NCBI GenBank assembly: GCA_027062365.1
Contig: JAMOTK010000009.1
Location: 1 to 57,233, forward strand
DNA length: 57,233 bases
Origin: Sulfurovum sp.
GTDB lineage: Bacteria; Campylobacterota; Campylobacteria; Campylobacterales; Sulfurovaceae
Direction: 5' to 3'
The notes beneath the pieces are model-generated. The model was not told the origin of the DNA. It did no database searches and saw nothing but the letters and a program-made list of their open reading frames with translations. The number at the start of each line of letters is the position of its first letter. Within the stretch, counting starts at the first letter, position 1. Shown in pieces: positions 1 to 57,233 of this stretch. The position numbers and the translations under genes were made by a program.

Positions 1-24
1 GTCTCTTAACATCTCATCTTGATT

Positions 25-1224
25 ATGCATAAAAAACTCCTCTTACTATATATCCCTTACTATATCAAAAAATTACTTTTAAACTACTCTCCTTTGCTTT
101 TTTCTTTTATGCTGAATGGTTACAAAATCTCTATACTCAAATTTTCCAAAGAAGGTAATCTTGAATTTGAAACCACTGTCAACCAATATCCATCAAGTTA
201 CGGTCGCACCATTATAGAAACCAAAGGAGGCTATATCTCTTCCAATCAAATAGACAATGATGCCAAAATACTCATTTTTAAGCTCGATTTAGAAGGAAAT
301 ATACTTTGGGACAAAACATATAAAAGTAATAAACGGCTACATGCAGACCATATTGTAAAAGCATTTGATGGGGGATACCTGCTGAGTGTCAATTCAGAGA
401 TACACAACTCATGGATTGTGAAAATGGACAATAAAGGAGAGATAAAAACCGATTTTAACCAAGAGATTAGTATTAGAAGCCAAACAAGCAACAAAAAGTC
501 TCCTCAATCAACCATTCATTTGGTCAAAGAAAATTTTGCATTTTTAGCAGGAGGGATACAAGAAATTGTCCCCTCAAAAGACCCTAATCTACTGTATACC
601 ATTACCCGTGCTATAGGATTTAAGATTTTAGATATTTCAGATATGAACAGGGTCAAAGTAGTAGGTAAATTTCAAAAGAGTAAACTCAAACTACGTATTA
701 GACCCAATCGTATCAGTCCTATTGGGCGTAAATATGCAGGAAAAGGAGACTATGATTATGATGCACCTTCTCATATCATACTCTCCAAAAATGAAAAAAG
801 AGCCTATATTAGTGATAGGAATCATGGTTTTTACATCCTAGATATTACAGACAAAAGCCATCCTATACTTTTGGGGCAGTTTAACAATACCCATAGTATA
901 TCCTTCACTCTCTCTAACGATGAAAAAACCGTCTATCTACTAGAAAGCCAAAAGATTAGAAAACTTGATATTTCAAATCCCAAAAAAATCAAAGCCTCTA
1001 CCCCACTCTACCAAGCACGATACCCACACGCAATGACCACTGTCATACTCTCAAAATCCCAAGACATTCTTTTGACCAATGATAGAGATATGCTTATTGT
1101 CTACGACATCAAAGCACAACAAATTATAAAAAAAATCAAGACCTTAGGACAAATTTATAAAATGCACCTATCAAACGATAAAAAGACTCTCTATATCGCC
1201 AACACTATAGGATTTCAATCGTAA
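25..1224 (+). pseudogene. Beta-propeller (LVIVD-like repeat) protein, 5' part of a gene split by a MITE
   Basis: The first ~150 residues carry propeller-like repeats (ILKFSKEGN, GGYISS, IFKLDLEGNILW, GGYLLS). The rest carries LVIVD-like repeats built around D-I-S/T-D motifs (KILDISDMNRVKVVG, ILDITDKSHPILLG, KLDISNPKKIKA). The frame stops at the TAA at 1222-1224, and that TAA is the first base pairs of an inserted element. Removing one TA plus the element joins codon 1219-1221 to 1374 in frame and continues the repeats to 1652, so the ancestral gene ran to 1652. An in-frame TTG lies at 19. The N-terminus (KKLLLLYIPYYIKKLLL) is hydrophobic but is not a convincing signal peptide, so the true start may lie outside the window or be damaged. 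Such propeller proteins are usually exported or surface proteins of unknown role; nothing here shows a specific function. Confidence 0.75.
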
Positions 1225-1375
1225 GTACCTAACCATAATAAATCATCAAAAATTAGATGATACTGTATTTGAGACTTATTCTTCATAATATCAAGCAAAA
1301 AAGTATTTATTCTCTACTGAGATTGATGAAATATGATATATCTATTTTTGTCTATTTATTATGGTTAGGTACTTA
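1222..1375. mobile_element. MITE-like element with 22-bp inverted ends at a TA target
   Basis: The left end 1222-1243 begins TAAGTACCTAACCATAATAA, and 1354-1375 is its exact reverse complement over 22 bases. If the outer TA on each side (1222-1223 and 1374-1375) is a target-site duplication, the element itself is 150 bp (1224-1373) with 20-bp terminal inverted repeats. It has no transposase; the only ATG inside (1257) runs out into the host gene. A TA duplication, short length and perfect ends fit a non-autonomous element moved by an IS630/Tc1-mariner type transposase (established for that group). No such transposase gene was recognised in the window, and I saw no second copy of the ends, although my search by eye was not exhaustive. 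Confidence 0.85.
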
Positions 1376-1652
1376 TAACCTTGAAAATATCAGAAATATC
1401 ACATCCCAATTTAATGTAAGAAATAAAGAAAGAGTAGAATCCTTTTTTGTTTCTAATGATAAAAAACATATCTATTTCAATAGTAAACAATGGGTAAAAG
1501 TACTAGATATTCAAGACAAACTCAATCCAAAAGTAACCCAAATATACAGCAACCCTTCACGAAGCCCAGTAAGCACCTTAGCCACTTCTATAGACCAACA
1601 CACACTCTACATAGGATTCACTACACCCTCACTTGCAAGAGTCAAGCTTTAA
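1374..1652 (+). pseudogene. 3' part of the MITE-interrupted beta-propeller gene
   Basis: The frame from the TAT codon at 1374 encodes YNLENIRNIT... and continues the repeat pattern of the upstream fragment (KVLDIQDKLNPKVTQIYSN). It ends at the TAA at 1650-1652, one base from the end of the convergent Rpn gene. An ATG at 1257 inside the MITE is in this frame, so a short chimeric protein could be made, but no ribosome binding site is evident there. The insertion adds 152 bp, which shifts the frame and also supplies the stop codon of the 5' fragment. Confidence 0.75.
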
Positions 1653-2498
1653 CTATCTTAAGCCCTCTATCTCTTCAATACTCAATGAGGTAGTTTGAGA
1701 GATAAGATGTATATCTACATTGGCATTTAATAGATTTTTAGCTATCTCAATAGCTTTTTCTCTTTTCCCCTCCTTAATCGCAAAGTCCATAGAATTAACC
1801 AAATCTCTATAAGTCTTTAAATTCTTATGATAATTCTCTTGTTGGGCTTTGGGCATTTTGGCAAACTCGGCTTTTTTAAAGGCTTTGCCTATCACATCGC
1901 TTTGCCACTCTTGGGGTATATCATTCATGAGATGGAGGTTTTGGAACATATATATCCACCATTCCAAATGATTTGAGAGTTCTTCTTTGGTTTTTTTGAG
2001 TTTAGGGATTTCAAGATAGACCATATTTAAAGTATTACTCATAATTTCATTGGTATAAATATCAGTGATTTTACCGTGATGTAGATAGTTTTTGGTATGT
2101 TTGAATTTATCTATTTCAAAGTTAAGTAAGCCTATAAAATAAACAGGGGTAAGCTCAAAATTCCATCCCCCTTTGAGTCCTTGTTGTTGGATAGGAAAAG
2201 AAGTGTAATATAAAGCCCTAGATTGAAAATGCTCTTGTGATACTTTTTGGAGTTCTACAATAAAGAATGAGCCTTTTTCATCTTCACAAAGCAAATCAAT
2301 AATCGCTTTTCTCTCTTCTGGGGCTTCGGGTAATAGTTCTCCATTTTTGAAGATAATTTCTTTTATTTTATCTTCACCTTCAAATTTTAAGATGTCATTG
2401 AGAAGGCTTTTTAAAATTTCAACGCTATTAGGCTCTCCAAAGATTTTTTTGAATCCAAAGTCTGTAAAAGGGTTGATATATTTTGATACTTGGCACAT
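1653..2498 (-). CDS. Rpn-family recombination-promoting nuclease (PD-(D/E)XK)
   Basis: 281 aa. The N-terminal signature FTDFGFKKIFGEPNS and a catalytic D...ExQ pair (residues in IIDLLCEDEKGSFFIVELQ) match the Rpn/transposase-related PD-(D/E)XK family (PF12784-like). Family members promote RecA-independent recombination or act as DNA endonucleases, and recent work ties some to defence. The C-terminus ends in the helical KREKAIEIAKNLL and LSIEEIEGLR segment typical of the group. The gene starts at the ATG at 2498, with a TAAAAT-like -10 just upstream in the minus sense. It stands alone, convergent with the broken propeller gene. A second, divergent paralog lies at 49757-50641. Cellular role in this organism is unknown. 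Confidence 0.85.
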   Translation of the reverse strand: MCQVSKYINPFTDFGFKKIFGEPNSVEILKSLLNDILKFEGEDKIKEIIFKNGELLPEAPEERKAIIDLLCEDEKGSFFIVELQKVSQEHFQSRALYYTSFPIQQQGLKGGWNFELTPVYFIGLLNFEIDKFKHTKNYLHHGKITDIYTNEIMSNTLNMVYLEIPKLKKTKEELSNHLEWWIYMFQNLHLMNDIPQEWQSDVIGKAFKKAEFAKMPKAQQENYHKNLKTYRDLVNSMDFAIKEGKREKAIEIAKNLLNANVDIHLISQTTSLSIEEIEGLR

Positions 2499-2581
2499 AA
2501 TTTCTCTTTTTGTTTATTTTAGCATAGATTGGCTGTGGGAATTTGGAGATGCATCTCCTATATCTAACTCTTACAAGAGGT

Positions 2582-3403
2582 CTATACGACTCCTTCACAC
2601 TCTAAAGAGACTATCTTTACCTCTTTGGTATCTATCCGTGCAGCAGTGAGGTCTCCTCCCCATAGGCATCCTGTGTCTAGGGATAAGACTTTGTCGTCAT
2701 GATAAAACCCTAGCGTTGACCAGTGTCCAAAAACAATTTTGAGGTCGATGCTATGCCTTTTTTGACATTCAAACCATGGTTTTAGACCTTTTTCACGTAA
2801 GGTATCGGTGGGTTTGCCTTTTTGGGCGAAGTCTAAGCGATGGTTATCATAACAAAAACGCATACGTGTAAAACTACTCACGATATAACGATCCATATCT
2901 ATAGATGACGCTTTGGCATCAAACCTATCTGCACCATGCTTAAACATTTGTTTGAGCCATGCCTTGACATCATGCCGTTGTAAACGCTCTTCTATGCGTT
3001 TGGAGTAGCGTAATGCCATACCCAAATCAAACTCAGGAGAAATCCCTGCGTGTGCCATGCAGTACCCAAGCTGATAATCTACATGTAAAAACTTTTGGTT
3101 TCTAAGCCAATGGATGAGTGTTTCGGCATGAGGAGAGTTGAGGATAGGGTCGATGGTAGGATTGGATTTTTTGACACCATAATAGGCTGCTATCAAGGTA
3201 ATATCATGATTGCCCAAGATGATAGTCACACTTTCACGTATGCTATAGAGATATTCTAGTGTTTCTAATGAGCCTTCTCCACGGTTGACCAAATCTCCTG
3301 CTATCCATAATTTATCTACGTTAGGATTAAATTTTATTTTTTCTAAAAGTTTTCTAAATGCTTGATAACATCCTTGTATATCGCCTATTGCCCAAACGCT
3401 CAT
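2582..3403 (-). CDS. apaH: Symmetrical bis(5'-nucleosyl)-tetraphosphatase (ApaH)
   Basis: 273 aa from the ATG at 3403, which overlaps the stop of the upstream glycosylase gene as ATGA; an in-frame upstream ATG at 3484 would overlap that gene by 85 bp and is rejected. The metallophosphatase signatures are clear: WAIGDIQGCY (GDxxG), IAGDLVNRG (GDxVxRG), ILGNHD (GNHD), then MAHAGISPE and IVFGHWSTLG with the later metal/phosphate histidines. Length matches ApaH. The enzyme hydrolyses Ap4A to two ADP and also decaps Np4-capped RNA. It is the last gene of the minus-strand run that begins with the M48 protease or the DUF433 gene. Confidence 0.95.
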   Translation of the reverse strand: MSVWAIGDIQGCYQAFRKLLEKIKFNPNVDKLWIAGDLVNRGEGSLETLEYLYSIRESVTIILGNHDITLIAAYYGVKKSNPTIDPILNSPHAETLIHWLRNQKFLHVDYQLGYCMAHAGISPEFDLGMALRYSKRIEERLQRHDVKAWLKQMFKHGADRFDAKASSIDMDRYIVSSFTRMRFCYDNHRLDFAQKGKPTDTLREKGLKPWFECQKRHSIDLKIVFGHWSTLGFYHDDKVLSLDTGCLWGGDLTAARIDTKEVKIVSLECEGVV

Positions 3404-3891
3404 AATAATCTTTCTGTATATATTTTTGTTTTTTCTTCTATTTTCATCTTGGCATAAGCTGACGAAGGAGAGGGAAGATAACACGTCTCTATCTCTAAAT
3501 AATCAAAATGTATATGATACAATGCTTCTGCCTTTTTGCCTGTAAATGCTATCTTTTTGATGCTTGGATGTTGGGCTAGAAATGATGCTATATCATTGAC
3601 CTCTTCACTCTCTAAGCTAGAATCTAGTGAATTTTCACGTCTACATTCTAGTATCATATCCCACAGTCCTAGACCAGCTTCTTTGAGTAGCCAAAGCTTT
3701 TGGTCACGATTGTGCGTAGGGTAGCCCGTCACACCCTCTAGTATCTTCCAAAATTGGTTTCTAGGGTGGGCATAATAAAAGTTATTTTCAAACGACTTGA
3801 TACTAGGAAATGAACCGAGTATCAGCGTATGTGTATCTTTATAAATCACTGGTTCAAAAGGATGCTCTAGTATATCCATGCTTTTTCCCAT
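3400..3891 (-). CDS. DNA-deoxyinosine glycosylase (uracil-DNA glycosylase superfamily)
   Basis: 163 aa. The motif LILGSFPSIKSFENNFYYAHPRN (motif 1, GSFPS/A) and the late LPSPSSAYAK (motif 2, PSPS) place it in the deoxyinosine/hypoxanthine branch of the UDG fold; WKILEGVTG and GLGLWDMILECRRENSLD are also typical. The enzyme removes hypoxanthine, and perhaps uracil, arising from base deamination, starting base-excision repair. The start ATG is at 3891, 13 bp after the DUF4149 gene; the end overlaps the apaH start by 4 bp, so the two are probably translationally coupled. Confidence 0.85.
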   Translation of the reverse strand: MGKSMDILEHPFEPVIYKDTHTLILGSFPSIKSFENNFYYAHPRNQFWKILEGVTGYPTHNRDQKLWLLKEAGLGLWDMILECRRENSLDSSLESEEVNDIASFLAQHPSIKKIAFTGKKAEALYHIHFDYLEIETCYLPSPSSAYAKMKIEEKTKIYTERLL

Positions 3892-3904
3892 ACTATTTCC
3901 TCGC

Positions 3905-4384
3905 TTATTTACATGCTTTTCTCATGTTTTGTATGATTAACACAAGCAATGCCAATGCAAAGAGCTTGAAGTTAAGTTCTGAACCTTTATGGGTATTGAT
4001 AAAAGCCACCGATTGGGTTATCGCCTCGCCTTGAAGTTGCATAGAGAGTATATCTGGTATATAATACTGAGAAAACAAAAGCCCAGAAGCCAAGACAAAA
4101 AAGGTAGCCACTTGTGTAACAGTATCACGCTCAAACTTTTTGAACTTATAGCCCTCATAAAGTACCACAGCAAAAAGCGATACATTGACAAGATACGAAA
4201 GTCTCAAAAAGTTTTCTGTCATGATTTGACCCTCTTGAAAATGTGTCAATACCGAAGATCCTAAATATAGTTCGGTATGAAAAGTCACAGCTGTCACCAC
4301 AATACCAGCATACAGCCCAGCACCAAGTACCCCAGAGAGGAAGATAATATATGCCATAGTAGTCATTCTAAAATATTTGTTCAT
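3905..4384 (-). CDS. DUF4149 family membrane protein
   Basis: 159 aa with four predicted membrane segments: residues ~10-30 (AYIIFLSGVLGAGLYAGIVV), ~60-80, ~92-110 and a C-terminal segment (FKLFALALLVLIIQNM). Arrangement and length fit DUF4149, a small four-helix membrane family common in Campylobacterota with no proven function. The ATG overlaps the prmC stop as ATGA, so translation is likely coupled to prmC. Confidence 0.75.
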   Translation of the reverse strand: MNKYFRMTTMAYIIFLSGVLGAGLYAGIVVTAVTFHTELYLGSSVLTHFQEGQIMTENFLRLSYLVNVSLFAVVLYEGYKFKKFERDTVTQVATFFVLASGLLFSQYYIPDILSMQLQGEAITQSVAFINTHKGSELNFKLFALALLVLIIQNMRKACK

Positions 4385-5214
4385 AGTTGTTCCTTGATAA
4401 ATCTAATAACAAAGCCACGGTCAAACCCAGCTAAGTCCTGATAAAATTTTATGTATTCTACTCCAACATCTTTAACAAAAGCTTCTATAGGCTCTTTTTG
4501 GTCATATCCCATCTCACAAGCGAGGTAGCCAATCCCTTTTGCTTTGACATCTAAGATAATCTGTTTGAGCAATTCATCGCCTACCCTACCACCAAAAAGT
4601 GCTTCTTTGGGTTCATATTCAGCCACATTTGATGCCAAGACAAAATCATCTGCAATATACGGAGGGTTTGAGACCACCAATTCTATAGATTCTGACACCT
4701 CATCCATAAGATTTGATTTGCGTAGGGTAATTTGATGTTGAAGCTTATATTTCTCAATATTTTGCTGTGCCACTCTCAAAGGAGCATCACATATATCTGT
4801 AGCAATGCTATGTAAAGTAGGAAACTTACGAGCCAAAACCACAGAAATAGCCCCAGACCCCACCCCTATCTCGGCGATAGAGCATATCTTCTCTTTGCTG
4901 ATAATATCAGCCACTAAATCTATGAGTATCTCTGTTTCAGGACGAGGGATAAGCACCCCCTTTTCTACCATCAAATGCACATCATAAAAACTAGCTTCTC
5001 CCACGATATATTCATAAGGCTCATGATTGGCTCTACGTTCTATCAGGCTCTCAAAGCCCTCTACATCACAAACCTCTTCATACTCATGCGTCATCAAATA
5101 GATACGTTCTTTTTTGAGGTGATAGGCTAAAAGAAGTTCTGCTTCATATTGTGGGCGTTCGCAACTGTTTTGTAGCTGTGATTTTGCTCTATTAAGGGTT
5201 TGTTTGATTGTCAT
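4381..5214 (-). CDS. prmC: Peptide chain release factor N5-glutamine methyltransferase (PrmC/HemK)
   Basis: 277 aa. SAM-binding motif AEIGVGSGAIS at ~114-124 and the amide-methylating signature NPPY at 183-186 (VVSNPPYIADD) are diagnostic for PrmC. The N-terminal helical domain (YEAELLLAYHLKKERIYLMTHEYE) and the RPETEILID segment at ~91 are also conserved. It methylates the GGQ glutamine of RF1/RF2, needed for efficient termination. It overlaps both neighbours by ATGA: the upstream 191-aa orphan gene and the downstream DUF4149 gene. Confidence 0.95.
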   Translation of the reverse strand: MTIKQTLNRAKSQLQNSCERPQYEAELLLAYHLKKERIYLMTHEYEEVCDVEGFESLIERRANHEPYEYIVGEASFYDVHLMVEKGVLIPRPETEILIDLVADIISKEKICSIAEIGVGSGAISVVLARKFPTLHSIATDICDAPLRVAQQNIEKYKLQHQITLRKSNLMDEVSESIELVVSNPPYIADDFVLASNVAEYEPKEALFGGRVGDELLKQIILDVKAKGIGYLACEMGYDQKEPIEAFVKDVGVEYIKFYQDLAGFDRGFVIRFIKEQL

Positions 5215-5786
5215 CTTTTTATCCTGTTTTTTAAAGCTAAAATAAATGCACCAAAAAATAAATAGAGTAAAATAGTTTCAATAATATTTAAAAGAGATGT
5301 TTTTGGAGAAACTGTTTTAAACCATGATTTATTTTTGTTAGTAAATGGAGAAATAAATTGATGTGCAGAATATAAGAATTGAACGATAAATCGTTCTCCT
5401 ACATTAACCTGATTACATACTCCATGATTAGACTTTTCTAAACATTGTGGTAATAAAGTACGTAATTTATAAATTCTCTTCCTACAATTATCATTTTCAT
5501 CTAAATACATCTGATATTTATAATCTTCTATTGAACTATCATAATCATTTTCAATAATTAGAAAATTAGGTGTATTATCTGTAGCTATAAAGTCCTCATT
5601 ACTCATATACTCATCTATATAAATTTGAAACTTTTCATTCTCTTGGTAGCTAAATGTTTCTTTTAAACTCTCAGGAGCATGAAATAAACAATATTTATCT
5701 TCAGTATTATTATCTATTTTATAAGAAATATTTTTATTCTTAAAGAATTCATAAAATTGACACTCTTCATGTACACATTTATTCAC
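5211..5786 (-). CDS. Hypothetical protein with N-terminal cysteine cluster and C-terminal membrane anchor
   Basis: 191 aa, not recognised. Residues 1-35 hold CVHEECQFYEFF then KYCLFHAPESLKE; a CxxxxC followed by C-x-F-H resembles the small cysteine-rich start seen on some pentapeptide-repeat proteins (weak). Residues ~165-185 (LLNIIETILLYLFFGAFILAL) form one membrane helix with a positively charged tail (KNRIKR), suggesting a tail-anchored protein with its bulk in the cytoplasm. It is notably AT-rich compared with prmC, overlaps prmC by ATGA and follows the toxin gene by 8 bp, so it looks like part of the same acquired block as the toxin-antitoxin pair. Confidence 0.7.
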   Translation of the reverse strand: MNKCVHEECQFYEFFKNKNISYKIDNNTEDKYCLFHAPESLKETFSYQENEKFQIYIDEYMSNEDFIATDNTPNFLIIENDYDSSIEDYKYQMYLDENDNCRKRIYKLRTLLPQCLEKSNHGVCNQVNVGERFIVQFLYSAHQFISPFTNKNKSWFKTVSPKTSLLNIIETILLYLFFGAFILALKNRIKR

Positions 5787-5794
5787 ACTAAATC

Positions 5795-6148
5795 CTATCC
5801 ATGTACAATAATATTCTGATGAGTAAGTTCAATAAACCTATTTTCAGAAAATGACAAAACTATATATTCTAAGTTGTCAGACAAAAGCTTTTGTAAATCT
5901 TTATTAGATATATTACCCGTATTCACATATAACAATTTATAAGGCTTATTTGAGATAAGTAAAGACTCAACAAAATCCATATCTTTAGAAATTACAACTC
6001 TTTGTTGTTCTATAGAAATAGTATTTAGTTCACTGTCTTTACTCTTATTTTTTTGAGGTAAATCCAAAGTATGAAGAGAGTCATAACCCTTATAGTTTAA
6101 AAAAAGTGACAACTTTTTAGGAAGCTGTGCATCTAAAAGAAACTTCAT
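5795..6148 (-). CDS. DUF5615 PIN-like protein, probable toxin
   Basis: 117 aa from the ATG at 6148, which shares its A with the TGA of the upstream DUF433 gene (TGATG); a TTG one codon earlier is possible. KFLLDAQLPKKLSLFLNYKGYDSLHTLDL (first acidic site D7 after LL), VVISKDMDFVESLL (SKDxDF) and LLYVNTGNIS are the hallmark segments of DUF5615, a PIN-fold family of predicted ribonucleases. Pairing with DUF433 is the usual arrangement and supports a type II toxin. Activity is inferred from the family. Confidence 0.85.
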   Translation of the reverse strand: MKFLLDAQLPKKLSLFLNYKGYDSLHTLDLPQKNKSKDSELNTISIEQQRVVISKDMDFVESLLISNKPYKLLYVNTGNISNKDLQKLLSDNLEYIVLSFSENRFIELTHQNIIVHG

Positions 6149-6384
6149 CAAGCAACATCTACTTTATAAATTGACTTCACTTGTGAGAGTTTTGATGCAT
6201 ATTGTAATACAGCTAGAATATCTTCATGTTCTAAATCTTCATAATCTTCTAATATTTCAGAGTGACTCATACCTGCACCTAGTAACTCTAGTATCATTTC
6301 TACAGGATAACGAAGCCCACGGATAGTAGGTTTACCATGACACACTTCGGTATCTATGGTAATACGTTTGAGTAAGTTTTTCAT
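6148..6384 (-). CDS. DUF433 family protein, probable antitoxin
   Basis: 78 aa. RITIDTEVCHGKPTIRGLRYPVEMILELLGAGMSHSEILEDYEDLEHEDILAVLQYA is a near-complete DUF433 domain: a short beta strand plus a helix-turn-helix-like region that recognises DNA in related antitoxins. It comes first in the pair and overlaps the toxin by one base, typical of antitoxin-first type II modules that autoregulate. It starts at the ATG at 6384 with AAGG upstream, 48 bp after the M48 protease gene. Confidence 0.88.
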   Translation of the reverse strand: MKNLLKRITIDTEVCHGKPTIRGLRYPVEMILELLGAGMSHSEILEDYEDLEHEDILAVLQYASKLSQVKSIYKVDVA

Positions 6385-6432
6385 GATGTACCTTTCTATG
6401 TTTATTATTTATTTTAACAAAGTACGCTTAAA

Positions 6433-7698
6433 CTACTTCTCATCCCCAACAAACTCAAATATCCCCTCTTTCTTCAATCCTTCTTCCCCAACAATAGTAT
6501 TACTCGCATCAAACCCAAGCTCTTTCAATCTCTCTAAAACGGGTGGGTGGGTGTAGTAAAAGAAGATGACCAGAGGGTGTGATTTTGGAAATGATTTGTT
6601 TTCAGTGACTAGCTTCATTAATGCTGATACGAGGTTTTTTTTGCCTCCCATTTTTGAGCCAAACTCATCGGCTGCGTATTCGTTGTGACGGCTTACTGCT
6701 GACATAAAAGGGGTAAATACAAAAGAAAGTAGAGGCAAAAGCAACATCAACATAGCGATTTGTACCCCTGCTTCTGGCATGACACCCATTTGGACAAAAA
6801 GTGCTTCAGGTAAGTGACCAAAGAGGTAAAATGCGATAAAAAGCAACAGACCCATCAGCCCAATGTTTTTCCAAATATCGCCATGGGTGAAGTGTCCTAA
6901 TTCATGTCCTAAGACGGCTAATAATTCTTTGGTATTGAGTTTTTCTATGAGCGTATCAAAAAGTACCACACGTTTAGACTTACCTAAGCCTCCAAAAAAT
7001 GCGTTAAGACGGCTATCACGCTTACTTGCGTCCATGACGAAGATACCATCGTTTTTGAGTCCTACTTCTTCCATCATGCTTGATATTTGTGTTTTAAGCT
7101 CTCCCTCTTCTAATGGAGAAAATTTATTAAAGAGTGCCATAAACGTAGGAGCTAAAACATTTGCCATCACTGCAAACGTAAACATCGCTACAAAGCCCCA
7201 TACCCACCAAGTTTCATAAGAAGCGATAATCCATGCCAAAAGAGCAAAGATTGCCCCACCAATGATAACAAAAAGAAGCATAGACTTCATCGTATCTAGC
7301 AGATACATTTTTAGTGTCATTTTGTTAAATCCAAAGGCTTCATCTATGCTAAACTTTTGATACAGTTCAAAAGGAAGTCCTACGATAAAATTGACAGTGA
7401 TAAATCCAAATAAAAACAATACAGCTGAAAGGATAGTCCCATCGGTTTGTATCATCGTACTAAGCCATGCAAAGCCAGAGAAGACCCACCAAATAAATAC
7501 GAGATAGTCCACAAAAGTGCTGACAAGCCCTAGTTTGTCATTGGTCACGGCATAATTACCTGCGACTAGATATTTTTCTGCTGACATAAGTACAGGTGCT
7601 TTTCTTTTCTCTTCATTGATATAGCCTATTTGCATAATAGAGATGTATATCTTCATAAAAGTATAGATAGAGTATAAAATGATAATGGTTTCCAACAT
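6433..7698 (-). CDS. M48 family metallopeptidase (Ste24/CAAX protease-like)
   Basis: 421 aa with several membrane segments. The zinc site HELGH is at 265-269 (LAVLGHELGHFTHGD), and NEYAADEFG further on supplies the third ligand, E. The KRDSRLNAFFGGLGKSKRVVLFDTL stretch and FYYTHPPVLERLKEL near the end are standard for Ste24-type peptidases. It probably cleaves membrane or misfolded proteins at the inner membrane; bacterial substrates are poorly known. The gene is divergent from the ABC-F gene and shares an 87-bp promoter region with it. Confidence 0.93.
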   Translation of the reverse strand: MLETIIILYSIYTFMKIYISIMQIGYINEEKRKAPVLMSAEKYLVAGNYAVTNDKLGLVSTFVDYLVFIWWVFSGFAWLSTMIQTDGTILSAVLFLFGFITVNFIVGLPFELYQKFSIDEAFGFNKMTLKMYLLDTMKSMLLFVIIGGAIFALLAWIIASYETWWVWGFVAMFTFAVMANVLAPTFMALFNKFSPLEEGELKTQISSMMEEVGLKNDGIFVMDASKRDSRLNAFFGGLGKSKRVVLFDTLIEKLNTKELLAVLGHELGHFTHGDIWKNIGLMGLLLFIAFYLFGHLPEALFVQMGVMPEAGVQIAMLMLLLPLLSFVFTPFMSAVSRHNEYAADEFGSKMGGKKNLVSALMKLVTENKSFPKSHPLVIFFYYTHPPVLERLKELGFDASNTIVGEEGLKKEGIFEFVGDEK

Positions 7699-7751
7699 AG
7701 TTGTCCTTCGTTAATAATGTTGAAATATATCCAATCAAGCCTTAAATCTGC

Positions 7752-7757
7752 TATAAT
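7752..7757 (+). promoter_or_regulatory. Sigma70 -10 box for the ABC-F gene
   Basis: TATAAT in the context CTGCTATAATTCTG. A start about 7 nt downstream (~7764) lies after the ATG at 7717, so the upstream in-frame ATG cannot be used from this promoter. That supports the GTG at 7786, preceded by AAGGA. Confidence 0.6.
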
Positions 7758-7785
7758 TCTGATAATTAATACCCAAGGATTTTCT

Positions 7786-9723
7786 GTGGCACTTGTAGAC
7801 CTCTTCAATATTAAAAAACAATATGATATAAAATTACTCCTCAATGATGTGGATTTTCATCTCAATGAAGGTGAACGTGTTACCATTGTAGGGCAAAATG
7901 GCTGTGGTAAATCTACCCTTATGAAAATCATCATGGGAGAAGAAGAGCCTACAGAGGGCAAACGTATCATCAACAATGCCATACATATAGAAATGCTGTC
8001 ACAACAACCTAAGTTTGAAGCCCATCTGAATGTACGTGATGCCATACTCAATGAACTCACCCAACTCAAAGAAGCCAAAGAGGAGTATGATACACTCAGC
8101 CTAGCCGTGGCAGAAGATTTTGAAAACAAAGAATTACTCAAAAAGCTTGAAAAGGTTTCTACTTTTCTTGACCACCACAACGCATGGAGCTTAGATGATA
8201 AGATAGAACGTGTCATGCAAGAGTTTCATCTCAAAGACTATGAACATCGTCCTGTAGTCTCTTTATCAGGTGGAGAACAACGCCGTGTGGCATTGGCTTC
8301 ATTGATTTTGAAAAAGCCTGATGTCTTGTTACTCGATGAGCCTACCAACCACCTTGATGTCTATATGGTAGAATTTTTAGAAGAGATACTCCTCAAAGAA
8401 AACTTTACCCTACTCTTCATCTCTCATGATAGGCACTTTATCGAAAGTATCGCTACACGTGTCATAGAAGTAGACAATCAAGAACTCATCTCTTATACAG
8501 GAGGATACACAGCCTACCTAGAGCAAAAAGAAGCACGAATGCACAGCCTACAAAAAGGGCATGAGAACCTACTCAAACTTGTCAAACAAGAAGACGATTG
8601 GTTAGCCAAAGGGGTCAAAGCCAGAGGAAAGCGTAATCAAGGACGAAAAAAACGGGTATATGAACTGCGTGACCAAGCAAAAAAGAACCCTACACTCATC
8701 CACAAAATGATGGTAGAACTCGAACGAGAAAAACAACATTTCAACCGTGATGAAGGGGTCTCTCGCAAAAAAATGCTTTTTGAACTAGAAGACCTCTCTT
8801 ATGCTGTACCCAATAAAAAGCTAATAGAAAACCTCACGACACGTATCTTACAAAAAGACAAGATAGCCATTGTAGGCATCAATGGAGCAGGAAAATCTAC
8901 ACTACTCAAACTTATGTTAGGACGCATACAGCCAGATAGTGGACTGCTCAAACAAGGAGACTTTGCCTTAGGCTACTTCGACCAACACAGAGAAATGCTA
9001 GATGATAACAAAACCCTCATAGAAACCTTTTGTCCTGATGGAGGCGACCAAATAGACGTACAAGGTACAGTCTATCATGTCTATGGCTATCTCAAATCCT
9101 TTCTCTTTCCCAAAGAATTTTTAGCCAAAAAGGTAGGTATGCTCTCAGGTGGAGAGAAAAACCGTGTAGCCCTAGCCCTCTTACTCTCCAAAAAAGTAGA
9201 TTGTCTCATACTCGATGAGCCTACCAATGATTTGGATATACAAACGATTAATATCTTAGAAGAAAAGCTCATCAACTTCTCTGGGGCGATACTTTTTGTC
9301 TCTCATGATAGATACTTCATAGACAAAATAGCCTCCAAACTCTTTATCTTTAAAGGCGATGGGGTGATAGAAGAGTCTTACCAAACTTACACCCAATACC
9401 TAGAGATAGAAAAAACCATCAAAGAACTCTCTAACCTAGAAAAAGAAGTCAAAGCCACCGTAGTAAAAAAAGAGCCAAACAAAGTCAAAAAACAGACCAA
9501 ACTAAGCTACAAAGAACAACAAACCTACGACAACCTACCCGATGAGATAGAAGCACTAGAACAAAAAATAGCATCCATCAACACCTGCCTCTACGACCCA
9601 AAATGCTACGAAGAAAAAGGACTAAGCACCCTCACCGAAGAACTCGCCCAAATAGAAGCCATCTATGAAGAAAAAACCGATATTTACTTAGAAGTTTTAG
9701 AGATTGTGGAGGGGTTGGGATAA
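7786..9723 (+). CDS. ABC-F family ATPase (Uup/YbiT/EttA-like translation factor)
   Basis: 645 aa from GTG 7786 (VALVDLFNIKKQYD). Two ABC domains in tandem: Walker A GQNGCGKST and GINGAGKST, signatures LSGGEQRR and LSGGEKNR, Walker B VLLLDEPTNHLD and CLILDEPTNDLD, with a charged linker (KARGKRNQGRKKRVYEL) between them. No membrane segments, as expected for ABC-F proteins, which act on the ribosome or, for Uup, in DNA-related stress. The C-terminal coiled coil (EEIEALEQKIASINTCL) resembles Uup. The 3' end overlaps the convergent 456-aa gene by 40 bp. The subfamily is not certain from motifs. Confidence 0.92.
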   Translation: MALVDLFNIKKQYDIKLLLNDVDFHLNEGERVTIVGQNGCGKSTLMKIIMGEEEPTEGKRIINNAIHIEMLSQQPKFEAHLNVRDAILNELTQLKEAKEEYDTLSLAVAEDFENKELLKKLEKVSTFLDHHNAWSLDDKIERVMQEFHLKDYEHRPVVSLSGGEQRRVALASLILKKPDVLLLDEPTNHLDVYMVEFLEEILLKENFTLLFISHDRHFIESIATRVIEVDNQELISYTGGYTAYLEQKEARMHSLQKGHENLLKLVKQEDDWLAKGVKARGKRNQGRKKRVYELRDQAKKNPTLIHKMMVELEREKQHFNRDEGVSRKKMLFELEDLSYAVPNKKLIENLTTRILQKDKIAIVGINGAGKSTLLKLMLGRIQPDSGLLKQGDFALGYFDQHREMLDDNKTLIETFCPDGGDQIDVQGTVYHVYGYLKSFLFPKEFLAKKVGMLSGGEKNRVALALLLSKKVDCLILDEPTNDLDIQTINILEEKLINFSGAILFVSHDRYFIDKIASKLFIFKGDGVIEESYQTYTQYLEIEKTIKELSNLEKEVKATVVKKEPNKVKKQTKLSYKEQQTYDNLPDEIEALEQKIASINTCLYDPKCYEEKGLSTLTEELAQIEAIYEEKTDIYLEVLEIVEGLG

Positions 9724-11054
9724 GGTTCATCAAACACTTCTATCAAAGGTAAAATATCAGAAAAATCATGATTTTTACCCATCACTTCTACCAAGTCTAT
9801 AATATCCCCATCTCTTATGATGAGTTTCTTTGTAATACCTTCTGCTCTTTGAAATGTGATATGTAACCTATCAATAAATTTTAAAACTTCATCAAATAGT
9901 TTTTTTGCCAATACCACTACCAAATCATGTACTGCTTCATCTTTGAGTAATGTATAATCGTATTGTCTCATACAACACCCTATCTCTTTTATCTTTTTTG
10001 CCTCTTTCTCTATATGGTCTAAATATTTTGCAATATTTCCTCTAAGCCAATCTTTGGCTTTGGGATTATAAGATTCATGCGTTATCATATTGTCATCTGT
10101 ATATTTTTTTAAATTTGTGACAGTCTTGGCTAGTTCCAAAGAGAGTGCTTTCAAGGTTCGTTTATTATCATCACGATTATGAGATTCACAACATGTATTA
10201 CGCTTATCTGCATAGAGTAGTATCATTCTTGTTTGCGTAAAAACCCTATCAATATCTTCTTGAGCTTCCTTATCTAAGTACCATATATCAGCTTCTGCTA
10301 GTAGCATTCTACACTCATATTCATATAATTTTTTTAGTGAAGGGTTAATAAAGTCTAATATCTCAATACCTATTTCATTTTTGTTACCTTCACATCCCCA
10401 AATATAGTACTTCATAATGGATTTATCTGATTCAGAGATACCAAAAATTCTTAGAATATTCATATATTCATCTAGTATATCTTCCATACTATACTCCAAT
10501 AAATAAAGGTCTATTTCCCCTTCAATAGCTTCAAGGATTACAGGAGAGACCTTTTTGAAAAGATTGCTTCTATTCTCTGAACCTTTTATATTATGCCCCA
10601 TAAATTCTTTCATCACTTGTGCATTATATGCCCTAGAAGTCATGCTTTCATGTATCAGTTTTTCTATTCCTTTTATAAATTCACGGTATGCATTTGGAAA
10701 TGCTGCATACCCTTCAACAGCTACTTGATATAAAGTAGTCTTCCCCTCCTCCTCTACAGTAATATCTATATCAATACTCCAGCCTAATCCATCCAATATA
10801 TCATCGTTACGATACACATATTGATTCCATTCTCTTAGATAGAGACTATCACACACATCAAGAAATGCTACAATATCTTTTTCACATACAGCAATATTTT
10901 TTTGATATTTTAACTCTTCATAACGCTTTTCAGATGAGCCAAATTGATTGTAACAATACTGAAACTCTTCATTTACCCAATCTAAACTAATCTTAGGTGC
11001 AAATAAAGCTCCTGAACTAAAATGAATTTTGCTAATTTCTTTAATACTTCTCAT
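9684..11054 (-). CDS. Hypothetical protein, last gene of the candidate defence operon
   Basis: 456 aa, not recognised. No signal peptide or membrane helix. The protein is mostly helical and charged, with a run of cysteines and histidines in the middle (NTCCESHNRDDN) and another cysteine pair (IGCCMRQYD). It starts at the ATG at 11054 with an exceptionally strong Shine-Dalgarno (GGAGGGGAGAGG) that is part of a 16-bp sequence also found at the 3' end of the restriction gene (12870-12885). It is 55 bp downstream of the 270-aa gene on the same strand and overlaps the ABC-F gene end by 40 bp. Function unknown; context suggests a role with the restriction system. Confidence 0.7.
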   Translation of the reverse strand: MRSIKEISKIHFSSGALFAPKISLDWVNEEFQYCYNQFGSSEKRYEELKYQKNIAVCEKDIVAFLDVCDSLYLREWNQYVYRNDDILDGLGWSIDIDITVEEEGKTTLYQVAVEGYAAFPNAYREFIKGIEKLIHESMTSRAYNAQVMKEFMGHNIKGSENRSNLFKKVSPVILEAIEGEIDLYLLEYSMEDILDEYMNILRIFGISESDKSIMKYYIWGCEGNKNEIGIEILDFINPSLKKLYEYECRMLLAEADIWYLDKEAQEDIDRVFTQTRMILLYADKRNTCCESHNRDDNKRTLKALSLELAKTVTNLKKYTDDNMITHESYNPKAKDWLRGNIAKYLDHIEKEAKKIKEIGCCMRQYDYTLLKDEAVHDLVVVLAKKLFDEVLKFIDRLHITFQRAEGITKKLIIRDGDIIDLVEVMGKNHDFSDILPLIEVFDEPYPNPSTISKTSK

Positions 11055-11072
11055 ATACCTCTCCCCTCCACC
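11055..11072 (-). repeat. Copy 1 of a 16-bp G-rich direct repeat (module boundary)
   Basis: In the minus sense TGGTGGAGGGGAGAGG sits directly before TATATG, the start of the 456-aa gene. The same 16 bases occur at the 3' end of the type IIG gene. In this AT-rich background a shared G-rich 16-mer is unlikely by chance. It doubles as a Shine-Dalgarno sequence here. Confidence 0.8.
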
Positions 11073-11108
11073 ACTTTTATATTATTTATCTGATTAATTT
11101 TTTGACAC

Positions 11109-11921
11109 CTAAAACAAAGAACTTGTATACCCAATATCTTTAGGAGGATAAAAAAGCCCAATAATCGTAAATGGATTACTTGTCCAACCGTGCATCTGTT
11201 TCATTGTGCCTAAACACAAATACAAATCTTTTTCAATAAGACTCTCTATTTTATTTTTTATCTTCTCTTTGGTCTCTTTCTCGTTATTGCTTCTATATAA
11301 ATTTAGATAGAGTTGACTTATCTCCCAATCTAAAATATTCATTTTACTCTTTTTCCCATTTATATCTTCAAATTCCAACTTAATGCTATAGGGAAGTTGA
11401 GGCATAACATTAAATTCTACTTCGCAACTACTATTATGTTCAAAGAGGTTGGCATTGGCATTTTTAAATTCTTTTTTCTCTTCGTCTGTAAACTCTTTTA
11501 TCTCTTTACTTTCAAAACGAATATTTAAAAATTTTCTAGGTTTAAAAAGGCATAGAGAGAGTTCATTTTTATCATTTGCCAAAGAAATAATCTCTTCTAA
11601 ATTATCATATATTTTGGATTTTAAAACAACATCTTTTCTATATTTCCAAGAGTTTTTAGTATCAAGAAAATCTAAAGTGTTCATATTGGAAATATTTATT
11701 TTATAACTTTCAGGTCTTGAATCACTGCTATCTTTGCTTATTTCAGCATCTATCCAAGTATATTTTTTAAGCCCCTCGTAATCCTTTAGTGTTTTAGTAG
11801 GTATAGGATAAATTCGATACCAATTCCCCTCTGCATCCACTCCTGCTGTACAGACCAATTCAGTATATTTTTTTGAGCGTGTAGGGTAAGTCTTAGCAAC
11901 AATAAGAATTTTCTTTCTCAT
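11109..11921 (-). CDS. Hypothetical protein coupled to the DUF488 gene
   Basis: 270 aa. The N-terminus MRKKILIVAKTYPTRSKKYTELVCTAGVDAEGNWYRIYPIPTK is a distinctive, probably conserved start (ELVCTAG...WYRIYP), followed by WIDAEISKDSSDSRPESYKI. The remainder (EFNVMPQLPYSIKLEFED, YLCLGTMKQMHGWTSNPFTIIGLFYPP) suggests a compact alpha/beta domain. I cannot name the family; similar proteins beside DUF488 genes may belong to nucleotide- or base-modification systems, but that is a guess from memory. Its ATG overlaps the DUF488 stop as ATGA, so the two are made together. Confidence 0.7.
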   Translation of the reverse strand: MRKKILIVAKTYPTRSKKYTELVCTAGVDAEGNWYRIYPIPTKTLKDYEGLKKYTWIDAEISKDSSDSRPESYKINISNMNTLDFLDTKNSWKYRKDVVLKSKIYDNLEEIISLANDKNELSLCLFKPRKFLNIRFESKEIKEFTDEEKKEFKNANANLFEHNSSCEVEFNVMPQLPYSIKLEFEDINGKKSKMNILDWEISQLYLNLYRSNNEKETKEKIKNKIESLIEKDLYLCLGTMKQMHGWTSNPFTIIGLFYPPKDIGYTSSLF

Positions 11922-12796
11922 AGATGTTTCACTTCTACTTTAAACCCACTCTTCATCTTTTTAGCAATAACCCCTCTATGACAATAACTCACATCATTTT
12001 CAAAGCAAGTAATAGCTACTCTCTGCTTACTTTTTATCAAGTCATTCAAATACGCCATATCTTCAACTTTTGTTTTAAAAGTCTTCGCATAATTTGCAAA
12101 CAAAGCATCATAATCAGCTTTGGTTTGTAACATCTTTCTATTTTCTGATTCAATCCCAAGATTAGGGATATGTATATAGCTTATTCCAAGATTTTCAACA
12201 GCACTTTGAAGCGTTTTTTTGCTAAATCCATACTTCATACTATGTGCATTTTTACGTACATCAACCAAGACTTTAACATCATTTTGAATCAGTTGATTTA
12301 GGTATTCTTCAAATTTTTTACCCTCATACCCTATAGTATATAAAGCACTTTTTGTACCTATTGGTTGGTATTGAGATAACTGCTTTTGAGAAAGAAATTT
12401 ATTTGAAATTTTACTATTGATAGCATAATATGTATAGTTTTGATAAAGATGTCCTATAAGTCCATCACCTTTAAGGTTTTTATATTGCATAAAAAATTTT
12501 AATAAACTTCGCTGTTCATCCGATGAAACATCTTCAAAAAAACCTTTTACAGTAGTCTCTATCTGCTTCTCACCCATACTTAAAAGCCCATTTCTTTCTA
12601 AGGTATGTAAATCTTTATACATTTCATAAGAAAATGAACCATAGTGATAGGGTACAAATGCATAGTGTTTATCTGTACTAAATTCATGCACATACAAAAA
12701 CATATACTTTTGTAGTTCTATTTTAGAAAGTTTTCCATCAAACATATCTAATAATGCCAATAATGCTTTTTGTCTTTTGTAATTTGGTTTTTTCAT
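11918..12796 (-). CDS. DUF488 protein with N-terminal Panacea/SocA-like domain
   Basis: 292 aa. Residues ~1-110 (LSKIELQKYMFLYVHEFS, FVPYHYGSFSYEMYKDLHTLERNGLL) resemble the Panacea (DUF4065/SocA) fold used as an antitoxin or chaperone domain: K-L-QK-Y-FLY then PYHYG-FS then a helical wing. Residues ~150-292 are a full DUF488 domain: LYTIGYEGKKFEEYLNQL, VLVDVRKNAHSMKYGFSKKTLQ, and the signature CFENDVSYCHRGVIAKKM with paired cysteines and H-R. DUF488 proteins are small predicted enzymes often found near DNA or RNA modification genes. The gene starts at the ATG at 12796 with GAGGA 6 nt upstream, 69 bp after the restriction gene. Confidence 0.8.
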   Translation of the reverse strand: MKKPNYKRQKALLALLDMFDGKLSKIELQKYMFLYVHEFSTDKHYAFVPYHYGSFSYEMYKDLHTLERNGLLSMGEKQIETTVKGFFEDVSSDEQRSLLKFFMQYKNLKGDGLIGHLYQNYTYYAINSKISNKFLSQKQLSQYQPIGTKSALYTIGYEGKKFEEYLNQLIQNDVKVLVDVRKNAHSMKYGFSKKTLQSAVENLGISYIHIPNLGIESENRKMLQTKADYDALFANYAKTFKTKVEDMAYLNDLIKSKQRVAITCFENDVSYCHRGVIAKKMKSGFKVEVKHL

Positions 12797-12865
12797 TTTT
12801 TTTCCTCATATCATTATAGTTTCATTTTTATAAATTCTTTAAAAGTATGTCAAATTGTCATACTT

Positions 12866-15838
12866 TTACCCTCTCCCCTCCACCAAAGCCACCTCATCCT
12901 CACTCAACCCATAAAGCCCATATACCATCAAATCTATCTCTTTATCTGTTGTGTCTATGTTGGCTTTGATTTCTAGTAGTTCTTTTTGATAGCTTTCAAA
13001 GTATTCTTCCCATTCGTCTTGTTGTATGAGGGTTAGGGTTACTTTTTTCTTTTTTAATTCTTTGAGGAATGTTTTAAAGTCTAGTTCATAGAATGCTTCT
13101 AGTTTTTTGCTGAGTTTGTCTAGGTCGAAGTTGTCTTTTACTCTTTTTAGGAATTTTGTTTTTTTAGTTTGGAAGGTTTTGTTTAGTTCAAACATAATAT
13201 TTGACTTTTCAATAAATGGTTGTTTATTATCACTTAATATTACAGGCACTTTTTCAATAAATTGTTTACGAAACCTTAAATATCCACCCGAAATATGCAT
13301 TGCAGAATATTTTTCTGAAAAGTAAAAGTTTAATAATTTGGAATTTAATAAAGAAGTTATATATTTCAATTCATCACTTGATGCATCATATATAAAATAT
13401 ATCGTTTTCAAACATAATAAATTACTATCATCAAAATATGCATTAAATTTTAAGCCTATATCACGTATTAAAATTTTAGGTTGTAAAAATATATTTAAAG
13501 GTTTAGATTCTGGGATTTCATTTTCATTATAAATTACTCTATCACCACTCCAATTTAAACAGTAAGCACCACATAATGCTGTACCAATTATATAAGGGTA
13601 TGAATTATCAACTTTTGTCTGTGTGACAAGTTCTTCTTTTGGTGGTCTAAACCCACGAGATATTTTAAGAAAATCACCAATAGGCTTCCCTTTATTTTCC
13701 ATTTTTTCAAGTAAGAAACGGTTTTCTATATTCAAGTTAATAATATAATCACTTGCTTCATTATTAATTTCTTTTTGTTCTATTTGTAATGCTTTATTAT
13801 GTGCTAATTCTTCTTGTGTTGTTACCTTAGGATATATATCAATAATATTATCTACACTTATATCTTTTTTCAAATTAATTATTGTTGGATAAACAGATGC
13901 TTCTGCAAATATATTCATCATTGAGACATCTACTATTTCTAGTATTGAGCTATGATTAAGAATATACTTTCTAATATTCTTTCCATAATCTGCTAGGTAA
14001 AATTTATTGGGAGTAATATATGACAAAATTCCATTATCATTTAATATATTTAATCCTAATTCATAAAATAATATATAAATATCATACTGTTTATACGCAG
14101 ATTGATATTTTGCATCAAAAAAACTTTTATGTTCTTTATCTAATACCCTTACTTGCACATACGGAGGATTCCCAATCACAACATCAAACCCACCTTGTTC
14201 AAAGACTTCTTTAAACTCCTCTTCCCACACAAAGGCATCAGAAGCTACAGACTTATCATCTATCAGCGAGTTTCCTACCTTTATCTTGTTTGCTAGTTTG
14301 TTTAGCTTTCGTCCACTCTCTACGGTTCTAAGCCATAGTGAGAGTTTGGCTATTTCTACGGCTTCGGCATTGATGTCTACGCCGTAGAGGTTGTTTTCTA
14401 AAATGCCCTTTTTTACATCGTATAGCCCAAGAACCGAGCCACCCATGAGGGTTTTGATACTCTCATCTATAAACGCGTGTTCTTCGAGTAAGTAGTTTAG
14501 TGCTTGGTTCAAAAATGCTCCACTTCCACAAGCAGGGTCAAGGATTTTGAGTCCTAAAAGGTAGGCACGGTATGCATCAAGAGCCTCTTTTTGTTTACGC
14601 TCACCCTTGTTAAGATTTTTTGGGTTTTTGGGTATGAGGATGTCTACATCATCTAAACGTAATGCTTCTTTTTTACTGTGACACAATGCACCTAAGGTAT
14701 GGTCTACGATGTATTTAGTGATGTACTCAGGTGTATAAAATACCCCATCTTTTTTACGTTTAGACTGCTTGGCATCAAAATTGGTATCTTCTATACGGGC
14801 TTTTAGCTCTTCTATGTCATTGAGTGAGTTTTCAAAGATATGCCCTAAGATATTTACGTCTATATCTGTGTTGAAGTCATAGGCACTCAATGACAACGGC
14901 GAAGTATCTAGTACACTAGACTCTATCACAAGAGAGTCCAACAACACATCGGTAGCAAACAATCCACCATTATACTCTGGGATATTGAGTTTTGCATTGC
15001 CTTTGTTGATAGCATTAAAGTAGATTTTGTAAAAGTGCCAAAGCTCCCTGTCTTCTATATCTCCCTCATAATGTTCTACTATATCCTTGATAGTATTTGG
15101 AGGGAGTATGCCCCTATCTTCACCAAAAAAGATAAATACCATACGGTCAAGTATCGTTTGTGTCTTCTCTAGTAAGATATGTTTGTCTATACTAGGATTA
15201 TTTTGGATAATATTCTCAAAAAGATTGGTTCTTAGTGTGGCGTATTTTTTGTAAAGCTCGTTAGAGATATTCTCTTCTTGTAGTTTAGATTGGTTTTTAA
15301 GAGAAAGTGCCACATCGGCAAAGATACTCTCTTGGTTGAGTAGCGTGTAGAGTAGTGTAAACCTCTCAACATCGAGTTCAAAAAGGTTAAACTCTTCATA
15401 CTTATCAGAATGCTCCACATAAAAACGTAATTTCTCAAAATTAGAAGTGATAATATACTTACAGGTAGGATGGCTATGCTTGTAGTTAAAGGCTTGATTG
15501 ACTATCTTATCCATAGACTTGGTTTTGGTCGATTTGAGTTCTATGACGGCTATGACTTTACCATCTTTAAGCACTGCTCCATCTGCCTTTTTAGCATCGC
15601 TTAGGTTTTTTTGTTCTGCTATGAGGTTGTAGTTGGGTGTGGGGTTGAGTGTATAGCCAAGGACTTTGACAAACAAATCATCAAGAAAACCATACTGATA
15701 CTGCTCTTCTTTGGATGTTTTGATATTTGCTATTTTAGGAAGAAACGCTTCTTTGTAGACTTCAAAAGCGTGGAGTGCTTCGCTATGATTGATGTTTTCT
15801 AAGTGCTGACGAAGTACAGAATTTTGAAAGAGTGACAT
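12866..15838 (-). CDS. Type IIG restriction-modification protein (Eco57I-like, fused nuclease-methyltransferase)
   Basis: 990 aa. N-terminal PD-(D/E)XK nuclease: D86 (KKADGAVL) and E100-x-K102 (IAVIELKST). The N6-adenine methyltransferase core has motif I DPACGSGAFL (~residue 433) and motif IV NPPYV (~556), with a helical connector between. The C-terminal part is a target-recognition region (KISRGFRPPKEE, AMHISGGYLRF...IEKVPV, TaqI-like specificity fold). All catalytic motifs are intact, so it should both cut and methylate. The DNA for the region after NPPYV (~14140 to ~13180) is visibly more AT-rich than the first half, consistent with exchange of the specificity module. The gene begins within one arm of a 12-bp inverted repeat and ends in VEGRG, encoded by the direct repeat copy. 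Confidence 0.93.
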   Translation of the reverse strand: MSLFQNSVLRQHLENINHSEALHAFEVYKEAFLPKIANIKTSKEEQYQYGFLDDLFVKVLGYTLNPTPNYNLIAEQKNLSDAKKADGAVLKDGKVIAVIELKSTKTKSMDKIVNQAFNYKHSHPTCKYIITSNFEKLRFYVEHSDKYEEFNLFELDVERFTLLYTLLNQESIFADVALSLKNQSKLQEENISNELYKKYATLRTNLFENIIQNNPSIDKHILLEKTQTILDRMVFIFFGEDRGILPPNTIKDIVEHYEGDIEDRELWHFYKIYFNAINKGNAKLNIPEYNGGLFATDVLLDSLVIESSVLDTSPLSLSAYDFNTDIDVNILGHIFENSLNDIEELKARIEDTNFDAKQSKRKKDGVFYTPEYITKYIVDHTLGALCHSKKEALRLDDVDILIPKNPKNLNKGERKQKEALDAYRAYLLGLKILDPACGSGAFLNQALNYLLEEHAFIDESIKTLMGGSVLGLYDVKKGILENNLYGVDINAEAVEIAKLSLWLRTVESGRKLNKLANKIKVGNSLIDDKSVASDAFVWEEEFKEVFEQGGFDVVIGNPPYVQVRVLDKEHKSFFDAKYQSAYKQYDIYILFYELGLNILNDNGILSYITPNKFYLADYGKNIRKYILNHSSILEIVDVSMMNIFAEASVYPTIINLKKDISVDNIIDIYPKVTTQEELAHNKALQIEQKEINNEASDYIINLNIENRFLLEKMENKGKPIGDFLKISRGFRPPKEELVTQTKVDNSYPYIIGTALCGAYCLNWSGDRVIYNENEIPESKPLNIFLQPKILIRDIGLKFNAYFDDSNLLCLKTIYFIYDASSDELKYITSLLNSKLLNFYFSEKYSAMHISGGYLRFRKQFIEKVPVILSDNKQPFIEKSNIMFELNKTFQTKKTKFLKRVKDNFDLDKLSKKLEAFYELDFKTFLKELKKKKVTLTLIQQDEWEEYFESYQKELLEIKANIDTTDKEIDLMVYGLYGLSEDEVALVEGRG
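12870..12885 (-). repeat. Copy 2 of the 16-bp G-rich direct repeat, at the 3' end of the type IIG gene
   Basis: Minus sense TGGTGGAGGGGAGAGG encodes the last residues (L)VEGRG before GTAA. The two copies bracket the DUF488 and 270-aa genes exactly. Joining them gives ...GGTATATGAG: the restriction frame would read VEGRGI-TGA, and the TGA would overlap the ATG of the 456-aa gene (ATGA). Confidence 0.8.
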
Positions 15839-15895
15839 GATAGAATACCTATGATTTTAGTTTAAATCATTATAGCATAAAAATATCATGTCACT
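15831..15895 (-). promoter_or_regulatory. Promoter and 12-bp inverted repeat in front of the type IIG gene
   Basis: AGTGACATGATA at 15831-15842 and its exact reverse complement TATCATGTCACT at 15884-15895 are separated by 41 bp. Between them is a minus-sense TATAAT at 15869-15874 (GCTATAATG). One arm lies where a -35 would be, the other covers the start codon (15836-15838). The upstream arm would not be transcribed from this promoter, so a DNA-level operator is more likely than an RNA hairpin. The binder is unknown; the restriction protein itself is a possibility. Confidence 0.55.
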
Positions 15896-15921
15896 ATCAA
15901 TATCTTGTGATTTGTTAATGG

Positions 15922-17388
15922 CTACAAAAACCCTAACATTTCATCTTGGATACCTTCTTTAGGTACGATGACTGTGTGTATCACTGGTTTGCTAAAGAGT
16001 TCGGTTATCATCGCTGGTACTGTGACGTTGGTATTGTCACTGACCCATTTTAGGGCTTGGGTGTCTTCTGTCACGTGCTGACCCAATGCTTTGGCTACAG
16101 AGGGAGAAAACTTTGTCCATTCAGCTGTAGAATAGACAATCGTTTTGAGTGGTTTTTCTCTTAGGCTATCGTAGGCTTTCATACATGTAGCCGTATGAGG
16201 GTCCATAATATAGCCTTTTTTGGCATAGTTCCCTACTACGGCTTCACATTCGCTATCATCTGAAAAAGAGGCATCAAAATCTTCACGTAACTGTGCCAAT
16301 TCTCTCTTAGTTAGCTGATATTTACCGTCATTTGCTAAAGATTCCATGAGTTCTTTGGTACGTGTTGCACCAAATTTATCAAACATGATACGCTCTACAT
16401 TAGAACTTTTTAAGATGTCCATCGCAGGAGAGTCTGTCTGTATCAACTCTCGTGTTGTCAAATCATAGGTACCATTATTTATCCAATCGGTCAAAATATT
16501 GTTACTATTAGAAGAGATAAGGATTTTTTCTATAGGGAGTCCCGATTTTTTGGCATAGTATGCACCCAAAGCATTACCAAAGTTACCTGAAGGGACAACA
16601 AGGTAAACCTTTTCGCCCATAGATATTTCATTTTTTCTTACAAGTTCTAAATACGAGTGAATATGATAAATAATTTGAAAGATAATACGCCCAAAGTTTA
16701 CAGAGTTTGCTGCTGAGAGTTTGATATTTTTTTGGGCTAATTGTGCTTTGAACTCTTCTGAAGCAAGTAAATCTTTGAGTGTATTTTGTGTATCATCAAA
16801 ATTGCCTTCTACCCCTATGACTTTGAGATTTTTGGCATCTTCTGTGACCATTTGTAGTCTTTGGACATCTGACGTACCACCATCAGGATAGAGACATGCT
16901 ACTTGTATATTGTCTTGATTCTTAAAAGTCTCTAGTGTAGCAGGGCCTGTGTCTCCTGATGTGGCTGCCATGATAAGGTATTGTTCACCCTTTTTTTGTG
17001 CAACACGAGAGAGGACATAACCAAAAGGCTGTAATGCCATATCTTTGAAGGCTCGTGTAGGACCATGGTATAGTTCGGAGACAAAACAATCGTCTTCTAT
17101 CTTTGAGAGAGGTACAGGGTTAGAGGGGTCATCAAAGGCATCATATCTATCTAAAGCACTTTTGAGTACCTCCGTTTCTATATCAATACCAAATGATTCT
17201 AAAAAGTCTAATGCCAATGTCTTGTAGTGGCTAGAGAGATGCCCCTCTAAAAAAGCTTTATCAAGATTAGGCAATGTTTGGGGTACATAAAGTCCACCAA
17301 AACTGGCACTTGGGCTAAGTATTGCTTCTGAAAATAGTACAGATGATGGCTTTGTACCATCATTTCCTCGTGTTTCTATGAACTGCAT
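15922..17388 (-). CDS. thrC: Threonine synthase
   Basis: 488 aa. Begins MQFIETRGNDGTKPSSVLFSEAIL, with the PLP-binding lysine K115 in HGPTRAFKDMALQPFG, the phosphate loop IMAATSGDTGPATLE and VVPSGNFGNALGAYYAKKSG. It converts O-phosphohomoserine to threonine. Length matches the longer, E. coli-like class (about 430-490 aa). The start ATG is at 17388 with GAGGA 8 nt upstream; a minus-sense TATAAT is at 17419-17424. The gene is monocistronic by position. Confidence 0.95.
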   Translation of the reverse strand: MQFIETRGNDGTKPSSVLFSEAILSPSASFGGLYVPQTLPNLDKAFLEGHLSSHYKTLALDFLESFGIDIETEVLKSALDRYDAFDDPSNPVPLSKIEDDCFVSELYHGPTRAFKDMALQPFGYVLSRVAQKKGEQYLIMAATSGDTGPATLETFKNQDNIQVACLYPDGGTSDVQRLQMVTEDAKNLKVIGVEGNFDDTQNTLKDLLASEEFKAQLAQKNIKLSAANSVNFGRIIFQIIYHIHSYLELVRKNEISMGEKVYLVVPSGNFGNALGAYYAKKSGLPIEKILISSNSNNILTDWINNGTYDLTTRELIQTDSPAMDILKSSNVERIMFDKFGATRTKELMESLANDGKYQLTKRELAQLREDFDASFSDDSECEAVVGNYAKKGYIMDPHTATCMKAYDSLREKPLKTIVYSTAEWTKFSPSVAKALGQHVTEDTQALKWVSDNTNVTVPAMITELFSKPVIHTVIVPKEGIQDEMLGFL

Positions 17389-17418
17389 CTGAAATCCTCG
17401 TAAATATAATTAGATAGA

Positions 17419-17424
17419 ATTATA
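17419..17424 (-). promoter_or_regulatory. Sigma70 -10 box of thrC
   Basis: Minus-sense GCTATAATTCTATCTAA. The same string appears in the minus sense upstream of serB (30146-30151), giving a recurring -10 context in this genome. Confidence 0.55.
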
Positions 17425-17555
17425 GCTAATGAAAATAAAGAATAGTAAGTAAATGAGTGAAAAAAAGGGATAATAAGAATTTATAAAATTAAGTATCTAG
17501 TGATTGTCTATCTAGCAACTCTAAGAGTAAACAAATGTTTTTAGGGAAAAGAATG

Positions 17556-17577
17556 TTAACTTGCATAAATAAGTTAA
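17556..17577. repeat. Perfect 7-bp inverted repeat in the thrC upstream gap
   Basis: TTAACTT at 17556-17562 and AAGTTAA at 17571-17577, separated by 8 bases. It could be an operator or the weak 3' hairpin of the RNA candidate upstream on the minus strand. No T-tract follows on either strand. Confidence 0.35.
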
Positions 17578-17649
17578 ACAGACAAATCACTAAAATACTT
17601 AAATAATAGAAGCTGAATAACTATCAAAAGATAGAAGTTAAACTTGCTA

Positions 17650-17750
17650 TTGGTAGTCTGGCTGTCTACGTGAGACCCATGGACTTTCCGTACCCACCTC
17701 TCGATGAATTTGGCTTTTTCAATACAGTATAACCGTATGCCGAAATTATA
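17650..17750 (-). ncRNA. Candidate structured RNA in the thrC-membrane protein gap
   Basis: The gap 17389-17836 has no convincing gene. Its GC-richest part, read on the minus strand, folds into three consecutive elements: (1) GGC + ATACGGT/ACTGTAT 7-bp hairpin (one G-U) closed by GCC (17741-17712); (2) TTCATC-GAGA-GGTGGG with a GNRA tetraloop (17708-17693); (3) an extended stem AGTC..TGG.GTCT/AGAC..CCA.GACT (17685-17655). A minus-sense TATAAT at 17745-17750 lies directly upstream. The linker segments (GCCAAA, ACGGAAAGTCC, ATGGGTCTC) recall the GEMM-I c-di-GMP aptamer, but the expected GGC/GCC pairing is not reproduced, so the class is unassigned. No strong terminator; the 3' end is uncertain. 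Confidence 0.4.
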
Positions 17751-17786
17751 GCATCGTAAACTTAATTTAGAATAAGATACTTTGAC

Positions 17787-17792
17787 TATAAT
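17787..17792 (+). promoter_or_regulatory. Sigma70 -10 box of the 553-aa membrane protein gene
   Basis: TATAAT in TTTGACTATAATAAC, about 45 nt before the ATG at 17837. An AAAGG ribosome binding site lies between them. Confidence 0.5.
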
Positions 17793-17836
17793 AACTAAAC
17801 CCAAAATTTAACTCTAAAATACAAAAAGGTCATGTT

Positions 17837-19498
17837 ATGGTAGACATCGTTTCAGAAATATTACATATCAGTAGCTTTTGGTTGACAATTTTTTTATTTG
17901 CTTCTGCACCTGTAGCAATCATTATCTCTTCTCGAAATATCATACTTTTTCTGCTTAGTCTTCTATTCTTTGTCTATGTACCTTTTGTCATTCCTCTTTA
18001 TTTTATTATAAGAAATGGTTCAGACTATCATGCTTTATTTTTATGGTCTTCAACATTACATTTAATCGTACTAAGTATTTTTATATTTTATGAAATTATC
18101 GTTTTTTATCGTGAGAAGAAAAAAGGATTTTTTAGAAAAAATTTAAACTATTTTATCAATTTAATCATTGTTTTGAGTATTTTTAGCATGACTTTTTCTT
18201 CTGCGTATGTAGAAAGATATATTTCTACATGGGAATCTAAAAATAGAATAGATACCAGGCATTCTTTCCAAAAAGTAGAAGATAATCTTTCTATAGAGAT
18301 GCAAAATAAGGTGCGTAAGATAATAGATAAGGCATTGGTTTCAAAATACAAAAAGCCTGAAAATACGCTTTCTTCTGTACTCTTTGATAAATGGAAGCCC
18401 AAAGATAAGGCATGGCAAGAGGTCAATATCACAAGATTAGAGGTAGATAAAATAGAATTTTCAACATTACGAAAAGTATTGATGCAGAAGCCCTCTATTG
18501 AGTATACATATTATACAACTAGAAATGATACTCATGGTTTAGTGCTAGTGTCTTCAAAAGAGAGACCTTTATTACGAGTAATAGTTAGATTTAGTTTGAA
18601 AGATAGAGTGTATGTAGAAGAACTCATCACAAAAACAGATTTTAATCTAACAAAACGCAGTATATTTGGAGATACAAAAGCAACACAATTAAAAGAAACC
18701 CATGACAATAGGGCTATCAGTGCGTTCTATAAAGAAGAATTTGAGAGAAGTATGCAAGACTTTATAGAAGCCAAGAGTGAGTATGAGGTTTTTAAATCAA
18801 GGGTAGAGTATCGTTTTGCCTTGCTTTGTATAGAGCGTTTTGATGAAGATTATCTAGGGTTAGATTATAGAGAAAATCTTATGGATAGGAGAGGGAGTGG
18901 AAAGAATAAAAAAGTACTTTCAAATGTATATGATGCTAAAGTATTTATCAGAATAGAACATATACAAAATCAAGTACTTGGCACTTTGAAGTATTCTGAG
19001 TGTAAGAAGTATAAAGATGTAGAGTCCCTTTATAAGGTCTTTATCAAGAAGTATTTAACACGGATTATGTTTACTCTTTATAGTGATGAAGGGAAATTTG
19101 ATAAGATATTAAAAAAAGACCCTATATATGATGAAATGGAATATAATCGGAAGAAGAGAGACTATTTAAGAGGGTATGTGATAAGAGAAGTGAGTCAGTT
19201 ATATAAAAGAATTACTGGAAAGAGTAGAAAAAGTAGGATTAGAGGGTCTTATATAATGACAAATGAATCATATTTTACCTATACAAATACATATCTTTCA
19301 AGAGAAGAGATAAAAGCATTGTTAGATAATCAAGAGTTGTTAGATTTTATAGAGACACAAGATGAGATTATCATACGGGATAGATTTTTAGATACGGTAA
19401 AGCGAGATAAATATACTTTAGAGATGGCTAAGAAATTTAAATATAGAGAATATATTAAAAAAATGAGGCAGTTAGAGAAAGTAACGCCTATTTTTTAA
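17837..19498 (+). CDS. Unknown membrane protein
   Basis: 553 aa, not recognised. Four hydrophobic segments in the first ~125 residues (FWLTIFLFASAPVAIIIS, IILFLLSLLFFVYVPFVIPLYFII, FLWSSTLHLIVLSIFIFYEIIVFY, FINLIIVLSIFSMTFSSAYV), then about 420 residues of strongly charged, lysine- and tyrosine-rich sequence without a known motif. AAAGG precedes the ATG at a good distance. It stands alone between the RNA candidate and queH, and is AT-rich. The long soluble domain has patterned K/E/R helices (EEFERSMQDFIEAKSEYEVFK), perhaps a coiled coil. No function proposed. Confidence 0.75.
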   Translation: MVDIVSEILHISSFWLTIFLFASAPVAIIISSRNIILFLLSLLFFVYVPFVIPLYFIIRNGSDYHALFLWSSTLHLIVLSIFIFYEIIVFYREKKKGFFRKNLNYFINLIIVLSIFSMTFSSAYVERYISTWESKNRIDTRHSFQKVEDNLSIEMQNKVRKIIDKALVSKYKKPENTLSSVLFDKWKPKDKAWQEVNITRLEVDKIEFSTLRKVLMQKPSIEYTYYTTRNDTHGLVLVSSKERPLLRVIVRFSLKDRVYVEELITKTDFNLTKRSIFGDTKATQLKETHDNRAISAFYKEEFERSMQDFIEAKSEYEVFKSRVEYRFALLCIERFDEDYLGLDYRENLMDRRGSGKNKKVLSNVYDAKVFIRIEHIQNQVLGTLKYSECKKYKDVESLYKVFIKKYLTRIMFTLYSDEGKFDKILKKDPIYDEMEYNRKKRDYLRGYVIREVSQLYKRITGKSRKSRIRGSYIMTNESYFTYTNTYLSREEIKALLDNQELLDFIETQDEIIIRDRFLDTVKRDKYTLEMAKKFKYREYIKKMRQLEKVTPIF

Positions 19499-19554
19499 CA
19501 TCCAACAATATAGAAGGGACAAGTACCTGTCACAGCCATAAAGAGAATTGGATG
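19499..19554. repeat. Nested inverted repeats after the membrane protein gene (REP-like)
   Basis: Immediately after the stop codon, CATCCAA (19499-19505) pairs with TTGGATG (19548-19554). Inside is the near-palindrome GACAAGTACCTGTC (19518-19531, 12 of 14 positions symmetric). The GGGACA-GTAC-TGTC core resembles palindromes associated with REP-associated tyrosine transposases in other bacteria (from memory). There is no T-run, so a simple terminator is less likely. No RAYT gene is in the window. Confidence 0.4.
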
Positions 19555-19568
19555 ATAATATTTTACTA

Positions 19569-19597
19569 TTGACAATCATAAAAAAGAATACTACAAT
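19569..19597 (+). promoter_or_regulatory. Canonical sigma70 promoter of queH
   Basis: TTGACA (19569-19574), a 17-bp spacer, then TACAAT (19592-19597). The full -35/-10 consensus pair is unusual here, where most promoters show only a -10. A start near 19604 gives a ~25-nt leader with AAAGG before the ATG at 19630. Confidence 0.7.
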
Positions 19598-19629
19598 ACG
19601 AAAAAATCACGTTTTAAAGGCTACCTCTT

Positions 19630-20709
19630 ATGTTGGTTCATATCTGCTGTTCTGTAGACAGTCATTACTTTTTACAAAAGCTTCAAAAAGAGTACCCTGA
19701 TGAGACACTTATAGGGTTTTTTTATGACCCTAATATACATCCTTATAGTGAATATTATTTACGTTTACTCGATGTAAAGAGAAGTTGTAAGATATTAGGG
19801 ATTAGACTTATTGAGGGTGAGTATGATGTAGAGAAGTGGCTAGAAGCTGTACGAGGATTGGAGCATGAACCAGAAAAAGGCTCTCGTTGTGGGGTTTGTT
19901 TTGATAGACGTTTTGAAGTCTCAGCCCAAAAAGCTTCGGCATTAGGAGAGAGTAGCTTTACCTCTACACTTCTCACAAGTCCTAAAAAATCACTCAAACA
20001 ACTACAAATTGCAGGAGATGCCTTAGCACAAAGAGAAGGGATTGCTTTTATAGCCCCTGATTATCGTAAAGCATCAGGCACACAAGAGCAAAATATTTTA
20101 GCAAAAGAGAATGCTCTTTATCGCCAAAACTATTGTGGCTGTATGTTCGGACTCAATATCCAACGTGAGCAACAATCCAAACTAGCCGATGAACTCTTTT
20201 CGCCTCTATCACAACAAGTACAACCAGAATCTATAGAAGAGCGTATCGCATTATATGAAAAGCGTTTAATCCTAGAAGATGAATGTGTATCTCACCAAAT
20301 TATCAAACAACGCTTTTTAAATTGGCGTTTAATCTCTGGACTTTTACGTGTACGAAAAGAAGTAGTAGCAGCACACTTTTTACCCTATTCAACACTCAAA
20401 GGTGACTATAGTCGTGGTAAAATAGCGTATAAAATCAACGGTATCCACTACATGAATCGTGATGAAGTACAGTTTATTACCTTAGCATATTACAATCATT
20501 TAGCAAAAACCGATTATACTAGTGTCACAGAGCTACTCTATGCCCCTCCTCCTTTTTTGGATGAAGTTCAAGTACGTTCTAAAATGGGATTCACACCTTA
20601 TGACCTTTCATGTATTGTGGTGGTCGATACGATACCTGATAAAAAGATTGAAATTTTGTGTCAAAGTAAAACATATAGCGATGTAAAAGAAGTTTTGATA
20701 TTAAAATAA
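19630..20709 (+). CDS. queH: Epoxyqueuosine reductase QueH
   Basis: 359 aa. HICCS (C6, C7), RCGVCFDRR (C87, C90) and NYCGC (C169, C171) are the cysteine sets of QueH (formerly DUF208), which binds a [4Fe-4S] cluster plus an extra iron and reduces epoxyqueuosine to queuosine in tRNA, replacing QueG. The first ~175 residues are the catalytic domain. About 180 further residues (KTYSDVKEVLILK at the end) form a C-terminal extension that I cannot assign. It has its own promoter and precedes the fabZ operon by 60 bp. Confidence 0.9.
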   Translation: MLVHICCSVDSHYFLQKLQKEYPDETLIGFFYDPNIHPYSEYYLRLLDVKRSCKILGIRLIEGEYDVEKWLEAVRGLEHEPEKGSRCGVCFDRRFEVSAQKASALGESSFTSTLLTSPKKSLKQLQIAGDALAQREGIAFIAPDYRKASGTQEQNILAKENALYRQNYCGCMFGLNIQREQQSKLADELFSPLSQQVQPESIEERIALYEKRLILEDECVSHQIIKQRFLNWRLISGLLRVRKEVVAAHFLPYSTLKGDYSRGKIAYKINGIHYMNRDEVQFITLAYYNHLAKTDYTSVTELLYAPPPFLDEVQVRSKMGFTPYDLSCIVVVDTIPDKKIEILCQSKTYSDVKEVLILK

Positions 20710-20769
20710 CCCAATTTTTACTAATTTTTAGATAGAATTGAGCAATTTTTATACAAAGGTCTTCATAGT

Positions 20770-21219
20770 ATGATTTATAATGTTGTTGATATACAAAATA
20801 TACTACCCCATAGATACCCATTTCTTTTAGTCGATAGAATTACAGAACTCACTAAAGGTGAATATATAGAAGGGTTTAAAAATGTTTCTATTTCAGAACC
20901 TGTTTTTCAAGGGCATTTTCCTGGACACCCTATCTACCCAGGGGTGATGATTTTAGAAGGTATGGCACAAGCAGGTGGTGTATTGGCTTTTAAGAGTATG
21001 GACAATGCTACACAAGAAGAAATAGCCAACAAAGTAGTCTATTTTATGAGTATAGATAAAGCCAAATTTAGAGCACCTGTTACCCCTGGTGATCAATTGA
21101 TTTACAAAATCAATGTAATGAGAAATAAAGGTGCTGTATGGCAACTTGATGCAAAAGCCTATGTAGATGACAAATTGGTGGCTCAAGCTGAACTTAAAGC
21201 TATGATTGTAGATAAATAG
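20770..21219 (+). CDS. fabZ: (3R)-hydroxymyristoyl-ACP dehydratase FabZ
   Basis: 149 aa. [14 protein letters not shown] with the catalytic histidine, then [25 protein letters not shown] (hotdog helix with catalytic glutamate) and [14 protein letters not shown] are textbook FabZ. It dehydrates 3-hydroxyacyl-ACP in fatty acid elongation. First gene of a run with lpxA and clpX; an AAAGG-like site precedes the ATG. FabZ beside lpxA balances lipid A and phospholipid synthesis from the shared hydroxyacyl-ACP pool. Confidence 0.97.
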
Positions 21220-21225
21220 TCTTTG

Positions 21226-22014
21226 ATGCCTACTATACATAAAACTGCTGTGGTTGAGCAAGGTGCTATCTTGGGAGAAAATGTCTCTATAGGTGCTTTT
21301 GCTTATATTGGGTCTAAGGTTTCTATTGGTTCTAACACAACAGTAGCATCTCATGCCGTGATAGAGGGAGATACAACGATTGGTAAAAACAATCGTATTT
21401 TTTCTCATGCTACCATAGGAAGTATCCCCCAAGATTTGAAATATGATGGTGAGCCTGTACAACTCATTATTGGTGACAACAATACTATTCGAGAATTTAC
21501 CCTGCTCAACCCTGGTACCAAAGGGGGAGGTTCTGTGACGAAGATAGGGCATCATAATTTGCTTATGGGATATGTACATTTAGGGCATGATGTCATCATC
21601 GCAGATCACTGTATCTTAGCCAATGGAGCAACACTCGCAGGACATGTAGAACTAGGTAATCATGTGGTCATAGGTGGACTTACCCCTATACACCAATTTG
21701 TGCATGTTGGGGACTATGCAATGGTCGGAGGAGCGAGTGCTTTGGCACAAGATGTACCCCCCTATTGTTTGGTGGAGGGTAACCGTGCCACACTCAGAGG
21801 GCTTAACCTTACAGGGCTAAGAAGAAATCTATCAAGAGAAGACATCAATCAACTTAAACTAGCATATAGAGCACTTTTTGAGCAAGGTAAGCCCTTACAA
21901 GAAGTGGCACAAGAAATTTTTGAGTCTACATCATCGGATAAGGTCAGAAAACTTTGTGAATTTATTAAAACCTCCAAAAGAGGTATTCCATTTACACGAA
22001 TCAAGAAAGGTTAA
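21226..22014 (+). CDS. lpxA: UDP-N-acetylglucosamine acyltransferase LpxA
   Basis: 262 aa from the ATG at 21226 (a TTG lies one codon before, and the ribosome binding site is weak, so either is possible). Hexapeptide left-handed beta-helix repeats run through the first ~190 residues. The catalytic histidine lies in MGYVHLGHDVIIADHC; ISPQDLKYDGE-like IGSIPQDLKYDGEP and the C-terminal GLNLTGLRRNLSREDI helix are LpxA-specific. First committed acylation of lipid A synthesis. Six bases after fabZ. Confidence 0.96.
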   Translation: MPTIHKTAVVEQGAILGENVSIGAFAYIGSKVSIGSNTTVASHAVIEGDTTIGKNNRIFSHATIGSIPQDLKYDGEPVQLIIGDNNTIREFTLLNPGTKGGGSVTKIGHHNLLMGYVHLGHDVIIADHCILANGATLAGHVELGNHVVIGGLTPIHQFVHVGDYAMVGGASALAQDVPPYCLVEGNRATLRGLNLTGLRRNLSREDINQLKLAYRALFEQGKPLQEVAQEIFESTSSDKVRKLCEFIKTSKRGIPFTRIKKG

Positions 22015-22017
22015 ATT

Positions 22018-23241
22018 ATGAGTATTAAAGCATGTAGCTTTTGCGAAACAGCAGAGAGTGAAGAAAATCCACTTATTGCAGGGGAACGTGCGTATATTTG
22101 TTCTAATTGTATTGTATCAGCCCACAAAATATTATTTGGGGAAGAAGACCCAGATACTTCTAACACAGAGTTAGAAACACATGTACTTTATACACCAAAA
22201 GAGATAGACAGTATGTTAAGTGAATATGTAATAGGTCAAGAAAAAGCCAAAAAGACTCTTTCAGTGGCTGTATATAATCATTATAAACGTCTCTTTAAAG
22301 ATACGATAGAAGAAGATGATACACAAATATCAAAATCAAATGTTTTACTCATTGGTCCTACGGGGTCTGGTAAAACACTTTTGGCTCAGACTATTGCTAG
22401 GTTTCTCAATGTACCTATTGCCATTGCTGATGCCACAAACCTTACAGAAGCAGGATATGTAGGTGAAGATGTAGAAAATATCCTTACTAAGTTGCTCATG
22501 GCCGCTGATGGTGACCCTAAAAAAGCAGAACAAGGTATCGTCTTTATTGATGAAGTTGATAAAATTGCACGTATGGGTGAAAACCGTTCGATTACACGTG
22601 ATGTAAGTGGCGAGGGTGTACAACAAGCTTTGCTTAAACTCATTGAAGGGTCTGTGGTTAACATCCCACCAAAAGGGGGACGTAAACATCCTAATCAAGA
22701 TTTTATTCAGATAGATACCTCTAATATTTTATTTATCTGTGGGGGAGCATTTGATGGACTCAATGATATTTTAAAGCGAAGACTAGGGGCAAATACTTTA
22801 GGCTTTGGACAAGAAAAACGTTCTAAGAAAGAAGAAGCAAACCTTTTACACCTTGTAGAAGCTGATGATTTGGTCTCTTATGGGCTTATTCCTGAGCTTA
22901 TTGGACGTTTACATGTATTGGCTACCTTAGGTGAGATTAGCAAAGAAGACATGGTGCGTATTTTGGTTGAACCTAAAAATGCATTGGTAAGACAATATCA
23001 AAAACTTTTTGCTATTGATGAAGTAAAGCTTAGTTTTGAAGAAGATGCTCTCATCCTTATCGCACAAAAAGCTTTAGATAGAAAAACAGGTGCAAGAGGA
23101 TTACGTTCTATTTTAGAAGAGATATTGCTTGATATTATGTATGAGTTACCTGAACTTGTTGGATATGAAGTCATTATTACAGAAGATGTGGTAAGTTGTG
23201 GTGCAAAACCCCTCTATATCAAAGATAAAAAAACAGCATAA
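22018..23241 (+). CDS. clpX: ATP-dependent Clp protease ATP-binding subunit ClpX
   Basis: 407 aa. N-terminal zinc-binding domain ([27 protein letters not shown], four cysteines in C-x2-C...C-x2-C), Walker [16 protein letters not shown], Walker [13 protein letters not shown], pore loop GYVGEDVE, the [13 protein letters not shown] and [11 protein letters not shown] segments and the IGF-like region near 270. It unfolds substrates for ClpP. It begins 3 bp after lpxA. Placement with fabZ-lpxA is a Campylobacterota arrangement. Confidence 0.97.
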
Positions 23242-23274
23242 GAAAAATAGTATAAATATTAAAGGAAAAGAGAA

Positions 23275-24309
23275 ATGTTAAAAAAAATACTCGGAATGTT
23301 CTCCAATGATTTAGCAATAGATTTAGGAACAGCCAATACGTTGGTTTTGGTCAAAGGTCAAGGTATTAGTATCAATGAACCTTCTGTCGTGGCAATTCAA
23401 TATGATAAACATGGTCAACAACGTATCTTAGCAGTGGGTCAAGAAGCCAAAGATATGGTAGGTAAAACACCAGGTAACATCAAGGCAATACGTCCGATGA
23501 AAGATGGTGTGATTGCTGATTTTGAAGTGACTGAAATGATGATTCGATACTTTATAGAAAAAGCACACAAAAGAAAAGGTTTTTTCTCTCCTCGTATTAT
23601 TATCTGTGTTCCTTATGGACTTACACAGGTTGAACGCCGTGCAGTCAAAGACTCTGCTGAAAATGCAGGTGCTAGATATGTCTATCTTATCGAAGAGCCA
23701 ATGGCAGCAGCGATTGGTGCTGGTATTCCCGTCAAAGACCCCAATGGTAACCTTGTGGTAGATATTGGTGGAGGAACGACAGAAATTGGTGTCACTTCTC
23801 TAGGTGGATTGGTTATTTCTAAATCTATCCGTACAGCTGGAGACACTTTGGATCAAGCAATTATTGATTATATCAAAAAGAATTTTAATCTATTGATTGG
23901 TGAGAGAGTCGCTGAAGAGTTAAAAATCAAAATAGGTACAGCCATTATCTTGGAAGAAGAATTAGTGACCACCGTCAGAGGTCGAGACCATGTAGAAGGA
24001 AGTTTGGCTTCGATAGAAGTTTCTTCAGAACACATGAGAGCAGCAATGGAAGCTTCTCTTGAAGAGATTGCTAATGCCCTAGAAGATGTGCTAGAAAGAA
24101 CCCCTCCAGAACTTGCTGGTGATATTGTTGAAAATGGTATTATCCTTACAGGTGGAGGAGCATTGATTAGAGGATTGGATAAATATCTTTCTGATATTGT
24201 AAAACTTCCTGTGTATATCGCTGAAGACCCTTTACTTGCTGTAGCAAAAGGAACAGGTATTGCTCTTGATGAGATAGATTTACTCCAACAAATGGCTTAT
24301 GAAGACTAG
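23275..24309 (+). CDS. mreB: Rod shape-determining protein MreB
   Basis: 344 aa. Actin-fold phosphate motifs AIDLGTANTLV and VVDIGGGTTEIGV, adenosine motif ILTGGGALIRGLDKYL, and the characteristic N-terminal MFSNDLAIDLGTAN. Forms membrane-bound filaments directing lateral wall synthesis. GGAAAAGAG lies before the ATG. Its last 11 bases overlap the start of mreC, so the two are coupled. Confidence 0.97.
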   Translation: MLKKILGMFSNDLAIDLGTANTLVLVKGQGISINEPSVVAIQYDKHGQQRILAVGQEAKDMVGKTPGNIKAIRPMKDGVIADFEVTEMMIRYFIEKAHKRKGFFSPRIIICVPYGLTQVERRAVKDSAENAGARYVYLIEEPMAAAIGAGIPVKDPNGNLVVDIGGGTTEIGVTSLGGLVISKSIRTAGDTLDQAIIDYIKKNFNLLIGERVAEELKIKIGTAIILEEELVTTVRGRDHVEGSLASIEVSSEHMRAAMEASLEEIANALEDVLERTPPELAGDIVENGIILTGGGALIRGLDKYLSDIVKLPVYIAEDPLLAVAKGTGIALDEIDLLQQMAYED

Positions 24310-25399
24310 ACTTATTATTATTGCTGTAGTATTATTTATGCTCACAGTACTTTTATCAAGAAAAGATACTGGTATTACTACTGCACTCTTAGATACGATT
24401 AACCCCATCAAACAAGGGTATCAAAGTTTTACCCAAGAGTTAAGCAACAAAAGCCATTCTTATATTTTTCAAAAAGAGTCTATCGAAAAATTAAGTTTGG
24501 AAAATCGTCACTTAAATAAACGTCTTTTAGAGCAAATGCACTATATTGAAGGTATCAAAAGTATTTATGATATATTGCCAGATTTAGATACTTTACCTAT
24601 CTCTTCTGTCTCTATCGTAGAAACTATCTCTTATGTCAAACTCAATACTTTTTCACAAGTAATCTTAACAAAGCCTAAAGGACTCGTAGAAGATAAACTC
24701 TATGGTATTATCCAAAAAAATGTTGTTGCAGGTACTGCCAAAGTAAGTAGTAACCAACTCTATGGCTATCTCACATCAGACAAAAAATGCCGTTTTTCTG
24801 TGTTTATTGGTGAGAGCAAAGCCCCTGGTATTGCCTTAGGTCATAGCCAAAATGAGATGATTATTAAGTTTATACCCAAATGGCACAATATCAAAGTAGG
24901 CGATAAAGTCATGACATCTGGGCTTGATGATATTTTCTTTATCGATATACCTGTGGGTATTGTCAGTAAAATAGAAGTTCAAAGTTCTTATACTGTTGCA
25001 CATATTAAAACCTATAGTGATATTTTTCATCCAAAAACATTTTTTCTCATTCATAATGCAAAACCGTCACTTACACAAGGACTTGATAATACTAAAGTAA
25101 ATTTAACTAAGAAAAAAGAAACATCTCTTGTCTCTATTGTAGATTTCCAAAATAAAGATAAAAAAATGTTTAGCCCTATGAATGAACAAAATAGTACAGA
25201 ACCATTGGTATCTAGTATCCCTCTTCGTGTAGATCAAACACAAGAAGAGAGCATTGAACCAGAGCCTACATCTGAAATAAATAGTCTTAAAAAAGAAAAA
25301 GAAAAGAAGAAGCAAGAGAAAAAGCCTATAGTAAAAGAAAAAATTAAAAAAATTAAGACTCCTAATAACTTTGATACAGATACTTTAGACCTTTTTTAA
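24299..25399 (+). CDS. mreC: Rod shape-determining protein MreC
   Basis: 366 aa. Single N-terminal membrane helix (LIIIAVVLFMLTVLLS), a short coiled coil (ESIEKLSLENRHLNKRLLEQ), then the periplasmic two-beta-barrel domain with GIVQKNVVAGTAKVSS-like and KVGDKVMTSGLDDIFFIDIPVGIV. A lysine/glutamate-rich tail of about 100 residues (LKKEKEKKKQEKKPIVKEKIKKIK) follows, longer than in many MreC proteins and probably disordered. It bridges MreB to penicillin-binding proteins. A weak hairpin with a T-run (CCTTTTTTAAAGGGGTTTTT, 25389-25408) spans the stop. Confidence 0.93.
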   Translation: MKTRLIIIAVVLFMLTVLLSRKDTGITTALLDTINPIKQGYQSFTQELSNKSHSYIFQKESIEKLSLENRHLNKRLLEQMHYIEGIKSIYDILPDLDTLPISSVSIVETISYVKLNTFSQVILTKPKGLVEDKLYGIIQKNVVAGTAKVSSNQLYGYLTSDKKCRFSVFIGESKAPGIALGHSQNEMIIKFIPKWHNIKVGDKVMTSGLDDIFFIDIPVGIVSKIEVQSSYTVAHIKTYSDIFHPKTFFLIHNAKPSLTQGLDNTKVNLTKKKETSLVSIVDFQNKDKKMFSPMNEQNSTEPLVSSIPLRVDQTQEESIEPEPTSEINSLKKEKEKKKQEKKPIVKEKIKKIKTPNNFDTDTLDLF

Positions 25400-25411
25400 A
25401 GGGGTTTTTGC

Positions 25412-25417
25412 TATAAT
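25412..25417 (+). promoter_or_regulatory. Sigma70 -10 box of carB
   Basis: TATAAT in TTTTTGCTATAATATC, 30 bp before the carB ATG, so carB can be transcribed independently of the envelope genes. The T-rich stretch upstream is typical of Campylobacterota promoters. Confidence 0.6.
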
Positions 25418-25446
25418 ATCATACTAAAAACTAAGGGTAATTCTCC

Positions 25447-28400
25447 ATGCCAAAACGCAATGACATCAACACTATTTTACTTATCGGTTCAGGCCCTATC
25501 GTTATCGGACAAGCTTGTGAATTTGACTACTCTGGTACACAAGCGGCCAAAACACTCAAAGAGTTAGGCTATAGAGTCGTTCTTATCAACTCTAATCCTG
25601 CTACTATTATGACCGACCCAGAGTTTGCTGATAGAACTTATGTAGAACCTATTACAGCTAAAATTATTGATAAAATCATCAAATTAGAAAATGTTGATGC
25701 TATTTTACCCACAATGGGAGGTCAAACAGCACTTAATGTCGCTATGGATATGTACGAAGCAGGGATGCTTGAAAATGTTGAATTTTTAGGGGCGCATCCC
25801 GATGCCATCAAAAAAGGTGAAGACAGACATCTTTTTAATGAAGCTATGGTAAAAATAGGTATGGACTTACCCAAAAGTGCCAATGCCTATACTGTTGAAG
25901 AAGCCATGAAAGTGGCTAAAGAGATAGGTTTTCCTGTTATTTCTCGTGCTTCATTTACCTTAGCAGGTGGTGGGTCTGGTGTCGCTTATAATATGGAAGA
26001 GTTCAAAGTTCTAGCCAAAGAAGGTATAGATGCCAGTCCTATTAATGAGATTGAAGTCATGGAATCTATGCTTGGTTGGAAAGAGTATGAGATGGAAGTG
26101 ATTCGAGATAAAGCCGATAATTGTATTATCGTCTGTTCTATCGAAAACTTTGACCCCATGGGTGTGCATACAGGAGACTCGATTACTATCGCTCCTGCCC
26201 TTACGCTTACCGATAAAGAGTTCCAAAATATGCGTGATGCTTCTTTCAAAATTTTACGAGAAGTTGGTGTAGATACGGGGGGTTCTAATGTACAGTTTTC
26301 TATTGACCCCGATACGGGACGTATGATAGTGATTGAAATGAACCCAAGAGTTTCACGTTCATCTGCCCTAGCTTCTAAGGCAACGGGGTATCCTATTGCC
26401 AAAGTAGCCACACTTTTAGCCGTTGGATTTACCCTTGATGAGATAGACAATGACATCACAGGTACACCTGCATCTTTTGAGCCAGTCATTGATTATATTG
26501 TGACTAAATTACCACGATTTACCTTTGAAAAGTTCCCTCTTGCAAACTCTACTTTGACTACGGCAATGAAATCAGTAGGTGAAGCCATGGCAATAGGACG
26601 AACTTTTAAAGAATCTTTCCAAAAAGCACTATGTTCACTAGAGACAGGACTCATTGGCTTTAATCCTATTGCTTGTGATGAAGAAGAACTCTTACGTGAA
26701 ATTCGTCGTCCTAATGAAAACCGTATGCTCTATGTCTTTGAAGGTCTAAGACGAGGGCTTAGTGCAGAAGAGATCTTTGAACTCTCCAAAATAGACCCAT
26801 GGTTTCTCTATCAGCTAGAAGAACTTATGCTTGTTGAAAAAGCAATGGATATTGCCCTACTCTCTGATGCCACACGTCTTAGAGAAGTCAAAGCCGATGG
26901 TTTTTCTGATGAAATGATTGCACAAGTTATCAACAAAAAAGAGAGCCTTAATCTCAATGAAAATGATATTTATTCAGCCAGAGAAAAACTTAATATTCGA
27001 TTAGAATATAATGAAGTAGATACCTGTTCGGCTGAGTTTAAAGCCCTTACACCCTATCTTTATTCTACGACAAATATTACACAATTACCTCAAACAGAAG
27101 AGATAGTAAAAGAGAAAAAAGTACTTGTTATTGGTGGAGGGCCTAACCGTATTGGTCAAGGGATTGAGTTTGATTACTGTTGTGTTCATGCTGCTTTTGC
27201 ACTTGAAGATATGGGTGTAAAGTCCATCATGTATAACTGTAACCCTGAGACGGTTTCGACTGATTATGATACTTCGGATATTCTTTATTTTGAGCCTATT
27301 GATTTTGAACATGTAAGAAATGTTATTGATATAGAGAAGCCTGATGGCGTTATCGTACATTTTGGAGGACAAACACCTCTTAAACTTGCCAAACGACTCA
27401 CAGCTATTGGTGCTAATATCTCTGGAACTACAGCAAAAGTCATTGACCTTGCTGAAGACAGAAAACTTTTCTCTGCTTTTATCGATAATTTGGGACTTAA
27501 ACAACCTGAAAATGGTACCGTTTTTGCCAAAGATGAAGCCCTTCTTGTTGCCAATCGCATTGGGTATCCTGTACTTGTACGTCCTTCATTTGTACTAGGT
27601 GGTCGTGGTATGAAAACAGTTTATCATGACAAAGAGCTCAAACAATATATGGATGAGGCAGTAAGCGTTTCCCATGATGCACCTGTGCTGATTGATAAAT
27701 TTTTAGACAATGCCATTGAGCTTGATGTGGATGCAATTTGTGATGGTACAGATGTCTATATTGGTTCGGTCATGCAACATATTGAAGAAGCAGGTATCCA
27801 CTCTGGAGATTCTGCTTGTTCCTTGCCTCCAATGTCTATCTCACAAGAACTTCAAGATGAAGTCAAAGAGCAAACAGCCCAAATTGCCCTTGGTTTGGGT
27901 GTAGTGGGGTTGATGAATATCCAATATGCTATCCATAAAGGAGAGATTTATCTGATTGAAGTCAATCCACGAGCATCAAGAACTGTGCCATTTGTGAGTA
28001 AAGCCACAGGTGTACCTCTAGCAAAAGTAGCCACAAGAGTAATGATACAAGGTGACCTCAAAGAAGCCTTAAAATTTTATGATACGTTTAATGTGGTAAA
28101 CTTTGATAAAAAGATTATGGAACCTAATCTTAAAGGTCATGTTGCTGTCAAAGAAGCTGTTTTCCCTTTCAACAAACTCCCTGGGTCTGACCTTATCTTA
28201 GGGCCAGAGATGAAATCAACAGGTGAAGTGATGGGTATTTCAGATAATTTTGGTATGTCTTTTGCCAAAAGTCAATTTGCTTCTAAAAACAATATACCTC
28301 TTTCAGGGAAACTTTTTATCTCTTTAACACAAACTGACAAACCTCACGCAGGTGAAATTGGAAAAATGTTTAGTGATTTAGGCTTTGAAATTGTTGCCAC

Positions 28401-28704
28401 ATCAGGCACACATAGAGCATTAAAAGAAGCAGGAGTAAAATCTACAAAAGTACTAAAAATTTCTGAAGGTCGTCCAAATATTGATGATATGATTAAAAAT
28501 GAAGAGATAGCCTTAGCCATCAATACCTCTGATGACAAAGCCTCTAAAACCGATGCAAAAAGTATTAGACAATCTGTACTCTCCAATCATGTAGCATATT
28601 TTACTACCATAGCAGCAGCCCGTGCTACAGCCATGGCAATTAAAGAACTCAAAGCCACAAATGGGGAACTTATCCCTAAAGCATTGCAAGATTATTTAGC
28701 CTAA
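25447..28704 (+). CDS. carB: Carbamoyl-phosphate synthase large subunit
   Basis: 1085 aa, full length. Two homologous ATP-grasp halves: [25 protein letters not shown] and [25 protein letters not shown] mark each half, FTLAGGGSG and FVLGGRGMK the ATP sites, [21 protein letters not shown] and [21 protein letters not shown] the conserved metal loops. The C-terminal MGS-like allosteric domain ([35 protein letters not shown]) ends the protein. Makes carbamoyl phosphate for arginine and pyrimidines with CarA (not in this window). It has its own promoter; the TsaC-like gene starts 2 bp after its stop. Confidence 0.98.
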
Positions 28705-28706
28705 AA

Positions 28707-29141
28707 ATGCTAAAAGATACCGTTTTTCTTACACAAACCGATACTTCTATCGGGTTTGTGTCTCAAAATCCTCAAAAACTTGATAAAATAAAAAAGCGTC
28801 CTTCTCATAAACACTATATTAAAGCTGTCAATTCTATGGCTACACTTCAAAATTTCACGCGTGTACCTACACTACACAAAAACAGAGTCAGACGCTCTAC
28901 TAAAACCACTTTTATCTTTCCAAATACACACTCTTATCGTATCATATATGATAGGCATCATCTTCTACTTTTAGACCGTATAAAGTGGGCATATACCACT
29001 TCTGCCAATCTTAGTACTCATAGCTATGATGAAACCTTTGCTAAAAATAGTGCCGATATTATTATTAGCCCTCTAAATCAAAAAACAGAAGCTTCGACTA
29101 TTTATAAACTAGGTAAAACAACGATACAAAGGATACGTTAA
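28707..29141 (+). CDS. Short Sua5/YciO/YrdC (TsaC-like) family protein
   Basis: 144 aa. Recognisable pieces of the YrdC fold: TDTSIGFVSQNPQKLDKIKKRP (start, K-x-R), KHYIKAVNS, YTTSANLSTHSYDETFAKNSADIIISPL (the TSAN-S motif) and ASTIYKLGKTTIQRIR at the end. YrdC/TsaC domains are usually about 190 aa, so this one lacks internal segments. TsaC makes threonylcarbamoyl-AMP for tRNA t6A; whether this short version is active or a paralog cannot be told here. The stop TAA overlaps the HIT gene start by one base. Confidence 0.75.
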   Translation: MLKDTVFLTQTDTSIGFVSQNPQKLDKIKKRPSHKHYIKAVNSMATLQNFTRVPTLHKNRVRRSTKTTFIFPNTHSYRIIYDRHHLLLLDRIKWAYTTSANLSTHSYDETFAKNSADIIISPLNQKTEASTIYKLGKTTIQRIR

Positions 29142-29527
29142 TGTCAATACTCTATGAAAATGAAGTAATTTATATTCAAAAAGAAGAGAGTCAAATTCCT
29201 TGGCTTATGATTTTTACCAAAAAAGAGTATAAAGAGATGAGCGAAGTACCTCAAAATATTAAATTAGAAATATATACATTACTTGATGTAATAGAAAAAG
29301 AGATGTTACTCTATTATACCCCTGATAAAATCAATATTGCTTCTTTTGGTAATTATATGCCTCATGTACATTGGCATATTATGGCGCGTTTTAGCAATGA
29401 TAATTATTTTCCTGAACCGATGTGGGGAGTACAACAAAGAGAAACCCTGCTCTCCTTGCCCTCTTTTGAAGATTTTGCTACAAGACTTAGCCTTACACTA
29501 TCTTCAAAATCTCTTTTAAATCTTTGA
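29141..29527 (+). CDS. HIT family nucleotide hydrolase
   Basis: 128 aa. Catalytic histidine triad HVHWHIMARF (H-x-H-x-H-x-x), preceded by IASFGNYMPHVHWH. HIT proteins hydrolyse AMP-linked or dinucleotide phosphates. Last gene of the carB-tsaC-like group. The 3' end overlaps serB, on the other strand, by 35 bp. Confidence 0.88.
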   Translation: MSILYENEVIYIQKEESQIPWLMIFTKKEYKEMSEVPQNIKLEIYTLLDVIEKEMLLYYTPDKINIASFGNYMPHVHWHIMARFSNDNYFPEPMWGVQQRETLLSLPSFEDFATRLSLTLSSKSLLNL

Positions 29528-30116
29528 CATCGATGCAATGTGTTGCGGCTTCTTTTAAGATAGGTTTAGCACAAAAAGCCACACGGGTATCTGCATGAGC
29601 AAACATACTAAGGTCATTTGCACCATCTCCTACTACTAGAGTATTGGCACGGTCAATCCCTAGGAGTGATTGCAATCGTGTTATCATATCGCCCTTGGCA
29701 TTTGAATACATCATTTCTCCTCCGACAGCCCCTGTAAGTATCCCTTCTTCTGCATGTAAAAAATTGGAAAAATCTGCATCAATGCCTAATGTTGCACAAG
29801 CAGGTTGTGTAGCATCTCTAAAACCTCCAGAAAAACAAACCACCGTATACCCACGTGCTTTGAGTCCTGCTACCACTTCTGATGCACCATTCATCATAGG
29901 AAGATTTTGACATATCTCTTCTACTTTGCTATGGGGTAATCCTTTGAGTAAAGAGACACGTTCTACTAAAGAGGCATAAAAATCTAGCTCTCCTGCCATG
30001 GCACGTTTGGTAATAGCCACCACTTTATCTTTAAAACCCAACTCTTGGGCAAAAAAGTCAATCGTCTCACCATCCATCAATGTGGAATCAAAATCAAATA
30101 CGGCTAATTTCTTCAT
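29493..30116 (-). CDS. serB: Phosphoserine phosphatase SerB
   Basis: 207 aa. HAD motif I VFDFDSTLMDGETIDFFA (D-x-D-S-T), motif II CFSGGFRDAT, motif IV VVGDGANDLSMFAHAD, and the conserved cap with EICQNLPMMNGA. Dephosphorylates phosphoserine in serine synthesis. It lacks the ACT domain of the longer forms. Divergent from the MTHFR-like gene with a 64-bp shared promoter region (minus-sense TATAAT at 30146-30151). Confidence 0.93.
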   Translation of the reverse strand: MKKLAVFDFDSTLMDGETIDFFAQELGFKDKVVAITKRAMAGELDFYASLVERVSLLKGLPHSKVEEICQNLPMMNGASEVVAGLKARGYTVVCFSGGFRDATQPACATLGIDADFSNFLHAEEGILTGAVGGEMMYSNAKGDMITRLQSLLGIDRANTLVVGDGANDLSMFAHADTRVAFCAKPILKEAATHCIDVKDLKEILKIV

Positions 30117-30145
30117 TATATACCTCTATGTATTATTTAGATAGA

Positions 30146-30151
30146 ATTATA
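30146..30151 (-). promoter_or_regulatory. Sigma70 -10 box of serB
   Basis: Minus-sense GCTATAATTCTATCTAAA, the same context as the thrC promoter at 17419-17424. Confidence 0.5.
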
Positions 30152-30180
30152 GCCATAAATCTAAAAAAGAAGTAATTAAT

Positions 30181-31098
30181 ATGTTTGAAAAATTTTGTGA
30201 TGTCCTTTGCCTTGAAAAAAACTTTATTACCGTGGAGATAAATCCCCCTCATGGTGCGTCTATCAACAGTGTGATAGAAGATATAAAAAAATATAATTTA
30301 CATGAAAAAGTCACAGGCTTTTCATGTACAGATAACCCCCTAGCCAAACTCAAAATGTCTGGCGTACTCTCGGCTATTAAAGTCCAACAAGCCTTTGGAA
30401 AACCTGTTATCGCTACGATGAGTATGCGTGATAAAAACAAGCTCTCTTTACAGTCTACTTTATTGGGGGCAAATGATTTTGATTTGCGTTGTATCTTGGC
30501 ACTCACGGGGGATCCTGCTAAATTTTCGGATCAACCTGATGTCAAAGGTGTCTTAGAGCGTGATTCTACTTTATTACTAAGTATCATCCATCACCTCAAC
30601 AAAGGTGTAGACTATAGTAACAAAGCACTCAAACCTACTCCTAAACCCATCTACCCTTTTGCTGTAAGCAATGCCACGGCAAAGGATATGAACAGCCTTA
30701 AAAAACGCATGGTAAAAAAGCTAAACTATGGGGCAAGAGCGATTATTACCCAACCTGTCTATAACCTAGAGAATGCCAAAGAACTGTTGGCACTCTTTGA
30801 TGAAGCCAAAGAGATAAGTATTAGAGAAACTGCCAAAGAAGCCCATTTAGTGCTAGGACAATTTCCTATTGTTAGGGCAAGGACTGCTAACTTTATCGAT
30901 GACAAAGTCCCAGGGATTTCTGTACCTAAAGTGATTATAGATGAAATGAATCTAGCTTCTATGGATGGAGAAGAGAAAGAACAAGAAATTGGGTTTGCTC
31001 TGTCTAAACGTATCTTTAATGAGATGATGGAAGTCCATGGTAAAGTGCATTTAATGACACACAACCGTTTTGATTTGTGTAGTGCCTTAATAGGATAA
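30181..31098 (+). CDS. metF: Methylenetetrahydrofolate reductase family protein
   Basis: 305 aa. FITVEINPPHGAS (active-site glutamate strand), FSCTDNPLAKLKMSGV, ILALTGDP (ALTGDP, FAD/folate loop), NYGARAIITQPVYNLENAKELL and the VPGISVPKVIIDEM segment are features of the MTHFR fold. Some bacteria carry this longer, more divergent form beside a standard MetF; whether this is the main 5,10-methylene-THF reductase or a paralog of different specificity is not decidable here, so the symbol is provisional. Confidence 0.8.
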   Translation: MFEKFCDVLCLEKNFITVEINPPHGASINSVIEDIKKYNLHEKVTGFSCTDNPLAKLKMSGVLSAIKVQQAFGKPVIATMSMRDKNKLSLQSTLLGANDFDLRCILALTGDPAKFSDQPDVKGVLERDSTLLLSIIHHLNKGVDYSNKALKPTPKPIYPFAVSNATAKDMNSLKKRMVKKLNYGARAIITQPVYNLENAKELLALFDEAKEISIRETAKEAHLVLGQFPIVRARTANFIDDKVPGISVPKVIIDEMNLASMDGEEKEQEIGFALSKRIFNEMMEVHGKVHLMTHNRFDLCSALIG

Positions 31099-31120
31099 TA
31101 ACACTTTTAGCTAAAATATG

Positions 31121-31126
31121 TATAAT
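31121..31126 (+). promoter_or_regulatory. Sigma70 -10 box of the gph group
   Basis: TATAAT in ATATGTATAATCAAT, about 40 bp before the TTG start at 31166; AAAGG lies 8 nt before the start. Confidence 0.45.
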
Positions 31127-31165
31127 CAATAAAAATTATAACGATAACATATAAAGGCTACACAT

Positions 31166-31840
31166 TTGAAATTTGACACTAAAAAACTTCTCATCTTTGA
31201 TTTGGATGGCACATTGATTCATTCTGCTTTAGATTTGGCACTGGCAATCAATCATACACTCACGACCTTAAATCGTGATACCTTTAGCCTAGAAATCATA
31301 CATGGATGGGTAGGCAATGGAGCATTAACCTTAGTCAAACGTGCTTTATCTGGGCAACGTACTATTGATGAAGCTTTAGATAAAGCCCTTGTTGCCAATG
31401 CTTTAGATATATTTTTGACCTTTTATGCCCATCATCTTTGTGAAGAAACTGTGGCGTATCCACAGGTAACACAGACACTAAAAGAACTCACAGAAAAAGG
31501 CTATCATTTGGCGATAGTAACCAATAAGCCTTTTGAATTTGTCTCTCCTATCTTAGTAAAATTAGGACTTGATGGTATCTTTGAGCTTATCTTAGGTGGG
31601 GATTCATTAACAGAAAAAAAACCTCACCCTGCCCCACTGCTACACGTGTGTAAGACGTTAGGTATTGCGATAGAACACAGTATTATGATTGGCGATTCTA
31701 AAAATGATATTTTATCTGCCAATGCCTGTGCGATGCAAAGTATCGCTGTAAGCTATGGCTATAATTATGGTGAAGATATTACCTTACATTCGCCTACCGT
31801 AGTCATAGATAATTTTGGAGAAATTTTAAACTATGTGTAA
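31166..31840 (+). CDS. gph: HAD-superfamily hydrolase, phosphoglycolate phosphatase-like
   Basis: 224 aa with a TTG start (MKFDTKKLLIFDLDGTL); no in-frame ATG lies close upstream, and AAAGG is well placed. Motif I FDLDGTLIHSALDL, motif II IVTNKPFEFV, motif III KKPHPAPLLHVC and motif IV MIGDSKNDILSANA are all intact with a helical cap. It most resembles Gph, which removes phosphoglycolate, but the HAD family is broad. It overlaps the FAD oxidoreductase gene by 8 bp. Confidence 0.85.
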   Translation: MKFDTKKLLIFDLDGTLIHSALDLALAINHTLTTLNRDTFSLEIIHGWVGNGALTLVKRALSGQRTIDEALDKALVANALDIFLTFYAHHLCEETVAYPQVTQTLKELTEKGYHLAIVTNKPFEFVSPILVKLGLDGIFELILGGDSLTEKKPHPAPLLHVCKTLGIAIEHSIMIGDSKNDILSANACAMQSIAVSYGYNYGEDITLHSPTVVIDNFGEILNYV

Positions 31841-33293
31841 TAAAAAAGCCAAAAAAGCTAAAGTCGCCAAAATTGCTATAGTAGGTGGAGGTGTAGCAGG
31901 GGCTAGTACAGCACTGTACTTTGGTCAATTAGGTGTAAATATTAGCCTTTTTGAGCAAGAGTCAAGCCTTGTGAGTGGTCCTCCTTTTTGTCATCTTCAC
32001 GCAGGAGGTAATCTTTACCGTGAAATTTCAGATACACAATGTATTACCCTACTGAAACAATCCATAGATTTTTTACGTTTTTATCCTTATATTGTGGATT
32101 ATCGTCCTACGGTAATTGTCTTACCTAAAGAAGACAAATATAGACCCCAAGACCTACTACCTCGTCTAAAACTACTCAAAAAAGAGTATGAGTTACTCAT
32201 AAAAAAAGATTCTAAAAACCAAGTTTTAGGTAAAAGTCAAAATTATTATAAAATTTATGATAAAGCACAAATAGAATATCTCAAAGCACAAAGCCCTAAA
32301 AAGTTGCCCCAAAGCTGTGATGAGTGGATGATACCTGTAGCACAAAACATAGACTTAGATAAAGTTCAATTTCCTCTTATCATGGTACAAGAGTATGGAC
32401 TCAATCTTTTTAGACTAGCTTCAGGTATAGCCCTAAGCCTAGAAAAACTTGCATCTGTTACCCTACACACACAAACCCTCGTACATGATATAACCCAAGA
32501 GCAGCATACGAAACGATGGAATGTAAGTTATACCAAAGACAAACAAAAGCATACAGAGTCCTTTGACTATCTCATTAACGCAGGAGGATTTAGATCGGGA
32601 AAAATAGATGATATGCTAGGTACACCATGTAAGACAATGGTCGAATTTAAAGCAGCCTATATCAGCCGATGTACACACTACAATGAGCTACGTATTCCTG
32701 AAATCATTTTTCATGGGGAGCGTGGTACACCTAAGGGGATGGGGCAGTTTACACCCTACCCTCATGGATATTTTCAGCTTCATGGTATGACCAAAGATAT
32801 TACCCTCTACGAAGATGGACTTGTTGCCAATACAGCGTTAAGTTGTCAGCCTCAACTAGGTCAAGACTTTATGGAAAAGATAGAAAATTCATGGTCAAAA
32901 GAAGAAACCAAAGAGCGTACAAACGCAGCCATTAAACATTTATCTCAATTTATCCCTAGTTTTACGACAGCCAGAGTAGGTTCAAAACCTCTTTTTGGTG
33001 CACAACAAATCCCAGGAGATGACCCAACGCTTCGTGTAGCAGAAGTCTCTTTTCCTAAAGAACGCTATGCCAGATGTGAGATAGTCAAAGTCTCTTCTGT
33101 ACTTGATATGATAGACAGCATCGCCAAAGAATTTATCACATTACACTATATATCGTCTAGCTCTTTGGGTCAAAGAATTTTTAGCCCTCATATACAGATA
33201 GATAGTCATACATTGAGCGAAAATGCAAAATCTATAGCTATAGCACGTGATTACCCTAGTGAGTTAGCGTGTAGAACAACACCATCACATTGA
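31833..33293 (+). CDS. FAD-dependent oxidoreductase (DAO/malate:quinone-oxidoreductase-like)
   Basis: 486 aa. Lysine-rich start then the Rossmann loop IAIVGGGVAGASTALYFGQLGVNISLFEQ (GxGxxG), later FDYLINAGGFRSGKIDDM (FAD-binding). GPPFCHLHAGGNLYREIS and the FARGERGTPKGMG-like HGERGTPKGMGQFTPYPHGYF are distinctive. It fits the DAO superfamily; sequence features and length are compatible with an MQO-type dehydrogenase, but the substrate is not evident. No signal peptide. Overlaps gph and precedes an exported protein by 14 bp. Confidence 0.75.
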   Translation: MCNKKAKKAKVAKIAIVGGGVAGASTALYFGQLGVNISLFEQESSLVSGPPFCHLHAGGNLYREISDTQCITLLKQSIDFLRFYPYIVDYRPTVIVLPKEDKYRPQDLLPRLKLLKKEYELLIKKDSKNQVLGKSQNYYKIYDKAQIEYLKAQSPKKLPQSCDEWMIPVAQNIDLDKVQFPLIMVQEYGLNLFRLASGIALSLEKLASVTLHTQTLVHDITQEQHTKRWNVSYTKDKQKHTESFDYLINAGGFRSGKIDDMLGTPCKTMVEFKAAYISRCTHYNELRIPEIIFHGERGTPKGMGQFTPYPHGYFQLHGMTKDITLYEDGLVANTALSCQPQLGQDFMEKIENSWSKEETKERTNAAIKHLSQFIPSFTTARVGSKPLFGAQQIPGDDPTLRVAEVSFPKERYARCEIVKVSSVLDMIDSIAKEFITLHYISSSSLGQRIFSPHIQIDSHTLSENAKSIAIARDYPSELACRTTPSH

Positions 33294-33307
33294 TAAGGTT
33301 TATACCC

Positions 33308-33925
33308 ATGAAATTTATTTTACTTCTTTTATCTATCACAACAACATTTCTCTTCTGTGCTACAGTTACACCTATACGCATTGCAAATCAAGATTTTAAA
33401 CTAAGTATTGAAGAATATAACATCTATAATTCCAAAGGAAAAGTCATGCGTTTGTATCAAGAAGACAAGACTGATTTGGACTTTGAAATTACCCATATAT
33501 TGGAAGATACAACAGGAGGATGTGCAGATAAAAGTATCAAACAAGGAAGCTATGAAATCAATGGTACTTCTCTCATGCTCTATAGCTTTTGGGATAGAAA
33601 AGGTAGAAAATATGATGCCCCTTATGGTGCGCGTATTATCCACTATGAACTACAGCCTAACGCTACTTTTTTGCGTGTATCGAGTCGTCTTTATATAGAA
33701 ACCCAAAGAAAAAACTATGACAGTGATAGTGCTGTAAAATATCTCTTTGAAGCCCCTAAAACCCAAGAAGAGAAAGAAGCGTATCGTTTATATATCCAAG
33801 AAGTAGAAGAAAATTACAAAGGTACTTTTGTATTTGATGAAGAGGCAACATTACTTATCAACGAAGTAAAAGAAGCCCTACTAAGAAAAAAGAAAAGCAG
33901 AAAAAAGAAAAATAGATGGCACTAA
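33308..33925 (+). CDS. Hypothetical exported protein
   Basis: 205 aa from the ATG at 33308 with AAGG 9 nt upstream; the frame extends to 33290 without a better start. Signal peptide MKFILLLLSITTTFLFCATV (cleavage after FCA likely). The mature part has CADKSIKQGSYEINGTSLMLYSFWDRKGRKYDAPYGARI, a beta-rich region that I do not recognise, and a very basic tail (RKKKSRKKKNRWH). Likely periplasmic. Overlaps thiL by 4 bp at its convergent end. Confidence 0.7.
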   Translation: MKFILLLLSITTTFLFCATVTPIRIANQDFKLSIEEYNIYNSKGKVMRLYQEDKTDLDFEITHILEDTTGGCADKSIKQGSYEINGTSLMLYSFWDRKGRKYDAPYGARIIHYELQPNATFLRVSSRLYIETQRKNYDSDSAVKYLFEAPKTQEEKEAYRLYIQEVEENYKGTFVFDEEATLLINEVKEALLRKKKSRKKKNRWH

Positions 33926-34761
33926 TCTTCCTCTTTAAAATGATGGCTCTTACACGTAAAGCGTTTTTTATTGAGAGCCACTTTTGCAAAGAGTGTAAGA
34001 GGTGTCTTCGTCTCATAGGCGATAGCTTCAATAGAAGAAAGATGACAAGCATCAAAAGAGATAAGCATTTCATACTCTTCTGCACTTAATCCTATAGCAT
34101 CTTCAATGGTAATGATACTTTCAAAGCCTAAATTATTAATCTCTAGTAGTTTGTTGCTATCACAAAAGAGTCCATCAGAAATGTCCATACCTGTACGCAA
34201 ATAAGGTCGTGCTTTTGCGATAAAGTCAGCCCTTAGTGTGGGTTCTAAAAAGCGTGAGTTTTGGGCTATTTGTTCTCCTCTAAAAAGTGCTTCTAAATCA
34301 CGTTTACTTTCTCCTAACATACCTGTAAAAGCTAAAATATCTCCTTCTTTTAAACCCTTACGCAAAAGAGGATGTTGGCTTTTAGAGATAATAGTAATAG
34401 AAAGATGTAATTTATCAGCACCAATGGTATCTCCACCGATAATTTCACATCCATACTCTTGGGCTGTTTTTTCCATACTTTTACTTAGGCTATCTATCTC
34501 TTCTAAAGAAAGAGAAGGAGGGATAGAAACTGTTACGAGTGCATAGTGAGGTTGGGCATTCATCGCAATGGCATCGGAGAGATTGACAAGCATGGCTTTG
34601 CGTCCTATCTGTGCGACACTCATCCATGAGCGTTTAAAATGGACATCTTCAAAAAAGGCATCCATACTGTAAAGCGTATCGCCTACTACTGCTGCATCAT
34701 CACCGATATATTTGGAGCTTAGGCTCTCTATGAGGTATTGTTCTTTATCTATATTTTTCAT
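33922..34761 (-). CDS. thiL: Thiamine-monophosphate kinase ThiL
   Basis: 279 aa. YIGDDAAVVGDTLYSMDAFFEDVHFKRSW (metal/ATP start), AMLVNLSDAIAMNAQPHYALVTVSIPPSLS, IIGGDTIGADKLHLSITIIS and TGMDISDGLFCDSNKLLE are ThiL signatures. Phosphorylates thiamine monophosphate to the diphosphate cofactor. Somewhat shorter than the ~320-aa E. coli enzyme. It stands alone on the minus strand. Confidence 0.9.
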   Translation of the reverse strand: MKNIDKEQYLIESLSSKYIGDDAAVVGDTLYSMDAFFEDVHFKRSWMSVAQIGRKAMLVNLSDAIAMNAQPHYALVTVSIPPSLSLEEIDSLSKSMEKTAQEYGCEIIGGDTIGADKLHLSITIISKSQHPLLRKGLKEGDILAFTGMLGESKRDLEALFRGEQIAQNSRFLEPTLRADFIAKARPYLRTGMDISDGLFCDSNKLLEINNLGFESIITIEDAIGLSAEEYEMLISFDACHLSSIEAIAYETKTPLTLFAKVALNKKRFTCKSHHFKEED

Positions 34762-34889
34762 AATAGAGATTGTACCATAGTAATCATAATTATATTTCTA
34801 AAATAATTAAATATTAATTAATACAAAGGTTAAATTAAATAAAAATATGTAATACTATACAATTATTAAAATACAAAAGGTTTATCATT

Positions 34890-35504
34890 ATGAAAAGAAT
34901 TAAATTGACACTGGTTGCTATGCTTTCTTTAGGTCTCGCTGTAGGATGTGGTAGTAGTAAAAGTGCAAGTAACACAACTGCTGACAATATGGGAGAAAGA
35001 TTTTCTTACTTAAACCAAGGTTTTGTAACAACAGGTGGTTCTACAGTAGCATGTATCCAAGCAGGAACAGGTGATTCATATATCATTCGTACGGCATTTG
35101 ACCATACCCTTGACCCAGAAGGCACTATGACTATCATTAGTGAAGAGTATAGAAAAAGTGACTGTTCAGGTACCCCTGAGAGAACAATTCGTCAAGAATA
35201 CGTCTATTTTGTTGGTGAAGAGATAGACCAAGGGACAAGATTACAACTTGATTTTCTCTTAGCAAAGTATGACTATAGAGACCAAGATGTACGTGACTTT
35301 ACAGAAGGCGTTGTCTTTGGTGCCAATATTATTGTAGGTGATTTATTTCATACGGTTGTTGTAGGTGAAGGTGGTATCCAAACAGATACACTCAAATATG
35401 GTTTTGGAAATGCTGATGTCAATCATGATGGTGTAACCTCTGAGTTTAGAGCACAAAATGTAGATAAATACACAAGTGCGAATACTTTCTTACTTCAAAT
35501 TTAA
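34890..35504 (+). CDS. Putative lipoprotein
   Basis: 204 aa. Lipobox after a short signal: LSLGLAVGCGSSKS (acylated cysteine C20). The mature protein is beta-rich with no motif I can name, apart from an EF-hand-like DVNHDGVTSEF near the C-terminus (possible calcium site). AAAAGG precedes the ATG. Followed by a strong terminator, so monocistronic. Abundant lipoproteins often have such isolated transcripts; function unknown. Confidence 0.8.
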   Translation: MKRIKLTLVAMLSLGLAVGCGSSKSASNTTADNMGERFSYLNQGFVTTGGSTVACIQAGTGDSYIIRTAFDHTLDPEGTMTIISEEYRKSDCSGTPERTIRQEYVYFVGEEIDQGTRLQLDFLLAKYDYRDQDVRDFTEGVVFGANIIVGDLFHTVVVGEGGIQTDTLKYGFGNADVNHDGVTSEFRAQNVDKYTSANTFLLQI

Positions 35505-35534
35505 TATTTTTTCATTCAAGAATTTTATAAAACT

Positions 35535-35576
35535 GTTCATATCGTAACAATAAAAACGATATGAACTCTCTTTTTT
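35535..35576 (+). terminator. Rho-independent terminator of the lipoprotein gene
   Basis: GTTCATATCGT (35535-35545) pairs perfectly with ACGATATGAAC (35556-35566) across a 10-nt loop, followed by TCTCTTTTTT. An 11-bp perfect stem plus T6 is the strongest terminator in the window. Confidence 0.9.
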
Positions 35577-35618
35577 ATTAGAAAGCATGATATATGCTCT
35601 TTTAAACGACTCCTAAGG

Positions 35619-35649
35619 TATACTCCAATTAATATATTTTAAATTGGAG
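35619..35649 (+). promoter_or_regulatory. Promoter and dyad before the SdhB/SdhE-like gene
   Basis: TATACT (35619-35624) is a good -10. CTCCAATT (35623-35630) and AATTGGAG (35642-35649) form a perfect 8-bp dyad overlapping it, and the second arm contains the GGAG Shine-Dalgarno for the ATG at 35658. T6 follows the second arm. If transcription starts upstream, the RNA hairpin would hide the ribosome binding site and resemble a terminator; if it starts at ~35631, the dyad is a DNA operator. Confidence 0.45.
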
Positions 35650-35657
35650 ACTTTTTT

Positions 35658-36734
35658 ATGTCACATACACTTACAATAAAAGCATTTTTTTTTAATGCAA
35701 AAACAGATTATCTTCCTTACTATAAAAACTTTACTTTAAAAGTAGAAAACACAACTAAAAGCAAAGCCCTATTGGCTCTTATCCAAGAAAAAAATAGTGA
35801 TTTTTCTTACCCAAAACAAAAATTAATTATGAAGATAAATGGTCTTATTGTGGATGTAAAAGAAACCGTAGGTACTATTGTTGACAAACTTGGTACAGAT
35901 TTATGTATAGAACCTGCCAATACCTACCGTTCTAACAATGGACTTCATATCAATGATAGTGATTTTATGCAAAGCTATGCACTCTTAGCACCATACGCCT
36001 CAGAACAAGATTTAGCCTATTATAAAACCCTCTATGCCTTACATTATGCTTCTGAGACAGAAAACTTTGATAGAGAGTATATTGGGGATGCTATTTTAAT
36101 CTTAGCACATAAAATGATTAGCCAAGGCAATGAAAATAAAGAAGCGATACTCCATGCTATTACTTCTGTACACTCTGGATTATTTGACTGTGAATATGAA
36201 AATAATCTTTTTAGAAAGAGTGACCATACTGAGACTATCGAAGCACTCAAAGTAATGGCTAAAAGTGATGACAATGAATACCCATCAATTTTAGATATGA
36301 TTAAAAATCGTTTTTGTACTAAAAAAGAAGAAAAAACACTCACTAAACCTACAAGAAAAGCCCAAACTATTGAAGCACTAGAAGACAAAACAATTGCTTA
36401 TTATGCAGGGTTAGATACTGATAATGAAACAAATATTTCTAAACTTATTGTAGATATGGGTACAAAAGAGATTCGTATGAGTAGAAAAAATAAACTCTCA
36501 GGTGTATCAATACTCGCAGATAACAAAGCATTGGCACTCAAAAAAGCAGGTACAACCCTCTTAGATGCTTATGATGCAGGTGCAGAAGTACTCATAGTAG
36601 AAGATGAAGCTAGTTATGACATGTTTATAACCCACTTTAAAAGTATAGAAAATATCATAGGAAGAAAAATGATAGGACTAGAGCTTCTTTTGGCCAAAGA
36701 TTTTATCACACAAAGTAATATGATAGAAGCCTAA
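35658..36734 (+). CDS. Cysteine-less SdhB/SdhE-like protein upstream of sdhA (possibly DUF5644 family)
   Basis: 358 aa. Residues 1-105 align with the N-terminus of SdhB encoded 1.8 kb downstream (LTIKAFFFNAKTDYLPYYKNF versus VTIKAWRFNAETDYLPYTKQY), but the [2Fe-2S] cysteines are absent. Residues ~245-345 align with the second CCG domain of SdhE: IAYYAGLDT against IAPFYGCHN, KLSGVSILAD against KCCGFHVELQ, LLDAYDAGAEVLIVEDEASYDMF against LLDAIDNSADLMVTPCPLCHLKM. Every ligand cysteine is replaced. The middle ~140 residues are helical and unassigned. Only three cysteines remain, none in those sites. Not catalytic by itself; a structural, assembly or regulatory partner of the complex is plausible. 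I believe related proteins are called DUF5644, but am not certain. Confidence 0.8.
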   Translation: MSHTLTIKAFFFNAKTDYLPYYKNFTLKVENTTKSKALLALIQEKNSDFSYPKQKLIMKINGLIVDVKETVGTIVDKLGTDLCIEPANTYRSNNGLHINDSDFMQSYALLAPYASEQDLAYYKTLYALHYASETENFDREYIGDAILILAHKMISQGNENKEAILHAITSVHSGLFDCEYENNLFRKSDHTETIEALKVMAKSDDNEYPSILDMIKNRFCTKKEEKTLTKPTRKAQTIEALEDKTIAYYAGLDTDNETNISKLIVDMGTKEIRMSRKNKLSGVSILADNKALALKKAGTTLLDAYDAGAEVLIVEDEASYDMFITHFKSIENIIGRKMIGLELLLAKDFITQSNMIEA

Positions 36735-36791
36735 TATTAAAGAAAATATGCTAAAATAGAGCTATTATCTTTACTAAAAGGACATACTTCT

Positions 36792-38519
36792 ATGAGCAAA
36801 AACTCAGATATTAAAATCTACGAATATGATGCTGTTATCGTTGGTTCTGGACTGGCTGGTTTGGCAGCTGCCAAAGAGCTAACCGAGGCAGGAAAAAAGA
36901 CAGCGATTATCACAAAACTTCACCCTTTACGTTCACACTCTGGTGCTGCCCAAGGTGGTATTAATGCAGCATTAGGAGAAGGAGACTCTACAGAGCTTCA
37001 TGAGTTTGATACAGTCAAAGGGTCTGATTATTTAGCAGACCAAGATTGTGTGGAGCTTTTATGTAGCAAAGCACCAGAAACTGTGCGTTGGGCAGAGAGA
37101 ATGGGAGCAACTTTTTCACGTGATGAAAAAGGAAATATCGCTATCCGTCCTTTTGGTGGTCAATCAAAACCTAGAGCATGTTATGCCAAAGATAGAACAG
37201 GTCTTGCTGTACTTCAAGCGATTTATGAACAAGCCCACCGAGCAGGGATTGAAGTCTTTGATGAGTGGTATGCTTCTGATTTAATCTACAAAGATGGCAA
37301 AGTATCAGGTGTTGCTGCCTATGATATTCGTACGTCAGAACCTGCTATTTTTAATGCAAAAGTTACGATGTTTGCCACGGGTGGTCATGGACGTGCCTAT
37401 CGATTTAACTCCAATGCCCATGCCAATACAGGAGATTCTCTTTCTATTGTAGCACGTCATGGTTTGCCTCTTGAAGATATGGAATTTGTACAATTTCATC
37501 CAAGTGGGCTAGGTGGTTCTGGGGTGCTTATCTCCGAAGCTGCTAGAGGAGAAGGTGGTCGTTTATTTAATTCTTTAGGTGAACGTTTTATGAGTAAATA
37601 TGCACCTAATGCTATGGAACTAGCTTCTCGTGATGTGGTAAGCCGTGCGATTATGGAAGAAGTACGTCAAGGTAGAGGGGTTGGAAAAGATGGACAATCG
37701 GTCAATATTGACCTTACACATCTTGACCCTGAGATTATCTTGACACGTTTGCCTGAATTACGTGAACTAGCTATTGCTTTTCAAGGGCAAGACATGCTCA
37801 AAGAAGCTATTCATATCTCTGCAACAGCACACTATTCTATGGGTGGGATTCCTACAAATATTAACTGTGAAGTACAAAAATCTCCTACAGAACTTGTGGA
37901 AGGTTTTTATGCAGCAGGTGAATGTTCTTGTGTCTCTGTACATGGAGCAAACCGTTTGGGTGCGAACTCTGTACTTGAAGCCCTACTTTTTGGTCGTCAC
38001 GCAGGTCAAAATATGGCGAAAAAAATTGATGAAGGCATTACACTTAGAAAAGCTGCACCTTCTGATGCTGATGCAATGCTAGAAGAGATGAATACAATCA
38101 AAACTTCTAATGGCTGTGAATCTGTACCAAAGCTAAGAGAACTACTTCAAAATGGTATGACCAAAAATGCTGGTGTATTTAGAACCAAAGAATCCCTAGA
38201 AGAGCAAATAGCCCTCATAGATGACCTTCTTGAACGCTTTAACCATATTCGTATTGATGATAAATCTAATACTTTTAATACCGACTTACAAGAAGCAATT
38301 GAACTTAGTCACATGTTAGAATTTTCTAAATTTATTGTCGATGGTGCATTAAACCGTGAAGAGAGCCGTGGAGGTCATTTTCGTGAAGATTTCCCTACAA
38401 GAGATGATGAAAATTATCTTAAACATACCTACGCATACATGGACAAAGACTTTAACATGAGCCATGAATGGGGTGAAGTGACATTGGGTAAATTTGAACC
38501 TAAAGAAAGAACATATTAA
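36792..38519 (+). CDS. sdhA: Succinate dehydrogenase/fumarate reductase flavoprotein subunit
   Basis: 575 aa. FAD loop AVIVGSGLAGLAAAKEL, covalent-flavin region LHPLRSHSGAAQGGINAALG, active-site HPSGLGGSGVLISEAARGEGG, and C-terminal NREESRGGHFREDFPTRDDENYLKHT with the catalytic arginine. No Tat or Sec signal, unlike the periplasmic MfrA of Campylobacter jejuni (established knowledge), so it should face the cytoplasm. Partnered with sdhB and sdhE downstream; the complex uses CCG-domain SdhE as its membrane-associated electron-transfer part and lacks classical SdhC/D. The physiological direction is not evident. Confidence 0.95.
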   Translation: MSKNSDIKIYEYDAVIVGSGLAGLAAAKELTEAGKKTAIITKLHPLRSHSGAAQGGINAALGEGDSTELHEFDTVKGSDYLADQDCVELLCSKAPETVRWAERMGATFSRDEKGNIAIRPFGGQSKPRACYAKDRTGLAVLQAIYEQAHRAGIEVFDEWYASDLIYKDGKVSGVAAYDIRTSEPAIFNAKVTMFATGGHGRAYRFNSNAHANTGDSLSIVARHGLPLEDMEFVQFHPSGLGGSGVLISEAARGEGGRLFNSLGERFMSKYAPNAMELASRDVVSRAIMEEVRQGRGVGKDGQSVNIDLTHLDPEIILTRLPELRELAIAFQGQDMLKEAIHISATAHYSMGGIPTNINCEVQKSPTELVEGFYAAGECSCVSVHGANRLGANSVLEALLFGRHAGQNMAKKIDEGITLRKAAPSDADAMLEEMNTIKTSNGCESVPKLRELLQNGMTKNAGVFRTKESLEEQIALIDDLLERFNHIRIDDKSNTFNTDLQEAIELSHMLEFSKFIVDGALNREESRGGHFREDFPTRDDENYLKHTYAYMDKDFNMSHEWGEVTLGKFEPKERTY

Positions 38520-38529
38520 GGAGGTTATA

Positions 38530-39543
38530 ATGAGTGAAGTACAGATAAATGAAGCATCTAATACAAGAAAAGTGACCATCAAAGCATGGCGATTTAATGC
38601 TGAAACAGATTACTTACCATACACAAAACAGTATGAAATGGAAGTAGGCAAAGATGAACTTATCCTTGACCTTATGAATAAAATAAAATGGGAACATGAC
38701 GGAAGTTTTTCATATAGACGTTCTTGTCGCCATGGTATTTGTGGGGCTTGTGCCATTAAAGTCAACGGTAAATCTGTTTTGGCATGTAAACAAAATGCCA
38801 TTGAACTTTTGGATTTGTTTGACAATGACATCACACTAGAGCCAAGTAGCAAAAAACGTGCAGTCAAAGATATGATTATTGATAAATCAGATTTTTGGGA
38901 AAAACATGCACAAGTGAAACCTTATATTGTAGCAGACATAGACCCCACTCCTCAAACAGAGAGCAAACAGTCTATTTCACAATTTAACTCCTTGCTTGAT
39001 GCAGACCTTTGTATCCAATGTGGTGCGTGTCATTATGCCTGTCCTGCCCTTGAAGTCAATGATGCTTTTTTGGGGCCTGCTGCTTTGGCTGCTGCGTATA
39101 GATTTACAGCTGATACAAGAGATGAAGCCACACAAGAGCGTCTTGAGATTACCTTTGAATCAGGTGCAGGTGTTTGGGATTGTGTGAAATGTTTTGAATG
39201 TGCTGAAGCCTGTCCAAAAGAAGTGAATCCTATCGAAAAGATTGGAAAACTTCACAATATGCAATTTGAACATGGTGTCGCTATTTCTAATATCGCTACA
39301 CGTCACGCTGAAGGTTTTTTAAGAGGCATAAAGAAGACAGGATACTTAGATGAAGCCGATATTGTTACCTATTCAGAGGGTTATTTAGGTATGTACAAAC
39401 ATATAGGTACTGCTGTTAAAATGCTTAAAGTGGGTAAAATACATTGGCATTCAGGTATTCCATTTATCAATTCTATCCCTAAAATTAAAAATCTTGATGA
39501 AGTACAAAAACTCATTAAAATTTCACAAACCAATAAGCTATAA
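38530..39543 (+). CDS. sdhB: Succinate dehydrogenase/fumarate reductase iron-sulfur subunit
   Basis: 337 aa from the ATG at 38530, with a perfect AAGGAGG upstream (an upstream in-frame ATG at 38494 lies inside sdhA). SCRHGICGACAIKVNGKSVLACK binds [2Fe-2S]. CIQCGACHYACP and CVKCFECAEACP are two CxxCxxCxxxCP sets, whereas classical SdhB has one such set and one CxxCxxxCP. About 80 residues longer than classical SdhB, at the C-terminus. Ten bp after sdhA and nine before sdhE. Confidence 0.95.
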   Translation: MSEVQINEASNTRKVTIKAWRFNAETDYLPYTKQYEMEVGKDELILDLMNKIKWEHDGSFSYRRSCRHGICGACAIKVNGKSVLACKQNAIELLDLFDNDITLEPSSKKRAVKDMIIDKSDFWEKHAQVKPYIVADIDPTPQTESKQSISQFNSLLDADLCIQCGACHYACPALEVNDAFLGPAALAAAYRFTADTRDEATQERLEITFESGAGVWDCVKCFECAEACPKEVNPIEKIGKLHNMQFEHGVAISNIATRHAEGFLRGIKKTGYLDEADIVTYSEGYLGMYKHIGTAVKMLKVGKIHWHSGIPFINSIPKIKNLDEVQKLIKISQTNKL

Positions 39544-39552
39544 GGAGAAAAG

Positions 39553-40449
39553 ATGAGCGAACAATTACATTATGCACTATTTACAGGCTGTACAGCCAAA
39601 CAATCTACCCCTGAATTACTTTCATCTACACTAGCCGTAGCTGATAAACTAGGGATTAAAATTACGATTTTAGAAGAAGCTTCCTGTTGTGGTGCTTCAC
39701 ATCTTCAAGATTTTGATGAGTTCTTAGCCCATGTTCTCAATGCAAGAAATATCTGTTATGCCGAAAAGCTAGGACTTACGATGATTACGATTTGTAATAC
39801 CTGTCAGCTTAATTCTGCCATGACGAAACATGCTTTAGACAAAGATGCAGCACTTAAAGCTAGAGTCAATGAAAAACTAGCAGAAGTTGGGTTAGAATAC
39901 AAAGGTACATCAGAAATCAAACACTTTCTCTATGCAATTATAGATGAATATGGACTGGAAAATGTCAAAGAAAAAGTTACTGTGCCTTTGAGTCATCTCA
40001 ATATTGCACCTTTTTATGGTTGTCACAATATTAGACCATCAGAATTACATGAAACGTCAAATGGAGGAGAAAACCCTTATGTTCCCAACTCTTTAGACAA
40101 ACTTATCTCTGCACTAGAAGGGAATCCAGTCGATTATGAGAGTAAAAATAAATGCTGTGGTTTCCATGTAGAACTTCAAGCCAATCATGCCTCAGAAGTT
40201 TTATCGGGAAATGCCCTTTTAGATGCCATTGATAATTCGGCTGACCTTATGGTAACCCCTTGTCCTCTTTGTCATCTTAAAATGGACACTTACCAAGGAA
40301 GCATTTCTAAAGTCATGGGAAGAGAAGTAGAACTCCCTGTACTTCACATGCCTCAAATGGTAGCACTTGCTTTAGGCTGTACCGAAAAAGAAATTGGACT
40401 CAATTTTCATGTTCAAAAAGCAAAACATCTTTATAGTACAAGTGCTTAA
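39553..40449 (+). CDS. sdhE: CCG-domain subunit SdhE (heterodisulfide-reductase subunit B-like)
   Basis: 298 aa with two CCG domains. First: YALFTGC, EEASCCGASH, TICNTCQLN. Second: IAPFYGCHN, NKCCGFHVE, VTPCPLCHLKMD. All cluster-ligand cysteines are present. In type E SQR/fumarate reductases (as in Campylobacterota and archaea) this subunit passes electrons between the SdhB clusters and the quinone or methylmenaquinone pool. GGAGAAAAG precedes the ATG. Last gene of the sdh group. Confidence 0.93.
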   Translation: MSEQLHYALFTGCTAKQSTPELLSSTLAVADKLGIKITILEEASCCGASHLQDFDEFLAHVLNARNICYAEKLGLTMITICNTCQLNSAMTKHALDKDAALKARVNEKLAEVGLEYKGTSEIKHFLYAIIDEYGLENVKEKVTVPLSHLNIAPFYGCHNIRPSELHETSNGGENPYVPNSLDKLISALEGNPVDYESKNKCCGFHVELQANHASEVLSGNALLDAIDNSADLMVTPCPLCHLKMDTYQGSISKVMGREVELPVLHMPQMVALALGCTEKEIGLNFHVQKAKHLYSTSA

Positions 40450-40473
40450 ATACAAAAAGAGTAGATAGAAGAT

Positions 40474-41160
40474 TTATAAAAGATTATTTAAAATAAGATT
40501 TTTCTTAAAAATATCTTTATAAACTTGTGTCTCTTTTATCGCTACAAGGGTCTTCACTTGCTTCAGATGATGTACATCTGAACCTAAAAAATCAATCATA
40601 CTATTTTGACTTAGAAATATGGCTTTATCTTGTGCATCTTTACCATAATGACCACCAAAAGAGTTGATATTCACCTGAAAATAAATACCTAATTTTTTGA
40701 GTGCTTTATACTCTAATTCAAAATCTTCTATATAACGATAACGCTCAGGATGGGCTAAAAGAGGGGTATAACCTGTGGAGATAAGTTTCTCTATCATACT
40801 CTCAAAGTCTAAAGGCTTTGCCATATAAGAGGTTTCAAAGAGGACATATTTATTGGATAAGGTTAAAAGTTTACCTTTTTCTATATGTGTAATAAATTCA
40901 TCATCAAGATAATACTCTGCTGCTGCTTCAATCTCTATCCGTAGTCCTGCTTGTTTTGCCATAATTTGAAGTTCTTCTAACCCTTTCATGATAGTTTGCC
41001 TTGTATTTCGGTAGCTATCCATCATGATGTGAGGTGTAGTAATGAGTTTGTAATACCCTGCTTCTTCCAAAGCTTTTAGAAGTTTTAAACTCTCATCCAT
41101 GTCTTTTGCCCCATCATCTAAAGCAGGGATAAGATGTGAATGTAAATCTATATTTAACAT
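40474..41160 (-). CDS. cpsB: CpsB/CapC-type tyrosine-protein phosphatase (PHP fold)
   Basis: About 228 aa from the ATG at 41160 (MLNIDLHSHLIPALDDGAKDM); in-frame upstream ATGs (41196, 41259) would overlap the kinase gene and give non-homologous extra sequence, though 41196 is possible. PHP metal motifs: DLHSHLIP, TTPHIM, LLAHPERYRYIED, FLGSDVHHLKQ. CpsB enzymes dephosphorylate the tyrosine tail of the cognate kinase that regulates polysaccharide export. Directly downstream of the Wzc-like gene, same strand. Confidence 0.88.
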   Translation of the reverse strand: MLNIDLHSHLIPALDDGAKDMDESLKLLKALEEAGYYKLITTPHIMMDSYRNTRQTIMKGLEELQIMAKQAGLRIEIEAAAEYYLDDEFITHIEKGKLLTLSNKYVLFETSYMAKPLDFESMIEKLISTGYTPLLAHPERYRYIEDFELEYKALKKLGIYFQVNINSFGGHYGKDAQDKAIFLSQNSMIDFLGSDVHHLKQVKTLVAIKETQVYKDIFKKNLILNNLL

Positions 41161-41185
41161 AGGAGTATCATCCACATTATGTTGA

Positions 41186-43492
41186 TTACGTATCATCTTC
41201 TTCATAGTACCCATGCCCATCATAATATCCATAGCTTCCTCTTTTCTTCTTAACATCATTGAGTACCAATCCTAAATTGGATAATTTTTCTATTTTATTA
41301 AATTTTATTAAATTCTTTAAAAAAAATTTTTTAGAATAGTCTGCTCTTACAATGTAAAGATTTATATCTACATAATGCATCAACTCCTTAGCATCGGTCA
41401 CCAAACCAATAGGAGGGGTATCAATAATAATAATATCATAGCCTGTTTTAAGCTCTTCAAGAATACCATAAATACCTTGATTGTGTATAAGTTCACTAGG
41501 ATTAGGAGGGATAGCTCCTGAAGATATAATATCAAGATAAGGATACTGCGTACACTGTATCACATCTTTTAAGGCTACTTGTTTATTGAGTAATTCACTT
41601 AACCCTATCTTGTTTGGTAGATTAAATCTTGTATGTAAAGTAGGTTTTCTAAAGTCAAGATTTAAGATAATTGTTCTTTTTATAGAAAGGCTCATAATAG
41701 CCCCTAGATTGGTACAAAGCGTAGTTTTCCCCTCTTGTCCTACGCTAGAAGTAAGTAAAATAATTTGTGAGCCCTCTTGTTGACGCATAAACTCTAAGCT
41801 ACCTCGTAAATGTCTAAATGATTCTGCTACAGAAGATTTGGGTGTTTCAAATACCTTTATTTTTTTGGGTAAATTTTTCTTTTTATCTCTGATATGAGGA
41901 ATAGTCCCTAAGATAGGGTATGCTACTAATTGTGAAACATCACTTTCATCTTTAATCTTGGTATCTAAAAAAACCCTCAAAAAAGCAAAAAGTATACCCA
42001 AAGCAAGTCCTAATAAAAAACCTATCATTACAATAAATTTTCGTTTTGGTTTGATAGGAGAGGTAGGAAGCAATGCCAAATCTAACATTCTATTTTTAGA
42101 GATACTTGATTCTTTTACCATTTGAGCTTCAGATTTTTGTTTCAAAAGATAGCTATTAATCTCTTCATGCATTTTAAATTTATGCTCTAATTGTCCAAAT
42201 TGACGCTCTTTTTCAGGTAAAACCTGTAACTTTTTACGCTGTTTTTCAATATTAGTAGTGAGTAAATATTTCCTTTTTTCAAGGGTTTTTACTAAATTGT
42301 AGCTGGTCTCTTTAATACTATTTTTTAACTGTTTAATCTTGTGGGTACTTTGAATTACTACAGGGTGTAAATTTGTATAGTCTTGACGTAATGTATTTCT
42401 TTCGATGATTGTTTCTTGAAGCTCTTTCATCAATTGTGCCAAAATAGACTCTTCCTTTGCCACACCTGAGATAGAGAGTGTTTCTATCTTCTTAGCAGAT
42501 TGAATGTCTGTATAAAAAGCCTTTAACATCGCTTCTTCTATCTCTAAATTCATCAAATCTGTCTCATAGGTATCAATACGTGCTAAAATAGTCTTTGCAT
42601 TATGTGCTACATTGACCACTTTAGTCTCTTCTCTAAAATCTTCCAAATGTGAAGCAGATGTTTCGATATTATGAGACACTGAATATAACTGTTTTTCGAT
42701 AAAAGACAAACGCTCTGTAGCTTCTTGCGTTTTGGTTTCTATATTTTGTTGGATATAAGCTTGGGCTAAGGCATTGGCATACTCTTGAGAACGAAGGGCT
42801 ACAGTATCTTCTACTGAGACTTGTAAGATAGTAGAATGCTCAGAATATTGTACCACAGAGACTCTCCCAAAGGTACGACGTGAGGCATCGATAAGAAATT
42901 GATATTCAGCATCATAGCTATCATGCTTCTTAGTAAGTATCAATGAAAAAGTAGAAGTATGTACTTTTTCTCCATATTCATGTACCCTATCATAACTAAA
43001 GGTATTTCCCAATAACCTGCTAAAGAAACCTTTTTCTTTTATCATCAATCGATAGTGTGTTTTATCTATGCTATGCACATCAAATAAGATACCATAACCA
43101 CGTGTCATAGAGACGCTAAAAGGTGAATTTTTATAGATTTCTGTAGCTCGATAATGCTTTACTTCATAATAATGCTCTCGAAAATCCATCTTTTGCAATA
43201 CTTTATCTGAAAGATAACGTGATTTTATGAGGTCTTTTTCTGTAGAGGCATTGATAGCCCCTCTACCCATAGCGATAGAAACCACATCTTTTGCATAATC
43301 ATCTTTATCTACCCCTACTTTGATAGAAGCCGTTGCTTTATATACATTGGGTAAAAAATACGCATAATAACTACCGATAGAGCCAAAAATAAGCATAGAG
43401 AGAAGTATCATCCATTTGTACTGATAAATATCAAAAAACACTTTTTGAACATCTATTTCTACAGGTTCAACTTCACTGCTTATTTTATCCAT
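41186..43492 (-). CDS. wzc: Wzc-like polysaccharide co-polymerase / tyrosine autokinase
   Basis: 768 aa. N-terminal Wzz domain between two membrane helices (~30-50 and ~495-515, IGFLLGLALGILFAFLRVFL), long periplasmic coiled coil (residues ~260-440), then a cytoplasmic BY-kinase domain: Walker A TSSVGQEGKTTL (~580), Walker A' region NLDFRKPTLH, Walker B YDIIIIDTPPIG. The C-terminus RGSYGYYDGHGYYEEDDT is the tyrosine cluster that is autophosphorylated. Sets chain length and export of capsule or exopolysaccharide. Interestingly, no glycosyltransferase genes are nearby. Divergent from bpt. Confidence 0.9.
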   Translation of the reverse strand: MDKISSEVEPVEIDVQKVFFDIYQYKWMILLSMLIFGSIGSYYAYFLPNVYKATASIKVGVDKDDYAKDVVSIAMGRGAINASTEKDLIKSRYLSDKVLQKMDFREHYYEVKHYRATEIYKNSPFSVSMTRGYGILFDVHSIDKTHYRLMIKEKGFFSRLLGNTFSYDRVHEYGEKVHTSTFSLILTKKHDSYDAEYQFLIDASRRTFGRVSVVQYSEHSTILQVSVEDTVALRSQEYANALAQAYIQQNIETKTQEATERLSFIEKQLYSVSHNIETSASHLEDFREETKVVNVAHNAKTILARIDTYETDLMNLEIEEAMLKAFYTDIQSAKKIETLSISGVAKEESILAQLMKELQETIIERNTLRQDYTNLHPVVIQSTHKIKQLKNSIKETSYNLVKTLEKRKYLLTTNIEKQRKKLQVLPEKERQFGQLEHKFKMHEEINSYLLKQKSEAQMVKESSISKNRMLDLALLPTSPIKPKRKFIVMIGFLLGLALGILFAFLRVFLDTKIKDESDVSQLVAYPILGTIPHIRDKKKNLPKKIKVFETPKSSVAESFRHLRGSLEFMRQQEGSQIILLTSSVGQEGKTTLCTNLGAIMSLSIKRTIILNLDFRKPTLHTRFNLPNKIGLSELLNKQVALKDVIQCTQYPYLDIISSGAIPPNPSELIHNQGIYGILEELKTGYDIIIIDTPPIGLVTDAKELMHYVDINLYIVRADYSKKFFLKNLIKFNKIEKLSNLGLVLNDVKKKRGSYGYYDGHGYYEEDDT

Positions 43493-43588
43493 GACTTACC
43501 TCATTTTAATAAGATTAATTATATCTTATTTTTATAATATTTTTGTGAAAAACAACATAACTCTTTGAATCTTTTACTACAACTTTGC

Positions 43589-43594
43589 TATAAT
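43589..43594 (+). promoter_or_regulatory. -10 box of bpt, probable leaderless transcript
   Basis: TATAAT at 43589-43594 with TTGAAT at 43565-43570 (18-bp spacer). A start 7-8 nt after the -10 is at 43601-43602, exactly the A of the ATG at 43602. The in-frame ATG at 43593 overlaps the -10 and cannot be transcribed. Confidence 0.55.
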
Positions 43595-43601
43595 GACAAT
43601 T

Positions 43602-44357
43602 ATGAATGAAAACTTAAATTTACTAAATCCAACATCAACCGATTTTTCTATGCTTGATTATGACTGTGCCTATATTCCTGCTAACAAAGTACGTATGAAT
43701 TATAAATATGTAGCTGATGCTTCAAAAAAATTTGCTACAGCTGTTATCGCTCGTGGATGGAGACGTTTTGGCAAATATTTTTTCCATCCTATCTGTAATG
43801 GATGTAATGAATGTAAAAGTATCCGTATTGATGCCACAGACTATCACTACACAAAATCACAAAGAAAAGCAATCAGACGTAACGCAGATACACAAATCAT
43901 CGTACAAGAACCCTCTTTATCTCAAGCACATATCACTCTTTATAACAAATACCATGCCTTTAAAAACCGTACTGATGGCTGGAAACATCGCAATATCAGC
44001 CAACGTGAATACCAAGAGAATTTTGTAGATGGTGCGCATGATTTTGGCAAAGAAGTACTCTATATCAAAGATGAACAACTCATTGGTGTGGATTTGATTG
44101 ATATTTTAGATGATGGAGTTTCTTCTATTTATTTTTATTATGACCCAGATTATGCTAACCTTTCCTTAGGGACATACTCCCTACTCTACCAAATCAAACT
44201 AGCAGGGATACTAGAACTTCCATGGATTTATTTGGGCTATTGGGTCGATGGATGCAAAGCCTTCGCCTACAAACCAAAATTCCAACCCCAAGAGATACTA
44301 GACGGATTCCCACCTATCGCAGAAGCACCATTATGGGAAACATGGGACAAAAAATGA
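43602..44357 (+). CDS. bpt: Aspartate/glutamate leucyltransferase (Bpt)
   Basis: 251 aa from the ATG at 43602. CAYIPANKVRMNYKYV, WRRFGKYFFHPICNGCNECKSIRID (paired cysteines), FVDGAHDFGKEVLYIKDEQLIGVDLIDIL, GTYSLLYQIKLAG and YLGYWVDGCKAFAYKPKF-P are Bpt/Ate1 signatures. It transfers Leu from Leu-tRNA onto proteins starting with Asp or Glu, marking them for ClpS/ClpAP. Overlaps ybgC by ATGA. Confidence 0.93.
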   Translation: MNENLNLLNPTSTDFSMLDYDCAYIPANKVRMNYKYVADASKKFATAVIARGWRRFGKYFFHPICNGCNECKSIRIDATDYHYTKSQRKAIRRNADTQIIVQEPSLSQAHITLYNKYHAFKNRTDGWKHRNISQREYQENFVDGAHDFGKEVLYIKDEQLIGVDLIDILDDGVSSIYFYYDPDYANLSLGTYSLLYQIKLAGILELPWIYLGYWVDGCKAFAYKPKFQPQEILDGFPPIAEAPLWETWDKK

Positions 44358-44725
44358 AAATAAGAGTCTATTATGAAGATACTGATTTAGGGGGTATTGT
44401 TTATCATGCGAATTATATCAAGTATTGTGAGAGGGCTAGGTCTGAGGTGTTTTTTGCTCAGGGGATGAGTCCTACTTTGGGTGAAGGTAGTGGATTTGTG
44501 GTGCGTACTATAGATGCTAATTTTGTGGCTACGGCTACTTTGGGGGATATATTGGAAGTTAAGACAGTGTTACTAACGCTTAAAAACTCTTCGATACTAC
44601 TGCTACAAGAGATTTGGAAAGAAGAGACAAAGGTGTTTAGTATGAAGATTACATTGGTGTATCTACACGCCAAAAAACCTTCTCGTATCCCTCAGGTTTT
44701 TAAAGAGATTTTTACCTCTTTTTAA
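44354..44725 (+). CDS. ybgC: YbgC-type acyl-CoA thioesterase
   Basis: 123 aa from the ATG at 44354, which overlaps the bpt stop (ATGA). Hotdog thioesterase motif YYEDTDLGGIVYHANYIKYCERARSE, with catalytic aspartate in EDTD. The longer frame upstream (from 44222) is a bpt shadow. YbgC hydrolyses acyl-CoA and is often linked to Tol-Pal; no tol genes are here. Confidence 0.9.
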   Translation: MKIRVYYEDTDLGGIVYHANYIKYCERARSEVFFAQGMSPTLGEGSGFVVRTIDANFVATATLGDILEVKTVLLTLKNSSILLLQEIWKEETKVFSMKITLVYLHAKKPSRIPQVFKEIFTSF

Positions 44726-44726
44726 A

Positions 44727-45002
44727 TTATTTTACTTTAACTTTAGATTTGGCTTCTTCTGCTTTTTTGCAAAAAAGCTTTGCTCTATATTCATAAGATG
44801 CTAGGGATGCCGTGGCTAAAATATCATCACGCATCGTGCTTCTATATTTTTCTACTTTTTTTGTAAATAGTTTACACAATCTAGCATTTTCAAGATATTC
44901 TGCTTTTTGCTTGGCATTGTCTTCATTAAAAAAACCTGCTGAGAATAGCATACTGCTAAACAAGATACTCATTAATACGATTAATTTTAATTGTTTCATC
45001 AT
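44727..45002 (-). CDS. Small exported protein, unknown
   Basis: 91 aa with signal peptide (MKQLKLIVLMSILFSSMLFSAGF, cleavage after FSA). Mature part is about 65 residues, helical and charged, with two cysteines (ARLCKLF, KLFCKKAEEA) that could form a disulfide between helices. Initiation at the second ATG (44999) is possible. GGAATAAAA precedes. Unknown function; periplasmic. Confidence 0.65.
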   Translation of the reverse strand: MMKQLKLIVLMSILFSSMLFSAGFFNEDNAKQKAEYLENARLCKLFTKKVEKYRSTMRDDILATASLASYEYRAKLFCKKAEEAKSKVKVK

Positions 45003-45036
45003 TTTTATTCCTTTATACTATTATAGTAAAAAACTA

Positions 45037-45459
45037 CTATGAAGCTTCTTCTATTTGGCAGGTATCACAAATACCATAAAGATTTACCTGTTGTTTGATT
45101 ACAATGAAATTTTGTTTTTGAGATATACTGTAAAAAAGGTTTTCTATTTGGTCTTGATGGGCTTGGTCTTCTACCTCTCCACACATTGTACATACTAGAT
45201 GAATATGGTCTTTTTTAGCCAACTCATACTTAGATTTTTTTCCTGCTATAGGTACTTCTACAAGCACCCCTTTTTCTACCATTAAAAGGATATTTTTATA
45301 GACCGTAGCCAACGAAATAGAAGGATATATGCTTACCACAACATCATAGATACACTCAATAGAGATATGCCCATGTTTTTCGATTTGTTCTACTATGGTT
45401 ATACGTTGAAATGTGGCTTTTAGACCAGTATTTTTAAGTAGTATCGCATAATCTTTCAT
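45037..45459 (-). CDS. perR: Fur-family peroxide regulator, PerR-like
   Basis: 140 aa. Winged-helix (LKATFQRITIVEQIEKHGHISIECIYDVV...ISLATVYKNILLMVEKGVLVEV), metal site DHIHLVCTMCGEVED (C-x2-C) and GICDTCQI (C-x2-C) for structural zinc, H-x-H. Similar size and order to PerR. Directly downstream of ahpC in the same direction, separated by a palindromic operator, which strongly suggests PerR over Fur. Confidence 0.85.
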   Translation of the reverse strand: MKDYAILLKNTGLKATFQRITIVEQIEKHGHISIECIYDVVVSIYPSISLATVYKNILLMVEKGVLVEVPIAGKKSKYELAKKDHIHLVCTMCGEVEDQAHQDQIENLFYSISQKQNFIVIKQQVNLYGICDTCQIEEAS

Positions 45460-45487
45460 CTCTTTCCTTTCTATTTTATTATAGATA

Positions 45488-45521
45488 TATAGATAAATAT
45501 ATGCATATATACTTATCTATA
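45488..45521. promoter_or_regulatory. Candidate PerR operator between ahpC and perR
   Basis: TATAGATAA (45488-45496) and TTATCTATA (45513-45521) form a dyad around an AT-rich ATATGCATAT centre. Fur/PerR boxes in this phylum are AT-rich palindromes, so the site is a plausible autoregulatory operator for perR. Position relative to the perR start (45459) is about 30-60 bp upstream. Confidence 0.5.
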
Positions 45522-45550
45522 TATTCCCCCATAAAGGGAAATATCAACGA

Positions 45551-46147
45551 CTAAAGGTCGTCTTCGTGTTTTGCAAGATATTCAGCTACACCTTCTGTGT
45601 CTGCTTTCATACCCTCATCACCTTTGACCCAACCAGCAGGACAAACTTCACCAAATTCATTTGTAAATAGCATAGTATCTACCATTCTAAGCATCTCATC
45701 AATATTACGTCCTAATGGAAGGTCATTGATAACAGCATGTCTTACTGTACCATCAGCATCTATCAAAAAAGAACCTCTAAGTGCCACTGCATCATCAAGA
45801 AGAACATCGTAATCTCTAGCAATTTGTTTGTTAAGGTCAGCAACAAGAGGCATATCAACTCTACCGATACCACCTTCATTTACTGGTGTTTCTCTCCATG
45901 CGAAGTGTGAAAATTGGCTATCTACAGATACACCAATGATGTTTACGCCTCTTTCTCTAAAGTCTGCTGCTCTTTTTGAAAATGCGATAATTTCTGAAGG
46001 ACATACAAATGTAAAGTCAAGTGGATAGAAAAAAAGTACTGCACCTTTTTCTCCAAGGTTTTCCATAAGGTTGAAACCTTCTACTATTTGACCGTTTGCA
46101 AGGACTGCTGTTGCTGTGAAATCTGGAGCTTTTTTTGTTACTAACAT
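45551..46147 (-). CDS. ahpC: Alkyl hydroperoxide reductase, typical 2-Cys peroxiredoxin
   Basis: 198 aa. Peroxidatic cysteine in FYPLDFTFVCPSEIIAFS and resolving cysteine in FGEVCPAGWVKG, with GGIGRVDMPLVADL and the C-terminal YLAKHEDDL. Reduces H2O2 and organic peroxides. Followed by perR, its probable repressor. Confidence 0.96.
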   Translation of the reverse strand: MLVTKKAPDFTATAVLANGQIVEGFNLMENLGEKGAVLFFYPLDFTFVCPSEIIAFSKRAADFRERGVNIIGVSVDSQFSHFAWRETPVNEGGIGRVDMPLVADLNKQIARDYDVLLDDAVALRGSFLIDADGTVRHAVINDLPLGRNIDEMLRMVDTMLFTNEFGEVCPAGWVKGDEGMKADTEGVAEYLAKHEDDL

Positions 46148-46288
46148 GATAATTCCTATATAATAATTTTTATTAACAAAGAAATTTTATCAGTATTAGC
46201 TTTAAAGATAGCTAAAACTTAGCAAAAGACTTCCCACAATGTTTGATGTGTATTGGCAAACTCTCTAAAGTCTTCTCTATCTATGAAA

Positions 46289-46600
46289 CTATTCTTCTTC
46301 TGATGTACTTTCTTCTTTGATAGGCTTGTTGACGGCTTTGGCTATCATTTCTACATAACACTCAGTAACAGCTGTGGCTTTGACGGCATCTAGCTCTTTG
46401 ATGAGAGTTTCATACGTAACTACTTTAGCATCTTCTGCTGTAGCCCCTACTTTACAATCAAAGTCCCAATACATGGTCGATTTATCTGGTAAATCTTTCT
46501 TTTTTTCACGTTTGACATACTTACGTATCTCATTTTTAACTGCTTCTAAAACACGATCTTCATGTCTTTTTTCATCGGTTAATTTAAATATTTTTTTCAT
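46289..46600 (-). CDS. DUF6172 family protein
   Basis: 103 aa. [38 protein letters not shown] followed by YWDFDCKVGATAEDAKVV matches what I recall of DUF6172, a short uncharacterised proteobacterial family. Highly charged, no membrane segment. The start shares one base with the helicase stop (TAATG), indicating coupling. Possibly RNA-binding, given the basic face and the helicase partner (inference). Confidence 0.75.
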   Translation of the reverse strand: MKKIFKLTDEKRHEDRVLEAVKNEIRKYVKREKKKDLPDKSTMYWDFDCKVGATAEDAKVVTYETLIKELDAVKATAVTECYVEMIAKAVNKPIKEESTSEEE

Positions 46601-48027
46601 TATCTTCTCCTTCTATTTTGAGAGTTTGGTTTTCTATCTAGGTTGTCCAATTTGGCTTGTAGGTTAGAGCCTATCTTCTCAGCTTGTGGATTTCTAGGTT
46701 TATCTTTTCTACTATTTTGGGTTTTATTCTCTGTTTTTGTTTCACTCGTAGTGCTATTTACTTTAGCTCTTGGTTTTTTATTTCTATTTCCATTACGACT
46801 GTTTTGGCTACTATTATTCTTGTTTCTGTTTCCACCTCTATTGCCTCCACCACCTCTACCATTTTGGATAGGTTCAGCTACTATACTAGGGTTTGGTCTA
46901 AAGGCTTCTATATCTATTTGTTTTATCTTAGACTTCGTAAACCTCTCTATGGCTCTAAGTAATTCATGCTCATCAATACAGACCAAAGAGACAGCCTCCC
47001 CTTTCATCCCTGCACGTCCTGTTCGTCCTATGCGATGTACATAATCTTCTGGAACATTGGGGAGTTCATAGTTTACTACATGAGGAAGTTGGTCTATGTC
47101 TATCCCACGTGCTGCGATGTCTGTAGCCACAAGTACTTCTATATTTCCTGCTTTGAAGTCTGCTAGTGCTTTGGTACGGGCACCTTGTGATTTGTTCCCA
47201 TGAATGGCAGAAGATTTGATACCAGAGTACTCTTCTAATTGTTTACAAAGTTTATTTGCTCCATGCTTGGTACGCGTAAAGACCAATACTTGCTTCCATT
47301 GCTTCGTCTTGATGAGCTGTGCTAATAATTCACGCTTACGCCCTTTATCCACGAGATGCACCACTTGGCTTATCTGCCCTGCTGTAGAGTTCTCACGTGC
47401 TACTTCTACAAGTACGGGGTCTTTAAGTAGTCCTGATGCTAAATTTTTTATCTCTGGAGAAAAAGTGGCAGAAAAGAGCAATGTTTGTTTCTGCTTAGGC
47501 ATCATTCCCATAAGTTTCTGAATATCACGGATAAAGCCCATATCTAACATACGGTCAGCTTCATCCAATACAAGACACTCAACCCTTGAAAAGTCTATCC
47601 CATCTTGTGAAGCGATATCCAACAGCCTACCAGGGGTAGCTATAACTATATCTACCCCTCTACGAAGCGTAGCCAACTGAGGATTAATCCCCACACCACC
47701 AAAGATAACCATAGAACTATACTTCATATATTTACCATAAGTTTTGATACTTTGGGCTACTTGTGCTGCTAGTTCACGCGTAGGTGTTAGCACCAACACA
47801 CGAATTTGTTTTTTTCTCATTTGAGGCTGTGTTTGAGAAAGTCTTTCAAGAAGTGGCAGTGTAAACCCTGCTGTCTTCCCCGTACCCGTCTGAGCAGCAC
47901 CCAAGACATCACGTCCTTCGATGACCACAGGAATGGCTTGTTTTTGTATCGGTGTAGGCGTTGTATAGCCTACTTCTTCTATCGCTTTAAGTAAGGTTGG
48001 GGACAAGCCCAAAGTTGAAAATGACAT
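46600..48027 (-). CDS. rhlE: DEAD-box RNA helicase (RhlE-like)
   Basis: 475 aa from the ATG at 48027 ([21 protein letters not shown]); the longer frame has no supporting site. Q motif [10 protein letters not shown], motif [29 protein letters not shown] as [27 protein letters not shown]. The C-terminal ~110 residues are low-complexity, G/N/R-rich ([13 protein letters not shown]) and basic, as in RhlE-type helicases. Acts in ribosome assembly and RNA turnover, likely cold-related. Confidence 0.93.
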
Positions 48028-48252
48028 TATATATATTACCTTGATTTTATTTGTTCTATTATATCCAAACAAACATAAAGCACCTATCAATACCTTTCAA
48101 CACATTAAGAAACGCAGGTACAAAAACATTCAATATCAAGCCAAATTCCTAACCTTACTTAAGTATATATTTTTCAAGAGAAGTCAGCAGTACTTTGGAT
48201 ATTGTGTTTAAATTGGTTATAATTTTATCATATAAATATAATAAGGGAAATA

Positions 48253-48648
48253 ATGATAAAATTAATAAAAGCCTCCGTAGTGACCTTGGGACTAGGGTTT
48301 AGTAGTATCTATGCCAGTAGCCAACAGACACAAAAAGCAGAACATTCTGAGCATAATACCACTCATAATCATGCAAATTGTCATGTACATCTTAAAAATG
48401 AAGTTAGCAAACAAATGGTTGAAAAAGTAGCAATACAAGAACTTAAACGCTTAATTTTAGCAAAAAAAATATCTCCTAGTTGGCAAAAACTACCTATTTC
48501 AAAAATAGGGAAAACACATTATGGAGATACAAATGATTGGGTAGTAGGTTTTGATAATATACGCATCAAAAATGTAAAAAGACAAACCCTTTATATCTTT
48601 GTAAGTGTCACAGGTGAGATTAGAGGTGCAAATTATACAGGGAATTAA
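48253..48648 (+). CDS. Small exported histidine-rich protein (possibly DUF6488)
   Basis: 131 aa. Signal peptide (MIKLIKASVVTLGLGFSSIYASS), then a histidine-rich segment EHSEHNTTHNHANCHVHLKNEV, suggesting periplasmic metal binding. The C-terminal WVVGFDNIRIKNVKRQTLYIFVSVTGEIRGANYTG looks like a small beta domain. From memory it resembles DUF6488 proteins. AGGGAAA precedes the ATG. Confidence 0.7.
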   Translation: MIKLIKASVVTLGLGFSSIYASSQQTQKAEHSEHNTTHNHANCHVHLKNEVSKQMVEKVAIQELKRLILAKKISPSWQKLPISKIGKTHYGDTNDWVVGFDNIRIKNVKRQTLYIFVSVTGEIRGANYTGN

Positions 48649-48649
48649 A

Positions 48650-48674
48650 AATATACCTTTTAAAAGGTATATTT
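48650..48674. terminator. Palindromic terminator between convergent genes
   Basis: ATATACCTTTTAAAAGGTATAT (48651-48672) is a perfect palindrome; the RNA forms a 9-bp stem with a 4-nt loop on either strand, flanked by A and T runs. Placed 3' to both the histidine-rich and DUF302 genes, so bidirectional termination is likely. Confidence 0.6.
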
Positions 48675-48706
48675 ACGAGTTTAAAACCCATAAATATACT
48701 CCCTAA

Positions 48707-49627
48707 CTACTCTGTAAGTTCTTCCAAAATAGTTTTGATCATCGTCTGTGTTTGATTCACTACTTTGATAGTCTCTTTGTCTGTAATATCAAGACCTGTT
48801 ATCCAATTATCAATGGAAGGATAGGCTATATGTGTGGACTTTTCATCTTTTTTCTTATAAATAACTACTGAAAAAGGTGCATAAGCACCTGCGTCAGGAT
48901 GATTTTTGGATACGGGGTAGATGGCATTAAATCTAATGATTGAGTATGTATCAAAAAAATCATAATCCTCATGAACGAAGGAATAAGACTTTGGTATCAA
49001 AAATCCAACAGGACCTAATTCGCCTTCAAACTCTTCTTTAAAGCTTTCTTTAGCATCGACATACGTATCACCCTCTTCAAGTTCAAGTTCTATACTAAAC
49101 TCTGTTAGCAATGTTGAGGCAGGTTTAGTATGATGATTTACCACGAGGTACTTACCGTTTGGTAATGCTGCATGAAGTGCTACATCTATCAATTTGGCAT
49201 AGGCTATCAAATCTGTATCTGTAGTAGGTATGTTGGTAATTCTAGCCATACCTGCCAATGATAATGTAGAAATATTAATTGTATTCTTTGTCGCATCTTC
49301 ATAAATAGACATAGATAATGGTGTGATGAGTCCAATAGTTGGGTATTTTTTCATCAGTTTAGATACAAGTTTAGGATTTGTAAATATCGCTAAATTGTAG
49401 TTTTTATGATGTACTTTTCCATATCTTTTTGAAAAAATAGAGTTCATATCATTATTGACATCTACGACTACCCCATTGGCATTAAAAGCTTTTTCAATAC
49501 TTTTAGCAGTGATGACACCTTTGCTATTATCTACGCTAAATATTTGAAGATTTTGCGTTTCCTCTGCATATACATTGGTCATTAGCACTAAAAATGCACC
49601 GATAAAGAGCTTAAAAATATTTTTCAT
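48707..49627 (-). CDS. DUF302 domain exported protein
   Basis: 306 aa with signal peptide (MKNIFKLFIGAFLVLMTNVYAEE). Two DUF302-like halves: the first around VVVDVNNDMNSIFSKRYGKVHHKNYNLAIFTNPKLV, the second around SFKEEFEGELGPVGFLIPKSYSFVHEDYDFFDTYSIIRFNAIYPV. DUF302 proteins are periplasmic in many cases and of unknown function, sometimes linked to sulfur oxidation or heme. Monocistronic. Confidence 0.75.
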   Translation of the reverse strand: MKNIFKLFIGAFLVLMTNVYAEETQNLQIFSVDNSKGVITAKSIEKAFNANGVVVDVNNDMNSIFSKRYGKVHHKNYNLAIFTNPKLVSKLMKKYPTIGLITPLSMSIYEDATKNTINISTLSLAGMARITNIPTTDTDLIAYAKLIDVALHAALPNGKYLVVNHHTKPASTLLTEFSIELELEEGDTYVDAKESFKEEFEGELGPVGFLIPKSYSFVHEDYDFFDTYSIIRFNAIYPVSKNHPDAGAYAPFSVVIYKKKDEKSTHIAYPSIDNWITGLDITDKETIKVVNQTQTMIKTILEELTE

Positions 49628-49756
49628 GATTATCCTTTAAATTAATATGAGTGTATTTTACTATTATATTATTATAGAAGCACAATACTTTTTCTTTTTC
49701 CTTCTTCAACAAGATGAATATTAATATTTTTCTTAATTGTGAGTGTACAAAGTTTC

Positions 49757-50641
49757 CTATCGTAACCCCTCTATCATCTCCATATCCAACCCAATTTTAA
49801 GAGAGATAGTTTCATTGTCTAGTATATCAAGTAGGTTTTTGGCGATAGTTAGTTTCTCTTCTAATTTACCTTGTTCTATCCCCTCTTCTATACCTTCCTC
49901 TCTGCCCTCTTCCATACCTTCCTCTCTGCCTTCTTTTCTACCCTCTCTTTTTGCTTTCTCGACACTGCTCTTTTGCATCCAGATGAACTCTTCTCTTTTT
50001 TCTTGGAGTTCTAGTTCTTCTTTAGATAGTGAAGCTGTATTGGCTACTTCAAATGCTTTTTTGAGGTTGGGGTCTGTGAGTTTGGGCATGACTTTTATAT
50101 CTCTTGCGTTTTTGATAAAGTATATCCATTTCTCTTCTATACTCTCACACGCTTCAAACTCTTTATTAAACTTTGGTAGTTCTATAAACACGAGTTGTAT
50201 ATCATCTTTATATTGAGAGAAATTCTCTTTTTCTAGTAATTGGTAGATAGACTTATATTTATCTGTCTCAAACATAGTGAAGTTTACTATGGTGAGGGCT
50301 ATGACTGGGTTTAGTAGGGTATATTTATCCCCTTTATCTAGTTGATTGGCATAGTTTTTGGCTGTATTGTAGAGTATTCTACTCTCAAAGCCATCATGGT
50401 TGAGTATCTGCATCTCTATGATTACTTTTGAACCATCACTAAGGGTAGCCTTTATATCAACGGCTGTCTCTTTCATCCCTTGAAGCTTTGGCACATTATA
50501 GGGGTCTTCAATGGTCAAATCTGCTATAGGATAATGTAGCTCTAGTGTAGCATTGAGGAAACTTAGGAGTATATCTTTTGAGTTTTCAGACCCAAATACC
50601 TTTTTGAATGCGTAATCTGTTTTCATATTGAGGAATCTCAT
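49757..50641 (-). CDS. Rpn-family nuclease with variable acidic repeat tail
   Basis: 294 aa. MKTDYAFKKVFGSENSKDILLSFLNATL start, D...ExQ in TAVDIKATLSDGSKVIIEMQILNHDGFESRILYNTAKNY, and FIELPKFNKEFEACES downstream match the PD-(D/E)XK Rpn family. Toward the C-terminus a repeat KREGRKEGREEGMEEGREEGIEEG is typical of this family and is coded by a 24-bp tandem repeat. Paralogous to the gene at 1653-2498 but clearly divergent. Between DUF302 and trmL. Confidence 0.88.
   Translation of the reverse strand: MRFLNMKTDYAFKKVFGSENSKDILLSFLNATLELHYPIADLTIEDPYNVPKLQGMKETAVDIKATLSDGSKVIIEMQILNHDGFESRILYNTAKNYANQLDKGDKYTLLNPVIALTIVNFTMFETDKYKSIYQLLEKENFSQYKDDIQLVFIELPKFNKEFEACESIEEKWIYFIKNARDIKVMPKLTDPNLKKAFEVANTASLSKEELELQEKREEFIWMQKSSVEKAKREGRKEGREEGMEEGREEGIEEGIEQGKLEEKLTIAKNLLDILDNETISLKIGLDMEMIEGLR
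49890..49937 (-). repeat. 24-bp tandem repeat in the second rpn gene
   Basis: Two adjacent copies (49890-49913, 49914-49937) are nearly identical and encode EGREEG(M/I)E. Repeat copy number could vary by slippage without breaking frame (24 is a multiple of 3). Confidence 0.7.
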
Positions 50642-50722
50642 GGGGGTTTGTTCCTTTTTTGATGATTATAGCATGTTTTGGTTTTTGGGGTGCTAACGAG
50701 TAAAAGACTAGAGAGATTTAAC

Positions 50723-51214
50723 CTACCCTTGCAATGTATTCCCTATAGTAATCTTCTCAAAACCATCATAGTTTTGGCGTAGGGCATCATAGATAACTAC
50801 GCCTACACTTACTCCTAAATTGAGGCTTCTGCCTTTGCTTCCCATGGGGATGGTAATACACTGCTCGGGGTGGGCTAATAAGACTTTCTCATCTATGCCT
50901 TTCGTTTCTGAACCAAAGAGGATATAATCATCTTTTTTAAAGGGACTATTAAAGTAAAGATTATCGGTTTTGGTTGTTGCCATATAGGTATTTTGTCCGA
51001 TAGGATGTTTTGATAAAAAGGCATCAAAACTTTCCCAAACGATTAAATCTAACTCTTTCCAATAGTCCAATCCTGCACGTTTGACTGCTTTGTCATCGAT
51101 ATCAAACCCTAAAGGTTCAATGAGATGTAAGGTAGCACCAAGATTGACACAAAGACGACCTATGGTACCTGTATTGGGTGGTATTTGTGGTTCTACTAAT
51201 ACAATATTAAACAT
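50723..51214 (-). CDS. trmL: tRNA (cytidine(34)-2'-O)-methyltransferase TrmL
   Basis: 163 aa. SPOUT knot: NIVLVEPQIPPNTGTIGRLCVNLG, LFGSETKGI, ITIPMGSKGRSLNLGVSVGVVIYDAL. Methylates position 34 of tRNA-Leu isoacceptors in E. coli. It is 15 bp after purU. Confidence 0.9.
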   Translation of the reverse strand: MFNIVLVEPQIPPNTGTIGRLCVNLGATLHLIEPLGFDIDDKAVKRAGLDYWKELDLIVWESFDAFLSKHPIGQNTYMATTKTDNLYFNSPFKKDDYILFGSETKGIDEKVLLAHPEQCITIPMGSKGRSLNLGVSVGVVIYDALRQNYDGFEKITIGNTLQG

Positions 51215-51228
51215 AAGTACACATTCCT

Positions 51229-52065
51229 TTAAAATATCACTGTTTTATTGCCATTGACAAAGACTCTATCATTTAAGACCAAAGATAATGCACGTGAAAG
51301 CACTATCTTTTCTCCATCACGCCCTGCTCTTTGCATATCTTTCCATGTCAAACGGTGATTCACAGGAATGACATCTTGAGAGATAATTGGTCCTTCATCT
51401 AAATCATCGGTAACATAATGTGCTGTAGCTCCAATAATTTTGACCCCTCTATCAAAAGCTTGTTTGTAAGGATTCGCTCCAATAAACGCAGGCAAAAAGG
51501 AGTGATGAATATTGATAATTTTTTGAGGATAGGCTTTGACAAATGTGGGTGTCAAAATACGCATATACTTAGCAAGGACAATATAATTAAAGTCAAATTG
51601 TTTGATACATTGCATCACTTTAGACTCATGTGCTTCACGGCTCATATCTTCAGCAGAGATATGAAAAAATGGAATATCAAAACGACGTACAAGCGTCTCT
51701 AATGTATTATGATTGGCAATCACACACTCTATATCAGCACCTAATTCACCATCAGCATGACGAATAAGGATATCACCTAAAGCATGAGACTCTTTGGTCA
51801 CTAAAAGGATAATTTTTTTATCCCTAGGTTCGATGACTCTGATATGTGCATCTTTAGGGCTAATCTTTTGAAGTTCATCTTCTAACTCTTTTATCGTAAA
51901 AACCCCTGTCACAATCGTACGCATGAAAAAACGCTTATTTTGCTTATCGACAAATTCACGGTTGGTATCGATATTGAGACCTCTATCATAAAACACTTTA
52001 GCGATTTGATAAACCAATCCTTTGGCATCTTCACAGTCTATGAGTACCCTTGCTCTTTTTTCCAT
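51229..52065 (-). CDS. purU: Formyltetrahydrofolate deformylase PurU
   Basis: 278 aa from the ATG at 52065, 7 bp after the leuB stop; the longer frame from 52104 overlaps leuB. N-terminal ACT domain (ARVLIDCEDAKGLVYQIAKVFYDRGLNI) then the formyltransferase-like domain: ANHNTLETLVRRFDIPFFH, VLAKYMRILTPTFVKAYPQKIINIHHSFLPAFIGANPY with the N-x-H...D catalytic set (INIHHS, later VTDDLDEGPI). Releases formate for purine synthesis. Confidence 0.92.
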   Translation of the reverse strand: MEKRARVLIDCEDAKGLVYQIAKVFYDRGLNIDTNREFVDKQNKRFFMRTIVTGVFTIKELEDELQKISPKDAHIRVIEPRDKKIILLVTKESHALGDILIRHADGELGADIECVIANHNTLETLVRRFDIPFFHISAEDMSREAHESKVMQCIKQFDFNYIVLAKYMRILTPTFVKAYPQKIINIHHSFLPAFIGANPYKQAFDRGVKIIGATAHYVTDDLDEGPIISQDVIPVNHRLTWKDMQRAGRDGEKIVLSRALSLVLNDRVFVNGNKTVIF

Positions 52066-52072
52066 AGGTAGA

Positions 52073-53143
52073 CTATCTACTTGCGTAGTCAGCAACGATG
52101 TCACCCATCTCAGTACATGTCATAATTTCTTTGGCATCAAAGTCCCCAAGGTCACCTGTACGGTATCCTTCTGAGAGTGCTTTTTTGATAGCATCATCGA
52201 TACGATTGGCAGATTCTACCTCACCTAAAGCATAACGCAACATCATACTAGCACTAGAGATAGTAGCTAGTGGATTGGCAATACCTTGTCCTGCGATATC
52301 TGGAGCAGAACCATGGATAGGCTCAAAAAGTCCTACCCCTTTACCTGTACTTGCACTAGGCAATAGCCCTATAGAACCAGAAAGCATAGAGGCGGCATCT
52401 GATAATATATCTCCAAAGATATTACCCGTTAAGATAACATCAAATTGTTTTGGGTCACGGATAAGTTGCATCGCAGCATTGTCTACATACATGTGTGTCA
52501 ATTCTACTTCAGGATAATTCACAGCTATCTCTTCTACTATCTCTCTCCAAAACTGGCTCACTTCTAGTACATTGGCTTTATCTACAGAGCAGATACGTTT
52601 CTCACGTTTCATCGCTATCTCAAAAGCAACCACGGCGATACGTTCAACTTCTTCTCTGGTATATACCATCGTATTGAAAGCTTTATCAGCATGAAGTTCT
52701 CTAGGCTGACCAAAATAGATACCACCTGTAAGCTCACGTACTACCATAATATCAACACCTTGGATAACTTCTGGTTTTAGACTAGAGGCATTGATAAGTT
52801 CATCATAGACCATCGCTGGTCTAAGGTTTGCAAATGTTCCCATCTCTTTTCTTAGTCCTAAAAGCCCTGATTCTGGGCGTAGATATCTATCTAGTTTATC
52901 CCATTTAGGGCCACCTATCGCACCAAAGAGTACAGCATCACATTTTTTTACACCTTGAATAGTGGCATCAGGGAGAGGTACGCCTGTTTCATCTATGGCA
53001 GAGCCTCCTAATAACATCTCTTCATATTTAAGGTTAAATCCTTGTGATACCGAGACAGCATCAAGTACTTTTATCGCTTCATCAATGATTTCTGGACCAA
53101 TACCATCACCCTTAATAACACCAATTTTATAACTTTTACTCAT
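52073..53143 (-). CDS. leuB: 3-isopropylmalate dehydrogenase LeuB
   Basis: 356 aa. [14 protein letters not shown] start, [48 protein letters not shown] (metal-binding aspartates), [29 protein letters not shown]. Oxidises 3-isopropylmalate in leucine synthesis. Directly after leuD. leuA and leuC are not in the window. Confidence 0.97.
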
Positions 53144-53638
53144 TTATTTTGCCTTCTGTTCTATTTCTTTTTTAGCAAACTCAATGAGTCCACCTGCATC
53201 AACCAACTCTTGCATAAATTCTGGAATAGGAGCAAATTTATATGATTTGGCTTGGCTTACGTTTATCACTTCACCTGCATCCATATCAATACGTACCGTA
53301 TCGCCCTCTTCTATCTCCATGGATTCACTAAGTTCAAAAATAGGTAAGCCCATGTTAAATGCATTTCTATAAAAAATACGTGCAAATGTGGGTGCGATAA
53401 TAGCAGATACTCCTGCTGCTTTTAGGGCAATAGGTGCATGTTCACGGCTAGAACCACAACCAAAATTTTCACCTGCTACGATAATATCACCGATGCTCAT
53501 CTTACTTACAAATGCAGGGTCTGCATCTTCCATCACATATTTTGCCAATTCTGATGGCTCTGATGTATTGAGGTATCTTGCTGCGATGATTAAATCCGTA
53601 TCGATATTATCACCAAATTTCCAAACTTTACCTTGCAC
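53144..53638 (-). CDS. leuD: 3-isopropylmalate dehydratase small subunit LeuD
   Basis: 164 aa. VWKFGDNIDTDLIIAARYL, GDIIVAGENFGCGSSREHAPIALKAAGVSAIIAPTFARIFYRNAFNMGLP are LeuD/aconitase swivel-domain motifs. Works with LeuC (elsewhere). First gene of leuD-leuB-purU-trmL. Confidence 0.96.
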   Translation of the reverse strand: MQGKVWKFGDNIDTDLIIAARYLNTSEPSELAKYVMEDADPAFVSKMSIGDIIVAGENFGCGSSREHAPIALKAAGVSAIIAPTFARIFYRNAFNMGLPIFELSESMEIEEGDTVRIDMDAGEVINVSQAKSYKFAPIPEFMQELVDAGGLIEFAKKEIEQKAK

Positions 53639-53740
53639 ATATTATCCTTGTAATTGAGGCTATCCTCATAAATATTTGCATAATTATATCGAAAAAACCC
53701 AAAAAAAACTCTTTATCATGAAAAACAAATAAAATTTCGG

Positions 53741-53778
53741 TATAATCCACCTTAAATAAATCTGAGGTTTTCTCCTCA
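53741..53778 (+). promoter_or_regulatory. rpoD promoter and 5' hairpin
   Basis: TATAAT at 53741-53746 (CGGTATAATCC). The leader holds TGAGG (53763-53767) and CCTCA (53774-53778), a 5-bp stem with a 6-nt loop. AAGGA at 53787-53791 is the ribosome binding site for the ATG at 53797. Confidence 0.55.
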
Positions 53779-53796
53779 CACTTTCTAAGGATACCT

Positions 53797-55674
53797 ATGG
53801 CAGTAAAAGACAGTATGAAAAATATAGAAGCACTTTTTGATTCTAAAAAAAAGGGTGACATCGTTACACTCGAAAACATTGCTAAAGAGTTGATAAAACA
53901 ACCTACTGCTGCACAAGTTAAGAAAATATTTAAACTTGCATCCTCTTCTAAAACAGAAATTATCTCTGCCTCTGAATATGCCAAATACCTCTCAGTAAAA
54001 GACAAACAAAGACGTGAAGAAGCCAAAAAAAGACGTGAAGAGGGCAAAAGTGAAGATGAATTTGACCTTCACAAAGAAAAAGAACTTCTCGAATGGAGTC
54101 GCTCTGACTCTCCTGTACGTATGTATCTACGTGAAATGGGCAAAATCCCTTTACTTACCAAAGAAGAAGAGATTGACCTCTCTATGCGTATAGAAGAGGG
54201 AGAAGATATTATCCTTGATGCTATTTGTTCTGTGCCTTATCTTATCGGTTATATTATCAACTATAGACAACCTCTACTCAACCGTGAAAGACGTGTCAAA
54301 GAGCTTTTCAAAAGTTTTGAAGATGAAAAAGTTGCTACAGAGGATGATAATACAGATGATGTTAGCGAAGACGCTACAGCAAAAATTCCTGTAAAAACCA
54401 CAGAAAAGAAAGTACCCAAAGATGACAAAAGAGTCAAGCAAGTCATCGATAGCTTCAAACAATTAGAAAAAGCAAAAAAAGATTGGATGAAAGCAAGAGA
54501 AGATTTAGAGATTTTCTTAGAGCAAGAAACGGATACTTTAATTATCTTACATGAGCGTCTTAAAGTGGCTTTCAAAAAAGATTTACTTAAAAAGTCTCTT
54601 TTAGATTTAGGGCCTACTTCAAAGCTCATCAACGAACTTGTAAAAGCAATGGAAACTGCCCTAAATTCTGATGATAGTTTTGATAAAGAACTCAAAAGAT
54701 TAGAGTATAAACTTCCTCTTTTTAATGAGATGCTAAAAACAAATCACCACAAAATACTAGACAATATTATCAATATGGACAAAGACGACATCATAGATTC
54801 TGTACCAGAGACCACCATGGTAAGTACCTATGTAGAGATAAAAAAACTCTTTGAGACAAGGGAAGCTAGTAAAGGTGGTTTTGATTTAAGTGAAGAAAAA
54901 CTTCAAGATATTTTGGGTCAAATCCGTCAAGGTAAGACCAAATCAGAAATAGCCAAAACACGTATGGCAAAGTCTAACCTACGATTGGTTGTAAGTATTG
55001 CCAAGCGTTATACCAACCGTGGGCTACCATTTCTTGACCTTATCCAAGAGGGTAATATCGGCTTGATGAAAGCTGTTGATAAATTTGAATATGAAAAAGG
55101 CTATAAGTTTTCTACCTATGCCACATGGTGGATACGTCAAGCTATTTCTCGTGCTATTGCCGACCAAGCAAGGACTATTCGTATCCCTATTCACATGATA
55201 GAGACCATTAACCGTATCAATAAAATCATCCGTAAGCACCTTCAAGAAACAGGGAAAGAGCCTGATTTAGATACCATTGCTGAAGAAGTGGGTCTCTCTG
55301 TAGATAAAGTAAAAAATGTAATTAAAATTACCAAAGAGCCTGTTTCACTAGAGACACCTGTAGGAGATGAAGATGATGGTAGATTTGGTGACTTCATCGA
55401 AGATAAAGCCACACTAAGCCCAACTGATGTTGTACTCAAAGATGACCTAAACAATCAAATAAACGAAGTTTTAGACCAACTCAACGACCGTGAAAAAGCT
55501 GTTATTCGTATGCGTTTTGGATTACTTACCGATGAAAGTGACAGAACACTAGAAGAGATAGGAAAAGAACTAAGCGTCACAAGAGAGAGAGTAAGACAAA
55601 TAGAATCTTCTGCCATCAAAAAGCTCAAACATCCAAAAGTAGGAAGAAAGCTTAAGAATTATATAGAAGAATAA
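53797..55674 (+). CDS. rpoD: RNA polymerase primary sigma factor RpoD (sigma70)
   Basis: 625 aa. Region 1.1 (~1-75), region 1.2 ([32 protein letters not shown]), a long non-conserved insert, region 2 ([59 protein letters not shown]), region 3 ([23 protein letters not shown]), region 4 ([37 protein letters not shown]). Recognises the TATAAT-type promoters seen throughout the window. A 14-bp tandem duplication covers its 3' end and stop. Confidence 0.97.
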
Positions 55675-55690
55675 AAATAGAAGAATAAAA
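55663..55690 (+). repeat. 14-bp tandem duplication at the rpoD stop codon
   Basis: ATAGAAGAATAAAA occurs twice in tandem (55663-55676 and 55677-55690); the first copy ends the rpoD frame (I-E-E-stop), the second lies in the 28-bp gap before the dut gene. Probably a simple slippage event. Confidence 0.85.
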
Positions 55691-55702
55691 AAGGTTCACC
55701 CT

Positions 55703-56383
55703 ATGGATAAAATACTACAAATGTTACAATTACAACAAGAGCTTAATGATGCCACCAATGGAATGGGTTGGGAAAATGGCTTTACAGATAAAGGAAAGAG
55801 TATTGATTGGAGGCGTTGTTCTTATTTGGAATGTGCTGAATTGATTGAGTCTTATCCTTGGAAGCATTGGAAAAATATTGAAGCTAAGGCTGATGATGCC
55901 AATATCAAGATAGAGGCTGTAGATATTTGGCATTTTATCATGTCTGAGGCACTTCAAAAGTATACACTAGAAGATTTAGGAAGTATAGAAAAATTGGCTG
56001 ATAATATTAAAGTATTGGCAAATTTTCAAAGCTTTTGTGCCAAAAGTGTAGTGACAGATAAAAACTATTATGAACAGATAGAAACAGTAGAGAGACTTAT
56101 CAAAGTACTATTTTGTGAGAAAAATATAGAAAAACTCATGGAAACATTTATCGAAGTAGCTTTACAGTCTGGACTCAATATAGATAGTCTCTATAGCCTT
56201 TATGTAGGCAAAAATATCCTTAACAAATTTCGTCAAGACCATGGATATAAAGATGGCTCATATATCAAAGTATGGGACGGAAAAGAAGATAATATTGTCA
56301 TGCAAAGTATCTTAGAAAAAGAAGCTGTGACACCCCAATCTCTTTATAAAGCACTCACACAAGCTTATCCTAGCAACAGCTAG
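55703..56383 (+). CDS. dut: Dimeric dUTP diphosphatase
   Basis: 226 aa. All-alpha MazG-like fold: MLQLQQELNDATNGMGWENG, SIDWRRCSYLECAELIESYPWKHWKN with paired E-x2-E, AVDIWHFIMSEAL (E/D metal motif) and VGKNILNKFRQDHGYKDGSYIKVWDGKEDN. Matches PF08761-type dimeric dUTPases of Campylobacter and trypanosomatids. Keeps dUTP low. Same strand as rpoD, 28 bp downstream. Confidence 0.92.
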   Translation: MDKILQMLQLQQELNDATNGMGWENGFTDKGKSIDWRRCSYLECAELIESYPWKHWKNIEAKADDANIKIEAVDIWHFIMSEALQKYTLEDLGSIEKLADNIKVLANFQSFCAKSVVTDKNYYEQIETVERLIKVLFCEKNIEKLMETFIEVALQSGLNIDSLYSLYVGKNILNKFRQDHGYKDGSYIKVWDGKEDNIVMQSILEKEAVTPQSLYKALTQAYPSNS

Positions 56384-57009
56384 TTTAGTGTTAGTGTGAG
56401 GTCTTGATGAATCACTTGGTTTCCATAAATGGTAACCCTCTTAACTAAGCGTATATTTCTAGGATTAGAAAATCCACAACGCTGACCACAATTAACTGTA
56501 CCGATAAGATAATAACTTCCACTAGGTACGCCATAAAAAGAGAACTTACCATTGTTATCAGAGGCATTAAACTTTAAATAATTATAAAGTCGTGGATCTG
56601 CTTTTTCCATCTTTGCTCCACCTAGATAACTTTCTTCATACCACTCTTCAGAGTAAGAAGTGTAGGGATTTAAATAGAGTCTTGTGGATTGGCCTATGAC
56701 ACGGCTACCATAATTATCGGTAAGATAAATCGTCCCTGAAATAGTACCTTTACCTAACTTTGGTAATGAATAATACTCAGAAGCAGGAAATGCCATACGT
56801 TTCTTTTTTTGATAGTCTCCACCTTCAGAAAGCATCGTTTCAGACTCTGTAAGATTTTCTTCTAAATCTGATATATCGACATCATTTGGATTGGGTATAG
56901 AAGGTGGTGGATAATGAGACATATCAGGTGTTTTGTGGCTTGAAACACAGCCTGAAAAGAGTGCTAAAAGTATCACTGTGATGGTTGAAGTTACAAATAA
57001 TTTATTCAT
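56380..57009 (-). CDS. Putative lipoprotein with carboxypeptidase-regulatory-like domain
   Basis: 209 aa. Lipobox LLALFSGCVSSHK. After a proline-rich, acidic linker (YPPPSIPNPNDVDISDLEENL), residues ~85-205 read as a beta-sandwich: GTISGTIYLTDNYGSRVIGQSTRLYLNP, FNASDNNGKFSFYGVPSGSYYLIG, VNCGQRCGFSNPRNIRLVKRVTIYGNQVIHQDLTL, which fits a CarboxypepD_reg-like fold. Role unknown; probably a surface or periplasmic lipoprotein. Overlaps dut by 4 bp. Confidence 0.8.
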   Translation of the reverse strand: MNKLFVTSTITVILLALFSGCVSSHKTPDMSHYPPPSIPNPNDVDISDLEENLTESETMLSEGGDYQKKKRMAFPASEYYSLPKLGKGTISGTIYLTDNYGSRVIGQSTRLYLNPYTSYSEEWYEESYLGGAKMEKADPRLYNYLKFNASDNNGKFSFYGVPSGSYYLIGTVNCGQRCGFSNPRNIRLVKRVTIYGNQVIHQDLTLTLN

Positions 57010-57122
57010 TTTTATTCCCTTGTTGATCTAATCTGTTATTATACACAAGTAAAACTATATTTATTTATAAAATATCTATTTTAGGTAAATAAAGTAACTA
57101 TTTCTATTGTAACCATTCAGCA

Positions 57123-57233
57123 TCAAACAAAAACAGGTAGATAAACTTCATTTTTCAATACATTACCCAACTCCTCAAGCACCGAACGATTGTTCTTTTT
57201 CATGGTAGAGATGAATCCTCTAATTCTGTTAAA
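57123..57233 (-). CDS. 3' end of an unidentified ORF running off the window
   Basis: Reading in from 57233 the frame gives FNRIRGFISTMKKNNRSVLEELGNVLKNEVYLPVFV (36 residues; internal ATG at 57203) and stops at the TGA 57125-57123. Basic and helical. I cannot identify it; a transposase C-terminus is a guess. The rest of 57010-57122 is the promoter region of the lipoprotein gene (TATAAT-like GTATAATAAC). Confidence 0.4.
   Translation of the reverse strand, partial: FNRIRGFISTMKKNNRSVLEELGNVLKNEVYLPVFV

Follow-up and report, generated by a model that had tools for sequence, protein, structure and literature searches.

In Campylobacterota, the cytoplasmic succinate dehydrogenase of the E type (SdhABE) comprises the flavoprotein SdhA, the iron-sulfur subunit SdhB, which shares a three-cluster cysteine set with FrdB, and SdhE, which like HdrB has two copies of the CX(n)CCGX(n)CXXC motif. 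In thiol:fumarate reductase, SdhB- and HdrB-like parts are fused in subunit B (TfrB), which retains its clusters. The same domain order, devoid of clusters, recurs in fused Helicobacter members of the family described here, and the SdhB-like plus HdrB-like build without clusters is seen in a crystal structure from Helicobacter pylori (PDB 3KWL) that belongs to the same family and which, from its sequence length and homology, we infer to be HP0468 itself. Hydrogen is reported to upregulate HP0468 in H. pylori, and the gene is present among GWAS hits (PMC6090961); it also appears in a list of proteins conserved in those Helicobacter that have sheathed flagella (PMC9570263). Neither of these papers nor PMC3397514 gives a function for the H. 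pylori-type protein. This protein is about 500 aa long and has both CCG domains, whereas its Sulfurovum counterpart, here called X, lacks the first.

X is encoded in a Sulfurovum sp. contig (JAMOTK010000009.1), of which the 57,233 nucleotides analysed are referred to as the window. The open reading frame is real and lies directly ahead of sdhABE:

33922..34761, minus strand: thiL, upstream of X, a probable thiamine-phosphate kinase by homology
34890-35504: small lipoprotein-like open reading frame, upstream of X
35658..36734, plus strand: X, 358 aa, cysteine-poor, with a cluster-free SdhB-like part fused to a single CCG domain of the SdhE/HdrB type; DUF5644 family
35658..35957, plus strand: X residues 1-100, domain of the ubiquitin-like/Fer2_3 type lacking the [2Fe-2S] loop, from alignment and fold
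35958..36272, plus strand: X residues 101-205, helical domain (DUF5644), counterpart of the SdhB/FrdB dicluster domain
36273..36377, plus strand: X residues 206-240, variable linker, where the first SdhE CCG domain is missing
36378..36731, plus strand: X residues 241-358, CCG/HdrB-like_C domain without cluster ligands
36792..38519, plus strand: sdhA, flavoprotein of the cytoplasmic SdhABE (TIGR01812, E 2e-219), with no Tat leader seen
38530..39543, plus strand: sdhB, with all cluster cysteines, the closest intact relative of X residues 1-179
39553..40449, plus strand: sdhE, two-CCG HdrB-type, with all cluster cysteines, the closest intact relative of the X C-terminus

Homology and predicted structure

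The initial annotation had aligned the N-terminus of X with SdhB and its C-terminus with the second CCG domain of SdhE, and both BLASTP and profile comparison bear this out. Residues 5-178 match the SdhB of the window (BLASTP E 2e-17) and residues 259-338 the second half of its SdhE (E 4e-5), while a profile built from 54 relatives aligns residues 1-179 with the SdhB profile (hhalign E 1.8e-29) and residues 258-344 with that of SdhE (E 7.4e-12). Judged by sequence, the homology to SdhB and SdhE is far beyond chance. Two refinements emerge: the SdhB match extends over a helical domain (Pfam DUF5644) that is a degenerate form of the dicluster domain, and sister lineages possess the first SdhE CCG domain, which is absent from the X of the window. 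In Pfam searches (E up to 1) HdrB-like_C was matched in 50 of the 54 family members (best E 9.6e-11) and DUF5644 in 41 (best E 4.7e-9); Fer2_3 was matched in 20 (best E 1.4e-6), and the X of the window, as a single protein, falls below the Pfam cut-off for the DUF5644 family. By these profile matches X is a member of the DUF5644 (PF18712) plus HdrB-like_C (PF22196) family, and the Pfam matches together with the SdhB alignment identify DUF5644 as a degenerate form of the dicluster half of SdhB-type proteins. Two weak DUF5644 matches elsewhere in the genome (contigs C19 and C65) fall in open reading frames that look unrelated and were taken as chance.

A PDB search with the single X sequence returned nothing meaningful; only the profile search matched, finding 3KWL at E 2.1e-26 and E. 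coli FrdB at E 5e-5, and a Helicobacter homologue matches 3KWL at E 1.5e-136. The AlphaFold2 model of X (pLDDT 93.1, pTM 0.87, with low pLDDT around 201-230 in the linker) has 3KWL as its best Foldseek match in the PDB, followed by FrdB/SdhB chains. It superimposes on Wolinella FrdB over 199 residues (VIA-align Z 17.1, rmsd 3.0), and its residues 231-358 superimpose on HdrB (7bkb_B) over 122 (Z 12.3, rmsd 3.3). X is thus predicted to combine the SdhB/FrdB fold with an HdrB-like half, in line with what the sequence had suggested: homology and the SdhB/FrdB fold coincide over both domains, and the CCG-domain fold of SdhE/HdrB is recovered in the C-terminal part. The order of blocks and the fold are common to X and the SdhB/SdhE of the adjoining E-type enzyme (38530-40449), as are most fold-determining residues (F12, D17, P86, R91, Y130, G143); X differs in that its [2Fe-2S] loop and the ligands of both the dicluster and CCG domains are missing, and in occurring where SdhABE is absent.

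Loss of the cluster ligands

The cysteine set for three clusters is gone from X. In essentially all 54 relatives, 11 of the 12 ligand-cysteine positions of SdhB are deleted or replaced. The [2Fe-2S] loop is deleted near residues 53-56 of X, and the positions of SdhB C66, C71, C86 (in 53 of 54 relatives) and C221-C228 are deleted; that of C74 is mostly L or F. The dicluster positions are filled instead, C161 by Y in 50 of 54 (Y122 of X), C164 by L in 42 of 54 (L125 in the window), C167 by L or Y (L128 in the window) and C171 by S in 52 of 54 (S132 of X); Y122 and S132 show X-specific conservation. One of the two CX(n)CCGX(n)CXXC copies is deleted from the X of the window, and the ligands of the other (CCG2) are replaced in X relatives, with sporadic Cys at single positions; the position of SdhE C202, for example, holds Cys in 11 of 54 relatives. 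The replacements of KCCG by KLSG and of PCPLC by EDEAS that had been read by eye hold in the alignment, GCH to GLD fits it, and the proposed loss of the cofactors is supported. The conserved residues at former ligand positions, taken with the low dN/dS reported below, suggest selection for a filled, cluster-free core, and X very probably moves no electrons.

The sole ligand position kept is that of SdhB C218, which is Cys in 37 of 54 relatives (C178 of X). The retention of Cys178 in Sulfurovum speaks against a pure scaffold, as it could indicate a residual metal or redox role. Another proposal is that X binds another small ligand or metal through the CCG cleft or Cys178 and is a putative sensor or enzyme; besides the kept cysteine, it draws on a weak resemblance in fold between the CCG-like halves and Asp/Glu racemases (rmsd 6.6 over 195 residues, with a Z of about 8). 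However, this Z lies at the stated noise level of the tool, C178 is not conserved in the Arcobacter-type members, and an invariant set of catalytic-looking residues was not found in X, which leaves the proposal quite improbable.

Split and fused forms

In Sulfurospirillum-, Campylobacter- and Wolinella-type genomes X takes the form of two adjacent genes, one for a cysteine-free SdhB-like protein of about 210-235 aa and one for an SdhE/HdrB-like protein of about 210-281 aa. The presumed locus numbers Cj1459/Cj1460 were not named in any of the papers searched. The second part of the Sulfurospirillum type matches SdhE over its full length (hhalign E 6.1e-32) and has no ligand cysteines in either CCG domain. 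Its model (pLDDT 80.8) is a full HdrB fold, with Z 31.9 and rmsd 2.0 over 271 residues to HdrB 8rvy_B; residues 230-495 of 3KWL align with it over 258 residues (Z 26.8, rmsd 2.4), so that 3KWL matches both the X model and that of the split partner. Some Helicobacter genomes encode a fused protein of about 500 aa, and the shortened fusion of the window type is found in Sulfurovum, Arcobacter and many Campylobacter. The split genes adjoin wherever they were seen, and this constant adjacency together with repeated fusion suggests that the halves function jointly.

A few copies are broken. In a Campylobacter-type genome (G247, L144 5006-6078) X is interrupted by stops within the profile match and divided into pieces of 186 and 87 aa, probably a pseudogene, and in a Sulfurovum MAG (L094 6001-7046) it is split into open reading frames of 164 and 150 aa by a frameshift or an assembly error.

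Genomic neighbourhood and distribution

The position of X ahead of sdhA led the initial annotation to place it in the service of the neighbouring complex. Where X and SdhABE co-occur they are indeed adjacent or near in 12 of 14 genomes, from five families, and X lies directly 5' of sdhA on the same strand in 35 loci, as would befit a subunit devoted to SdhABE, whether structural, decoy or regulatory. The spacing argues otherwise: the gap between X and sdhA, 57 bp in the window and mostly 100-190 bp in the 35 loci, exceeds the 10 and 9 bp between the genes of sdhABE and gives no clear sign of co-transcription. A promoter scan gave chance-level results. The genes thiL and truD adjoin X in a conserved manner, with divergent orientation in most lineages, and thiL-truD-sdhABE or thiL-sdhABE adjacency is also seen in genomes without X; X therefore stands beside sdhABE because the neighbourhood was inherited, with thiL, truD and sdhABE adjoining with or without it. 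Adjacency to thiL/truD is in turn lost in Arcobacter- and Helicobacter-type genomes, and a functional link of X to these genes was set aside as history.

The distribution points the same way. Two surveys combined cover 298 genomes, with cytoplasmic SdhE as the marker of SdhABE; the X counts are approximate, because the X profile also matches SdhB, at about 1e-20 to 1e-41, and a call accordingly required a second or stronger match. X occurs in 14 of 70 Campylobacterota genomes with cytoplasmic SdhABE versus about 175 of 228 without, a strong negative association (Fisher p about 1e-17, which ignores phylogeny). A true SdhB/FrdB subunit would be confined to the operon of its flavoprotein, but X is at home in genomes that lack the complex. 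Occurrence without sdhABE, which the initial annotation had named as evidence against its own reading, is thus seen in about 175 genomes, and the expected tie to SdhABE did not survive the survey. A dedicated SdhABE factor was rejected on distribution and neighbourhood, and the subunit reading is improbable.

Several loci merit separate mention. In three Arcobacter-type loci (L036, L037, L043) X lies 3' of a murA-like gene and 5' of a protein of about 200 aa with an N-terminal membrane segment, and no sdh genes are found near it. A contig labelled Fluviicola sp. (L127) has sdhEBA, X, thiL and truD in Campylobacterota-type order and is probably mis-binned. Immediately 3' of sdhE or of the split X pair, a protein of about 130 aa that begins with MPKINRYVDIDTVERE is encoded repeatedly (L044 11164-11607; L045 14414-14800; L143 4748-5140); it may be a class II superoxide reductase. 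Downstream of sdhE in the window, two minus-strand open reading frames (40474-43492) overlap by about 70 bases; we presume them to encode a Wzc-like tyrosine-kinase/chain-length protein and a CpsB/YwqE-like phosphatase, the latter with an uncertain start codon.

Origin and selection

Most Campylobacterota have retained X, Helicobacter and Campylobacter among them, even in the absence of SdhABE, and it therefore probably has a role of its own other than electron transfer. A one-pattern search of genome contigs from ~85,000 species found it almost only in this phylum among the best 80 of 113 matches. Its absence is patchy, affecting most Sulfurimonas-type genomes and several other lineages, and X is therefore dispensable in the lineages that lack it. 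In a 59-row tree X forms one clade (100/100) whose grouping with cytoplasmic SdhB is well supported (97/96), while FrdB and the periplasmic MfrB fall elsewhere; with profile homology and fold, the tree upholds the earlier view of X as a paralogue descended from SdhB and SdhE. The stem is long (1.48), so that the branch point inside cytoplasmic SdhB is placed only approximately. In family f4, two loci (L176, L177) carry extra SdhB-/SdhE-like genes besides cytoplasmic SdhABE, and these branch near MfrB.

The long stem and tips show that X evolves much faster than SdhB, and this, like the few broken copies, might suggest a decaying, functionless remnant. But dN/dS lies well below 1 (0.08-0.45 in 13 close pairs), contradicting decay, the frame is open in nearly all of about 189 genomes, both halves were retained through repeated fusion and fission, and X has conserved residues of its own, making a remnant very improbable.

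A putative scaffold and its possible partner

The homology, fold, ligand loss, single clade, phylum-wide spread, independence of sdhABE, purifying selection and fixed two-part unit are close to certain. The explanation that we favour, and hold to be somewhat better than even, is that X arose once, long ago, by duplication of the SdhB plus SdhE pair of the cytoplasmic E-type enzyme, lost its cluster ligands, was then kept as a cofactor-free protein and was repurposed phylum-wide as a putative non-redox binding scaffold. X would carry no cluster; from fold and conservation, its SdhB-like and SdhE-like halves may still pack as a rigid scaffold whose surfaces would bind another cytoplasmic protein, making X a neofunctionalised adaptor and not an SdhABE subunit.

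The best specific proposal for the partner, a tentative one, is that X acts at the SdhB site of SdhA or FrdA as a putative assembly chaperone or placeholder, a cluster-free SdhB mimic that would hold the flavoprotein until the genuine iron-sulfur subunit binds, and would thus stand in for the flavinylation factor (SdhAF2, also called SdhE, a different protein of the same name). X descends from SdhB, the SdhA binder, almost all genomes with X have FrdB or SdhABE, and the flavinylation factor family PF03937 was found in none of 61 Campylobacterota genomes searched, with positive controls detected. In E. coli this factor and FrdB use the same surface of FrdA, a precedent for a competitor there (PMC5773532). 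Unrelated to X in fold and sequence, it would be a functional analogue only, a non-redox occupant of the SdhB site on SdhA/FrdA. On the other side, the [2Fe-2S] loop, which in SdhB lies near the flavoprotein, is deleted in X, many genomes with FrdABC or SdhABE are without X, and X and FrdB vary independently within the genus of the window and in family f7. A link to FrdABC (raw odds ratio about 11) was lost within genus g1 and family f7 and was discarded as probably phylogeny. That the emptied SdhB plus SdhE/HdrB arm was kept phylum-wide as a putative SdhA/FrdA chaperone or placeholder, replacing the missing flavinylation factor, we consider rather unlikely.

The analysis supplies an origin and an architecture for a protein of Helicobacter, Campylobacter and related bacteria that already has a crystal structure. 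The favoured reading would mean that a phylum has retained a whole electron-transfer arm as a scaffold emptied of its clusters. X is also a testable candidate for a part in complex II assembly in bacteria without the usual flavinylation factor.
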